In this document: positions 1 to 45,187 of the stretch, piece after piece
Numbering within the stretch: position 1 is the stretch's first letter
Layout: each line of letters starts with the position of its first letter
Source of the DNA: Lentilactobacillus hilgardii DSM 20176 = ATCC 8290
GTDB taxonomy: Bacteria > Bacillota > Bacilli > Lactobacillales > Lactobacillaceae
NCBI RefSeq assembly: GCF_000159315.1
Contig: NZ_GG669996.1
Coordinates: 3,431 to 48,617 of the forward strand
Length of the DNA: 45,187 bases
Reading direction: 5' to 3'
The notes under the pieces: generated by a model
Told to the model about the DNA's origin: nothing
Databases searched by the model: none
What the model saw: the letters and a program-made list of their open reading frames with translations, nothing else
Translations under genes and position numbers: made by a program

Positions 1-41
1 ATAAATGAACATATTCTTCTGGGATAAGTCTTTAAAAATAA

Positions 42-136
42 ATTGGTATAGATTGGTAATAAAAATTGGTATATACATTAATATGAAATTAAACGCCTAT
101 ATAAAGGGATTACTAACGGATTTACTTATATTGGTA
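42..136 (+). promoter_or_regulatory. Four copies of a 7-bp motif upstream of the PTS IIB gene
   Basis: The motif ATTGGTA occurs at 42-48, 52-58, 65-71 and 130-136, all in the same direction. The first two are 10 bp apart, one helical turn, and the last lies against the predicted promoter. Repeats placed like this often bind a regulator. No regulator gene is visible in the window, so the role is inferred. Confidence 0.4.
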
Positions 137-137
137 C

Positions 138-166
138 TTGCCAAAAATTGGACGATGTGATAATCT
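138..166 (+). promoter_or_regulatory. Predicted promoter of the PTS IIB/IIA genes
   Basis: A -35 box TTGCCA (138-143) and a -10 box TAATCT (161-166) are separated by 17 bp. They lie about 40 bp before the IIB start codon. The call rests on consensus matching only. Confidence 0.45.
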
Positions 167-203
167 GTATAAGCAAGATAAATAGTTAAAGGGGATCTTT
201 TAA

Positions 204-521
204 ATGAAAAATGTATTATTAATTTGTGAAAACGGTATTTCAAGTAACTTCCTTTTAAAATCTGCTAAGTCATTTATGGAAGTCTATGACGTTCAATTTA
301 ACCTGATTTCTACAGATTATACCAAAGCAGATACATATTTGGATAGCAATATTGATTTAGTTTTAATTGCTCCTCAGGCGTCATATCATGATAAAGAAAT
401 CAAAATGATTGATGGCAGAGCCAAGGTGAAGACAATTCCAGATGATGTTTATGGATGGGCCAATGGAGAAAAGTTAGTTAAATTTATTATGAATGAGTTC
501 ACACCAGCAGAGGCAATGTAA
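204..521 (+). CDS. PTS lactose/cellobiose-family IIB component
   Basis: 105 residues, the usual length of a free-standing IIB of the lactose/chitobiose class. The protein takes phosphate from a IIA and passes it to sugar held by the membrane IIC. The phosphocysteine loop is at the N-terminus, Cys8 in CENGISS, after a short hydrophobic beta strand. An AAGGGG ribosome binding site lies about 8 bp before the ATG. The IIA reading frame starts directly after the stop codon, so the two formed an operon. No IIC gene is present in the window, so the sugar cannot be named; beta-glucosides or chitobiose are possible. Since the adjacent IIA is frameshifted, this IIB may depend on a IIA encoded elsewhere or may itself be decaying. 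Confidence 0.85.
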   Translation: MKNVLLICENGISSNFLLKSAKSFMEVYDVQFNLISTDYTKADTYLDSNIDLVLIAPQASYHDKEIKMIDGRAKVKTIPDDVYGWANGEKLVKFIMNEFTPAEAM

Positions 522-834
522 GTGAATGATGATGAACTTAATCAAATTGCAATGTCGATGTTAATGTATTCGGGACATGCAAAGAAAATATTATCTGAGA
601 TATTGGATCAATTATCAAATTCAGTTAGAAAAACAAGATCATACTGAAAATTTATCAACGGCTTATAATTGGCTTAAAAAAGCGCACATTGAACAAAATA
701 AAATAATGCAGCATGCGCAACAACTACAATATTCAGTTTTATTAACGCATGCTCAGGATACATTAATGAACACTGAGACTATCTATTTTATAGTCAAGCG
801 TTTCATTCCGATAATCTTAAATTCCAAAAAATAA
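522..834 (+). pseudogene. PTS lactose/cellobiose-family IIA component, frameshifted
   Basis: A GTG at 522 opens a frame whose N-terminus (DELNQIAMSMLMYSGHAKK) matches the first helix of lactose-type IIA proteins. That frame stops soon after a run of five A at 629-633. The rest of the domain continues in the next frame to 834, including the active-site histidine segment THAQDTLMN. Removing one A from the run joins the halves into about 103 residues with the spacing normal for the family. The gene is either a recent pseudogene, a slippage product or a sequencing error. The partner IIB ends one base before the GTG. Confidence 0.8.
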
Positions 835-861
835 ATTACTAAAGAAAAATCAGCGATGTAA

Positions 862-883
862 AGGCATTTGCCTGTCTAGACAG
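862..883. repeat. Small hairpin and 12-bp palindrome between the PTS and dtpT genes
   Basis: AGGCA/TGCCT at 862-873 forms a short hairpin and CTGTCTAGACAG at 872-883 is a perfect palindrome. There is no T-run, so this is not a convincing terminator. An operator is possible but unsupported. Confidence 0.3.
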
Positions 884-905
884 CTTTATTAGAGGATAGG
901 GTTTG

Positions 906-934
906 TTGAATTCGTTGTGTATCTAGCTTATAAT
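906..934 (+). promoter_or_regulatory. Predicted promoter of dtpT
   Basis: TTGAAT (906-911) and a consensus TATAAT (929-934) are spaced by 17 bp. Transcription would start near 941 and give a leader of about 95 nt ahead of dtpT. Confidence 0.65.
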
Positions 935-979
935 TATTTTTATGATTTATTCTTTAAACGAGAGTAATTTTAAATAAAG

Positions 980-1025
980 ATCTAATCCCACTAACAATCT
1001 GTTAAACGGATTAGATTTATTTTTT
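980..1025 (+). terminator. Terminator-like hairpin in the dtpT leader
   Basis: A perfect 9-bp stem (ATCTAATCC at 980-988 with GGATTAGAT at 1008-1016) encloses a 19-nt loop and is followed by a T-rich run to 1025. The dtpT ribosome binding site GGAGG (1026-1030) begins at the end of that run. Because it lies downstream of the predicted promoter, it would act on dtpT itself as an attenuator, unless it only ends readthrough from upstream. Confidence 0.55.
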
Positions 1026-1037
1026 GGAGGGTGTCAC

Positions 1038-2528
1038 ATGCAACAACAAGGTCAAAGTGACCAGGAGAAGCGTGCAGATACGTCATTCTTCGGCCAACCT
1101 CGTGGGCTTTCTACATTGTTCTTTACAGAAATGTGGGAGCGGTTCAGTTACTACGGGATGCGCGCAATTCTTCTTTACTACATGTATTGGAGTGTGGCTA
1201 AGGGTGGACTTGGTTTTGAGCCCGGCTTGGCTGCGTCAATCATGTCAATTTACGGGTCACTTGTTTATTTGTCATCAGTTGTCGGCGGATTTATTAGTGA
1301 CCGAATTTTAGGTAGTCGAAGAACTGTTTTTTATGGTGGTATATTGATCATGTTTGGTCATATTGCACTATCAATGCCACTAGGTTCGATTGCTTTGTTT
1401 GTCTCAATCGTTTTAATCACGTTGGGAACCGGTTTATTAAAACCTAATATCTCTGAAATGGTTGGCGATTTATATACTGAATACGACAATCGACGAGATT
1501 CTGGTTTTACAATTTTCGTCTTTGGTATTAACTTTGGTTCCTTTATTTCACCAATTCTTGTTGGGTATCTCGGGCAGCATGTTAATTTCCATTTAGGCTT
1601 TTCACTAGCTGCTATTGGTATGTTTTTTGGATTACTTCAGTATATCCGTGGTGGAAAGAAGCATCTTCCAAGCTCAAGTTTGTACGCTTCCGATCCATTG
1701 GAACCTGAAGATGTCAAAAAATTGTCCGTCAAGGTTGGACTTGGTGTCGTTGTCTTTGCGTTGATATTACTCTTAATGAACGTTATGGGTGCTTTAAACA
1801 TTGGTAACTTTATCACCTTGTTAAGTGTTATTGCCGTTGCAACACCAATTATCTATTTCATTATCATCATCACCAGCAAGAAGATCACCAGTACAGAACG
1901 CTCGCGTGTCATTGCTTACATTCCATTATTTATTGCTGCTGCTATTTTTTGGGCAATTGAGGAGCAAGGATCAAGTGTTTTAGCGCTTTTTGCAGCTAAC
2001 CAAACTAATAATAGTTTATTTGGTTTCCAGATTCCCGCAAGCTGGTATCAGTCATTGAACCCATTCTTTATTATGCTTTATACGCCATTCTTTGCATGGC
2101 TTTGGATTAAGCTGGGTAAGAAACAGCCAAGTTCGCCAAGTAAATTTTCACTTGGTCTTATGATAGCAGGACTTTCATACCTCTTTATGGTCATTCCCGT
2201 TGCGTTGTTTGGCAGCTCTGCCAAAGTAAGTCCATTTTGGTTAATCGGAAGCTGGGCAATCGTCGAAGTTGCTGAATTGCTTATTTCACCAATTGGGCTT
2301 TCTGTGACAACCAAGTTGGCGCCGAAATCGTTTGAATCGCAAATGATGAGCATGTGGTTCCTAGCTGATTCCGCAGCTCAAGCTGTTAATTCTCAAATCG
2401 TTAAATACTATACGCCAGACAATGAAGTCAGGTACTTTACGATGGTTGCAATTGCTGCAGTTATCGTGGGTATTCTATTAGCCTTTTTAATTAAACCAAT
2501 TAAGAAATTAATGGAAGGCGTCAATTAG
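1038..2528 (+). CDS. dtpT: Proton-coupled di-/tripeptide transporter (POT/PTR2 family)
   Basis: 496 residues, typical for DtpT of lactic acid bacteria. It imports di- and tripeptides with protons across the membrane, supplying amino acids to a proteolytic auxotroph. The N-terminal family signature [18 protein letters not shown] is present and contains the ExxER-type motif needed for proton coupling. About 12-14 hydrophobic helices run to the C-terminus, with a central charged loop near residues 215-235. Motif 2 of the family is visible as [16 protein letters not shown] around residue 160. The start is ATG with GGAGG 7 bp upstream. It is monocistronic: promoter and leader in front, strong terminator behind. 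Confidence 0.95.
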
Positions 2529-2541
2529 TTTTAAATCGCAT

Positions 2542-2577
2542 AAAATGTGTTATCCTACTTGGGATAGCACATTTTTT
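2542..2577 (+). terminator. Terminator of dtpT
   Basis: AATGTGTTATCC pairs with GGATAGCACATT across a short loop and runs into six T. It starts 14 bp after the dtpT stop. Confidence 0.85.
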
Positions 2578-2592
2578 ATGAGGAGATAAAAG

Positions 2593-3414
2593 ATGATTCG
2601 AATAGCAGCCTCTAGTGACAACCACTTGGATTTGAATAAAGTACCAACTGACGGTATCATTCATCAGCAAGCTCAATATTTAACTGAAAATAAAATTGAT
2701 TATTATTTAGTAGCAGGTGATTTGTTTAACGATTTCCACGAAACTGTCAGTTATATTCAGCAATTGTCAGGACAACTATCTATTACTCAAGTGTTGTTTA
2801 TCGCAGGCAATCACGATATGATACGAAACGTGACCTATGATCAATTGGAAAATGGACATTGGCCGGGTTATTTAAATAATCACTATTTTGATATTCCGGA
2901 GACAAATTATCGAATTATAGGGCTAAATGGTTGGTATGACTATTCATTTGCAAAGAACACCGGCAAAACAGAAGTACAATTTCACCAATGGAAAATGGCC
3001 TATTGGATAGATAGCCTTATTAAGCAGCCTATGAGCGATCCACAACGAGAGGGAATAGTTATTGACAAATTAAAAGAGCAGCTTGAGATGGCCCAAAAGG
3101 CGCAAAAAAAGGTTATTTTAATGACACACTTTGTACCAAACCAATTGTTTATTCGATATACAGGTGATAATCGATTTTGGAACATGGCTAATGCAATGCT
3201 CGGTAGTGTGAAAGTCGGGCAACTGATTGACGAATATGCTGTTCCCATTGTTATTTTTGGACACATTCATGATCATATGAATCCCAGGAAAATTGGAAAC
3301 ACATGGTATTATAACGGTGCAGTTGGATACCATAATCATCACCATAATGAATGGCAGACCAATACCTTTTATAGTGAGTGGCTAAAGCAGTTAAAAACAA
3401 TTCAACTTTTTTAA
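2593..3414 (+). CDS. Calcineurin-like metallophosphoesterase
   Basis: 273 residues. The metal-binding blocks of the metallophosphoesterase fold are all present: DNH (Asp9-His11), GD (Asp43), GNHD (72-75), MTH near residue 178 and GHIHDH near 222. These hold two metal ions and hydrolyse phosphoesters. The family is broad (protein, nucleotide or cyclic-nucleotide phosphatases) and nothing here fixes the substrate. There is no signal peptide, so it is cytoplasmic. The ATG follows AGGAGA. It lies just behind the dtpT terminator, whose T-run overlaps the region where its own promoter would be expected. Confidence 0.85.
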   Translation: MIRIAASSDNHLDLNKVPTDGIIHQQAQYLTENKIDYYLVAGDLFNDFHETVSYIQQLSGQLSITQVLFIAGNHDMIRNVTYDQLENGHWPGYLNNHYFDIPETNYRIIGLNGWYDYSFAKNTGKTEVQFHQWKMAYWIDSLIKQPMSDPQREGIVIDKLKEQLEMAQKAQKKVILMTHFVPNQLFIRYTGDNRFWNMANAMLGSVKVGQLIDEYAVPIVIFGHIHDHMNPRKIGNTWYYNGAVGYHNHHHNEWQTNTFYSEWLKQLKTIQLF

Positions 3415-3423
3415 TAATTTTGC

Positions 3424-3452
3424 TTGACGAAATAGCGATAATTTTGTATTAT
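3424..3452 (+). promoter_or_regulatory. Predicted promoter of the tRNA-Tyr/tRNA-Gln pair
   Basis: TTGACG (3424-3429) and TATTAT (3447-3452) are 17 bp apart, about 34 bp before the first tRNA. Confidence 0.65.
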
Positions 3453-3485
3453 TATATTCGTTGGTTTGATACCGACACAGATTGC

Positions 3486-3568
3486 GGAGGGGTAGCGAAG
3501 TCTGGCTAAACGCGGCGGACTGTAAATCCGCTCCTTCGGGTTCGGTGGTTCGAATCCACTCCCCTCCA
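3486..3568 (+). tRNA. tRNA-Tyr (anticodon GTA)
   Basis: The acceptor stem GGAGGGG/CCCCTCC is perfect. The anticodon loop carries GTA at 3522-3524, and a long variable arm follows, as in bacterial type II tRNA-Tyr. The T-loop TTCGAAT is normal. CCA is not encoded. Confidence 0.95.
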
Positions 3569-3577
3569 TTTTATTCT

Positions 3578-3649
3578 TGGGCTATAGCCAAGAGGTAAGG
3601 CAACGGGTTTTGATCCCGTGATGCGCTGGTTCGAACCCAGCTAGCCCAA
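3578..3649 (+). tRNA. tRNA-Gln (anticodon TTG)
   Basis: Acceptor stem TGGGCTA/TAGCCCA, anticodon stem ACGGG/CCCGT, anticodon TTG at 3610-3612 and T-loop TTCGAAC. It lies 9 nt after tRNA-Tyr and is very probably cotranscribed with it. Confidence 0.95.
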
Positions 3650-3661
3650 TAATTGATTATT

Positions 3662-3707
3662 TCCCGTTTTCATAGGTTATTAAAGGCCTGTGGAGACGGG
3701 ATTTTTT
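3662..3707 (+). terminator. Terminator of the tRNA pair
   Basis: TCCCGT (3662-3667) pairs with ACGGGA (3696-3701), followed by six T. The loop is long, so efficiency is uncertain. Confidence 0.6.
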
Positions 3708-4187
3708 GTGTCTCCCATTTCTTTGACTATCACTCATGGGTCAGCAAAAAGCTAGCCATTCTTAGATTAAAGGGTTTAGAAGCTAAAATACCTTCTTGCT
3801 TTTTTTATCAGTCTGGTAAAATTGGGGCTGTTTTGACATCTATACAAGCCGTTCGACGGTTTCGGGCGAGTCCTGAGCCCCTTGGTCATCCAACGGTTCC
3901 CAACACCCTATGATGACGCTGTTTGACGCTGAAAAAGTTGTTTTTTAAAATAGTATCGTTCCATTTTAAGACCAACAGTTCCGATTCTTGCATGCAGAAA
4001 GAATAGTTGAAGGGCTTGATTATCATCTTTGAGGTATCCAATGAAATGCCGCAATTTTTCTCTATCATAAATAGTTTTTAATATTTTGGCCTATATGTCG
4101 TCTATTTGTTTGGAGGAGACGATTTTCACTTCTTTTTATCTGAATCAATAGCTAATTCATTTAGTCAGATGATGTTTTGTTTAGATA
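3708..4187. other. Region without a credible gene; possible remnant
   Basis: About 480 bp between the tRNA terminator and the DUF805 gene's terminator. Short open frames exist on both strands (3653-3913 plus, 3886-4068 minus), but neither has a ribosome binding site or a recognisable domain. The segment 3848-3910 is clearly more GC-rich than its surroundings and contains no stop on one strand. Together with the position behind tRNA genes, this suggests a degraded insertion, but no transposase motif or terminal repeats could be identified. Confidence 0.35.
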
Positions 4188-4218
4188 CAAAAAAGGTTGA
4201 TATCTTACGGCATCAACC
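4188..4218 (-). terminator. Terminator of the DUF805 gene
   Basis: Read on the minus strand, GGTTGAT (4218-4212) pairs with ATCAACC (4201-4195) and is followed by a T-run (complement of A at 4188-4194). Confidence 0.8.
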
Positions 4219-4235
4219 CCTAAAATAAAAAACGA

Positions 4236-4613
4236 TTATCTCTTATCCCAACGGTTAGCCTTGCTGGGAAATACCATTAAAATAAAGAACCAGATTGTTC
4301 CAATTAATGGTACTAAATCAATTAAAATCCACCAACCAACATGATCAGAATCATGTAATCGACGTATCTTAACTGTAAATGTAGCAATCCAAACGATCAA
4401 GCCGACTGTTCGAACGGTGGAATCCACTGCTAAATCTTTCAAATTTCTGATCGAATCAAATGAGTACCCAGTGACATGGCTAATAATAATGACAGCGATA
4501 ATACCTAAAACGTAATTGATAATAATAGGCCACCAATAATCTGAACGACTGGCGGTACCAGAAACGTTAAAAATATTTTTCCAAAAACGTTTATACGATG
4601 TAATCATAGTCAA
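4236..4613 (-). CDS. DUF805 family inner-membrane protein
   Basis: 125 residues. The family hallmarks are visible: an N-terminal amphipathic FWKNIFNVSGTASRSDYWW segment, three to four membrane helices, and the conserved IRRLHDSDHVGWW motif before the last two helices. DUF805 proteins are widespread small membrane proteins of unknown function, often beside phage or stress genes. It is transcribed alone, against the flanking genes, with its own terminator. The start is the ATG at 4613; GAGAGAGGG lies just upstream on the minus strand. Confidence 0.85.
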   Translation of the reverse strand: MTMITSYKRFWKNIFNVSGTASRSDYWWPIIINYVLGIIAVIIISHVTGYSFDSIRNLKDLAVDSTVRTVGLIVWIATFTVKIRRLHDSDHVGWWILIDLVPLIGTIWFFILMVFPSKANRWDKR

Positions 4614-5253
4614 GACCCTCTCTCTTAAATATCAGCTTTTAATGACATCAGTGTTTGGTCAAAATAAATTCTGATCGATTAAAATCTCTACTGTGTTACT
4701 GGTATTACTTTTTTCATCGTGATGTCCAATATGAGCTGTTTTATAACCAATTCATAGCGATATCGGCCTAAAAATAAGAATTGCATCATCTTTTGTTTAA
4801 ACCTAAAACTCCTTTTTCTTTGGATGATGTAGGGGCTCATTCTCTGTAGATTGAGTTTACGTTTTTTACATATTTTTATTTCGTCACTTGTTGACAATAC
4901 AAGCCTTTCCAAAACATAACGAAGAAATATAACAAGCATGCTTTAAAAACAATTTTAGAATGACATCACACAAATGATTATAAACTTATCAAGTAATTCT
5001 GTAATTGAAAACATCGTAAACACAACGATGCTTTGGTTCCGAATAAACATGATGAACGCCAATGTGCATTAATTTGTGCTTAGGCAGAAACTACATCTAT
5101 TATTTCTTAGATCGCCACGGTAAATTAAGTCTCTTTTTTGATCAGAAGTTATGTTTTTTTAAAACCTTTCGTCGTTATAAAAAGATTTAAGCTTCACTTA
5201 ACCCACCATCTTTAAGCTTATTGCAACAATCAAAAACAGTAATAGTTAAATTA
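4614..5253. other. AT-rich region without a credible gene
   Basis: About 640 bp. One minus-strand open frame (4688-4939, 83 residues, rich in Lys/Arg) has no ribosome binding site or known domain. A short plus-strand stretch near 5083-5190 reads through without a stop but has no start. Small inverted repeats occur (for example ACATCGT/ACGATG near 5009-5027). It is best read as decayed sequence; no RNA gene was recognised. Confidence 0.4.
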
Positions 5254-5269
5254 AGGGAAGGTGAGCGTT

Positions 5270-5827
5270 ATGGTTAAATGGATTCCGTATTTTATTGATG
5301 TGACCAGTGTTCTAATCTGGCTGAAAATTCAATCAAGTCAGATTGCGAAACTTTCACGGTGGCAGTTAACAACAATTTTATCAGCAGTTATTTACGTGAT
5401 CACTGTCAGTTATCTAACACTGGCACCTACTTCATATGCATTTGTCGGGACACAACAAGTTGCACCGTTAATGGTTGGTAATGTCCCTGTGAATCTAATT
5501 CCTTTTTGGAGTACAACATCGGACTTTTATCAAAATGTATTAATGATGTTACCTATGGGTGTTTACATTGCGTTGTTAAGACCGGATTTTAAAGCCAAGC
5601 GCACGGTTCTTTTAGGGTTGGTCGTAAGCGTTGGCATTGAAACATTACAATTTATTTTGGATTGGAGTGTTGGGTTATCCAGATGGGTAGATATTAACGA
5701 TGTTTTAACAAATACATTTGGTGTCCTTGTCGGATGGGTACTGGTCATTAGTCTACAACATACTTTTTTAAAACGTTTAATCAAGAAGTTTACGATTGAT
5801 TTTTCATTTATTTATCATCATAAATAG
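5270..5827 (+). CDS. VanZ-like family membrane protein
   Basis: 185 residues from the chosen ATG. A GTG at 5261 is in frame but lies inside the ribosome binding site AGGGAAGG, which is correctly spaced for the ATG at 5270. The VanZ-like pattern is visible: a first helix near residues 30-50, then NLIPFWSTTSDFYQNVLMMLPMGVY, a helix with GIETLQF and a polar RWVDINDVLTNTFGVLVGW segment before the last helix. These conserved Glu/Asp/Asn residues are typical of the family, named after VanZ (low-level teicoplanin resistance). The role of most members is unknown, although an envelope function is likely. No terminator is obvious downstream. Confidence 0.85.
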   Translation: MVKWIPYFIDVTSVLIWLKIQSSQIAKLSRWQLTTILSAVIYVITVSYLTLAPTSYAFVGTQQVAPLMVGNVPVNLIPFWSTTSDFYQNVLMMLPMGVYIALLRPDFKAKRTVLLGLVVSVGIETLQFILDWSVGLSRWVDINDVLTNTFGVLVGWVLVISLQHTFLKRLIKKFTIDFSFIYHHK

Positions 5828-5983
5828 AGTGAATCAACGTAATCATGTTATATATAATGACAATGGATTAATATGTTTTTTTGCTATTCTACAAATTTAG
5901 TAGTTGCAATCTGCTTAAAATTCCGCTATTGTCGAATTAAAGAAAGATTGGAATAGTCCGATATAACTGTTAGGAGAATGAAT

Positions 5984-6784
5984 ATGAAAATTGGCTTTAT
6001 TGGTGTTGGCGCAATGGCCCAAGCAATTATTCAGGGCTTACTTAGAGCAAAATTTGTGCCAGCAAAAGACATTTTGGTCCATAGTGCACACCAGGCTCGT
6101 TATGAACAATATGCAGACCAATATGGATTAACGGCACAGAAAACAAATGCGGAACTCACCCAGAACAGTGATTTGGTTGTATTAGCTGTTGTTCCTGGAA
6201 TTGTGGCAGACGTTTTAAATGAAATAAACGGTGAATTAAAATCTAACAAAACGCTTATTTCGATTGTATCTGGCATTGGTCTCAATCGACTGGAAGAGTT
6301 AACCGATTATAATCTGCCAATTTTACGAAGTCTGCCAAACATTAACTCGGAATACGGACAGGGCATGACGGCTATTGCTACTAATGAAAATTTAGTAGGC
6401 GAGCAAAAGAAGACAGCGGTCTCGCTGTTTGAGGCAACGGGTGAGATTAGTGAACTTCCTGAAGACCAATTTGCCATTTTTAGTGCTATTTCCGGTAGCG
6501 CGGTGGCTTATGTGGATTTCTTTATCGATTGTTTAAGTCGCGCCGGTGTGAAATATGGATTCAATAAAGAAACTGCTACTAAAATTGCTGCCCAAACCGC
6601 ACTTGGATCCGCACAATCTTTATTAGCTTCTAAACAAACACCTGCTGAGATGATTGACAAAGTTTGTTCTCCGGGTGGTGATACCATTGCCGGCATTCTC
6701 GCGATGGAACAGGCTGGCCTTTTGAACTCTGTTATTAAAGGAATTGATGCAACAATTGATAAATCAATCGGAAATTCAAAATAA
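5984..6784 (+). CDS. proC: Pyrroline-5-carboxylate reductase
   Basis: 266 residues, normal length. It catalyses the last step of proline synthesis, reducing 1-pyrroline-5-carboxylate with NAD(P)H. The Rossmann loop GFIGVGAMAQAII is at the N-terminus, and the C-terminal dimer domain carries the family signature CSPGGDTIAGILAMEQAGL near residues 225-243. The ATG at 5984 is preferred over the in-frame ATG at 5978 because TAGGAG (5971-5976) is correctly spaced only for the former. proA and proB are not in the window. nagA follows after 22 bp, so the two may be cotranscribed despite unrelated roles. Confidence 0.95.
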   Translation: MKIGFIGVGAMAQAIIQGLLRAKFVPAKDILVHSAHQARYEQYADQYGLTAQKTNAELTQNSDLVVLAVVPGIVADVLNEINGELKSNKTLISIVSGIGLNRLEELTDYNLPILRSLPNINSEYGQGMTAIATNENLVGEQKKTAVSLFEATGEISELPEDQFAIFSAISGSAVAYVDFFIDCLSRAGVKYGFNKETATKIAAQTALGSAQSLLASKQTPAEMIDKVCSPGGDTIAGILAMEQAGLLNSVIKGIDATIDKSIGNSK

Positions 6785-6806
6785 AAGGAATTGAAATTTT
6801 ACTGAG

Positions 6807-7925
6807 ATGTCAAAAGTTTTGACGAATGGTCATATTTATACTGGTCGGCGTGAAATCAAGTGTGGATTTATCAGATTTTCCGATAAGGTTAATGCAATTG
6901 GCTCCATGCAGGATTTTCATCTTCAACGGGATGATGATGTTAATGATTTGAAAGGGAAGTTAGTTGTTCCCGGGTTTATAGATGTGCATGTTCATGGCGG
7001 TTATGGGATCGACTCGATGACAGGAGATAGCAGTCACATTAGCCAGATGGTATCTAAAATGAAATCTGAGGGTGTTACAGCGCTTTTACTAACAACGATG
7101 ACTCAATCTCCCTCAAAGATCTCACATGCTATGGTGGCGATTAGAGAGGCTACTCTAATCAACCCAGTAATTGTTGGTATTCATTTGGAAGGCCCGTTTG
7201 TGTCAAAAAAATTTAATGGTGCCCAGCCAATTGATCAGATTCAATCAGTCAATGTCAGCGACTTATCACGCTGGAATCAATTATCCGGTGGGTTGGTTCG
7301 TCTGATAACCTACGCGCCAGAGGTAAATGATCATCGATCTCTGGAGGCATATTGTAATGCCCACCAAATTAGAATTTCTGTGGGGCATAGTGATGCTACG
7401 TACAAAAAATTGCAACAATGTCAGGTTGACCACATAACCCATCTTTTCAATGCTCAGCGAGGACTTCATCAAAGAGAACCGGGCGTCGTTGGTTTTTCAA
7501 TGCTATCTGACATGCCAGTGGAACTTATCTGTGACGGGTATCATGTTGTTTCTCCGGTTGTAAAATTAGCTTATCGAATCATCGGATCAGATCGACTTGA
7601 ACTTGTAACGGATGCAATGGAAGCAAAAGGGATGGTTGATGGAGATTATCAGCTTGGCGGTCAGCACGTTTTGGTTACAAAAAACCGGGCAATTCTTGGA
7701 AACGGGAAACTTGCAGGTTCTGTGCTCAAGTTTGATCAGGCATTTAGGAATGTGATTCAATTTACCGGCTGCTCGATTGGTGATGCGGTAAAAATGAGCT
7801 CGACCAATCAAGCCAAAGAATTCAATTTGAAAGGGAAGGGATCCCTTGAAATTGGAAGCGATGCGGACATCAATGTGTTTGACAACCAACTAGACCTTAT
7901 GGCAACGTATAGTTATGGTAAATAA
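6807..7925 (+). CDS. nagA: N-acetylglucosamine-6-phosphate deacetylase
   Basis: 372 residues. It removes acetate from GlcNAc-6-P to give glucosamine-6-P, linking amino-sugar catabolism and wall recycling. The amidohydrolase metal motif is PGFIDVHVHGGYGID near residues 53-67. GIHLEGPFVSKKFNGAQ around 120-137, with the metal-ligand Glu, is diagnostic for NagA. Further metal and catalytic residues appear as SVGHSDA, THLFNAQRG and LVTDAMEAKG. The ATG has no good ribosome binding site at normal distance (AAAGGA is about 18 bp upstream), so translation may be weak or coupled to proC. The GntR-type gene behind it is its likely regulator. Confidence 0.93.
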   Translation: MSKVLTNGHIYTGRREIKCGFIRFSDKVNAIGSMQDFHLQRDDDVNDLKGKLVVPGFIDVHVHGGYGIDSMTGDSSHISQMVSKMKSEGVTALLLTTMTQSPSKISHAMVAIREATLINPVIVGIHLEGPFVSKKFNGAQPIDQIQSVNVSDLSRWNQLSGGLVRLITYAPEVNDHRSLEAYCNAHQIRISVGHSDATYKKLQQCQVDHITHLFNAQRGLHQREPGVVGFSMLSDMPVELICDGYHVVSPVVKLAYRIIGSDRLELVTDAMEAKGMVDGDYQLGGQHVLVTKNRAILGNGKLAGSVLKFDQAFRNVIQFTGCSIGDAVKMSSTNQAKEFNLKGKGSLEIGSDADINVFDNQLDLMATYSYGK

Positions 7926-7954
7926 TTTACACAAATTTAAAGTAGGTGGTAACA

Positions 7955-8659
7955 ATGGGTTTACCAATATATATTCAAATTCATAATGATATTAAGCGAA
8001 ATATTGAAGCCGAGAAATGGAAAATCGGTGATCGAATTCCTTCAGAGCGGGAATTATCAACGGAGTTTGGCGTTAGTCGAATGACACTTCGCCAAGCAAT
8101 CCAAACATTAGTTGATGAAGGGATCTTGGAACGACGGGTTGGTTCTGGAACGTTTGTTGCCAACCAAAAGGTTCAGGAACGAATGTCGGGGGTAACCGGT
8201 TTTACCGATTTAATGTTGGCGCAAGGCAAGAAACCTTCCAGCAAAACAATTTCATATCATACGATGGAACCGTCTTTGAGTGAAATGGAGAAATTAAAGA
8301 TTACCCAAGATCAATCGGTGTTGCGAATGGAACGAATTCGATACGGGGATAATATTCCAATTTGTTTTGAAGTCGCAACCGTTCCGGAAAATATCGTTGC
8401 CGGTTTGGAAAAGTCCGAAGTCACGAGTTCGCTATACAGGGCCTTGGAGCAAAAAAAGAATTTAAGCCTTGGAAAGGCACAGCAGACTGTTTCTGCGATG
8501 CTGGCTTCTGAAAGAATTGCAGAATATCTTGATATTAAGCGTGGAGACGCAATTTTAAGACTTCGACAGATTACATATTTGCAGGATGGTCGACCGTTTG
8601 AGTACGTTAGAACACAGTACGTTGGTGATCGTTTTGAATTTTATCTGGAAAAGGGTTAG
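7955..8659 (+). CDS. nagR: GntR/HutC-family transcriptional regulator (NagR/YvoA type)
   Basis: 234 residues. The N-terminal winged helix has the GntR pattern GDRIPSERELSTEFGVSRMTLRQAIQTLVDEGILERRVGSGTFV, and the C-terminal UTRA domain ends with RLRQITYLQDGRPFEY. In Bacillus the orthologous YvoA/NagR is encoded beside nagA and represses amino-sugar genes, responding to glucosamine-6-P or GlcNAc-6-P; the same position here supports that role. The ATG at 7955 is chosen over the GTG at 7946, which overlaps the ribosome binding site AGGTGG. Gap to nagA is 29 bp, consistent with an operon. Confidence 0.9.
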   Translation: MGLPIYIQIHNDIKRNIEAEKWKIGDRIPSERELSTEFGVSRMTLRQAIQTLVDEGILERRVGSGTFVANQKVQERMSGVTGFTDLMLAQGKKPSSKTISYHTMEPSLSEMEKLKITQDQSVLRMERIRYGDNIPICFEVATVPENIVAGLEKSEVTSSLYRALEQKKNLSLGKAQQTVSAMLASERIAEYLDIKRGDAILRLRQITYLQDGRPFEYVRTQYVGDRFEFYLEKG

Positions 8660-8676
8660 TAGGTTGAACTCAAATT

Positions 8677-8724
8677 AAATAAACCGGATACCCACATTTA
8701 AGGTGTGAGTACCCGGTTTATTGT
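8677..8724 (+). terminator. Terminator of proC-nagA-nagR
   Basis: AATAAACCGG and CCGGTTTATT form the outer stem, with an inner TACCCACA/TGTGAGTA extension. A T-rich run follows. It may also serve the convergent tagA, which ends 180 bp away; nothing else was recognised in that 180 bp. Confidence 0.8.
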
Positions 8725-8905
8725 TTATTTAGATTATTTCTTGACGGAATTGTCGACAGAAAGGGCACCTTATCGAATAAAAATTAGTTTGTCATCATAA
8801 TTTTAAGACAATCATCCCTAATAAAAGCACGAGGGATCAGATCATTCACAAAACGAGCTGAAGTCGTTTTAAATGATGCCCACATTTCATGATGGATCCT
8901 TCTAA

Positions 8906-9646
8906 TTATCTTCCCGACAAGCGTTCCTTTAGAACCGCCATCAAATATCTTGGCAATACCGATAGTCGGGAAATCCGGCTTGGTTCTTTCACAACTCGAT
9001 ATAACCATTCTAGATGCATTTTTTGCCAGCTCTTTGGCGCACGTTTAACTGTTCCGGTTAGAACATCGAAAGAACCACCAATGCCCATCCAAAGACTATC
9101 AGATATTTGTCGATTCTTATCGATAAACGCTTCCTGTTTTGGAAATCCGGTTGCCACAAATACCATGTCGGGTTGTGTTCTGGCAATGTCGCCGACAATA
9201 TTGCGATCATCACCAAAATAACCGTTATGAGTACCGGCAATTTTTAGGCCGGTATATTTTTGAGTCACGATTTCTCTTAGTTTGTTGATAACCTCGGTTT
9301 TGGCACCAACAAAATAAGCTGACTTATGATTTTGACTTCCCCATTCCAAGAGGCTCACAAATAAATCATAGCCTGCAATTCTTTCTTGAAGGGGATCCTT
9401 CAACAGTTTTGCGCCAATGATAATGCCAATGCCATCTGCAATGATATAGTCCGCCTTTTTTATTAAGACCTCGTATGGTCTGTTCTGCCGAGCATACATC
9501 ACAATTTCAGGGTTTGCAGTAACAACAAACGTATTTTTATGATGATCAATGCGTTGCTTTAGCAGGCTTTCAAATTGTTCTTGGTTGGTGTTTTCAAAAG
9601 GAATGCCCAGAATTGAAACGGGCTTTTTTTGACTTTGCTTCTCCAT
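8906..9646 (-). CDS. tagA: WecB/TagA/CpsF family glycosyltransferase
   Basis: 246 residues. TagA transfers N-acetylmannosamine to lipid-linked GlcNAc, the first committed step of the wall teichoic acid linkage unit; other members make related wall or capsule linkages. The conserved motifs are TANPEIVMYARQN (with the proposed catalytic Asp in YIIADGIGI), GYDLF, ATGFPKQEAFIDKN and GIGGSFDVLTGTVKRAPKSWQKMHLEWLYR, here separated by normal spacing. There is no signal peptide; the enzyme acts at the inner face of the membrane. The ATG follows GGGAGA. It is transcribed alone and convergently to nagR. Confidence 0.9.
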   Translation of the reverse strand: MEKQSQKKPVSILGIPFENTNQEQFESLLKQRIDHHKNTFVVTANPEIVMYARQNRPYEVLIKKADYIIADGIGIIIGAKLLKDPLQERIAGYDLFVSLLEWGSQNHKSAYFVGAKTEVINKLREIVTQKYTGLKIAGTHNGYFGDDRNIVGDIARTQPDMVFVATGFPKQEAFIDKNRQISDSLWMGIGGSFDVLTGTVKRAPKSWQKMHLEWLYRVVKEPSRISRLSVLPRYLMAVLKERLSGR

Positions 9647-9767
9647 AAAATCTCCCTGTTTCTAATTGTATTAATTTGAAATAATTGCATAATTCTTTTC
9701 AATATTCAGAATAATGATAGAATTAAACTAATTATATAACATTTATCTGGGAGGATAATTTAATAAA

Positions 9768-11225
9768 ATGCCAAAATTTGACAACTTAACCCTCCATACT
9801 GATTTCTATGAAATTAATATGATGGCCACTTACTTTGAAAAACACATGCAAAATCGGCATGCGGTCTTTGAGGTGTTCTTTCGTAAACTGCCTTTTGGAA
9901 ACGGATACGCTGTTTTTGCCGGCCTTCAACATGTCATTGAGTACATTCAAGACTTGAATTTTACTGATGACGATATTGATTATTTAAAAGAAGTGACCAA
10001 CTATCCAACAGATTTTTTAGACTATCTTCGTCATTTTAAATTCAAAGGAACCATTAGATCTGCTCTTGAAGGTGATTTGGTATTTGCTAATGAACCCATC
10101 CTTCAAGTTGAAGGAACGCTTTGTGAGTGCCAACTTGTTGAGACAGCTATTTTAAACATGGTCAATTATCAAACGTTAATTGCAACCAAGGCTTCGCGAA
10201 TTCGAACGGTTGTTGGCGATGATCCACTAATGGAATTTGGAACCAGAAGAGCTCAAGAAGTTTCTGCTGCTTTGTGGGGAACCCGTGCCGCAATTATTGG
10301 CGGTTTTGATTCAACCTCAAATGTTTTAGCCGGTAAGGCGTTTGGAATTCCCATCAGCGGCACGCATGCCCATTCATTGGTTGAATCCTTTGGAAATGAC
10401 TATGATGCCTTTAAAGCATACGCCCAAACCCATCATGATTGTGTTTTTTTGGTCGACACTTACGATACACTTAAGAGTGGTGTGCCGAGTGCAATCAAAG
10501 TTGCTGACGAAATGGGAGATAAAATCAAATTTGCCGGTGTTCGGTTGGATTCGGGCGATATGGCTTATTTGTCCAAGCGGGTTCGAGAATTACTTGATAA
10601 TGCCGGCTATGAGGATACAAAGATTTTTGCTTCAAATGATATGGACGAAACAACAATTGCCAGCTTGAAAATGCAACATGCCAAGATAGATGTTTGGGGT
10701 ATTGGTACAAAAGTGATTACCGCCTTTGATCAACCCGCGTTGGGTGCGGTTTACAAGATGGTGTCAGTTGAGCATTCTGACGGTAGGATGAAAGATACAA
10801 TCAAGATTTCAGGAAATGCAGAAAAAGTGTCAACGCCTGGCAAAAAGCAGGTGTGGCGAATTACAGATGCTCGGGATGGTAAATCGGAAGGCGATTATAT
10901 TACCTTGTCTGATGAGGATCCCCGTCAGGAAAAATCAATTTTTATGTTTCACCCGAATTACACGTATATTAACAAAACGGTTGAAAACTTTAATGCACAA
11001 CCGCTTCTTCAACCGATTTTTGAAAAGGGAAAATTGGTCTACCAAGTACCTGATTTAAAAGAAATTTCTCATTATGCTAAAAAGCAGGTCGCGTCATTGT
11101 GGCCTGAATATAAGCGTGAACTTAATCCGCAAAAATATCCTGTTGACCTATCGCAAAAGTGCTGGGACAATAAACGTGACATTATTGAAAAGGTCCGTAA
11201 CTACGTACAGCAAATTAATTTTTAA
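9768..11225 (+). CDS. pncB: Nicotinate phosphoribosyltransferase
   Basis: 485 residues, normal for the Gram-positive form. It makes nicotinate mononucleotide from nicotinate and PRPP, the entry step of NAD salvage. The N-terminus has LHTDFYEINMMATYFE, typical of the family. The segment MEFGTRRAQ and the conserved GTHAHSLVESFG, containing the histidine region phosphorylated by ATP in this family, are intact. So is VRLDSGDMAYLSKRVR of the phosphate-binding barrel. GGGAGG is 13 bp before the ATG, slightly far. nadE follows after 18 bp, forming the usual two-gene salvage operon. The promoter was not clearly identified. Confidence 0.95.
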   Translation: MPKFDNLTLHTDFYEINMMATYFEKHMQNRHAVFEVFFRKLPFGNGYAVFAGLQHVIEYIQDLNFTDDDIDYLKEVTNYPTDFLDYLRHFKFKGTIRSALEGDLVFANEPILQVEGTLCECQLVETAILNMVNYQTLIATKASRIRTVVGDDPLMEFGTRRAQEVSAALWGTRAAIIGGFDSTSNVLAGKAFGIPISGTHAHSLVESFGNDYDAFKAYAQTHHDCVFLVDTYDTLKSGVPSAIKVADEMGDKIKFAGVRLDSGDMAYLSKRVRELLDNAGYEDTKIFASNDMDETTIASLKMQHAKIDVWGIGTKVITAFDQPALGAVYKMVSVEHSDGRMKDTIKISGNAEKVSTPGKKQVWRITDARDGKSEGDYITLSDEDPRQEKSIFMFHPNYTYINKTVENFNAQPLLQPIFEKGKLVYQVPDLKEISHYAKKQVASLWPEYKRELNPQKYPVDLSQKCWDNKRDIIEKVRNYVQQINF

Positions 11226-11243
11226 GTTAAAGGATGGATGACC

Positions 11244-12071
11244 ATGCGAGAAAAGCAACAAGAAATTATTGATGCGTTAAGGGTTCAACCAACGATTGAT
11301 CCAAAAGTGGAAATTAGAAGAAGTGTTGATTTTTTAAAATCTTATTTGAAAAAATACGATTTTTTTAAATCACTCGTTTTGGGAATTTCCGGTGGTCAGG
11401 ATTCGACATTAGCCGGGAAGTTGTCACAGATGGCAGTTTCAGAGTTACGCGATGAGACGGGTGACAATCGTTATCAATTTATTGCTGTTCGATTACCGTA
11501 TGGTGTGCAGGCAGACGAATCTGACGCATTGGCAGCAATTAAGTATATTCAGGCGGATCAGACGTTTAGAGTTGATATTCAATCTGCAGTTGATGCGGCT
11601 GTTGAATCCGTGGAAGCAAATGACGTCAACGTCAGTGATTTTAATAAGGGCAATATTAAAGCCCGCCAACGAATGATCGCCCAATATGCAATTGCCGGTA
11701 GTACAAATGGCGTTGTGGTCGGTACAGATCATGCGGCAGAAGCTGTGACCGGTTTTTACACAAAGTTTGGTGATGGTGCCGCTGATATCACACCGCTTTG
11801 GCGGCTGGATAAACGTCAGGAAAAGCAGTTGCTTGAAGTGTTGGATGCTCCTAAGCATCTGTACCAAAAGACGCCTACAGCCGATTTGGAAGATAATCGA
11901 CCAGCGTTGCCTGATGAAGTTGCACTTGGGGTGACCTATCAAGATATTGATGATTATCTGGAAGGCAGAGAAGTTTCTCAAAAGTCAGCTGAAACGATTG
12001 AAAGCTGGTATCGAAAGACTGAGCATAAGCGTCACACACCAATTAATGTTTATGATACATTTTGGAAGTAG
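11244..12071 (+). CDS. nadE: Ammonia-dependent NAD+ synthetase
   Basis: 275 residues, equal to well-studied homologues. It amidates deamido-NAD to NAD using ATP and ammonia. The ATP pyrophosphatase P-loop SGGQDS is at residues 49-54. The second block, [29 protein letters not shown], binds deamido-NAD. There is no glutaminase domain, so ammonia is the nitrogen donor. ATG 11244 is chosen because AAAGGA ends 9 bp upstream; the in-frame ATG at 11238 is only 3 bp from it. It pairs functionally with pncB, which supplies the precursor. Confidence 0.95.
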
Positions 12072-12077
12072 TATTAG

Positions 12078-12106
12078 GTGACAAAACATGAATATTTAGG
12101 TATAAT
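12078..12106 (+). promoter_or_regulatory. Predicted promoter of the riboswitch-ATPase transcript
   Basis: GTGACA (12078-12083) and TATAAT (12101-12106) are 17 bp apart, placing the start of transcription a few bases before the riboswitch core. Confidence 0.6.
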
Positions 12107-12115
12107 ATTCTCAAA

Positions 12116-12244
12116 TAAAGGGAGTAACCAGCAATAGTAATTGCGAATATCTCGTCAACGTGTAATCTTGTATTTCCGGGATATTTCTTAAATGGTGAGA
12201 CTTATGAATTCTTTTCACAAGAGTTTATGGGTCTCTTTTTCTTT
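12116..12244 (+). promoter_or_regulatory. yybP-ykoY family riboswitch (Mn2+) with terminator
   Basis: The conserved aptamer pieces are readable in order: AAAGGGAGTAACCAGC (from about 12117), TCGTCAAC (about 12153) and CCGGGATATTTC (about 12177). The expression platform is a long stem, GAGACTTATGAATTCTT (12197-12213) with AAGAGTTTATGGGTCTC (12219-12235), paired throughout if G-T pairs are counted. It runs into TTTTTCTTT. In this family Mn2+ binding favours the aptamer and lets transcription continue. The same element controls the P-type ATPase YoaB in Lactococcus. The aptamer call is by eye, without a covariance model. Confidence 0.85.
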
Positions 12245-12260
12245 AAAAAGGAGGAAATTA

Positions 12261-14927
12261 ATGAAGCAGCAGGGAAAATTATTTTATCAACAATCCGTTA
12301 ATGACGTCATGCAGCAAATGAAAGCGAATCCTGAAGGGTTATCGGACCAGTCTGTTGAACAGCGGCGGGCACAATTTGGTTATAATCGACTTCAGGCAAA
12401 GCGTCGGACAACGTTATTTGAAAAATTTATCGCACAATTTAAAGATTTAATGATTATCATTTTGATTATTGCAGCAATTATTGCGGGGATTGCCGGAGAA
12501 CATATTGATGCTGCAATTATTATTGCTGTGGTCATTTTAAATGCGGTCTTCGGCGTCTTTCAAGAGTCAAAGGCAGAAAATGCAATTGATTCGTTGAAAC
12601 AGATGTCGGCTCCAATGGCTACAGTGCTGAGAAATGGCCGTGAGACAACGGTTAAAAGTGAAGAGATTGTTCCTGGAGATATTGTTCTTCTTGAAGCAGG
12701 AGATGTTGTGCCTGCTGATATTCGATTGATCGAAACAAATACTTTAAAAATTGAAGAAGCAGCTTTAACAGGGGAATCGGTGCCGGTTAATAAGCAGGTT
12801 GAGACAATTAATGACACAGATCTGCCACTTGGTGATCGTAAGAATCTTGGCTTTATGAACAGCAATGTAACCTCCGGACGCGGAGTCGGGGTGGTTACCG
12901 GCACCGGGATGAACACTGAGGTTGGTAAGATTGCCCATATGTTAAACACAACGGAAGAAGCAACAACGCCTCTTCAAGAAAATCTCAATAAGCTTGGTAA
13001 GGTATTAACAATTCTGATTTTAGTTATTGCAGTTATTGTCTTTGGTGTTGGTATGTGGCGAGGCGAGGAAAGCCTGATTAATATGCTGTTAACAGCCATT
13101 TCTTTAGCGGTTGCGGCTATTCCGGAAGGCCTGCCTGCTATTGTGACTGTTACTTTGGCAATTGGTACGCAACAAATGGCCCGCCACCGTGCGCTGATTC
13201 GAAAATTACAAGCTGTGGAAACATTGGGAAGTACGGATATTATTGCATCGGATAAAACCGGAACGTTGACCCAGAATAAGATGACCGTTGAAAAAGTTTA
13301 TTTGGATGGTCAACTAAAAGACTCTGGCGAAACGAAGCAGTTATTATCAGACAAATTACCACAGATTATGATTTTAAATAACGATACAAAATTTTTGGAA
13401 GACGGATTAGGTGGTGATCCAACCGAAACAGCTTTGATTTCGTTTTATTTAAATCATGATTTGCCGGTTCAGGAATTCATTAAAAAGTATCAGCGTGTGG
13501 CTGAGATTCCGTTTGATTCTGAACGAAAATTGATGTCAACCTATAACAAAGTTGATGACGGCCAAATCATGATGACGATGAAAGGTGCACCGGACCAACT
13601 ACTGGCTCGCGTTACCCAAATTCTTGATCATGGTCAAGTTCGGCAAATCACAGATGAAGATAAGCAAAAGATCAGCGAAACAAATCATGAGTTAGCTACG
13701 CAAGCATTAAGGGTACTGGCTTTTGCATATCGAATGGTTGATAAAGTACCAACAGAATTAACGAGTGATGCCCAGGAACATGACATGATCTTTACAGGGT
13801 TGATCGGCATGATTGATCCCGAGAGGCCTGAAGTAGCGCAAGCAGTTGCAGAAGCAAAGACTGCGGGAATTAAATCTGTCATGATTACCGGAGACCATCA
13901 GGATACGGCTCAGGCGATTGCCAAGCGACTCGGAATTCTAGAGAGATCCGATCATTCAACTGATAGGGTCATTAACGGGGCGCAACTGGATGAATTATCA
14001 GACAGCCAGTTTGAGAACCAGGTTGAAAACATTGCCGTTTATGCCAGAGTTGCACCGGAACACAAGGTTAGAATTGTGAATGCCTGGCAAAAGAAGGGTA
14101 AAGTCGTTGCGATGACCGGTGACGGTGTTAATGATGCACCGGCGTTAAAAGCGGCTGACATTGGTGTCGGAATGGGAATTACAGGTACTGAAGTTTCGAA
14201 AGAAGCCAGCGATATGGTTCTGGCCGATGACAATTTTGCAACAATTGTAACGGCAGTTAAAGCAGGGCGAAAAGTATTTGCCAATATTCAAAAGTCACTT
14301 CAATATCTGTTGTCTGCCAACCTAGGGGAGGTTTTGACATTGTTTGTCATGACCATGATGGGTTGGGAGATTTTGGCACCGGTTCAAATTCTTTGGATTA
14401 ATCTGGTGACAGATACTTTTCCAGCTATTGCATTAGGTGTTGAACTGGCAGAGCCGGGAATTATGAAACGTAAACCGCGTGGACGCTCGTCAAATTTCCT
14501 GTCGGGCGGAATTATGAGTAATATTCTTTATCAAGGATTCTTTGAAGGCTTTATTACTTTAAGTGTATACGCGTTTGCCATCTTGAATCCAGTTCATTCG
14601 TCAGAAGCATTAATTCATGCGGATGCATTGACAATGGCCTATGCAACTCTTGGGTTGATTCAATTATTCCACGCATTTAATTCGAAAACGATCCATCAAT
14701 CCATTTTCAAGGTGGGGCTTTTCAAGAATAAATTCTTTAATTGGGCACTTTTGGGTTCTACATTACTACTGGTGCTCACAATTGTTGTACCTGGATTTAA
14801 TGATATGTTCCATGTCACTGAATTAGGCCCTTCACAATGGATTGTTGTGATTATTGGCGGATTTATGATCGTTGTTATCTCAGAAGTAGTAAAATATGTA
14901 CAGCGTCATTTCTTCAATCAACAATAA
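12261..14927 (+). CDS. P-type cation-transporting ATPase (P2A, Ca2+/Mn2+ efflux type)
   Basis: 888 residues from the ATG preceded by AAAGGAGG; an upstream in-frame ATG at 12192 lies inside the riboswitch. It has the N-terminal cation ATPase domain, TGES (170-173) in the actuator domain, the phosphorylated Asp331 in DKTGTLT, and GDGVNDAP (620-627). The ion-site helices are M4 PEGLP, M5 NLGEV and M6 NLVTDTFPAIALGVE, as in Ca2+ pumps of the SERCA/PMR1 group, some of which move Mn2+. With a Mn2+-type riboswitch in front, Mn2+ export or detoxification is the likely role; Ca2+ export remains possible. There are about 10 membrane helices. The next gene starts 23 bp downstream with no terminator between. 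Confidence 0.93.
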   Translation: MKQQGKLFYQQSVNDVMQQMKANPEGLSDQSVEQRRAQFGYNRLQAKRRTTLFEKFIAQFKDLMIIILIIAAIIAGIAGEHIDAAIIIAVVILNAVFGVFQESKAENAIDSLKQMSAPMATVLRNGRETTVKSEEIVPGDIVLLEAGDVVPADIRLIETNTLKIEEAALTGESVPVNKQVETINDTDLPLGDRKNLGFMNSNVTSGRGVGVVTGTGMNTEVGKIAHMLNTTEEATTPLQENLNKLGKVLTILILVIAVIVFGVGMWRGEESLINMLLTAISLAVAAIPEGLPAIVTVTLAIGTQQMARHRALIRKLQAVETLGSTDIIASDKTGTLTQNKMTVEKVYLDGQLKDSGETKQLLSDKLPQIMILNNDTKFLEDGLGGDPTETALISFYLNHDLPVQEFIKKYQRVAEIPFDSERKLMSTYNKVDDGQIMMTMKGAPDQLLARVTQILDHGQVRQITDEDKQKISETNHELATQALRVLAFAYRMVDKVPTELTSDAQEHDMIFTGLIGMIDPERPEVAQAVAEAKTAGIKSVMITGDHQDTAQAIAKRLGILERSDHSTDRVINGAQLDELSDSQFENQVENIAVYARVAPEHKVRIVNAWQKKGKVVAMTGDGVNDAPALKAADIGVGMGITGTEVSKEASDMVLADDNFATIVTAVKAGRKVFANIQKSLQYLLSANLGEVLTLFVMTMMGWEILAPVQILWINLVTDTFPAIALGVELAEPGIMKRKPRGRSSNFLSGGIMSNILYQGFFEGFITLSVYAFAILNPVHSSEALIHADALTMAYATLGLIQLFHAFNSKTIHQSIFKVGLFKNKFFNWALLGSTLLLVLTIVVPGFNDMFHVTELGPSQWIVVIIGGFMIVVISEVVKYVQRHFFNQQ

Positions 14928-14950
14928 TTTTTAGATGGGGGTCATTCTTT

Positions 14951-15382
14951 TTGAAACCACAAGACTTAAGAAGATATGCCAAAATTGTTTCCGATATTAT
15001 CGATTCAACACAATCAAACGGTGAAGATTTAAATGCAGACTACGAAGTGTTGAGAAAATCAATTGATGATAAGACCGTTTCTGACCTTGGTTCAGATAGA
15101 TTAACACAAATTAAAACGCATTTTCAGTCTGGAACTGATAAGTATCAAGACAATGTAAATAAGCTTGAACAGGCGCCGGTACCGGTTAAAATACTGGGTA
15201 AACATAAAATATTAGTCAGAGCCTATGCGGATTATGCGAATGCATGTCAGGATATGACAGACAGCTTAAATCCTGAAGATGCATCGATTGATGCCAAAAA
15301 ATTCAATCGATCTGAAAAAGACCAGGAAAATCACATTGCAAAAGTTTCTGACGTTACGACAAGAATTATGGGAATGTTATAA
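14951..15382 (+). CDS. Uncharacterised helical protein in the riboswitch transcript
   Basis: 143 residues from a TTG at 14951 with ATGGGGG (14934-14940) correctly spaced. The same frame is open further upstream, but that part lies inside the ATPase gene and has no ribosome binding site. The protein is hydrophilic and predicted to be almost all helix: heptad-like segments in residues 5-75, then VPVKILGKHKILVRAYADYANACQDMTDSL and an acidic-basic C-terminus. There is no signal peptide, membrane segment or metal-ligand cluster. No family was recognised. It follows the ATPase by 23 bp, so it is probably under the same Mn2+ riboswitch, which suggests a role in metal or envelope homeostasis. That role is inference only. 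Confidence 0.7.
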   Translation: MKPQDLRRYAKIVSDIIDSTQSNGEDLNADYEVLRKSIDDKTVSDLGSDRLTQIKTHFQSGTDKYQDNVNKLEQAPVPVKILGKHKILVRAYADYANACQDMTDSLNPEDASIDAKKFNRSEKDQENHIAKVSDVTTRIMGML

Positions 15383-15655
15383 AAAGTGTGAAAATCTAGT
15401 CTGGGATAACTCGGAATGTAAGCCAGCGGGAAGCAAATTCCTGTTTTGGGGATTTGACGGTTGTTGGTTTACATGCAGGTTTATGATTAGAGGAACAGTC
15501 CTAAAAAAGTGTGCGAATCAAAGCGGTTAACATCTGGAGCATAAGGCGTCAAATTGGGAAATCCCGAACTTGGATTTTTTAATTTGATCCCTTATGAGGA
15601 GCGATGTTGCTTTGAGGAACAGTCCTAAAAAAGTGTGCGAATCAAAGCGGTTAGT
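15381..15655 (+). repeat. Tandem array of about 123-nt structured repeat units
   Basis: Units start with A(5-6)GTGTG and end with GAGGAACAGTCCT: 15381-15502 (unit 1), 15503-15625 (unit 2) and the beginning of a third at 15626-15655. A 40-nt stretch at 15490-15529 is repeated exactly at 15614-15653. Each full unit folds into a long hairpin. In unit 1, TGTAAGCCA pairs with TGGTTTACA and CAAATTCC with GGGATTTG. In unit 2, CAAAGC/GCTTTG, AACATC/GATGTT, CATAAGG/CCTTATG and TCAAATT/AATTTGA pair. The arms differ in sequence while the folds are similar, pointing to selection on structure. It could be a MITE-like element, processed RNAs or a folded 3' UTR. Confidence 0.75.
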
Positions 15656-15705
15656 AGTCGATTTTAGGCCGTAATGAGCATTTCTTTATAGTACCGTCTG
15701 ATTTT

Positions 15706-15756
15706 GAGAACCTTTTTCTTCTCCCAAATATGGGGCTTGAAGAAGGTTCTCTTTTT
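15706..15756 (+). terminator. Terminator after the repeat array
   Basis: GAGAACC (15706-15712) pairs with GGTTCTC (15745-15751), extended by TTCTTC/GAAGAA, followed by five T. It probably ends the ATPase-protein-repeat transcript, so the repeats would lie in its 3' UTR. Confidence 0.85.
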
Positions 15757-15783
15757 GGTTCAACTTATTTTGACCATTTGGCA

Positions 15784-15792
15784 TGATATAAT
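15784..15792 (+). promoter_or_regulatory. Extended -10 promoter of tex
   Basis: TGATATAAT is a consensus extended -10; no good -35 is present at 17 bp. It lies 34 bp before the chosen tex start. Confidence 0.55.
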
Positions 15793-15825
15793 GAAAGCTA
15801 GATTAATAATGAGGTGGGTTATTTC

Positions 15826-17994
15826 ATGGACATAACGCTTGCTGAGAAAATACAGCATGATTTACCGAAGATTCGCGTAAAACAAATAGCTGAAACGCTG
15901 AAAATGCTTGAAGAAGGGGATACGGTTCCTTTTATTGCCCGTTATCGAAAAGAACGGACATCAAACTTGGATGAAGTTGAAATTCGAGATATTCAAGCCT
16001 CGGCTCATAGAATCCAAACGTTGGATAAACGTAAGGATGAGGTTATTAAGATTATTGAAGAGCAAAAGGCATTAACGCCTAAACTCAAAAAACAAATTGA
16101 GACGGCAACCGTTCTTCAACAGGTTGAAGATCTTTATTTGCCGTACAAGCAGAAACGGCGTACAAAAGCGACCATTGCCAAAGAAAAGGGACTTTTACCC
16201 TTGGCAAAGGCGGCAACTAGTTTTGACAATGAACTTGATAACAAAATTAGTCAGGCAATTGATCCTGATAAAGACCTTTCCGATCGAGAAACGGTTATTT
16301 CTGGAATCCATGAAATCATTGCCGAAGAAGTTGGGGACAGCGCTAATTTTCGAAAGTGGATTCGGCAAAACACAAATCGTTATGGGGTCATGACAACGAA
16401 AGTTAAGCGTGGCGCTAAAGAAAAGGATGAGACCGGCACTTACCAACAGTATTATGATTTTACCCAGTCTGTCAGAGAAATACCGTCCTATCGAACGTTA
16501 GCAATTAACCGTGGTGAAAAAGAAGGTATTTTAAATGTCAAAATCACAGTTAACGAAACACCGATTAATTGGTATCTGACATCAAACATGATTGGAAAGC
16601 ATTCGGGATTGGCAGCTGACATTGTTAAAGATGCAACCTTGGACGGGTATCAGCGATTCATTGGACCCGCAATTGAACGTGAGATTCGAAGGGAATTGAG
16701 CGAAAAAGCGGCTGAGCATGCCATTGATATTTTTGGTAAAAATTTATATAACCTGCTGATGCAGGCACCCTTAAAAGGACGGGTCGTAATGGGATTTGAT
16801 CCTGCGTATCGTACTGGATGCAAATTGGCTGTCGTTGATTCAAATGGCAAATATCTGGATAAGACAGTGATCTACCCGCATAAGCCAGCCAGTGAGGCAA
16901 AACGAAAGGCTGCTGAAGGGTTATTTATTGATTTCATTAATAAAAACCACGTTGAAATGATTGCAATCGGAAACGGGACTGCCAGCCGGGAGTCGGAACA
17001 ATTTGTAGCGAATGCAATTAAGAAACTAGATACACCGGTTTATTACGTCATTGTTAATGAAGCGGGTGCATCCGTATATTCTGCCAGCAGGGTTGCTCGT
17101 GAGGAGTTTCCGGATTTCAGTGTTGAACAGCGGTCTGCTGTCAGCATTGCTAGAAGAATTCAGGATCCATTGGCAGAACTGGTTAAAATTGATCCCCAAG
17201 CAATTGGAGTTGGTCAATATCAACACGATGTCCCTCAAAAACAACTTGGTGAAAAACTGGATCAGGTTGTTGAAACCGCGGTTAATCAAGTTGGTGTTAA
17301 TTTGAACACCGCAAGTCCGGACCTTTTGGTTCATATTTCAGGATTAACTAAGTCAACGGCTAATAATATCGTGAAATTTCGGAACGAATCAGGAAAGTTT
17401 AGCAATCGAACGGATTTAAAAAAGGTTCCAAGATTAGGTCCTAAAGCATTTGAACAATCAGTTGGATTTTTAAGGATTATTAATGGCAGTAATCCGCTTG
17501 ATAATACGGATATTCATCCTGAGAGTTATTCAGCTGCAACAAAATTACTTTCACAATATGACCTAACAATTAATGATTTAGGGAAACCGATTGTGGCTGA
17601 AAAATTAGTCCATTTGGATTTACCTGTGGTTGCGCAAACAATTGATGTTGGAGAAGAAACTTTAAGGGACATCGTTAAAGGAATTGAGACACCAGGCAGG
17701 GATTTACGGGATGATATGCCGACACCCCTGTTAAAAAAAGATGTTTTGACCATGGAAGACCTCAAGCCCGGAATGAAGCTTCAGGGAACGGTTCGAAACG
17801 TTGTCGACTTTGGTGCTTTTGTGGATATTGGCGTTAAGCAGGATGGCTTGGTGCATATTTCGAAAATGAGCAAAACATTTGTTAGAGATCCCAGTAAGCT
17901 GGTTTCAGTAGGTGATATTGTAACGGTTTGGATAGATTCAGTAGATGTTAATCGGCATCGAATTCAATTGTCAATGATTGAACCTGCTGATTAG
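15826..17994 (+). CDS. tex: Tex/YhgF family RNA-binding transcriptional accessory protein
   Basis: 722 residues. The Tex architecture is visible in order: N-terminal helical region with PFIARYRKERTSNLDEVEIRDI, a YqgF-like RNase H fold (VMGFDPAYRTGCKLAVVD, near 325-345), helix-hairpin-helix repeats (NLNTASPDLLVHISGLTKSTANNIV and KVPRLGPKAFEQSVGFLRI) and a C-terminal S1 domain (GMKLQGTVRNVVDFGAFVDIG). Tex proteins bind RNA and affect transcription and stress or toxin expression. ATG 15826 is preferred over GTG 15814, which overlaps the ribosome binding site GAGGTGG. A SprT-like gene follows after 27 bp. Confidence 0.95.
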   Translation: MDITLAEKIQHDLPKIRVKQIAETLKMLEEGDTVPFIARYRKERTSNLDEVEIRDIQASAHRIQTLDKRKDEVIKIIEEQKALTPKLKKQIETATVLQQVEDLYLPYKQKRRTKATIAKEKGLLPLAKAATSFDNELDNKISQAIDPDKDLSDRETVISGIHEIIAEEVGDSANFRKWIRQNTNRYGVMTTKVKRGAKEKDETGTYQQYYDFTQSVREIPSYRTLAINRGEKEGILNVKITVNETPINWYLTSNMIGKHSGLAADIVKDATLDGYQRFIGPAIEREIRRELSEKAAEHAIDIFGKNLYNLLMQAPLKGRVVMGFDPAYRTGCKLAVVDSNGKYLDKTVIYPHKPASEAKRKAAEGLFIDFINKNHVEMIAIGNGTASRESEQFVANAIKKLDTPVYYVIVNEAGASVYSASRVAREEFPDFSVEQRSAVSIARRIQDPLAELVKIDPQAIGVGQYQHDVPQKQLGEKLDQVVETAVNQVGVNLNTASPDLLVHISGLTKSTANNIVKFRNESGKFSNRTDLKKVPRLGPKAFEQSVGFLRIINGSNPLDNTDIHPESYSAATKLLSQYDLTINDLGKPIVAEKLVHLDLPVVAQTIDVGEETLRDIVKGIETPGRDLRDDMPTPLLKKDVLTMEDLKPGMKLQGTVRNVVDFGAFVDIGVKQDGLVHISKMSKTFVRDPSKLVSVGDIVTVWIDSVDVNRHRIQLSMIEPAD

Positions 17995-18021
17995 GTTCAG
18001 AGGTTTAGAAAGGATTTTCTC

Positions 18022-18483
18022 GTGACAGATCAACAATTACAGCGTTTAGTGGAAAAAGTATCACTTCAATTTTTTGCTAAACCTTTTAATCACCACGCTT
18101 ATTTTAATCATCGCTTGAAAACAACGGGCGGTCGGTATCACTTGGACTCGCATGATATTGATATTAATCCTAAAATGGGTGATCACAGCACCCATGATGT
18201 TTTAATCGGGATCATTAAGCATGAGTTATGCCACTACCACCTACATTTAGCAGGCTATTCAGGAAAACATAACACAAAAGAGTTCAAACAATTGTTAAAA
18301 GCGGTCGGGGGATCCAGATATGCACCTAGGCTGTCGGAAAATGAAAGAAGAACCCCGTTTAGGTACTTTTATCGATGCCCTCATTGTGGCTTAGAGTATC
18401 ATAGAAAGAGAAAGATTGACTTGAAGCGGTATGTTTGTGGAAGATGTCGAAGTCAGTTACGCTTGATTTCAGAAAGTGCTTAG
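18022..18483 (+). CDS. SprT-like zinc metalloprotease-domain protein
   Basis: 153 residues, starting at GTG after AAAGGA. The zinc protease motif HELCH is at residues 67-71, followed by HLHLAGYSGKHNTKEFK. A C-terminal zinc ribbon is formed by CPHCG and CGRC near residues 125-145. This matches the short bacterial SprT/YpjP-type proteins, which share the fold of SPRTN proteases acting on DNA-protein crosslinks; the bacterial role is not established. It lies directly behind tex, a common neighbourhood in lactobacilli. No signal peptide. Confidence 0.9.
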   Translation: MTDQQLQRLVEKVSLQFFAKPFNHHAYFNHRLKTTGGRYHLDSHDIDINPKMGDHSTHDVLIGIIKHELCHYHLHLAGYSGKHNTKEFKQLLKAVGGSRYAPRLSENERRTPFRYFYRCPHCGLEYHRKRKIDLKRYVCGRCRSQLRLISESA

Positions 18484-18547
18484 TCATTAATAGGTAATAG
18501 ATAAGATTCTGTTTGGATAAATCATTGTGATTAGGGAGATGTGTTCG

Positions 18548-19426
18548 ATGGCAAAAATTATTATTCGAGTTCCGGCCACTTCTGCTAATGTCGGTTCAGG
18601 AATGGATTCTGTTGGAATTGCACTTCATATGTACTATACCGTTATCGTGGAGGAAGAAACCGATCACTGGAAAGTCAATCATGCATTGGGGAGCGATATC
18701 CCCACTGATGAGCGTAATTTAATTGTGCAAACTGTTTTGAAAGTTGACCCTGATATTCATCCTCATCAGTTAACTGTTATTTCTGATGTTCCGATTGCTC
18801 ATGGATTGGGATCAAGTACGACAGCTGTGGTTGCCGGAATAAAGATTGCAAACGCGCTGGGAAGTTTAGAGTTACCACTGGACGATCAGATAACGATGGG
18901 GGCAAAATTTGAAACTCATCCTGAAAACGTTGCTGCCGCAATGTTGGGTGGGCTAGCTGTCTCAACATTTGATGGAAAGCACGCGGTTGCAACAAAGCTG
19001 GAATTACCCGACCTTTATGCATTAGTTTATATCCGACCGGATGGTTTAAGTGAAGCTCAAAGTCGCAAGAAACTTCCTCAAACAATTGATTACCAAACTG
19101 CGGTTAGGGCAAGCAGTAAGGAAAATGTATTTATTGCACTGGTAGGGCAAGGGAAATTTGATAAGGCGGTCTCTTTAATTGAAGATGACCAGTTCCACGA
19201 ACCCTATCGTAAAGACTTAGTTCCCGAAATGGCTGTGATTAAAGAGACAGCTCATGAGTTGGGCATTCACAGCACCTATTTATCTGGAGCAGGGCCGACA
19301 GTTGCAACACTTGGCGAAAAATCAGCATTAACGCAATTGAGAATTGAATTACAGGAAAAAAATTTAAATGGCAGTTTGAGATTATTGGAAGTCGATGAAC
19401 AAGGTGCAACTGTTCGCGGCGAATAG
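18548..19426 (+). CDS. thrB: Homoserine kinase
   Basis: 292 residues. A GHMP kinase that phosphorylates homoserine in threonine synthesis. It has the N-terminal VPATSANVGSGMDSVGIAL, the ATP loop VPIAHGLGSSTTAVVAG near residues 79-95, and the C-terminal GAGPTVATL. ATG 18548 follows TTAGGGAGA; an in-frame upstream GTG at 18527 lies before that site. The usual partners hom and thrC are not adjacent, which is unusual but seen in lactobacilli. No terminator was recognised after the gene. Confidence 0.92.
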   Translation: MAKIIIRVPATSANVGSGMDSVGIALHMYYTVIVEEETDHWKVNHALGSDIPTDERNLIVQTVLKVDPDIHPHQLTVISDVPIAHGLGSSTTAVVAGIKIANALGSLELPLDDQITMGAKFETHPENVAAAMLGGLAVSTFDGKHAVATKLELPDLYALVYIRPDGLSEAQSRKKLPQTIDYQTAVRASSKENVFIALVGQGKFDKAVSLIEDDQFHEPYRKDLVPEMAVIKETAHELGIHSTYLSGAGPTVATLGEKSALTQLRIELQEKNLNGSLRLLEVDEQGATVRGE

Positions 19427-19488
19427 GGTTTGTGTGACTTGAAAAGCGAATAAAATGAGGTTAATCGTGAATATTTTTTAAAAATAGA

Positions 19489-19517
19489 TTGTCATCCTAC
19501 GAAATCTTTGTTATAAT
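19489..19517 (+). promoter_or_regulatory. Predicted promoter of tRNA-Leu
   Basis: TTGTCA (19489-19494) and TATAAT (19512-19517), 17 bp apart, 14 bp before the tRNA. Confidence 0.7.
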
Positions 19518-19530
19518 TTTATTCGTTGAT

Positions 19531-19616
19531 GCGGCCATGGCGGAATTGGCAGACGCGCAAGATTAAGGATCTTGTCGGGAATTATCCCGGTGGAAGTTCG
19601 AATCTTCTTGGCCGCA
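19531..19616 (+). tRNA. tRNA-Leu (anticodon AAG)
   Basis: Acceptor GCGGCCA/TGGCCGC, anticodon stem CAAGA/TCTTG with loop TTAAGGA, so the anticodon is AAG at 19565-19567. There is a long variable arm (CGGGAATTATCCCG), as expected for leucine. An A at position 34 implies deamination to inosine by TadA. CCA is not encoded. Confidence 0.9.
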
Positions 19617-19619
19617 TAT

Positions 19620-19664
19620 CTAAGTTCGAGTCATTACTTTTAGTAGTGGTTCGGACTTTTTTCA
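19620..19664 (+). terminator. Terminator of tRNA-Leu
   Basis: AAGTTCGAG pairs with TTCGGACTT (two G-T pairs), followed by six T. The remaining 190 bp before the next gene hold no recognised feature apart from a ribosome binding site. Confidence 0.65.
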
Positions 19665-19851
19665 TGCAAAATTTTGTGAGAAAATTTCAAGATGGTTCAT
19701 GTTAATCCGATCTTTCAGAAAGTAAGCGATAAAGTATTGTGAAGAAAAATGGGATTAGTTACTGAATATGATTGCCGATTTGACAGGATCGAGTTATGTT
19801 GGAAGTAGAAGAAGCAAAAGATAATGAGTCTTAAAGGAGATCTGAACAAAG

Positions 19852-20481
19852 ATGAATGATTATATTTTTGATGTTGATGGCACATTAATTGATACAGAAA
19901 AAATGTACTTGTTGCCGCTTCACAAAACGTTACGGGCCAATGGCTATAACGTTAGTTATGATGATGTCAAAAAGGTATTTGGGATTACGGCTTCGGATGC
20001 ACTTAAAATCTTAGGCGTTAAAGACGTTGAAGCTGTGCGAAAACAATGGTTTGATCAAATTAAAAATTATAAGGATGATGCTAAGGTATACGATGGCATT
20101 ATCGATAGCTTGGCGAAACTTCATGCTGATAAAAATAATCGTCTTGCAATTGCAACTTCAAAAATAGAAGATGAGTTTCATCGCGATGTGACAAGATTTG
20201 GATTGGATGATTATTTTGACGCATTTGTCTTTTCAAATGAAATCAAACACGGCAAACCGGCTCCCGATTTAATTCTTAAGGGCATTGAAAAGTTAAACGC
20301 AGATCCTAAAGCAACCATTTATATTGGTGATACGATCTATGATCTGCAGGCAGCACATGCAGCTCACGTTGCTTTTGGACTTGCAGGCTGGCGAACCAAA
20401 AAAACCGCTGATTTTGCTAACAGTGATTATTATTTTGAAACACCGGCGGATTTGTTAACGATTGGAACTTTGGCTGAATGA
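19852..20481 (+). CDS. HAD-superfamily phosphatase
   Basis: 209 residues. HAD motif I is FDVDGTLIDT (nucleophile Asp7, acid Asp9), motif II IATSKIEDEF, motif III around KHGKPAPDLILKG and motif IV IYIGDTIYDLQAA. The helical cap lies between motifs I and II, as in the PGMB/phosphoglycolate phosphatase group. The substrate is unknown; a sugar phosphate is plausible given the PTS operon that begins 98 bp downstream. AAAGGAGA precedes the ATG by about 10 bp. Confidence 0.88.
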   Translation: MNDYIFDVDGTLIDTEKMYLLPLHKTLRANGYNVSYDDVKKVFGITASDALKILGVKDVEAVRKQWFDQIKNYKDDAKVYDGIIDSLAKLHADKNNRLAIATSKIEDEFHRDVTRFGLDDYFDAFVFSNEIKHGKPAPDLILKGIEKLNADPKATIYIGDTIYDLQAAHAAHVAFGLAGWRTKKTADFANSDYYFETPADLLTIGTLAE

Positions 20482-20579
20482 GCTTTAATGGTAGCCGTGT
20501 TATATTTGATTTAACAATTGATGAAGGTTCAGTAGTGTTCAACTGTTTTTAAGTTGATTTGGAAGGGACAGTGAAATAA

Positions 20580-20999
20580 GTGATTTCAATTATCGTTGCC
20601 AGCCATGGCGAATTTGCAGAAGCACTAATTCATACTTCAGAAATGATTGCCGGCAAACAGCAGAATGTAGCCGCGGTAACATTGGTACCAAGTGATGGCA
20701 TTGATGCGCTGGAAAGTAAATTTAAGGATGTTTTTAAAAAGTTGCCAAGAAATGATATATTGATTCTAACCGATTTATGGGGCGGCTCACCTTTTAATGC
20801 TGCCTCCAAGTTCGTGGCTGAAGATCCGGCACACAATGCTTTAATTGCCGGTGTGAATTTACCTTTATTATTGGAAGCTTATATGATCAAAGATCAGAGC
20901 TTATCAAAGGTAGTTGATCATTTAACCAACGTTGCTGCAAGTTCTATTAAACAGTTTGAATTGCCGGATCAAAGTGATGGAGAGGATGACTTGCTATGA
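20580..20999 (+). CDS. PTS mannose-family IIA component
   Basis: 139 residues, a free-standing IIA. Phosphate from HPr is carried on His9 in IIVASHGEFAEAL. The later motif ILTDLWGGSPFNAASK is conserved in the mannose-class IIA fold. The GTG start has GGAAGGG about 12 bp upstream. It is the first gene of a complete IIA-IIB-IIC-IID set and overlaps the IIB start by four bases (ATGA), indicating coupled translation. The sugar is not predictable from sequence; mannose, fructose, sorbose or an amino sugar are all possible. Confidence 0.93.
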   Translation: MISIIVASHGEFAEALIHTSEMIAGKQQNVAAVTLVPSDGIDALESKFKDVFKKLPRNDILILTDLWGGSPFNAASKFVAEDPAHNALIAGVNLPLLLEAYMIKDQSLSKVVDHLTNVAASSIKQFELPDQSDGEDDLL

Positions 21000-21508
21000 C
21001 AATGGATATTCGTTTAGCCAGAGTTGACAGCCGACTTCTGCATGGTCAGGTTGCAACTTTCTGGACGAGATATGTAAAGCCTAATCGGATTATGGTTGTT
21101 TCGGACACTGTTGCAAAAGACAATCTGAGGAAAACATTGATTACGCAGGTGGCACCGCCTGGTGTTCGGGCAAATGTTGTTTCCGTGAATAAAATGATTC
21201 GAGCCTATTTTGATGCTCGGTTTGATTCATTTAATACATTGCTTCTAACAGAAAATGTCAAAGACATGCTACGATTAGCTGAAGGTGGAGTAAATTTCAG
21301 TAAAATTGGTATCAACGTTGGTAGTATTGCTTACGAAGACGGGATGACAATGATTACCGATGCAGTTGCCATGAATGATGATATTGCAAAACAGATCCAG
21401 ACACTGACAAATGACTTTCACTTGGAAGTAACGGCTCAAAAAATCCCCGCTGATAAAAAAATTAATTTAGTGAATTTAATCAAAAAAAAGAATTTTAAGG
21501 TCGATTAG
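20996..21508 (+). CDS. PTS mannose-family IIB component
   Basis: 170 residues, full length. The phospho-acceptor is His16 in RVDSRLLHGQVATFW, the signature of mannose-class IIB. It receives phosphate from the IIA and transfers it to sugar at the IIC/IID complex. The ATG overlaps the IIA stop; a second ATG two codons later is also possible. The IIC gene starts 11 bp after its stop. Confidence 0.93.
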   Translation: MTMDIRLARVDSRLLHGQVATFWTRYVKPNRIMVVSDTVAKDNLRKTLITQVAPPGVRANVVSVNKMIRAYFDARFDSFNTLLLTENVKDMLRLAEGGVNFSKIGINVGSIAYEDGMTMITDAVAMNDDIAKQIQTLTNDFHLEVTAQKIPADKKINLVNLIKKKNFKVD

Positions 21509-21519
21509 AAGGTAAAATA

Positions 21520-22320
21520 ATGGGAATCATTTCTGGGGTACTTGTCTTATTAGTAGCTTTTTTTGTGGGAATGGATGATATTTTGGATGAATGGCAACTT
21601 TTTCAACCAATGGTTGCCTGTACATTAGTCGGAGCGGCAACTGGGAACATAAGCGTGGGAATTTTTCTTGGCGCAACCTTGCAGATGATTACGATTGGCT
21701 GGATGAATGTTGGTGCTGCGGTAGCGCCTGATATAGGACTGCCTGCTGTCATTTCCGCTTTGCTGGTTTGTGGACCGGCAGCTATTAGTATTAAACACGG
21801 GATTGCTTTTACGATTCCATTTGCCGTTGTCGGACAACTATTAAATGTCTTCATTCGTAAGCGAATGGCAATGTTGATTCATCGAGCAGATCAAGCGGCC
21901 GAAGAGGGTAATTTGGCTTGGCTGGATCGAATTCATCTTTTGAGTTTGGGCCTTCAAGGACTAAGAGTTGTTGTACCAACATTTTTAGTCATGTTGATCA
22001 GTCCTCGTTATCTTCATTCTCTTACCAATCGAATTCCTAGTGTCATTACCAACGGAATTGACGTTTCGATAGGGATGATTGCAGCAGTTGGATTCGCTAT
22101 TATTATGAATATGACTATTGATAAAAATCTTTGGTGGTGGTTATTGGCCGGCTTTTTATTAGCGGTTTTATCTGGTCTTAATATTTTTATTCTGACTATA
22201 GTCGGAATTATCTTAACGATTATTTATATTTGGTTTTCCAATCAACATCCCAATTCGTCCGAGGATAGCAGTGATATTGACGAGCAGGATAATTTTGATA
22301 AGGAATTAGATGATTTATAG
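21520..22320 (+). CDS. PTS mannose-family IIC component
   Basis: 266 residues, membrane permease subunit. It has about six or seven hydrophobic helices, with the family segment QPMVACTLVGAATGNISVGIFLGATLQMITIG and MNVGAAVAPDIGLPAVISALLV near the N-terminus, which line the sugar site. The last 25 residues form a strongly acidic Ser/Asp/Glu tail that is not part of the fold. It pairs with the IID encoded 17 bp downstream. Confidence 0.92.
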   Translation: MGIISGVLVLLVAFFVGMDDILDEWQLFQPMVACTLVGAATGNISVGIFLGATLQMITIGWMNVGAAVAPDIGLPAVISALLVCGPAAISIKHGIAFTIPFAVVGQLLNVFIRKRMAMLIHRADQAAEEGNLAWLDRIHLLSLGLQGLRVVVPTFLVMLISPRYLHSLTNRIPSVITNGIDVSIGMIAAVGFAIIMNMTIDKNLWWWLLAGFLLAVLSGLNIFILTIVGIILTIIYIWFSNQHPNSSEDSSDIDEQDNFDKELDDL

Positions 22321-22337
22321 AGGATTGGTAATTAACG

Positions 22338-23174
22338 ATGGGTCAGGATTTTAATAATAAGCAAAATAAATTAAATAATCAGCCTAAACTTCAAACCAAA
22401 GACTTTATCAGTATTTTTTGGCGTTCAGGGTTCGAGCAGGCTTCGTGGAATTATGAACGCATGCAAAACCTTGGCTTTGCCTTTATCTTATCGCCGGCAA
22501 TAAAACGGCTATATCCAGAAAAAAAAGATCGGGTTGCGGCAATGAAACGCCACCTGCTCTTTTTCAATACGTCACCTATTATGCAATCGCTGGTTACTGG
22601 AGTTGTGTTGAACATGGAAGAGAAAAAGGCTGATGGTCAGCCAATCAGTGCAAATGAAATCACTTCTGTTAAAACGGCAATGATGGGTCCACTGGGTGGC
22701 ATTGGAGATCCTGTATGGAATGGGACAATTCGACCTGTTTTATCTGCATTAGCATCAAGTGTTGTGATGAGTGGCTTTGGTATTTGGGGACCTATTCTTT
22801 TTTTTGCAGCTTGGAATGTGTTGCGGCTAGGGTTCCGTTATAAGGCTCAACAGATAGGTTATCGTCACGGAACAGATATTATAGACCTATTTGGGTCAGG
22901 CATTTTAAAGACTGTTACAAGAGCTTCTGCGGTCTTTGGCATGTTTATGACAGGTATTTTTATTGCCAAGTGGGTAAAAGTTGATTTTGACTTAACAAGG
23001 ATAGTGATATTTCGACATATTGAATGGATCAATTCTCTATTTTCAGCGATTGCTGCGTTATTGCTGACAATCAGTTGTATTTGGTTGATTCGTCACCGGA
23101 TATCTCCAATTTGGGTGATTTTGCTTTTATTTCTTTTAGGCATTTTAGGATATGCCGGTGGCGTATTTGTGTGA
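22338..23174 (+). CDS. PTS mannose-family IID component
   Basis: 278 residues. The N-terminal cytoplasmic part contains FWRSGFEQASWNYERMQNLGFAF and the family motif MMGPLGGIGDPVWNGTIRP, which identifies IID. Two to three membrane helices lie in the C-terminal 120 residues. It completes the transporter and is followed by a strong terminator. In some bacteria IIC and IID of this class are bacteriocin receptors; nothing here tests that. Confidence 0.93.
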   Translation: MGQDFNNKQNKLNNQPKLQTKDFISIFWRSGFEQASWNYERMQNLGFAFILSPAIKRLYPEKKDRVAAMKRHLLFFNTSPIMQSLVTGVVLNMEEKKADGQPISANEITSVKTAMMGPLGGIGDPVWNGTIRPVLSALASSVVMSGFGIWGPILFFAAWNVLRLGFRYKAQQIGYRHGTDIIDLFGSGILKTVTRASAVFGMFMTGIFIAKWVKVDFDLTRIVIFRHIEWINSLFSAIAALLLTISCIWLIRHRISPIWVILLLFLLGILGYAGGVFV

Positions 23175-23181
23175 CCGGAAT

Positions 23182-23234
23182 AAAAAGGCAGTTTAGACAA
23201 CATCAATTAGATGTTATCCAAACTGCCTTTTTTG
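23182..23234. terminator. Bidirectional terminator between the PTS operon and the LCP gene
   Basis: AAGGCAGTTT pairs with AAACTGCCTT and the inner ACAACATC with GATGTTAT; A-run before and T-run after. It serves the convergent plus-strand PTS and minus-strand LCP genes. Confidence 0.9.
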
Positions 23235-23240
23235 AATAAA

Positions 23241-24353
23241 TTAGTAACCGTTATAAGCTGATGACTGACCAGTTGTGCTTGAGTAACCGCCCGTTGAGTA
23301 TCCGGTAGTTGAATCGGTTTGGGACTGTTGTGCTTTAAGTTTACTTGATTCAGACAATCCGAGTGTTTTTCGAATATCATTAGAAACACGGAGTAATTCA
23401 TTGTCCGGTACGACCTGATATGACAGCCCGTCAATCATTGCATTTTGACCTTGTAAGGTCTGGGATTTGATATGATGGGTTGCATCTCCGTACTTTGCTC
23501 TGACAGCAATCATATCATCAAAAGTCATATCAGTTTTTAGATTACCGTTTAGTGATGAAAGAATGGACTTATATCTCGGCAGGGAAGTAATTCCCAGTCC
23601 TTTCATGACCAAATGCTTGATAACCTGTCTTTGGCGAGCTTGACGGCCATAATCCCCCAACGGGTCATCATCTCTCATTCGTGAATAATCTAAGGCTTGG
23701 CGACCGTTTAAATGAGTCTTACGCCCCTTTACGACATGAGCATAGCCATAATTAAAGGTAAGGGGGGGCTTCGCATCGACACCGCCAACGGCATTGACCA
23801 TTTTTTCCAAACCACCCATGTTAATAATGGCGTAGAAATCAATTGGAATGTCCAAGAGATTCTGAACAGTTTTGACCGCTGTTCCAGCACCACCAATTGT
23901 GTAGGCAGCGTTAATCTTTTCATATGGTTGGGTATCACCAGGGACAACAACCTTTGTATCCCGAGCAATACTGGTTAAATGAATCGTTTTCTTCTTGGCA
24001 TTAACGGTGGCAACGATCATTGTATCAGTTCGCCCGGTATCATGACGTCCCAGCGCACCGGTATCGGTGCCAAGTAACAGAATTGAAAGTGGCTTTCCTT
24101 GTTTGATAACGGATGAAACATTTCGCTCTTTTTGAACGTTGGTAGAGTCATAGGTTTGCTTAAAAGTTTTTTTGGCGCTCTTATACGCATCATAACCCCA
24201 AAGTAGTCCTCCTCCAACAATCAGCAGCAGTACTGCAAAAATGCTCCAGCCGACAATCCGTCGCCTTCGTCGATTCTTTTTCTTATAATGTGGCTTTTTA
24301 TCAGCCCTACGTGAATATACGGGTTCAAAATCCCGTTTCTTGTCTGATGGCAT
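23241..24353 (-). CDS. LytR-CpsA-Psr (LCP) family wall-polymer ligase
   Basis: 370 residues. LCP enzymes attach teichoic acids or polysaccharides to peptidoglycan outside the cell. The basic N-terminus (KKNRRRRRIVGW) and one membrane helix near residues 33-53 give a type II membrane protein. The extracellular LCP domain shows LLLGTDTGALGRHDTGRTDTMIVATV, the SIARDTKVVV block, KINAAYTIGG and YSRMRDDDPLGDYGRQARQRQVI, with conserved Arg and Asp residues for the polyprenyl phosphate and Mg2+. The last 30 residues are a low-complexity Ser/Thr/Tyr/Gly/Gln tail. It is monocistronic and convergent to the PTS operon. Confidence 0.93.
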   Translation of the reverse strand: MPSDKKRDFEPVYSRRADKKPHYKKKNRRRRRIVGWSIFAVLLLIVGGGLLWGYDAYKSAKKTFKQTYDSTNVQKERNVSSVIKQGKPLSILLLGTDTGALGRHDTGRTDTMIVATVNAKKKTIHLTSIARDTKVVVPGDTQPYEKINAAYTIGGAGTAVKTVQNLLDIPIDFYAIINMGGLEKMVNAVGGVDAKPPLTFNYGYAHVVKGRKTHLNGRQALDYSRMRDDDPLGDYGRQARQRQVIKHLVMKGLGITSLPRYKSILSSLNGNLKTDMTFDDMIAVRAKYGDATHHIKSQTLQGQNAMIDGLSYQVVPDNELLRVSNDIRKTLGLSESSKLKAQQSQTDSTTGYSTGGYSSTTGQSSAYNGY

Positions 24354-24466
24354 ATTGACTCCTCATTTACAAAAAATTCTTACAAAAGTATATTGCACTT
24401 TACAGGTTGATTGCACAAATACTTCGTTATTTAAACATAATTTAACAATTCTTGTCTAGTTTGAAG

Positions 24467-24493
24467 CAAAAGTTAGTGATTACCAACTTTTGT
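24467..24493. repeat. Inverted repeat in the LCP/AEC intergenic region
   Basis: CAAAAGTT and AACTTTTG form a perfect 8-bp inverted repeat with an 11-bp centre, between two divergent genes. No T-run follows; it could be an operator for either gene. Nothing else was assigned in this 295-bp spacer apart from the downstream promoter. Confidence 0.35.
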
Positions 24494-24597
24494 TCTTAAG
24501 ATAACGAACCATTCTTAAAACTGACAACTTCAATATTAACGCAAAATTGATCTTTTTTCTGCTGTATAAAATTACAGAAGAATGTGGATTCTAATTG

Positions 24598-24606
24598 TGC
24601 TATAAT
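24598..24606 (+). promoter_or_regulatory. Extended -10 promoter of the AEC permease
   Basis: TGCTATAAT is an extended -10 consensus 43 bp before the start codon; no clear -35. Confidence 0.5.
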
Positions 24607-24648
24607 AATAACTCGTTACAGTTTTAAAAATTGAGGTGAGAAATTAAT

Positions 24649-25596
24649 ATGGGTGTTTTTGTTTCAGCAATTTCTGGGGTGCTGATCATTTTAATTATGA
24701 TTGCATTGGGATTCATTTTAGCCAGAAATGACTGGTTTGATAGCAAGATGACGAGCATGATTGCTAGGCTTGTTACCCAGATAGCGTTGCCTGCTTACAT
24801 GGTATCGACCATAATGGAAAAGTTTACAGCCAAGAAGCTTTTAACAACACTTCCTGACATTTTATTTCCCTTTGTTTCAATGTTTTTACTATACATAGTG
24901 TCGATAGTAATCGTCAAATTATTTAAGATCCCGAAGATTCATTCTGGGTTGTTCCAGTCAATGTTTTCTAACTCCAATACAGTTTTTGTTGGGCTTCCAG
25001 TGAACATGGCATTGTTTCATAGTCCCAGTCTACCGTTTGTTTTGGTCTATTACATGGTTAACACAACTTTCTTTTGGACGTTAGGTGTATATTTGATTCA
25101 AAAGGACGGTGTAGGCAGCGAGGCTGCTGTTAATTGGAAAAAAACGTTAAAAAAGGTTTTTTCTCCACCACTTCTGGGGTTTGTGGTAGGCGTTATTTTG
25201 GTACTATTACATGCCAAGCTACCAAACTTTATTATGCAGGATTTAAATTACGTTGGTGGCCTAACAATTCCGTTATCAATGATTTTTATTGGGATTTCAA
25301 TTAATAGCGTTGATTTGAGTAATATTCATTTTGATCGAAGCAATTTTTTGATTTTATTTGGCCGGTTTTTGCTTGCACCTGCAGTGATGTCACTTTTGGT
25401 TATTCCAACGGGGATGCCAACTCTTATGAAACAGGTCTTCATTATGCAGTCCGCTATGCCGATCATGACCAATGCACCAGTTGTTTCCCGGTTGTATCAT
25501 GCTGATTCGGAATATGCATCAATTATGGTTGCAGAGACCACTTTACTTAGTTTGATTGTTATTCCGATTTTGATGGTTTTGGTTCAAAAAATATAG
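24649..25596 (+). CDS. AEC (auxin efflux carrier) family permease
   Basis: 315 residues with about ten hydrophobic helices in two inverted halves. The first half has GFILARNDWFDSKMTSMIARLVTQIALPAYMVSTI and the middle FQSMFSNSNTVFVGLPV, both characteristic of the AEC family. In lactic acid bacteria members include malate permeases (MleP), but no malolactic gene is nearby, so the substrate is open. GAGGTGAG precedes the ATG. An EamA transporter gene follows after 10 bp, suggesting a two-transporter operon. Confidence 0.88.
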   Translation: MGVFVSAISGVLIILIMIALGFILARNDWFDSKMTSMIARLVTQIALPAYMVSTIMEKFTAKKLLTTLPDILFPFVSMFLLYIVSIVIVKLFKIPKIHSGLFQSMFSNSNTVFVGLPVNMALFHSPSLPFVLVYYMVNTTFFWTLGVYLIQKDGVGSEAAVNWKKTLKKVFSPPLLGFVVGVILVLLHAKLPNFIMQDLNYVGGLTIPLSMIFIGISINSVDLSNIHFDRSNFLILFGRFLLAPAVMSLLVIPTGMPTLMKQVFIMQSAMPIMTNAPVVSRLYHADSEYASIMVAETTLLSLIVIPILMVLVQKI

Positions 25597-25606
25597 GGAG
25601 GCAAAA

Positions 25607-26650
25607 ATGAGAAAATCATTATTGTGTGTGTTGATTTCAACTTTAATGTTTAGTTCTATGGAAATTGTGCTAAAAGCGGTTAGCAATCAATTTAGTCCCA
25701 TTCAATTAAATTTGATTCGTTTCTTTATTGGCGGATTAGTATTGTTGCCGTTGGCGAATCATCATCTTAAGCGGGCAGGTCAAAAATTAATGCTTTCGGA
25801 TTGGCTGGTTTTTGCCTTGACGGGTTTTCTTTGTATTATTGTCAGCATGACACTTTATCAGTTAGCAATTGTTTACGGTAAACCTGCTACAATAGCTGTT
25901 TTGTTTAGTTGCAATCCCGTGTTTGCCTTGATTTTTGCCTTTCTGATTCTTCATGAAAAGTTGAATCGGGCATCGATGATTTCGCTGGTTATTTCCGTTA
26001 TCGGTCTATTGATTATCGTTAATCCAGCTAATTTGACAAATCCGGTGGGCACCGTTCTTGGCATTTTATCAGCTTTAACGTTCGGTCTCTACAGTATTAT
26101 TTCTCGATGGGGATCGATTCTTGAGGGCTTTGACGGTATCACAATGACAGCTTATACATTCATAGCCGGGGCTGCAGAGTTGTTTGTTTTAGTTTTACTG
26201 ACACATGTTCGTTTTATTTCGAATGCTATGAATTCAATCAGTTGGATGAAACAATTTGCGAATATTCCAGTTTTAACAAATGTTAATTTAGCACATTTCG
26301 GGGTTCTCTTTTTCATTGGAGTATGTGTAACCGGTGGGGGATTTGCTTTTTATTTCTTAGCGATGGAGCTTGATGGTGTTTCGATTGCCTCTTTGGTGTT
26401 TTTTATCAAACCGGCTTTAGCACCTATCCTTGCGATGATAACCATTCATGAAAAAATGACAACACCAATGTTGGTTGGAATTGTTGTTATTTTGATAGGG
26501 TCCGTTGTAACATTTATTGGTAACCGTGTTTCTGATAAGGAACTTAAAAATTCGGGAGCAGTTCCCGAACCATTGATTGAAAATGATAAAGCCGTTAAGA
26601 ATGATAAAGTACAATCCGATTCATCTTTTAAAAGAGTTGAGAAAATTTGA
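25607..26650 (+). CDS. EamA-family (drug/metabolite superfamily) transporter
   Basis: 347 residues: ten hydrophobic helices arranged as two EamA repeats (about residues 1-135 and 145-300). The first repeat contains LNLIRFFIGGLVLLP and FSCNPVFALIFAFLILHEKL, the second SLVFFIKPALAPILAMITIHEKM. Both carry the typical glutamate-lysine end of helix 4. A charged 40-residue C-terminal tail follows. Such proteins mostly export metabolites or amino acids; the substrate is unknown. GGGAGG precedes the ATG by 6 bp. Confidence 0.9.
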   Translation: MRKSLLCVLISTLMFSSMEIVLKAVSNQFSPIQLNLIRFFIGGLVLLPLANHHLKRAGQKLMLSDWLVFALTGFLCIIVSMTLYQLAIVYGKPATIAVLFSCNPVFALIFAFLILHEKLNRASMISLVISVIGLLIIVNPANLTNPVGTVLGILSALTFGLYSIISRWGSILEGFDGITMTAYTFIAGAAELFVLVLLTHVRFISNAMNSISWMKQFANIPVLTNVNLAHFGVLFFIGVCVTGGGFAFYFLAMELDGVSIASLVFFIKPALAPILAMITIHEKMTTPMLVGIVVILIGSVVTFIGNRVSDKELKNSGAVPEPLIENDKAVKNDKVQSDSSFKRVEKI

Positions 26651-26681
26651 TCATTTTTTCACTATCATCTGGTGTTTAACT

Positions 26682-26710
26682 TTGAGGATATGTTAGACTA
26701 ACATTATTAA
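26682..26710 (+). promoter_or_regulatory. Promoter with palindrome in its spacer, before the phosphoglycerate mutase gene
   Basis: TTGAGG (26682-26687) and TATTAA (26705-26710) are 17 bp apart. The spacer contains the palindrome TGTTAG-A-CTAACA (26691-26703), an ideal place for a repressor. Confidence 0.5.
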
Positions 26711-26764
26711 CTGTTTTCATTGTTTTTCAGTACTCTTGAATATTTTGCAAAAGAAGATGAAATT

Positions 26765-27442
26765 GTGCCAACTTTGGTAATTATGCGCCATGGCGAAAGT
26801 CAGGCAAACCGCGATAATATTTTTACAGGTTGGTCTGATGTTGCCCTGACGGAAAAGGGGATTTCTCAGGCACATCAGGCTGGAAAAATTATTTCTAAAT
26901 CGGACATTCAGTTCAATGATGTCCACACGTCATTTTTAAAGCGAGCCATCATTACAACAAACATTGTCTTAAATGAAATTAACCAGAACTTTATTCCTGA
27001 ACATAAGTCTTGGCGTCTGAACGAGCGTCATTATGGCGGATTACGTGGAAAAAACAAATTGGCTGTCAAAGCAAAGGTCGGTGCCAAACAACTAAAAGTT
27101 TGGCGGAGGAGCTTTTCGGTTGTACCACCTTTGCTGAAAAATCGGGATGAAGATCCCAGGTATGATCGATATGGTGTTAAAATCCCACTTGGTGAAAGTC
27201 TCCAGATGGCACAGGAACGGTTGATCCCATATTGGGTTGATCAAGTTGCGCCACGCCTTCTTGACGGAAAGAATCAATTAATTGTGGCTCACGGGAGCAC
27301 ATTAAGGGCATTAATTAAATACTTGGAGGATATTTCTGACGAAGAAATTCCGAATGTAGAAGTACCAAACGGTAAGCCAATTCGTTATGATTTTGATGAC
27401 CACTTAAATATCGTTCATAAGCAGTTCATGACTGATAAATAA
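26765..27442 (+). CDS. 2,3-bisphosphoglycerate-dependent phosphoglycerate mutase-like protein
   Basis: 225 residues from the GTG at 26765, which places the conserved [25 protein letters not shown] at the very N-terminus as in GpmA. The reading frame stays open 45 bp further upstream without family similarity. Catalytic elements: RHGE near residue 9, [10 protein letters not shown] near 84 and the second histidine in [15 protein letters not shown]. The enzyme interconverts 3- and 2-phosphoglycerate. The segment [21 protein letters not shown] is more basic than usual. Lactobacilli often carry several paralogues, so it may not be the main glycolytic enzyme. The ribosome binding site is weak (GAAG). 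Confidence 0.85.
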
Positions 27443-27564
27443 GCGAAAAGACTTTTATAATATGGAACAATGGTTAAAATGAAACAATTTTAGTATTGCG
27501 GAAATTAATCACGTAATCTATGGATACATCATAAAGTAATGATGTGATAAAACGGATTAAACAA

Positions 27565-27607
27565 AAATACGACAAACCGAGAAGAAACATCTTGGTTTGT
27601 CGTATTT
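27565..27607. terminator. Bidirectional terminator between the mutase and pepC
   Basis: AAATACGACAAACC and GGTTTGTCGTATTT form a perfect 14-bp stem usable on both strands. The 120 bp before it hold no gene. Confidence 0.9.
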
Positions 27608-27625
27608 ATTAATATAGATAATTAA

Positions 27626-28963
27626 TTAAGCCAAAGCACCCATTGGATCCCATGGATTTAAAACGGTTGGTTCCTGCTTTTGCGCAGTAAGCTGGTCCGT
27701 GGTTAAGTAGGCTTTGTTAATGACAAATTGGTAAACAAATTGGTCCATCCACTCATCGCTCATGACGAAGTAGCCTTTAGTACCAACCTTTTCACCCCAG
27801 CTATTTTCAACTTTCCATTTAGTTGGTTTACCGTCAACAAGATCTACACCGGTGATAACCATTGCATGAGTCATTAAACTCTCACCGTAGTCTAGTCGTT
27901 CTGCTTTTGATAGTGATAAATCGGCATCGAAAAGTTCATCTGGAACGTAAAGACTAGTGTCCATGATGCCCTTCTTGGTGTTGGAACTTTGGCCAACATC
28001 ACTACCAAACCAAACTGATTCGCCATTTTGAAGCTGTTTAATGGCAAGTTTCTTCAGTTCTGACATTTCAAGATTTAAATGTTTAACTTGGCGACCATTT
28101 ACAACATTACCCAACATTTCGATGGTATAAGTTTTATTAAAAGGCTTATCAGCGGTCGGTGAATTGATTAAAGACACGTAATCTTCCAAGTTAAGGTTAA
28201 TGTATTTCTTAAAGAAATCCTGAGGTGTAATGTCTTTATCGATATGATAGTTATTATCTTTGTCCCGATACTCAAAGTTAAATGAAGTGGTTGGTTCACC
28301 CAGTGCATAAACCAGCATTCGATAAATTTCATTTAACATGGTTTCCTTTGTTTCAGCAATTTTGGCGTCGGAAGCTTTATCGGCAACCAGTTCACGTAAG
28401 GCAACAGCATCATGACGAAGTTTCAAATTAAGGAACTTGTTAATCTGAGCTGATTTTTCACTATTAAAAGTTTCTGGCATTGCATATTTAGGAACAATGC
28501 CGTATTTTTCAATAAGTGCGCAAAGCATGTCCCATTGACCGCCATCCTGTTGAGGGGTGGTCATTAACCAGGAAACTTTTCTAGAATCAAGAGGCTGATC
28601 GGCTGTCTTAAGAACATTTTCTAAAAAGTAATTAGACTTTTCAAACTTATCCCAAAAGTTGGTGTAATTTTGAGAAAGTTCGAAACCGTCTGATACTTTA
28701 AAGGTGTTCATTAAGCGAATTCGCATGGTATTGAGTGCGGCAAACATCCAACAACGTCCGCTTTGCTTTTGATCGGCAACATTTCCAGTTGAGAGATCAA
28801 TTGAAAATACCGGGTGCATTTTACTTTCTGCAGTGAAATCTTCACTGCTTGCTAAAATGCCTTGATGTGAAACGGCTCGTTCAACAACTTTTGAATCCTT
28901 TCGGTTATCAAGATTCTGTTGAAACTTGTTGATTTGGTTTAATTTAATTTCTGATGTCAACAA
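27626..28963 (-). CDS. pepC: Aminopeptidase C (bleomycin hydrolase family, C1B)
   Basis: 445 residues, normal length. A cytoplasmic cysteine aminopeptidase, hexameric in this family, that trims peptides imported by transporters such as DtpT. The catalytic triad is visible: Cys71 in QKQSGRCWMFAALN, the histidine in MTHAMVITGVD and the asparagine in KVENSWGEK. The C-terminus ends in NPWDPMGALA, close to the conserved end that reaches into the active site. The ATG on the minus strand is preceded by AAGGAGAG. It is monocistronic. Confidence 0.96.
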   Translation of the reverse strand: MLTSEIKLNQINKFQQNLDNRKDSKVVERAVSHQGILASSEDFTAESKMHPVFSIDLSTGNVADQKQSGRCWMFAALNTMRIRLMNTFKVSDGFELSQNYTNFWDKFEKSNYFLENVLKTADQPLDSRKVSWLMTTPQQDGGQWDMLCALIEKYGIVPKYAMPETFNSEKSAQINKFLNLKLRHDAVALRELVADKASDAKIAETKETMLNEIYRMLVYALGEPTTSFNFEYRDKDNNYHIDKDITPQDFFKKYINLNLEDYVSLINSPTADKPFNKTYTIEMLGNVVNGRQVKHLNLEMSELKKLAIKQLQNGESVWFGSDVGQSSNTKKGIMDTSLYVPDELFDADLSLSKAERLDYGESLMTHAMVITGVDLVDGKPTKWKVENSWGEKVGTKGYFVMSDEWMDQFVYQFVINKAYLTTDQLTAQKQEPTVLNPWDPMGALA

Positions 28964-29008
28964 AAATCACTCTCCTTAATAATTTAATAGTTTACTCTCA
29001 TCGACTAA

Positions 29009-29190
29009 AAAGAGCTAGTGAAGAGGTGATGTTGGGATGAATGTACATCCATTAAAAATATTAATTGCGTTTTGCTTTATCTGTACCTAAACAAAAAAGT
29101 GAGACAAGTGGCGATTAACTTTGAGAGCGTAATAGTCGTGATGAAATTAAAAGGGACTGGACAAAATGACTTTTGTCTCGGTCCCTTACA
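29009..29190. repeat. Possible diverged relative of the 15.4-kb repeat family
   Basis: GAAGAGGTGATGTTG (from about 29020) resembles GAGGAGCGATGTTG of the array. Further on, TACCTAAACAAAAAAGTGAGAC and GGCGATTAACTTTGAGAGCGTAA (29085-29132) resemble CCTAAAAAAGTGTGCG and GCGGTTAACATCTGGAGCATAA. The similarity is imperfect and judged by eye. The segment lies between pepC and rpiA, both on the minus strand. Confidence 0.4.
29151..29187 (-). terminator. Terminator of rpiA
   Basis: AAGGGAC-ACAAAA pairs with TTTTGTC-GTCCCTT; on the minus strand it is followed by TTTTAATTT. It starts 25 bp after the rpiA stop. Confidence 0.8.
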
Positions 29191-29211
29191 AATAAAAGTT
29201 GTATTTAGATA

Positions 29212-29895
29212 TTACCTAGCTTGAAGTACCTTTGGCCCATCGTCTTCTCCAACAATGACAGTGTTCACAATGTTCAAGAAAAGACCATGTTCCACAATTC
29301 CGGTCATTTGGTCAAGTGTAAGTGCCAATTCCTTGGGATTATCGATTTTGTGAAGATGTAGGTCAATAAGATAATTGTTGGAATCGGTCGTGACATAATT
29401 ATTATTTTTCATTCGAAAAACCGGATTAAATCCTTGTTTTTCCAAGCGCTTAAATAATTGTTGACTGCCGTACGGGATGACTTCAAGTGGTAATGGAAAA
29501 GAACCGAGTTGGTCAACCATTTTGCTTTTATCAACGATCCACATATTTTTTGTAGAATTAATTGCAACAATTTTCTCCCAAAGATGAGCGGCACCGCCGC
29601 CTTTAATACCTTGAAAATTTTTATCAATTTGATCGGCGCCGTCAATCGTTAAGTCGATGTGATCCACTTCATCGAGCCCTTTTGTTGGAATGCCAAGGCC
29701 GGCAGCTTGTTCTTTAGTTCTCTGGGAAGTTGGGACACCAACGATTGATAGTTGTTCGTCAGCGACTCGTTTACCGAGTGCGTCAACCATGAATTTAACA
29801 GTAGAACCTGTTCCCAGGCCAACAATCATCCCATCTTCAATAAACTTAACTGCTTCTTGGCCAACTAGTTGTTTAAGTTCATCTTGTTTTGTCAT
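29212..29895 (-). CDS. rpiA: Ribose-5-phosphate isomerase A
   Basis: 227 residues. It interconverts ribose-5-P and ribulose-5-P in the pentose phosphate pathway. The signature blocks are [38 protein letters not shown], the catalytic [14 protein letters not shown] and PLEVIPYG. The ATG at 29895 is favoured over the GTG just before it because AAAGGA is 8 bp from the ATG. It is divergent from the dUTPase gene and has its own terminator. Confidence 0.96.
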
Positions 29896-29966
29896 CACAA
29901 ATTTCCTTTCATCTTTTTACTGCTTAAAGGTTTTACTAACACATATTTTGGCTTTTTTTTGTTAAT

Positions 29967-29995
29967 TTGTCAATCTATCGTTTTAGCGCTAAATA
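29967..29995 (+). promoter_or_regulatory. Predicted promoter of the dUTPase gene
   Basis: TTGTCA (29967-29972) and TAAATA (29990-29995), 17 bp apart, 49 bp before the start codon. Confidence 0.45.
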
Positions 29996-30043
29996 TAGTT
30001 TATGCTGTAACAAGCAAATTTTGTAAAAGGAGTTTTTTTTATT

Positions 30044-30583
30044 ATGAAACGTGGATTCGAAATTGTGTCAAAGTACAAGGACCAAAAACTAACAGTTCCT
30101 TACCGAACGACTGTGAATGCGGCGGGTTATGATTTTGAAAGTGCTGTTGATATGACAATCCCGTCTATTTGGAAGTTAAATTTTTTAAAGATTTTGTGGG
30201 CCATTAAGCATGGAAAAGAAGCATCCCCTGAAAAAATTGATCATGCAAAGAAAATTTTAAAACCATTTTTGATTCCAACCGGGATTAAAGCGTATATGCA
30301 ACCTGATGAAGTTTTAATTATTGCCAATCGTTCGAGTAATCCGTTGAAAAGAGGATTAGCAGTTCCGAATGGGATTGGTGTTATTGATGCTGATTATTAC
30401 AATAATAGTGGTAACGAAGGTGAAATTTTTGTTCAAATCATTAATTTTGGAATAACCGACATTAAAATTTCTAAGGGTGAAAGAATTGCTCAGGGAATCT
30501 TTATGCCATATCTTTTAGCCGATCAGGATGATCATTCGAAGCAGAAAACCCGTCATGGTGGTTTCGGTTCTTCGGGTCGTTAA
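30044..30583 (+). CDS. dut: dUTP diphosphatase (dUTPase family)
   Basis: 179 residues, slightly longer than the minimal enzyme. It hydrolyses dUTP to dUMP, keeping uracil out of DNA. The motifs are AAGYDFESA (1), NRSSNPLKRGLAVPNG (2), GVIDADYYNNSGNEGEI (3), KGERIAQGIFMP (4) and the C-terminal arm HGGFGSSGR (5). A charged insert between motifs 1 and 2 (about residues 45-75) accounts for the extra length, as in other lactobacilli. AAGGAG precedes the ATG. radA follows after 107 bp. Confidence 0.93.
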   Translation: MKRGFEIVSKYKDQKLTVPYRTTVNAAGYDFESAVDMTIPSIWKLNFLKILWAIKHGKEASPEKIDHAKKILKPFLIPTGIKAYMQPDEVLIIANRSSNPLKRGLAVPNGIGVIDADYYNNSGNEGEIFVQIINFGITDIKISKGERIAQGIFMPYLLADQDDHSKQKTRHGGFGSSGR

Positions 30584-30690
30584 TTCGCTTTGTAAAGTAT
30601 AAGAAGCGTTTAAACCCGGTGTTTGTTTAGTAAATGAATGGTATTAAGTGATAAAATTAATTGATAACTTAGGTAAAGAGGAGAATTCGA

Positions 30691-32064
30691 TTGGCGAAAG
30701 TTAAAACCCAATTTGTATGTCAAAACTGCGGTTATATTTCACCGCGATATCTTGGACGGTGTCCTAACTGTAACGAATGGAATACTTTGGTTGAAGAAAC
30801 GATTGCGCCAAAGTCCAATTCAACCCGAACTGCCGGACTAAGAAGGACGGGTGTCGATGAGGTTAAGCCCGAACCACTCAGTAGTGTCACATTTCAAAGT
30901 GAGCCCCGTTTTAAGACTGGCATGGAAGAACTCAATCGGGTGCTTGGCGGTGGTGTTGTTCCCGGATCATTAATCTTAATTGGCGGGGATCCTGGAATCG
31001 GCAAATCAACGTTGATGCTTCAAGTGTCAGGCCAATTGAGCAGATCGGGTAAAATTTTATATGTTTCCGGTGAGGAAAGTGCCAGCCAGATAAAAATGCG
31101 TGCAGATCGATTAGATGTTGACAGTAAACAGCTGTACGTCTTTCCTGAGACCGATATGAATGTCATTAAAAGTACAATCAGCGATATGAAACCGGATGCC
31201 GTTGTCATTGATTCTGTTCAAACGATGCAGATTCCTGAGTTGCAGTCGGCAACTGGTTCGGTTGCCCAAATTCGGGAAGTAACAGCTGATCTTATGAATA
31301 TTGCAAAGGGTCAAGGAATTACGGTTTTTGTTGTCGGTCATGTAACCAAGGGTGGCGCCATTGCCGGTCCTAAAATCTTGGAGCATATGGTTGACACGGT
31401 TCTTTATTTCGAAGGAGATCTCCATCACTCATATAGAATTTTGAGAACGGTTAAAAATCGGTTTGGGTCTACAAATGAGCTGGGCGTTTTTGAAATGATG
31501 ACGGATGGCCTTCACGAAGTGACAAACCCTTCCGAAATCTTTTTGGAAGAGCGTCTTAAAGATGCCACCGGATCTGCAATCGTGGTGTCTATGGAGGGTA
31601 CCCGTCCTATACTGGTTGAAATTCAAGCCCTGGTGACAGCTTCTGTTTTTGGAAATGCGACTAGGACTGCTACTGGATTAGATCGGAACCGGGTGTCATT
31701 AATTATGGCGGTTCTTGAAAAACGTGCCGGTCTTCTTTTGCAAAATCAGGATGCCTATTTGAAAGCAGCTGGCGGTGTAAAACTGGATGAACCCGCCATC
31801 GATCTTGCGATTGCTGTTAGTATTGCTTCATCATATAAAAATCGTGGTACAAGTCCAACCGAATGTTACGTTGGGGAATTGGGACTAACTGGAGAGGTTC
31901 GCCGAGTTACTCGGATTGAGCAACGTGTTTCCGAAGCCCAAAAGTTAGGCTTTAAACGGGTTTTAGTTCCTGCAAATAACTTGCAGGGATGGACACCGCC
32001 AAAAGGAATTGACGTTGTTGGTGTATCAACCTTATCGCAGGCGCTTAAGCTGGCATTGGGTTAA
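30691..32064 (+). CDS. radA: DNA repair protein RadA (Sms)
   Basis: 457 residues, TTG start after AGAGGAG. RadA is a hexameric DnaB-like helicase that helps branch migration in recombination and transformation. The N-terminal zinc finger is C10-C13/C24-C27 (CQNCG, CPNC), Walker [11 protein letters not shown] at 98-107, the RadA signature KNRFG at 255-259, and a Lon-like C-terminal domain ending with [18 protein letters not shown]. It is upstream of the PIN/TRAM gene and gltX, the usual Firmicute order. Confidence 0.97.
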
Positions 32065-32088
32065 AATAATAAATGTAAAGAGGGTGAG

Positions 32089-33282
32089 ATGTTGAAAAGA
32101 AAGAGAATAGTCCGAATTGTTTTGACACTTGCAGGAGCGGCAATCGGTGCGAGTTACTTCCCGCTCCTATGGCTTATTTTTCAAATTGCGTATGGAACAC
32201 TTTTCAATAATGTTATTACCAATGCAATTTTAGGTGCAATTATTTTTTATATTATTTCGTTACTTACTGGAAATTATGTTCTAAAGGCCATTGATCGTGT
32301 TGAATCCCGGTTGACAAGCCAGAGTCCAATCTCGCTGCTTTTTGGTACTTTAGGGCTGATTGTTGGGTTAGTACTTGCTGTGTTAATTTCAATTGTTTTT
32401 TTCAAGGCAGATACGTTTTTCCTAAATACCATGATCCCAATTATTTTAATGTTGGTACTTGGTTATTTCGGCTTCAGACTTGGGAACACACAAAGTGATC
32501 GATGGCGTAAGGTATTTCAATTCCGACGTAAGACTGAGACACCCAGGACACCGGGTGAAAAAATCATTGACAAGCCCGTTGACGATAATTACAGTCATTA
32601 TAAAATTTTGGATACCAACATCCTGATCGATGGACGAATTTATGACGTGATTAAGACGGGGTTTGTTGAAGGGACATTACTAGTTCCTAAATTTGTATTG
32701 TACGAGTTACAATACATTGCTGATTCCAGTGACAGCGTTAAGCGTGTTCGGGGACGCAGAGGCCTAGATATTCTGAATAAACTTCAGAAGGAAAAAATGA
32801 TTCCAATTGAAATTTATGAAAAAGATTATGAAGATATTGATGAGGTTGATACGAAATTAATTCAACTTGCCAAAGACGTTAATGGGGTTATCATTACAAA
32901 TGATTATAATCTGAACAAAGTCATTCAATTTCAACATGTAAAAGTATTAAACATTAATGCCTTGGCAACAGCCTTAAGACAAAAGATTTTGCCGGGGCAA
33001 CAGCTTAATGTCATGGTTGTTAAAAACGGGACAGAACGGCAACAGGGTGTTGCCTATTTGGACGACGGTACGATGGTGGTTGTTGAAGATGGTCGATACT
33101 TCTTTAACCAGCATATCGATGTTGTTGTTACAAGTGCTATTCAAACCGATGCTGGGAAAATGATTTTTGCACGACCGGAGCATTCAACAAAAAATATTAC
33201 CGATAAGATCGATGATAATGATAAGAATGCAAGAAAGAATTCCAAGCAGCAAAATGGTAAGAAAAACGCAGCAAAGAAATAA
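32089..33282 (+). CDS. yacL: PIN-TRAM domain membrane protein (YacL type)
   Basis: 397 residues. Four hydrophobic helices occupy residues 1-140. A PIN nuclease-like domain begins with KILDTNILIDGRIYDVIKTGF and contains acidic residues expected for metal binding (DTN, DIDEVDTKL, ITNDYNL). A TRAM RNA-binding domain (LNVMVVKNGTERQQGVAYLDDGTMVVVEDG) follows, then a Lys/Asn-rich tail. The family is conserved next to radA in Firmicutes; a ribonuclease or RNA-binding role is likely but not settled. AGAGGG precedes the ATG. Confidence 0.92.
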   Translation: MLKRKRIVRIVLTLAGAAIGASYFPLLWLIFQIAYGTLFNNVITNAILGAIIFYIISLLTGNYVLKAIDRVESRLTSQSPISLLFGTLGLIVGLVLAVLISIVFFKADTFFLNTMIPIILMLVLGYFGFRLGNTQSDRWRKVFQFRRKTETPRTPGEKIIDKPVDDNYSHYKILDTNILIDGRIYDVIKTGFVEGTLLVPKFVLYELQYIADSSDSVKRVRGRRGLDILNKLQKEKMIPIEIYEKDYEDIDEVDTKLIQLAKDVNGVIITNDYNLNKVIQFQHVKVLNINALATALRQKILPGQQLNVMVVKNGTERQQGVAYLDDGTMVVVEDGRYFFNQHIDVVVTSAIQTDAGKMIFARPEHSTKNITDKIDDNDKNARKNSKQQNGKKNAAKK

Positions 33283-33304
33283 TTGATTGTTTAGTGTAAA
33301 AAAC

Positions 33305-33345
33305 AGATGGACAAAGATCAATGCCTTGGTACCATCTCTTTTTTT
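33305..33345 (+). terminator. Terminator of the radA-yacL transcript
   Basis: AGATGG (33305-33310) and CCATCT (33332-33337) form the stem, followed by a C and seven T. It overlaps the -35 region of the gltX promoter. Confidence 0.65.
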
Positions 33346-33353
33346 GCTATAAT
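33326..33353 (+). promoter_or_regulatory. Predicted promoter of gltX
   Basis: TTGGTA (33326-33331) and TATAAT (33348-33353) with 16-bp spacing. It would give a leader of about 120 nt; no T-box motif was found in it. Confidence 0.55.
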
Positions 33354-33479
33354 GAAAGATAAGTTTAGTGTAATTATTTAAACTGCATGCCTTAGCCACT
33401 TTATTTTTTCGACACTTCATTGTAAACTTAAAATGCTGACAAAATTTTGAAATAAACTTAAGAAAGAGGCGCTTATACA

Positions 33480-34970
33480 TTGGCAAACAATGCAATTCGA
33501 GTTCGCTATGCTCCAAGCCCAACTGGTCATCTGCATATTGGGAACGCACGAACGGCCATTTTTAATTATTTATTTGCCCGCCACAACAAGGGTAAGTTTA
33601 TTATTCGAATCGAAGATACTGATACTAAGCGAAATGTCGCTGATGGTGAAAAAAGCCAACTTGAAAACCTCAAGTGGTTAGGCCTGGATTGGGATGAAGG
33701 TCCTGATGTTGGTGGTGATTTTGGTCCTTATCGTCAATCCGAACGAAATGATATTTACAAGCCACTGCTTCAACAACTTTTGGATGAAGGCAAGGCTTAT
33801 GAATCATACCGAACAGAAGAGCAATTGACAGCCGACCGTGAGGCTCAAAAAGCTCGTGGTGAAATGCCTCATTATGAGTACGAATATGAAGGAATGACTG
33901 ATGAGCAAAAGCAACAAGCTATTGCAGATGCAAAGGCAAAGGGCCTTAAACCGGTTATTCGCTTCAGAGTACCTAAGGATCATGACTATGCATGGGATGA
34001 TATCGTAAAGGGAAACGTTTCCTTTAATTCCGATACAATTGGCGGTGATTTTGTCATCGCAAAGCGTGATGGTACACCGACCTATAATTTTGCGGTTGTT
34101 GTAGATGATCATATGATGAGAATCAGTCACGTTTTTCGAGGCGATGACCATGTTGCCAATACACCAAAACAGTTAATGATTTATGAAGCGTTCGGATGGA
34201 AAGCACCTATGTTTGGCCATATGAGTTTAATTATCAGTGCCGATACTGGTAAAAAGCTCAGCAAACGTGATGAGTCTGTTCTACAATTTATCGAGCAATA
34301 TCGTAATTTAGGCTATTTACCAGATGCGATGTTCAATTTTATTTTGCTTTTGGGATGGTCGCCGGTTGGTGAAGATGAAATCTTTAATAAAAAACAATTC
34401 ATCAAAATGTATGATGAAAAGCGTTTGAGTAAGTCACCGGCTAAATTTGATTCCAAGAAGCTTGAGTGGATTAACAATCAGTACGTTAAGGAAGCCGACG
34501 ACAGCACAATTATGGACTTGGCACTTCGTCAATTGATTAAGGGCGGCAATATTCCTGAAAATCCGGATACCAAGACGATTGAATGGGCACGTCAATTAAT
34601 TAGCTTATATAAGCGTGAGATGAGTTATATGGCACAAATTAATGACATGGCATCCGTATTTTTCCAAGAACCTGAGGAAGTTAGTGGCGACGCATTGGAT
34701 GAAATTTCAAATGACACGGCACCAGTTGTTTTGAAGGAATTTTTGGATAGAATTCAAAAACTCAATCCGTTTGATTCTGTTGAAGTCTTCCATACAATTA
34801 AGGCTATTCAGAAGGATACCGGTATTAAGGGGCGTAAGCTTTGGATGCCGATTAGAATTGCCGTTACGCATGAAATGCACGGACCGGAACTACCGGAATC
34901 AGTTGAACTGGTCGGAAGAGATAAAGCCATTCAGCACATTAAACAAACGTTGAATCAGATTAATAAATAA
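33480..34970 (+). CDS. gltX: Glutamyl-tRNA synthetase
   Basis: 496 residues, TTG start after AAGAGG. Class I synthetase that charges tRNA-Glu (and, in bacteria lacking GlnRS, tRNA-Gln). The HIGH motif is HIGN at residues 19-22 within [18 protein letters not shown], and the KMSKS motif is KLSKR near residue 260. The C-terminal helical anticodon-binding region ends with [14 protein letters not shown]. It is the first gene of the block leading to sigH, although a terminator separates it from cysS. Confidence 0.97.
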
Positions 34971-35000
34971 TAATTTATAAAAAATATTTTTAAATTAATT

Positions 35001-35033
35001 GGTCTCGTTGAAAATTCGACGAGACCTTTTATT
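35001..35033 (+). terminator. Terminator of gltX
   Basis: GGTCTCGT (35001-35008) pairs with ACGAGACC (35019-35026), followed by TTTTATT. Confidence 0.85.
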
Positions 35034-35062
35034 ATAGTTATTAGGCAATAGTGAAAAAATTA

Positions 35063-35091
35063 TTGAAAACTATGCTATCATTTCTTATATA
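35063..35091 (+). promoter_or_regulatory. Predicted promoter of cysS
   Basis: TTGAAA (35063-35068) and TATATA (35086-35091), 17 bp apart, 27 bp before the start codon; too short a leader for a T-box. Confidence 0.6.
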
Positions 35092-35118
35092 ACCAATGTA
35101 CAAAGAAAGGACTTAGAC

Positions 35119-36525
35119 ATGTTGCAGATTTTTAATACGCTCACTCGTAAAAAAGAAAAATTTGAACCCGTTACCCCAGGCGTTGTTAACATGTATGTCT
35201 GTGGCCCAACTGTCTACAACTATATTCATATTGGGAATGCCAGAAGCGCAATTGCGTTTGATACCATTAGAAGATACCTTGAGTATCGCGGATACAAGGT
35301 CAATTACGTTTCCAACTTTACCGATGTTGATGACAAGATGATCAATGCTGCCAGAGAAAATCATACGACCGTTGGCGCAATCGCTGAAAAATATATTAAT
35401 GCTTTTATGCAGGATACAGCCGCACTTAACATTTCCAAAGATGTGACTCATCCAAGGGCAACTCAAAATATTCCCGAGATCATTGCTTTTGTGAAGAATT
35501 TGGAAGATCAGGGATATGCTTATAATGTTGATGGTAACGTTTATTTCCGTGCTCGCAAATTTCCAACATATGGGGAGCTTCCTCATATTAACGTTGATCA
35601 ATTGGAAGTTGGTGCCAGCCAACATGTTGAAAAGGGCGAATTTGAACAAAAGGAAGATCCAATTGACTTTGCACTATGGAAAAAGTCAAAAGGTGACGAG
35701 ATTTCCTGGGATTCTCCTTGGGGAAAGGGACGTCCAGGGTGGCACATTGAATGCTCGGTTATGTCAATGAAGTACCTTGGTAAAACCCTTGATATTCACG
35801 GTGGTGGTGAAGATTTGATTTTTCCCCATCATGAGAATGAACGTGCTCAAAGTGAAGCCGAAACTCATCAAACCTTTGTAAAGTATTGGATGCATAATGG
35901 GTTCGTGACGATTGGTGAAGACAATGAAAAGATGAGCAAATCTTTAGGGAACTTCATTACGGTGCACGATTTATTGAAGAAAATCGATGGTCAAGTGATC
36001 CGGTTGCTAATGTCAACAACTCACTATCGTCGTCCTATTCAATATAGTGATGCGAGTGTTCAAGAGGCTAAAAGTAATCTGAAGAAGCTCCAAACAGCCT
36101 TTAACAATTCGACCTATCGTTTGCATAACGCCGAAGCGGGGAGTGATCCTAAGACTGAGCAGGAAGTTCGTCAGATTGTTGCTGATTTTATCGATGCCAT
36201 GGACGATGATTTTAACGTTCAGAATGGGATTGCTGCTGTTTATGAATTGGCTAAGTTTTCAAATATGTACAGTGAACGCAATGTTGTTTTTCAAAACAGC
36301 CTGCAGTTTATTATCAATACCTTGAAACAATTAGCAGCCATTTTTGGTATTAAATTAGAGCAAAGCGAACTTAAAGATGATGAAATTTGGGCGTTAATCC
36401 ATGAACGGCAACAGGCGAGAGCCAATAAAGATTTCATTCGCAGTGACGAAATTCGTGAAGAATTAAAAGCACGGGGGATTGTGCTTGAGGATACCCCTCA
36501 AGGAACCCGTTTTAGAAAGGAATAA
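35119..36525 (+). CDS. cysS: Cysteinyl-tRNA synthetase
   Basis: 468 residues, normal length. Class I synthetase. [20 protein letters not shown] carries the first zinc cysteine and the HIGH-type motif. [14 protein letters not shown] and [11 protein letters not shown] give the remaining zinc ligands, and [12 protein letters not shown] the ATP loop. AAAGGA precedes the ATG. mrnC starts 8 bp after its stop, a conserved linkage in Firmicutes. Confidence 0.97.
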
Positions 36526-36533
36526 ATGGTTTT

Positions 36534-36944
36534 ATGGCAGACAATTTTTCACAGCTTAATGGCATTGCATTGGCCTATATGGGGGATGCAGCGTATGAAG
36601 TCTTTATTCGTCGTCATTTAATTGAGGATGGCATTGCAAAGCCTACCAAGCTTCAGCATGCTGCGACCAACTATGTTTCAGCTAAAGCCCAAGCGGCATT
36701 AATTGATTTAATGACAAAAGATAAACTGTTAACGGATGATGAATGGGATTATTTTAAACGTGGTAGAAATGCGAAGAGTCACACTCATGCTAAGAACACT
36801 GACGTGATTACTTACCGAATTTCCACAGGCTTCGAGGCAGTTTTCGGCTATCTCTGTTTAAGTGATCAGAATGATCGAATGAAACAAATTGCAACTTGGT
36901 GTATCAAACAGGTAGAAAGCGGGAACTTAAAATATGAAGCATGA
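36534..36944 (+). CDS. mrnC: Mini-ribonuclease III
   Basis: 136 residues. It is an RNase III catalytic domain without the double-strand RNA-binding domain; in Bacillus it matures 23S rRNA. The helix [22 protein letters not shown] carries the catalytic aspartate, and [36 protein letters not shown] holds the second acidic site (Glu in GFEAVFG). The gene lies between cysS and rlmB, its usual place, and overlaps rlmB by 11 bp. Confidence 0.95.
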
Positions 36945-37701
36945 TCAAGAAAATGAAGAATTTGTTATGGGCAGACACCCTGTTGTTGCGGCATTAAAGA
37001 GCGATAGCCCAGTTAATAAGGTATTTATCCAAACCGGTATTAAAAAAGATGAAAATATTATTTCTGAAATTTTGAAATTGGCACGGAAAAAGCGACTTGT
37101 TATTTCAGAAGTACCTAAGCAAAAATTGGATCGACTTTCTGCCAGCCAAAATCATCAAGGGGTCGTTTTATCAGTAGCAGCATTTGAATATGCAACAGTC
37201 GATGATTTATTTGCTAATGCCAAGAAGCAAGGAATCAAACCTTTTTTTGTTATCTTAGATAATATTGAAGATCCGCATAATCTGGGTTCTATTATTCGAA
37301 CGGCAGATGCTGCCGGTGTTTCAGGAATTATTATTCCCAAACATCGTGCAGTTGGTTTAACAGCTGTTGTGGCAAAAACCTCTGCAGGCGCCATTGAGCG
37401 GGTGCCAGTGGCTCGGGTAACCAATTTGGCTGCAACAATTAAGGAACTCAAGGGCCGGGGTATGTGGGTCTTTGGAACAGATATTGAGGGTACCGATTAT
37501 CGTCGCTGGGATGCGAGGGGGTCGGTTGCTATTATTATTGGCAACGAGGGTAAGGGAATTTCACCATTAATAAAAAAGCAGGTTGATGAAATGCTGACCA
37601 TTCCGATGGTTGGTGATATTCAAAGCTTAAATGCCAGCGTGGCCGCGAGTGTTCTAATCTATCAGGGCTTCAATTCCCGCCATCCTTTGACTATTAAATA
37701 A
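36934..37701 (+). CDS. rlmB: 23S rRNA 2'-O-ribose methyltransferase (RlmB/YacO type)
   Basis: 255 residues. SPOUT-family methyltransferase for 23S rRNA. The N-terminal substrate-binding domain begins [15 protein letters not shown]. The knot domain shows [55 protein letters not shown] and [14 protein letters not shown], which together bind SAM. The start overlaps mrnC, implying coupled translation. rae1 follows after 15 bp. Confidence 0.95.
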
Positions 37702-37716
37702 AGTTGGTGGAAAGTA

Positions 37717-38253
37717 ATGAAAGAGGACCTTTTAATTGTTGATGCGTATAATATGATTGGTAATTGGCCGCATTTAAATAAATTAAAGCAGGCTGACAGA
37801 CTAGCCGATGCACGTGATCAATTGTTGGCAGAATTATCTGAATATAAAAAGTATCGTGACATCAATATGATCGTGGTTTTTGATGCAATGTATGTTCCTG
37901 GAAATTCAAAGAGTTTCCGAAAATTCGATATGGAAATTGTTTGGACCAGTAAGGACCAAACTGCCGATAGTTACATTGAGGCATTGTCTCGAAAAAAACA
38001 GAATCGTTTTACACAAGTTATTGTTGCGACAAGTGATCAGGCGGAGCAGTGGACAATTTTTGCGGCTGGCGCGCTTCGAATTCCTGCAAGGGAGCTTTTA
38101 CGTGACGTTCAGCGGGCAAAGCAGGAAGTTGATATGGAAGCCCGAAAAATGACTGACAAATCTCATGCGCTTCGACAAACACCTTGGAATCCCAAGCAAT
38201 TGATGGCATTAGAAAAACTTCGTGATAATCTTACTGATAAAGATAATAAATAA
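37717..38253 (+). CDS. rae1: NYN-domain ribosome-associated endonuclease (YacP/Rae1)
   Basis: 178 residues. A NYN (PIN-like) nuclease; in Bacillus Rae1 cuts mRNA in the ribosomal A site. The start ILIVDAYNMIGNWP-type block (here DLLIVDAYNMIG) holds the first catalytic aspartate, IVVFDAMYV the second, and TADSYIEAL plus VIVATSDQAEQW the remaining acidic residues. It follows rlmB by 15 bp and precedes sigH, the conserved Firmicute order. Confidence 0.92.
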   Translation: MKEDLLIVDAYNMIGNWPHLNKLKQADRLADARDQLLAELSEYKKYRDINMIVVFDAMYVPGNSKSFRKFDMEIVWTSKDQTADSYIEALSRKKQNRFTQVIVATSDQAEQWTIFAAGALRIPARELLRDVQRAKQEVDMEARKMTDKSHALRQTPWNPKQLMALEKLRDNLTDKDNK

Positions 38254-38335
38254 TAATATTAACGATTTAATATTATTTAATTGGTATAGTTTATAAAAAA
38301 ATATATGAACTTTTGTTCGCTTGAGGCTGCTTAAA

Positions 38336-38379
38336 TCCTTCTGTAGTGTAATTTGCGTTAATTAATACAGAAGAAGGAG
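38336..38379 (+). promoter_or_regulatory. Hairpin overlapping the sigH ribosome binding site
   Basis: CTTCTGTA (38338-38345) pairs perfectly with TACAGAAG (38366-38373), just before AAGGAG (38374-38379). A shifted register pairs TCCTTCT (38336-38342) with AGAAGGA (38372-38378) and hides the ribosome binding site itself. The two folds exclude each other, so it could act as a translational switch. This is inferred from base pairing only. Confidence 0.5.
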
Positions 38380-38388
38380 AACAATATT

Positions 38389-38952
38389 GTGGTTAGTGAA
38401 AAAGAGTTTAATATGATTAGATTAGTTGCCAAGGGTGATGAACAAGCATTTTCGAGGCTTTTTCATAAGTATTATCCGATTGTTAGAAAACTTAGACGGC
38501 TTTGTTTTATTGAAGGAATGGATGCCGATGACTTAGATCAGGAAGCCAGTTTGGTTTTGATAAGAACCGCGCAACGATACAAATGGGAGCGTAGTGTTAG
38601 CTTCGGTACTTTTTATAGTCATAATTTAAGAAATCGGATATATGATTTGATTAGAAAATACAAAGCTAAAAAAAGAGCACCACAACAACCAGTGCAGAGA
38701 TTGGATGAAAACCCGGATTTTTATTCGACGACCCTTAGTGATCCTTCAGCAATCAATCCAGAACGGTTAACATTATTAAAAGAACGGCTAGCTCAGTTGT
38801 ATATCAAATGTTCGCCACTTGAAAAAGATGTACTCTATGTCATTCTTAATTTGGATATTGAAAAACGAATTGATGCGCGAACATTTATTAATGCATTCGA
38901 GAGGTGTAAATATAAATATATATCACTGGATAAATTGACTGAATTGATTTAG
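38389..38952 (+). CDS. sigH: Sigma-70 family factor (SigH/ComX type)
   Basis: 187 residues, GTG start 9 bp after AAGGAG. Region 2 is readable: [21 protein letters not shown], then [52 protein letters not shown] (core binding and -10 recognition). Region 4 (residues 125-187) is divergent, as in the SigH/ComX group. The locus between rae1 and rpmG-secE-nusG is that of sigH in Bacillus and of its lactobacillus homologues, linked to competence genes. The hairpin over the ribosome binding site suggests it is kept low. Confidence 0.88.
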
Positions 38953-38989
38953 AATGCTAGAATTACTATGCTTGTTAGGAGGTGCCGCA

Positions 38990-39139
38990 ATGGCACAAAA
39001 GAAAGTTGCTCTGGCATGTTCTGTTTGTGGATCGAGAAATTATACGATCCCCGCAAACCCTAATCGAACAAAGAGGTTAGAGCTCAATAAGTTTTGCAAG
39101 TACTGTGGTAAATACACATTACACAAAGAAACTCGTTAG
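38990..39139 (+). CDS. rpmG: Ribosomal protein bL33
   Basis: 49 residues from the ATG preceded by AGGAGG; the open frame extends upstream to 38954 without similarity. The four-cysteine zinc form is present: CSVCG and CKYCG, with the typical [15 protein letters not shown]. It belongs to the large subunit and sits before secE, as usual in Firmicutes. Confidence 0.95.
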
Positions 39140-39164
39140 ACAAACTATGTAAGGGGATACGAAT

Positions 39165-39341
39165 TTGAGACTTTGGAACTTTTGTAAAAATGTCGTTAAA
39201 GAAATGAAAGTTGTTACTTGGCCTAATGTTAAGCAAACCAGAACCGATACAACGACTGTTATCGGGACATCAATTATTATGGCTATCTTTTTAGGCCTCG
39301 TTGATTTGATTGTTCAGTGGGGACTTTCATTTCTTGCATAG
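39165..39341 (+). CDS. secE: Preprotein translocase subunit SecE
   Basis: 58 residues, TTG start after AAGGGG. The amphipathic helix NVVKEMKVVTWPNVKQTRTDT carries the hallmark KEMKxVTWP motif. A single membrane helix follows (TVIGTSIIMAIFLGLVDLIV) and a short tail. SecE clamps SecY in the Sec translocon. Its length and its place between rpmG and nusG match the family. Confidence 0.96.
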   Translation: MRLWNFCKNVVKEMKVVTWPNVKQTRTDTTTVIGTSIIMAIFLGLVDLIVQWGLSFLA

Positions 39342-39376
39342 CCATTTTGGCGAAATTTTGATATAGTTATGTTGTT

Positions 39377-39405
39377 AAAACCTGCGGAATGTGTCAGGTT
39401 TTTTT
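39377..39405 (+). terminator. Terminator-like hairpin between secE and nusG
   Basis: AAAACCTG (39377-39384) pairs with CAGGTTTT (39395-39402), followed by further T. It lies inside what is normally one transcript, so it may be partial or an attenuator. Confidence 0.75.
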
Positions 39406-39451
39406 GTTTGAATTTCTTTATTTGGATTAATCGAAAAGAGGAGCTAAAAAA

Positions 39452-40003
39452 ATGGTGGAGTCAGCAGAGAAAAAATGGTATGTATTGCATACTTATTCCG
39501 GATACGAAAATAAGGTTAAAATGAACTTGGATAGTCGTAAGCAATCAATGGGGATGGCAGATTTGATTTTTCGGATTGTTGTTCCCGAAACCGAAGAACA
39601 TGAAGTAGATAAAAAGGGAAAAGATAAGGTTAAGATGGATAAAACTTTTCCCGGTTACGTGTTGGTTGAAATGATTATGACCGATCAAGCGTGGTATGTG
39701 GTACGTAACACACCTGGTGTAACAGGATTTGTTGGCTCTCACGGACAAGGTAGTAAGCCAACACCACTTCTTCCCGATGAGGTTGATTTGGTATTGAAAC
39801 GAATTGGCATGAGTTCACGACATGAGGATCTTGATGTAAATGTTGGCGACAGTGTCAAAATTGTTGATGGTGCCTTTACCGGTTTGAAAGGAAAAGTTAC
39901 TGAAATCGACAATGAAAAGATGCGATTAAAAGTTAATATTGAAATGTTTGGTCGAGAAACCAGTACTGAGTTGGAATTTAACCAGGTTGATACAGAAATA
40001 TAG
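39452..40003 (+). CDS. nusG: Transcription termination/antitermination factor NusG
   Basis: 183 residues. The NGN domain starts with KWYVLHTYSGYENKVK and includes FPGYVLVEMIMTDQAWYVVRNTPGVTGFVG. The C-terminal KOW domain is VGDSVKIVDGAFTGLKGKVTEID. It binds RNA polymerase and couples it to ribosomes or pausing. The ATG follows GAGGAG. It is preceded by secE, with the hairpin in between. Confidence 0.97.
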   Translation: MVESAEKKWYVLHTYSGYENKVKMNLDSRKQSMGMADLIFRIVVPETEEHEVDKKGKDKVKMDKTFPGYVLVEMIMTDQAWYVVRNTPGVTGFVGSHGQGSKPTPLLPDEVDLVLKRIGMSSRHEDLDVNVGDSVKIVDGAFTGLKGKVTEIDNEKMRLKVNIEMFGRETSTELEFNQVDTEI

Positions 40004-40042
40004 AAATTAACTAACAATTTTAACCTGATTAATGACTAAAAG

Positions 40043-40906
40043 ATGGTGATGGCGTTGATGAATCCACGTTTATTGATTATTATATTTGTAATCCTTTTTG
40101 GCTTAATTTTATTTTTGATAATTTGGAGTATCCATATAGGACGTCCATTTAACAACCGAAAGGAAAGCCAGCCCTTTTTTGACAACGTGCCGACTTTGTT
40201 TATTCCCGGATACTTCGGGAATCGTTTTTCGTTCGGCTTTTTACTCAAAAGGCTTGTAAGAAGATATGATGCAAATAAATCGATGGTTATTATTGTTAAA
40301 AGAAATGGATGTCTCAGACTGTATGGCAATATTAAAAATCAAAGGTGTGTCATCCAGGTTTTATTTGAAAATAAGACATCCCGACCTAAGCAACAAGCAG
40401 CGTGGCTTAACGATATTTGCCAGATGCTTGAAACTGATTATCAAATTCACCATCTTAACTTGGTCGGACACTCAATGGGGTGCATTACAATCTTTTGGTA
40501 TTTAACCCACCAGCATCGAAAAGCAGCTATTATGATTGACAGAGTTGTTGCGATTGCAGGACCGTTTAATGACTCTGAAATCGCGCGAAACACACCGATT
40601 GTTGACTCTGTTCCGTTAACCGCAACTGGCCCGATTCACAGAAGACCGATTTTTTCGGCTTTGTCTGCTAATATTTCAACGTTACCTACAACTATTAAAG
40701 TTTTAAATATCGCCGGCAGGATTAGTGATCGGCAAAAGGATGACGGTCAGGTTTCTGTTAACAGTGCTTTCTCTCTGCGCTTTTTATTAAAACGGCCGTT
40801 GGGATATTATCGTGAATTAATTATCAGGGGACGTCGTGCAAGCCATCGGTTGTTACACGAAAATCAAATTGTTGATGAAAGTATTGTAAATTTTTTGTGG
40901 AAGTAA
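40043..40906 (+). CDS. Alpha/beta hydrolase, DUF915-like
   Basis: 287 residues from ATG 40043; ATG at 40049 or 40058 is equally possible because no start has a clean ribosome binding site. An N-terminal hydrophobic helix (LLIIIFVILFGLILFLIIW) anchors or exports the protein. The hydrolase core shows PTLFIPGYFGNRFSF with the oxyanion region, the nucleophile elbow GHSMG (in LNLVGHSMGCITIFWYLTHQ) and a late acidic/histidine region (SDRQKDDGQVSVNSAF, RASHRLLHEN). This pattern is common in DUF915 proteins of lactobacilli. Substrate unknown. It interrupts the otherwise conserved nusG-rplK neighbourhood. Confidence 0.85.
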   Translation: MVMALMNPRLLIIIFVILFGLILFLIIWSIHIGRPFNNRKESQPFFDNVPTLFIPGYFGNRFSFGFLLKRLVRRYDANKSMVIIVKRNGCLRLYGNIKNQRCVIQVLFENKTSRPKQQAAWLNDICQMLETDYQIHHLNLVGHSMGCITIFWYLTHQHRKAAIMIDRVVAIAGPFNDSEIARNTPIVDSVPLTATGPIHRRPIFSALSANISTLPTTIKVLNIAGRISDRQKDDGQVSVNSAFSLRFLLKRPLGYYRELIIRGRRASHRLLHENQIVDESIVNFLWK

Positions 40907-40915
40907 TAATTCGTA

Positions 40916-40944
40916 TTGTTTCCGTTATGTGTTTGTGGTATATT
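40916..40944 (+). promoter_or_regulatory. Predicted promoter of rplK-rplA
   Basis: TTGTTT (40916-40921) and TATATT (40939-40944) with 17-bp spacing and an extended TGG before the -10. Confidence 0.6.
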
Positions 40945-40978
40945 GTATTGGTATGTTTGCTTAGGTGAATGTACTGAC

Positions 40979-41011
40979 GTGGGAGGAGAAATTTTGATCT
41001 CCAATTACCAC
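40979..41011 (+). promoter_or_regulatory. rplK leader hairpin, candidate L1 binding site
   Basis: GTGG (40979-40982) pairs with CCAC (41008-41011) and GGAGA (40985-40989) with TCTCC (40998-41002), leaving an asymmetric internal loop. L1 represses its operon in many bacteria by binding such an element. A similar GTGGGAGG...ACCAC is found before rplA. Confidence 0.5.
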
Positions 41012-41036
41012 ACACGGACTTAAGGAGGTATGTCTC

Positions 41037-41462
41037 GTGGCTAAAAAAGTAGCTAACATCGTTAAATTGCAAATTCCTGCGGGCAAAGCAACACCTGCCC
41101 CTCCAGTTGGTCCTGCTTTAGGTCAAGCAGGTATCAACATTATGGGCTTCACAAAGGAATTTAATGCTCGTACTGCTGATCAAGCAGGAATGATTATTCC
41201 TGTTGTTATTACTGTGTATGAAGATCGTTCATTTGACTTCATCACAAAGACTCCACCTGCTGCTGTGTTACTCAAGAAAGCTGCTGGTGTTCAAAAGGGT
41301 TCCGGTGAACCAAACACTAACAAGGTTGCTAAGGTTACAAAAGACCAAGTTAAGCAAATTGCCGAAACAAAGATGAAAGACTTAAACGCAGCTGACGTTG
41401 AAGCAGCAATGCGAATGGTTGAAGGTACTGCACGTAGTATGGGCTTTACTGTTGAAGACTAA
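41037..41462 (+). CDS. rplK: Ribosomal protein uL11
   Basis: 141 residues, GTG start after AAGGAGG. The two domains are present: [37 protein letters not shown] at the N-terminus (release factor and GTPase centre) and the rRNA-binding C-terminus with [21 protein letters not shown]. It forms the stalk base with L10. rplA follows after 106 bp containing a second leader-like hairpin. Confidence 0.97.
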
Positions 41463-41524
41463 TTTCAACAAAAAACTTATGACGAAGTAGACTAATATCG
41501 TTTAAAGCGTTGTTTGAACGTTGC

Positions 41525-41550
41525 GTGGGAGGTTAATCCGTTAGAACCAC
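41525..41550 (+). promoter_or_regulatory. Second GTGGGAGG hairpin before rplA
   Basis: GTGG (41525-41528) pairs with CCAC (41547-41550), sharing the CGTGGGAGG and ACCACA blocks with the hairpin before rplK. It is just upstream of the rplA ribosome binding site AAGGAGG. This is consistent with a second L1 target or with duplication. Confidence 0.4.
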
Positions 41551-41568
41551 AAACAAGGAGGAAAACAC

Positions 41569-42264
41569 ATGGCTCGTAAAAGAGGTAAACAATATAAAGC
41601 AGCTCTTGAACAAGTAGATCCCGCTAAGGTATATCCGGTTCAAGATGCCGTTGAACTTGTAAAGAAAATTGATTATGCAAAATTCGACGCAACTGTTGAA
41701 ATTGTATTTAAATTAAACGTTGATACTAAGCAAGCTGACCAACAATTGCGTGGTGCGGTTGTTCTACCTAATGGTACTGGTAAGGAACAAACTGTGATCG
41801 TATTTGCAAAGGGTGACAAGGCTAAAGATGCCGAAGCAGCCGGTGCGGATTTTGTTGGTGAAGCCGACTTAGTTGAAAAAATTCAGGGAGGCTGGCTTGA
41901 CTTTGATGTTGCCATTGCAACACCTGATATGATGGCTCAAGTTGGTCGTTTAGGTCGAGTTCTTGGACCTAAAGGATTAATGCCAAACCCTAAGACTGGT
42001 ACTGTAACAATGGATGTTGCAAAAGCAGTCCAAGAATCAAAAGCCGGTAAAGTAACTTATCGGACTGACCGTGACGGTAACGTTGCTGTGCCAGTTGGTA
42101 AGGTATCATTCGATAGTGAAAAACTGATCGGCAATTTGAAGACAATTGAAGACGTCATCGTAAAGGCTCGTCCAGCTTCTGTACGTGGTATTTACGTTAA
42201 AAATGTTTCAATTTCTTCAACCTTTGGCCCTGGTGTCAAAGTTGATCTTGAATCATTTGAATAA
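41569..42264 (+). CDS. rplA: Ribosomal protein uL1
   Basis: 231 residues, normal length. It forms the L1 stalk that moves the E-site tRNA, and in many bacteria represses translation of its own operon. Recognisable blocks: [59 protein letters not shown] and the C-terminal [24 protein letters not shown]. The ATG is preceded by AAGGAGG. Confidence 0.98.
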
Positions 42265-42292
42265 TGATTTTCGATTTAAATTAAATCCCGGA

Positions 42293-42322
42293 TTGACGTG
42301 CAGTCACATTATGTGATATGCT
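42293..42322 (+). promoter_or_regulatory. Predicted promoter of rplJ-rplL
   Basis: TTGACG (42293-42298) and TATGCT (42317-42322), 18 bp apart, with TGA immediately before the -10. Confidence 0.5.
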
Positions 42323-42329
42323 GTTAAAT

Positions 42330-42428
42330 GCTGATATATGCCTAAGACTCAGGTGGCAATTGCCTTAATATCCTGCCGAGGAAACGAATCTTTTTCCTAT
42401 GTCTAGGTTGGCATAGGGATTTTTTATT
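42330..42428 (+). promoter_or_regulatory. L10 leader with terminator
   Basis: The segment CCTAAGACTCAGGTGGC...TAATATCCTGCCGAGG (about 42340-42381) matches the L10(L12)4 binding leader of Firmicutes. It is followed by CCTATG (42396-42401)/CATAGG (42412-42417) and a T-run, a terminator. The excess L10-L12 complex is expected to favour termination. Confidence 0.85.
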
Positions 42429-42461
42429 AAATCCCATAAAAATTTTTGGGAGGTGAAACTC

Positions 42462-42977
42462 GTGAGTGAACAAACTGTTGCGGTTAAAGCAAAGAAGGTT
42501 GAAGAGGCTACTGAAAGTATCAAGGCTGCTTCATCAATTGTTGTTGTTGACTATCGTGGTTTAACTGTTGCTGAAGTGACGGATTTGCGTAAGCAATTGC
42601 GTGACGAAGGCGTAAAGATGCAAGTTATCAAGAACAAGGTTTTAGTACGTGCTGCTGAAAAGGCTGGTTTGGATGATTTGAAAGATACATTTGCTGGTCC
42701 TACAGCTGTTGTATTTTCATCAGAAGATCCAGTTGCAGGTCCTAAGATCGTTCATAACTTTGCTAAGATTAACGATGCTCTTGAACTCAAGGGTGGCGTT
42801 ATTGATGGTAAAGTTGCAACTCTTGACGAAATCAATGCTTATGCTGCATTGCCAAGTCGTGAAGAATTGTTGTCAACTCTTTCTAATATTCTTCAAGCAC
42901 CTGTACGAAACTTTGCATATGGTGTTAAAGCTATTGCTGACAAGAAACAGGAAGATGGCGACGGAGACGCTGCTTAA
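42462..42977 (+). CDS. rplJ: Ribosomal protein uL10
   Basis: 171 residues from GTG 42462, correctly spaced from GGGAGG; an upstream in-frame GTG at 42453 lies in the ribosome binding site. It anchors L12 dimers at the GTPase centre. The family block IVVVDYRGLTVAEVTDLRKQLRDEGV is near the N-terminus, followed by KNKVLVRAAEKAG. The C-terminal helix LSTLSNILQAPVRNFAYGVKAIADKK binds L12. It is controlled by the leader in front. Confidence 0.97.
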   Translation: MSEQTVAVKAKKVEEATESIKAASSIVVVDYRGLTVAEVTDLRKQLRDEGVKMQVIKNKVLVRAAEKAGLDDLKDTFAGPTAVVFSSEDPVAGPKIVHNFAKINDALELKGGVIDGKVATLDEINAYAALPSREELLSTLSNILQAPVRNFAYGVKAIADKKQEDGDGDAA

Positions 42978-43016
42978 TAATTAAAAATAATTCCAATTAA
43001 ACTGGAGGAAAATATA

Positions 43017-43382
43017 ATGGCTTTCGATAAAGACAATATTATTGATCAATTAAAAGATGCTTCAATTAGCGACCTTAACGACTTAGTTAAGTCAATTGAA
43101 GATGAATTTGGTGTTTCTGCAGCTGCTCCTGTAGCCGCTGCTGGTGCTGCTGGTGGGGAAGCTGCCACAAAGGATTCATACGATGTCGAATTAACTGAAT
43201 CTGGTGACCAAAAGGTTAAAGCAATTAAGGCTGTCCGTGAAATCACTGGTCTTGGTTTGAAGGATGCTAAGGGTCTTGTTGACAAGGTACCTTCAACTAT
43301 CAAGGAAGGCGTTTCAGAAGACGAAGCTAACAAGATCAAGGAAACTCTTGAGGCTGTTGGTGGCGTTGTAACTCTTAAGTAA
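43017..43382 (+). CDS. rplL: Ribosomal protein bL12
   Basis: 121 residues. N-terminal dimerisation helices, an Ala/Gly hinge ([14 protein letters not shown], about residues 36-50) and the C-terminal domain EKxEFDV-like [41 protein letters not shown], which binds translation factors. The ATG follows CTGGAGG. Codon use is strongly biased, as expected for a very highly expressed gene. Confidence 0.98.
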
Positions 43383-43407
43383 GAGAGTTATAAGTAGTTC
43401 AAATCAG

Positions 43408-43453
43408 ATCGCTCTGTATCGGTAATAAATACCGATATGGAGCGATTTTTTTG
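43408..43453 (+). terminator. Terminator of rplJ-rplL
   Basis: ATCGCTC/GAGCGAT and TATCGGTA/TACCGATA stack into a long stem, followed by seven T. rpoB does not follow, as usual in lactobacilli. Confidence 0.92.
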
Positions 43454-43506
43454 TATATTAAATTTGATTGAGCATGAATTAGAATGAAAACTTTATGGTA
43501 CATCTG

Positions 43507-43540
43507 TGGAACATGACCAAATTTAGGAGATCATGTTCCA
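43507..43540. repeat. 10-bp inverted repeat at the edge of the integrase element
   Basis: TGGAACATGA (43507-43516) and TCATGTTCCA (43531-43540) are a perfect inverted repeat, 25 bp before the integrase stop. A flanking TTTATGG/CCATAAA (43492-43498/43538-43544) extends it in part. There is no T-run. It could be part of an attachment site or a recombinase arm site; there is no second att copy in the window to compare. Confidence 0.45.
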
Positions 43541-43565
43541 TAAAATTGCTTGGAATGCATCCATA

Positions 43566-44775
43566 TCAGTCAGTTGACGCATCCTTTTTAAAGAGGACAT
43601 CTTGCATGCCGTTGATCACTTTTAAGCTGCCTTGTTGAGTAGGACGAGTATATGAATCAGTCATATCAAGTGAGGAGTGACCGAGCCAGTGCATCACGTC
43701 GGTTGGTGAAAGATTTAGTGAACGGGCCATAGTTGCAAAATAATGTCGGAGCAAGTGAGGATAAATATGAATGTGGCATGAGCTTTCGACCTTCTTGAAT
43801 AGGCGGTTAGGATATTGGATGTAAACCGGCATACCAGATTGTTCGTTTAAAAATAAGAAGCCGTCTTCTTTTAAAATATGTCCGGTTCGTTGACAAATAT
43901 TTTTGGAATACTGAATTGAAAATTTTAACATGTCTGCCATTTCACCAGTTACATAATTTTGCCGATAGCTTGATTCATTTTTTAAAGGACCACCAAGTGT
44001 TTCTAATCGGTTATCGGTTACGACCTAAGTTATAAGTAATCTCACAAATTTCTTGATTATTTTGTTTAAGGAATTTGAATGAATTGTATCGTAAACCGAT
44101 TACCTCTTCCCGTCTAGCACCCATTGCACACAGATAAATTAAAGTTAGTTGATACTTGTTAAGTACTTTACGAGCAGTATCAATAAAGGTTTGGTATTGT
44201 TCAGGCTCTAGCTTTGCAGTCTTCTTTGCCGATGCTCCTTCGATAATAATAGATTTCAATCGATTCTTATCAATAACATCATTTAGCAAGGCACGATTCA
44301 TGAGTAGCTGAACAATTGAATTTATGGATTTGATTGTGGTATACGCATATTTCTTTTTAACTAAATTATCAATGAAATTTTGATAGTTGGATCGAGTGAT
44401 TTCCGACATTTTCATATTTCCAAAAATTGGTTCAATTTGATTTTTCCAATAAGTGTCTTTCTGATCGACAGTTTCAGGGCGCCATTTACCGATTTCGATC
44501 GATCTTTTTCTAGTCTGGGCATAGTACTGACCTAACGTTATTTTACGTTTAGCAAGCACGTCTTGATTGCCAACGTCCAGATCTGTTTGTGCTCTTCGCA
44601 GAATTACCTCTGCGTCTTGCCAGTTATTAAATCCGCTCTTGGTGAATTCCTTCCTCTTGTGTTCACTATCATAGTAGGACCAACGAACCCGATAACGTTT
44701 CCCGTTTTCCGTCTCATACTCGTAAATGTAGGGGTGTCGCTTCAGCTTCTTATAAACTCGCTTAGGTTTTGTCAT
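43566..44775 (-). pseudogene. Phage-type tyrosine integrase, frameshifted
   Basis: Two frames together give one integrase of about 400 residues. The N-terminal part (ATG 44775, with GAGAGGA upstream, to a stop at 44011) has an AP2-like arm-binding domain (RYRVRWSYYDSEHKRKEFTKSGF), the core-binding domain and the first catalytic arginine (GARREEV). The C-terminal part, continuing to 43566, holds HLLRH, HWLGHSS and the nucleophile tyrosine in SYTR. They are out of frame because AACCGAT is duplicated in tandem (44006-44019). Removing one copy restores GRNRLETLGGPL and a full protein. It marks a prophage or integrative element whose body lies beyond the window end. Confidence 0.88.
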
Positions 44776-44825
44776 ATTTTCATTTCCTCTCAAATGTGTA
44801 ATTTAGTCTATCTTTTTCACAAAAC

Positions 44826-44835
44826 TACGTACGTA
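44826..44835. repeat. 10-bp palindrome upstream of the integrase
   Basis: TACGTACGTA is a perfect palindrome about 50 bp upstream of the integrase start on the minus strand. It might be an operator for an element regulator. The rest of 44794-45025 is AT-rich and holds no gene. Confidence 0.3.
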
Positions 44836-44956
44836 TGTTCTTTTGTTGTCCTAAATAAAAGCCCATATTGATGAGCTAATGAAAAAATCTTAGGATCAGG
44901 CTAATAATGCCAATGGCAACAAGGACTCTAATTTATATATATATTAATGAATTTTA

Positions 44957-45002
44957 TGGCGTGTTTACAAATGCTCTCTTCCTATTGAGCTAAGGGGCCG
45001 GC
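44957..45002 (-). other. tRNA-like 5' fragment
   Basis: On the minus strand, GCCGGCCCCTTAGC followed by TCAATAGGAAGAGAGC resembles the acceptor and D-arm of a tRNA, then ATTTGTAAA in the place of an anticodon loop. No T-arm or closing acceptor strand follows. It may be a tRNA remnant or an attP-associated fragment. Confidence 0.35.
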
Positions 45003-45025
45003 TTTTCATAAACTGAACAATTAAA

Positions 45026-45187
45026 TCATTTAGCGCGTCTACCATTGAAGTATGGTGTTAGATAATTTAATGGGGCAAGTTTAGGGTTGAGCGGCTTAAA
45101 TTTTCCTGACCATTTTGCTTTAACTGGAGTATCAGCATTTTGCTTTAAGCATGTATACTGAACGCCATTTTTATGTTTAATATTAAA
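45026..45187 (-). CDS. C-terminus of an unidentified protein, cut by the window end
   Basis: The minus-strand frame is open from the window end to a TGA at 45026-45028, giving 53 C-terminal residues. They include YTCLKQNADTPVKAKWSGKF and KPLNPKLAPLNYLTPYFNGR, and end RRAK. The composition (Lys, Pro, Asn, aromatic residues) is protein-like, and the segment is free of the short repeats seen in noncoding DNA here. No family was recognised. Its position directly upstream of the integrase suggests it belongs to the same mobile element; genes in this place are often exclusion, repressor or cargo functions. Confidence 0.55.
   Translation of the reverse strand, partial: FNIKHKNGVQYTCLKQNADTPVKAKWSGKFKPLNPKLAPLNYLTPYFNGRRAK

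Follow-up and report, generated by a model that had tools for sequence, protein, structure and literature searches.

The tandem array of hairpins at 15386-15653 of the window (by which we mean the whole 45,187-nucleotide stretch of Lentilactobacillus hilgardii DNA analysed here) is probably one of a family of small mobile elements, interspersed and non-autonomous, whose fold is kept for their own propagation. Members of the family are dispersed, share a fold with a preference for one strand, are anchored at the edges of coding regions, are missing from some orthologous sites and differ in unit number at others; we infer that they move by way of a folded single strand. The features concerned are given below, with scores from R1, a covariance model built from units of the same genome.

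12261..14927, plus strand: P-type cation ATPase gene, upstream context (open reading frame 12192-14927; Pfam E1-E2_ATPase and Cation_ATPase_C; start picked by ribosome-binding site)
14951..15382, plus strand: hypothetical gene, 142 aa (open reading frame, start approximate; stop codon TAA at 15380-15382)
15386..15502, plus strand: unit 1, 117 nt, stem subtype CTAGTC..GATTAG (R1 87.2 bits, E 1.8e-22)
15509..15626, plus strand: unit 2, 118 nt, stem subtype CAAAGC..GCTTTG (R1 115.6 bits, E 3.6e-31)
15633..15653, plus strand: third unit, 3'-truncated, present as a 5' fragment only (21 nt, matching the start of unit 2 exactly)
15700..15756 (approximate), plus strand: probable terminator, a long U-tailed hairpin (from folding of 15627-15760)

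An earlier note on this DNA had described a tandem array of structured repeats here, and so it proved: two units of 117-118 nt are followed by the start of a third, the first unit beginning 3 nt past the stop codon of the hypothetical gene. The 40-nt block reported as common to both copies, GAGGAACAGTCCT-A6-GTGTGCGAATCAAAGCGGTTA, does occur twice in identical form. As was also claimed, the two hairpins differ in sequence yet pair, both folding beyond their dinucleotide shuffles, with 0/200 equal in either case (z -3.84 for unit 1, 15382-15503; z -4.42 for unit 2, 15504-15626). The array is absent from the list of Tandem Repeats Finder; the hairpins of the two units differ in sequence. Its neighbours are the 142-aa hypothetical gene, which has no Pfam match (14954-15382) and is itself matched in 23 of 24 Lentilactobacillus genomes, and, on the other side, a Tex gene. 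A position between a gene and a strong terminator had been proposed, and the hypothetical gene and a long U-tailed hairpin do flank the array, but the pattern scan for terminators lists only a small site within unit 2 and not that hairpin. The supposed manganese riboswitch of the ATPase gene is not confirmed: Rfam has no yybP-ykoY match at the ATPase leader, only a sub-threshold SSRC10 (34.3 bits; gathering 56). Another gene intervenes between the ATPase gene and the array. This leader (12115-12240) has a hairpin and T-run immediately 5' of the ribosome-binding site. The top promoter-like site of the scanned stretch (10/12, TTCACA-16-CATAAT) is on the minus strand at 15365-15392, overlapping the stop codon together with the first nucleotides of unit 1 and directed antisense into the hypothetical gene; it may be due to chance, the scan having returned 8 sites against 3.6 expected.

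A unit forms one imperfect hairpin, about 117 nt long (117-118), running from GTGTG to AGTCCT and often found in tandem. The outer part comprises P0 (3-4 bp), an internal loop, P1 (6 bp) and a 4-nt bulge on the 5' arm, which sits inside a conserved GCGGTTA-like motif; the inner part comprises P2 (7 bp), an internal loop, an inner helix of 25 bp and a T-rich loop. This fold is genuine, and covariation shows that evolution keeps it. For the own-genome alignment, 38 of 48 regular-expression candidates were kept and 10 dropped, after reading the first 30 loci. RNAalifold on these 38 units gives 41 pairs, 31 with compensatory change, and 94.9% of cells are paired, versus 78.5% in shuffles and 39-46% with slid partners. 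Among 149 distinct units from the named loci, compensatory change affects 36 of the 41 pairs, with 98.2% of cells paired, versus 77.6% in shuffles. This second alignment, the best 150 of 210 R1 matches, leans toward good folds, and its rows were aligned to the model, hence a bias toward structure; the slid controls nevertheless reach only 36-47%. In neither set do any of 500 shuffles attain the pairing of the real alignment (slid pairings 36-47% versus 95-98%). To illustrate, the outermost position of P0 pairs as A-U in 99 rows, U-A in 28 and C-G in 7 of the 149 distinct units, although copies are related by descent, and pair counts are therefore not independent. Selection on structure, as the earlier note had suspected, is thus supported by covariation across many copies, and the covariance-model check that it proposed, run with own-genome units, returned many further copies with covarying stems. 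At gathering score, Rfam 15 places no family over the units of the window or of 11 array-bearing loci, and a scan of 15300-15800 at E<=5 gave four weak hits, all on the downstream hairpin and none on the units.

The genome that holds the window contains about 50 copies. Using blastn, 61 matches are found at E<=10 (window copy included) and 51 at E<=1e-5; R1 gives 54 matches at E<=1e-8 and 84 rows at E<=1, such whole-genome R1 counts containing some reverse-strand echoes of the palindrome, many of them among these 84 rows. R1 matches occur in 19 of 24 Lentilactobacillus genomes (E<=1e-8), with at least 150 matches in four, 54-136 in nine, 21-31 in three, a single match in three and none in five. 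In the Lactobacillaceae as a whole, 110 of 301 sampled genomes have matches, spanning 22 of 40 genera. Order-wide, 20 of 295 genomes match, and eight of these lie outside the family, with 1-4 matches each. Units were read in five of the eight, and the three that were folded follow the same plan, including the bulge after P1; a sixth (G402) has a score exactly equal to that of the copper-cassette copy described below. A pattern scan of named genomes yielded at least 119 loci, of which 114, among the matches listed, are from Lentilactobacillus, Lacticaseibacillus and Secundilactobacillus. All 119 entered the HMM placement analysis, while R1 was run on 81 sources, giving the 210 matches, with 39 of the 119 loci not included. 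The other five (Falkowbacteria, Lachnospiraceae, Pseudomonas, Bacteroidia and Clostridiaceae) have no model match and were rejected as carriers outside the lactobacilli, as was a phage origin, for which the single viral pattern match has no model match.

The family also extends to plasmids. A blastn search of plasmids with unit 2 returned nothing. There is a near-identical plasmid copy 5' of a copper ATPase gene, in opposite orientation to it, with a CopY repressor gene on the other side in the one plasmid record opened. This copper-cassette copy, queried with its flanks, is at least 80% covered in 74 of 95 matching plasmid records from several genera. A weaker relative of the unit, L222 (R1 46.1 bits), matches 117 plasmid records by blastn, 92 of them from Enterococcus and 116 at 60-80% identity. 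One of these Enterococcus records, L272, has a similar hairpin of the same plan, by eye and by folding, but R1 fails to match it at E<=0.01, which leaves L222 as the basis of the enterococcal link. At 1501-1900 of L272, which comes from an Enterococcus faecium plasmid, the full-length hairpin gives way to shorter modules, seemingly without the inner hairpin. Elsewhere, in a genome of another family, group II intron matches adjoin a unit array (L220, 964-1666).

Placement relative to genes was surveyed for 175 arrays of the named loci, with gene edges taken from our own open reading frame calls; eight have no 5' neighbour. Arrays are anchored through their 5' end, which lies at a coding-region edge. 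Of the 167 with a 5' neighbour, 73 share its strand, at a median of 3 nt from its stop codon, and 94 are antisense to it, at a median of 23 nt upstream of its start. Antisense arrays often lie just beyond CCTCC, the complement of the ribosome-binding site, and 47 of the 94 are found 10-31 nt upstream of the neighbour's start. When only arrays with both neighbours and no large overlap are considered (64, 70, 62 and 72 in the four comparisons), and the expectation is uniform placement in the same gap, the 5' end falls within -4..+5 of a same-strand stop codon in 40/64 cases versus 4.2 expected, and 10-31 nt upstream of an opposite-strand start in 39/70 versus 10.4 expected. The 3' end shows no comparable excess on the stop side (3/62 versus 4.7) or the start side (3/72 versus 9.1). 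In the genome of the window, the 5' neighbour shares the strand of the array in 21 of 30 cases. Arrays that lie between co-directional genes run in one direction as often as in the other (47 versus 51). The base preceding the first unit is A in 87 of 87 arrays tested, and an A-rich run precedes that A. No clear target duplication was detected in these arrays, the longest word common to the 14-nt flanks averaging 3.82 versus 3.65 nt when permuted (1.7 SD of permuted means) and flank words of at least 6 nt occurring in 7/87 versus 4.4, though short, long or imprecise duplications may exist. Terminators adjoining antisense arrays are mildly enriched (7/56 versus 1.8 expected); at 7 of 56, they were rejected as a general target. 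At L146, arrays 2860-3100 and 4212-4329 adjoin T-box leaders (3195-3440 and 3927-4170) and apparently separate them from their genes.

Such placement invites the reading that these are cis-acting mRNA elements, with hairpins involved in stabilising or processing the upstream mRNA at its 3' end (or acting in the 5' UTR of the opposite-strand gene) and kept for that reason. In its favour, same-strand arrays start at stop codons in strong excess, the window array stands 5' of a probable terminator, and ERIC repeats are reported (PMC2229807) to influence upstream mRNA stability. We nevertheless regard this as unlikely, both because more than half of the arrays are antisense to their 5' neighbour while keeping the strand preference described below, and because in 17 of 23 genomes the hypothetical gene that hosts the window array lacks a unit immediately past its stop codon. 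The description of the array as a 3' UTR element therefore suits the window copy and breaks down as a general rule.

A G-T pair becomes an A-C mismatch when the opposite strand is read, so the balance of the two indicates which strand is selected. In aligned units, the ratio of G-T to A-C is 146:5 for arrays next to stop codons and 203:17 for antisense ones (Fisher p 0.12); among rare pair types it is 21:4 (sense) versus 27:14 (antisense, p 0.16). Near-neighbour differences, between units of at least 80% identity, give 47:9 in sense and 88:19 in antisense arrays (Fisher p 0.83), and 198:38 overall. As G-T far exceeds A-C in both settings, selection seems to act on the element's own plus strand and not on the host mRNA, the main caveat being the shared ancestry of the copies. 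That the plus strand is favoured with or without a host transcript argues against the neighbouring mRNA as the sole selected molecule, and the many antisense arrays, with the same asymmetry, imply that a dedicated 3'-UTR role is not the general explanation, even if sense arrays show a somewhat greater excess of G-T, as a cis-acting role would have it.

The plus-strand preference in sense and antisense arrays alike could also reflect transcription of that strand into discrete, structured, trans-acting RNAs, for instance ones that bind a protein at the conserved GCGGTTA bulge, and the recurrence of fold and bulge in units from other families of the order fits this. However, no plus-strand promoter-like site was found by the promoter scan in the window array, antisense arrays between co-directional genes would need a promoter of their own for a plus-strand transcript, and eight Lentilactobacillus genomes have one match (three) or none (five), so that we find the idea quite improbable. 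Very improbable, in our estimation, is a purely DNA-level process, such as quasi-palindrome correction by template switching or gene conversion, that would keep the arms alike with no selection on RNA or a single strand. Compensatory differences are indeed frequent, and chimeric units with mismatched P1 outer stems (L132 unit 3, L271) suggest recombination between units. Such correction should be strand-blind, though, and the plus-strand preference argues against it, with G-T over A-C at 198:38 among near-neighbour differences; several unpaired letters of the bulge and loops are conserved as well.

Orthologous sites reveal turnover, which bears on the preferred reading of a mobile element. Sense units directly follow the stop codon of the host gene in six of 23 genomes (the window's own, G551, G291, G233, G082 and G109), and these six orthologous arrays are of different subfamilies. 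In two others the host-gene spacer has an opposite-strand match further down (G548, 58.1 bits; G199, 39.0 bits), and the other 15 of the 23 lack any R1 match there at E<=0.01. The seven-unit array of L. kisonensis (L174) lies in an A-tract, with a leader hairpin on one side and a ribosome-binding site on the other; the orthologous site in L. sunkii is empty. The leader there resembles that of the window ATPase gene, at which the corresponding site is likewise empty. Other usable empty and filled pairs are L103 versus L015 and L178 versus L110, while L116 versus L113, L198 versus L152 and L108 versus L148 are too diverged for such a comparison. Between L. rapi and L. dabitei, arrays differ by whole units (2/1, 3/1, 4/1 and 6/2), their aligned pieces being 91-95% identical. 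A degenerate unit is found on the 3' side more often than on the 5' side (38 versus 6 in 170 named arrays; 17 versus 2 in 24 arrays of the window's genome). A universal 3' trailing fragment, frequent by eye in the latter genome, was rejected after a strict test found it in 17 of 133 named arrays (0.35 expected), and the first full unit had no significant advantage in quality over the last. In 21 pairs of units that are orthologous or presumed to be so (not all of these pairs being independent), the stems differ by 123 compensatory changes, 46 G-U changes and 22 broken pairs.

Under the reading of a small mobile repeat, the element would enter A-rich tracts and survive where the reading frame and ribosome-binding site stay whole; arrays may then grow or shrink by whole units through recombination, and the folded plus strand, as single-stranded DNA or RNA, would be needed for propagation of the element and not for the neighbouring mRNA. 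Several observations count against it. No strain-level insertion was seen. The static G-T excess is lower, non-significantly, in antisense arrays, the direction that a sense-mRNA role predicts. The mostly compensatory orthologous differences could mean local selection for function, although the same pattern would arise if units were replaced by other folded copies. Also against it, a search of two protein families yielded no mobilising enzyme. Y1_Tnp (PF01797) is absent from the genome of the window and present in 7 of 24 genomes of the genus, and RVT_1 is present in 8 of 24, neither tracking copy number; REP elements with a Y1 transposase and a retroelement were rejected on these grounds. Two divergent reverse-transcriptase open frames (448 and 700 aa) do occur in the genome of the window (G000:C111:209235-211166), with a similar pair in G051, and are possibly a defence system. 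A fuller version of the mobile reading, which we advance only tentatively, is that of a Lactobacillales-wide family whose folded plus strand (RNA or single-stranded DNA), without a recognised transposase, enters 3' of an A with no clear target duplication, becomes anchored by its 5' end at stop codons or, in the other orientation, at ribosome-binding sites, is selected irrespective of host context, and docks a putative mobilising protein through its bulge and loops.

With neither a mobilising enzyme nor a clear target duplication, the repeat is filed by kind, as a small interspersed repeat, and not as a member of REP, ERIC, RUP or YPAL. On the best reading, it would resemble in kind the interspersed repeats of enterococci and pneumococci. 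EFAR (Enterococcus faecalis repeats), from the same bacterial order, are palindromes of intergenic regions, modular and variable in length, with sites that may be filled or empty, and consist of two independent stem-loops. By description, they resemble the lactobacillar repeat in being intergenic, palindromic and modular with filled and empty sites, and differ from its one long interrupted hairpin in having two stem-loops. The Enterococcus plasmid relatives of L222 suggest that EFAR may prove to be an enterococcal branch of the family. The 163-nt intergenic family Efa-1 of E. faecalis, given in the available part of PMC2267715, may also be related; for L. johnsonii, the same part gives one family, in coding regions. 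BOX of pneumococcus, boxA-(boxB)n-boxC, is likewise short, interspersed and structured, with a repeatable module, and partly co-transcribed with its neighbours, but as described in PMC3049150 it is boxB that repeats, whereas here the whole unit does.

ERIC, RUP and Correia, as described in PMC2229807, are miniature elements (MITEs) of 100-200 nt, non-coding, with transcripts that would form long stem-loops, and are thus of about the same size class; the effect of ERIC is orientation-dependent. They have terminal inverted repeats, mostly TA ends, and a target duplication. Where they would show terminal inverted repeats of 7-24 bp, aligned or folded lactobacillar units have a P0 of 3-4 bp, and no clear target site duplication is seen in 87 arrays. 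YPAL, from the same text, is palindromic with internal inverted repeats and filled and empty sites, as is our repeat, and targets sites near dyad symmetry; it duplicates 3-26 bp, which is not clearly seen for lactobacillar arrays, where adjoining terminators are mildly enriched. REP or GTAG palindromes with RAYT transposases share the many intergenic copies, according to PMC3733652, and their ends often provide a stop codon for the flanking open reading frame, but they are 20-40 bp long and tagged, and the genome of the window has no Y1 transposase. For the lactobacilli family itself, no account was found in the top-ranked titles and abstract openings of a mostly open-access literature search.

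If this is correct, lactobacilli of food and probiotic use bear at coding-region edges a repeat family absent from Rfam, with at least 150 matches in some genomes. It would offer a natural experiment on the strand that evolution reads (one fold, two host orientations, one preference), together with a ready covariance model and fast-changing markers for strain typing, and would call for caution in annotating small RNAs, 3' UTRs and riboswitch leaders in these genomes. Among the structured RNAs of the window that Rfam does recognise are an ordinary ribosomal protein L10 leader at 42323-42434 (RF00557, 68.7 bits) and three tRNA genes, at 3486-3649 and 19531-19616.
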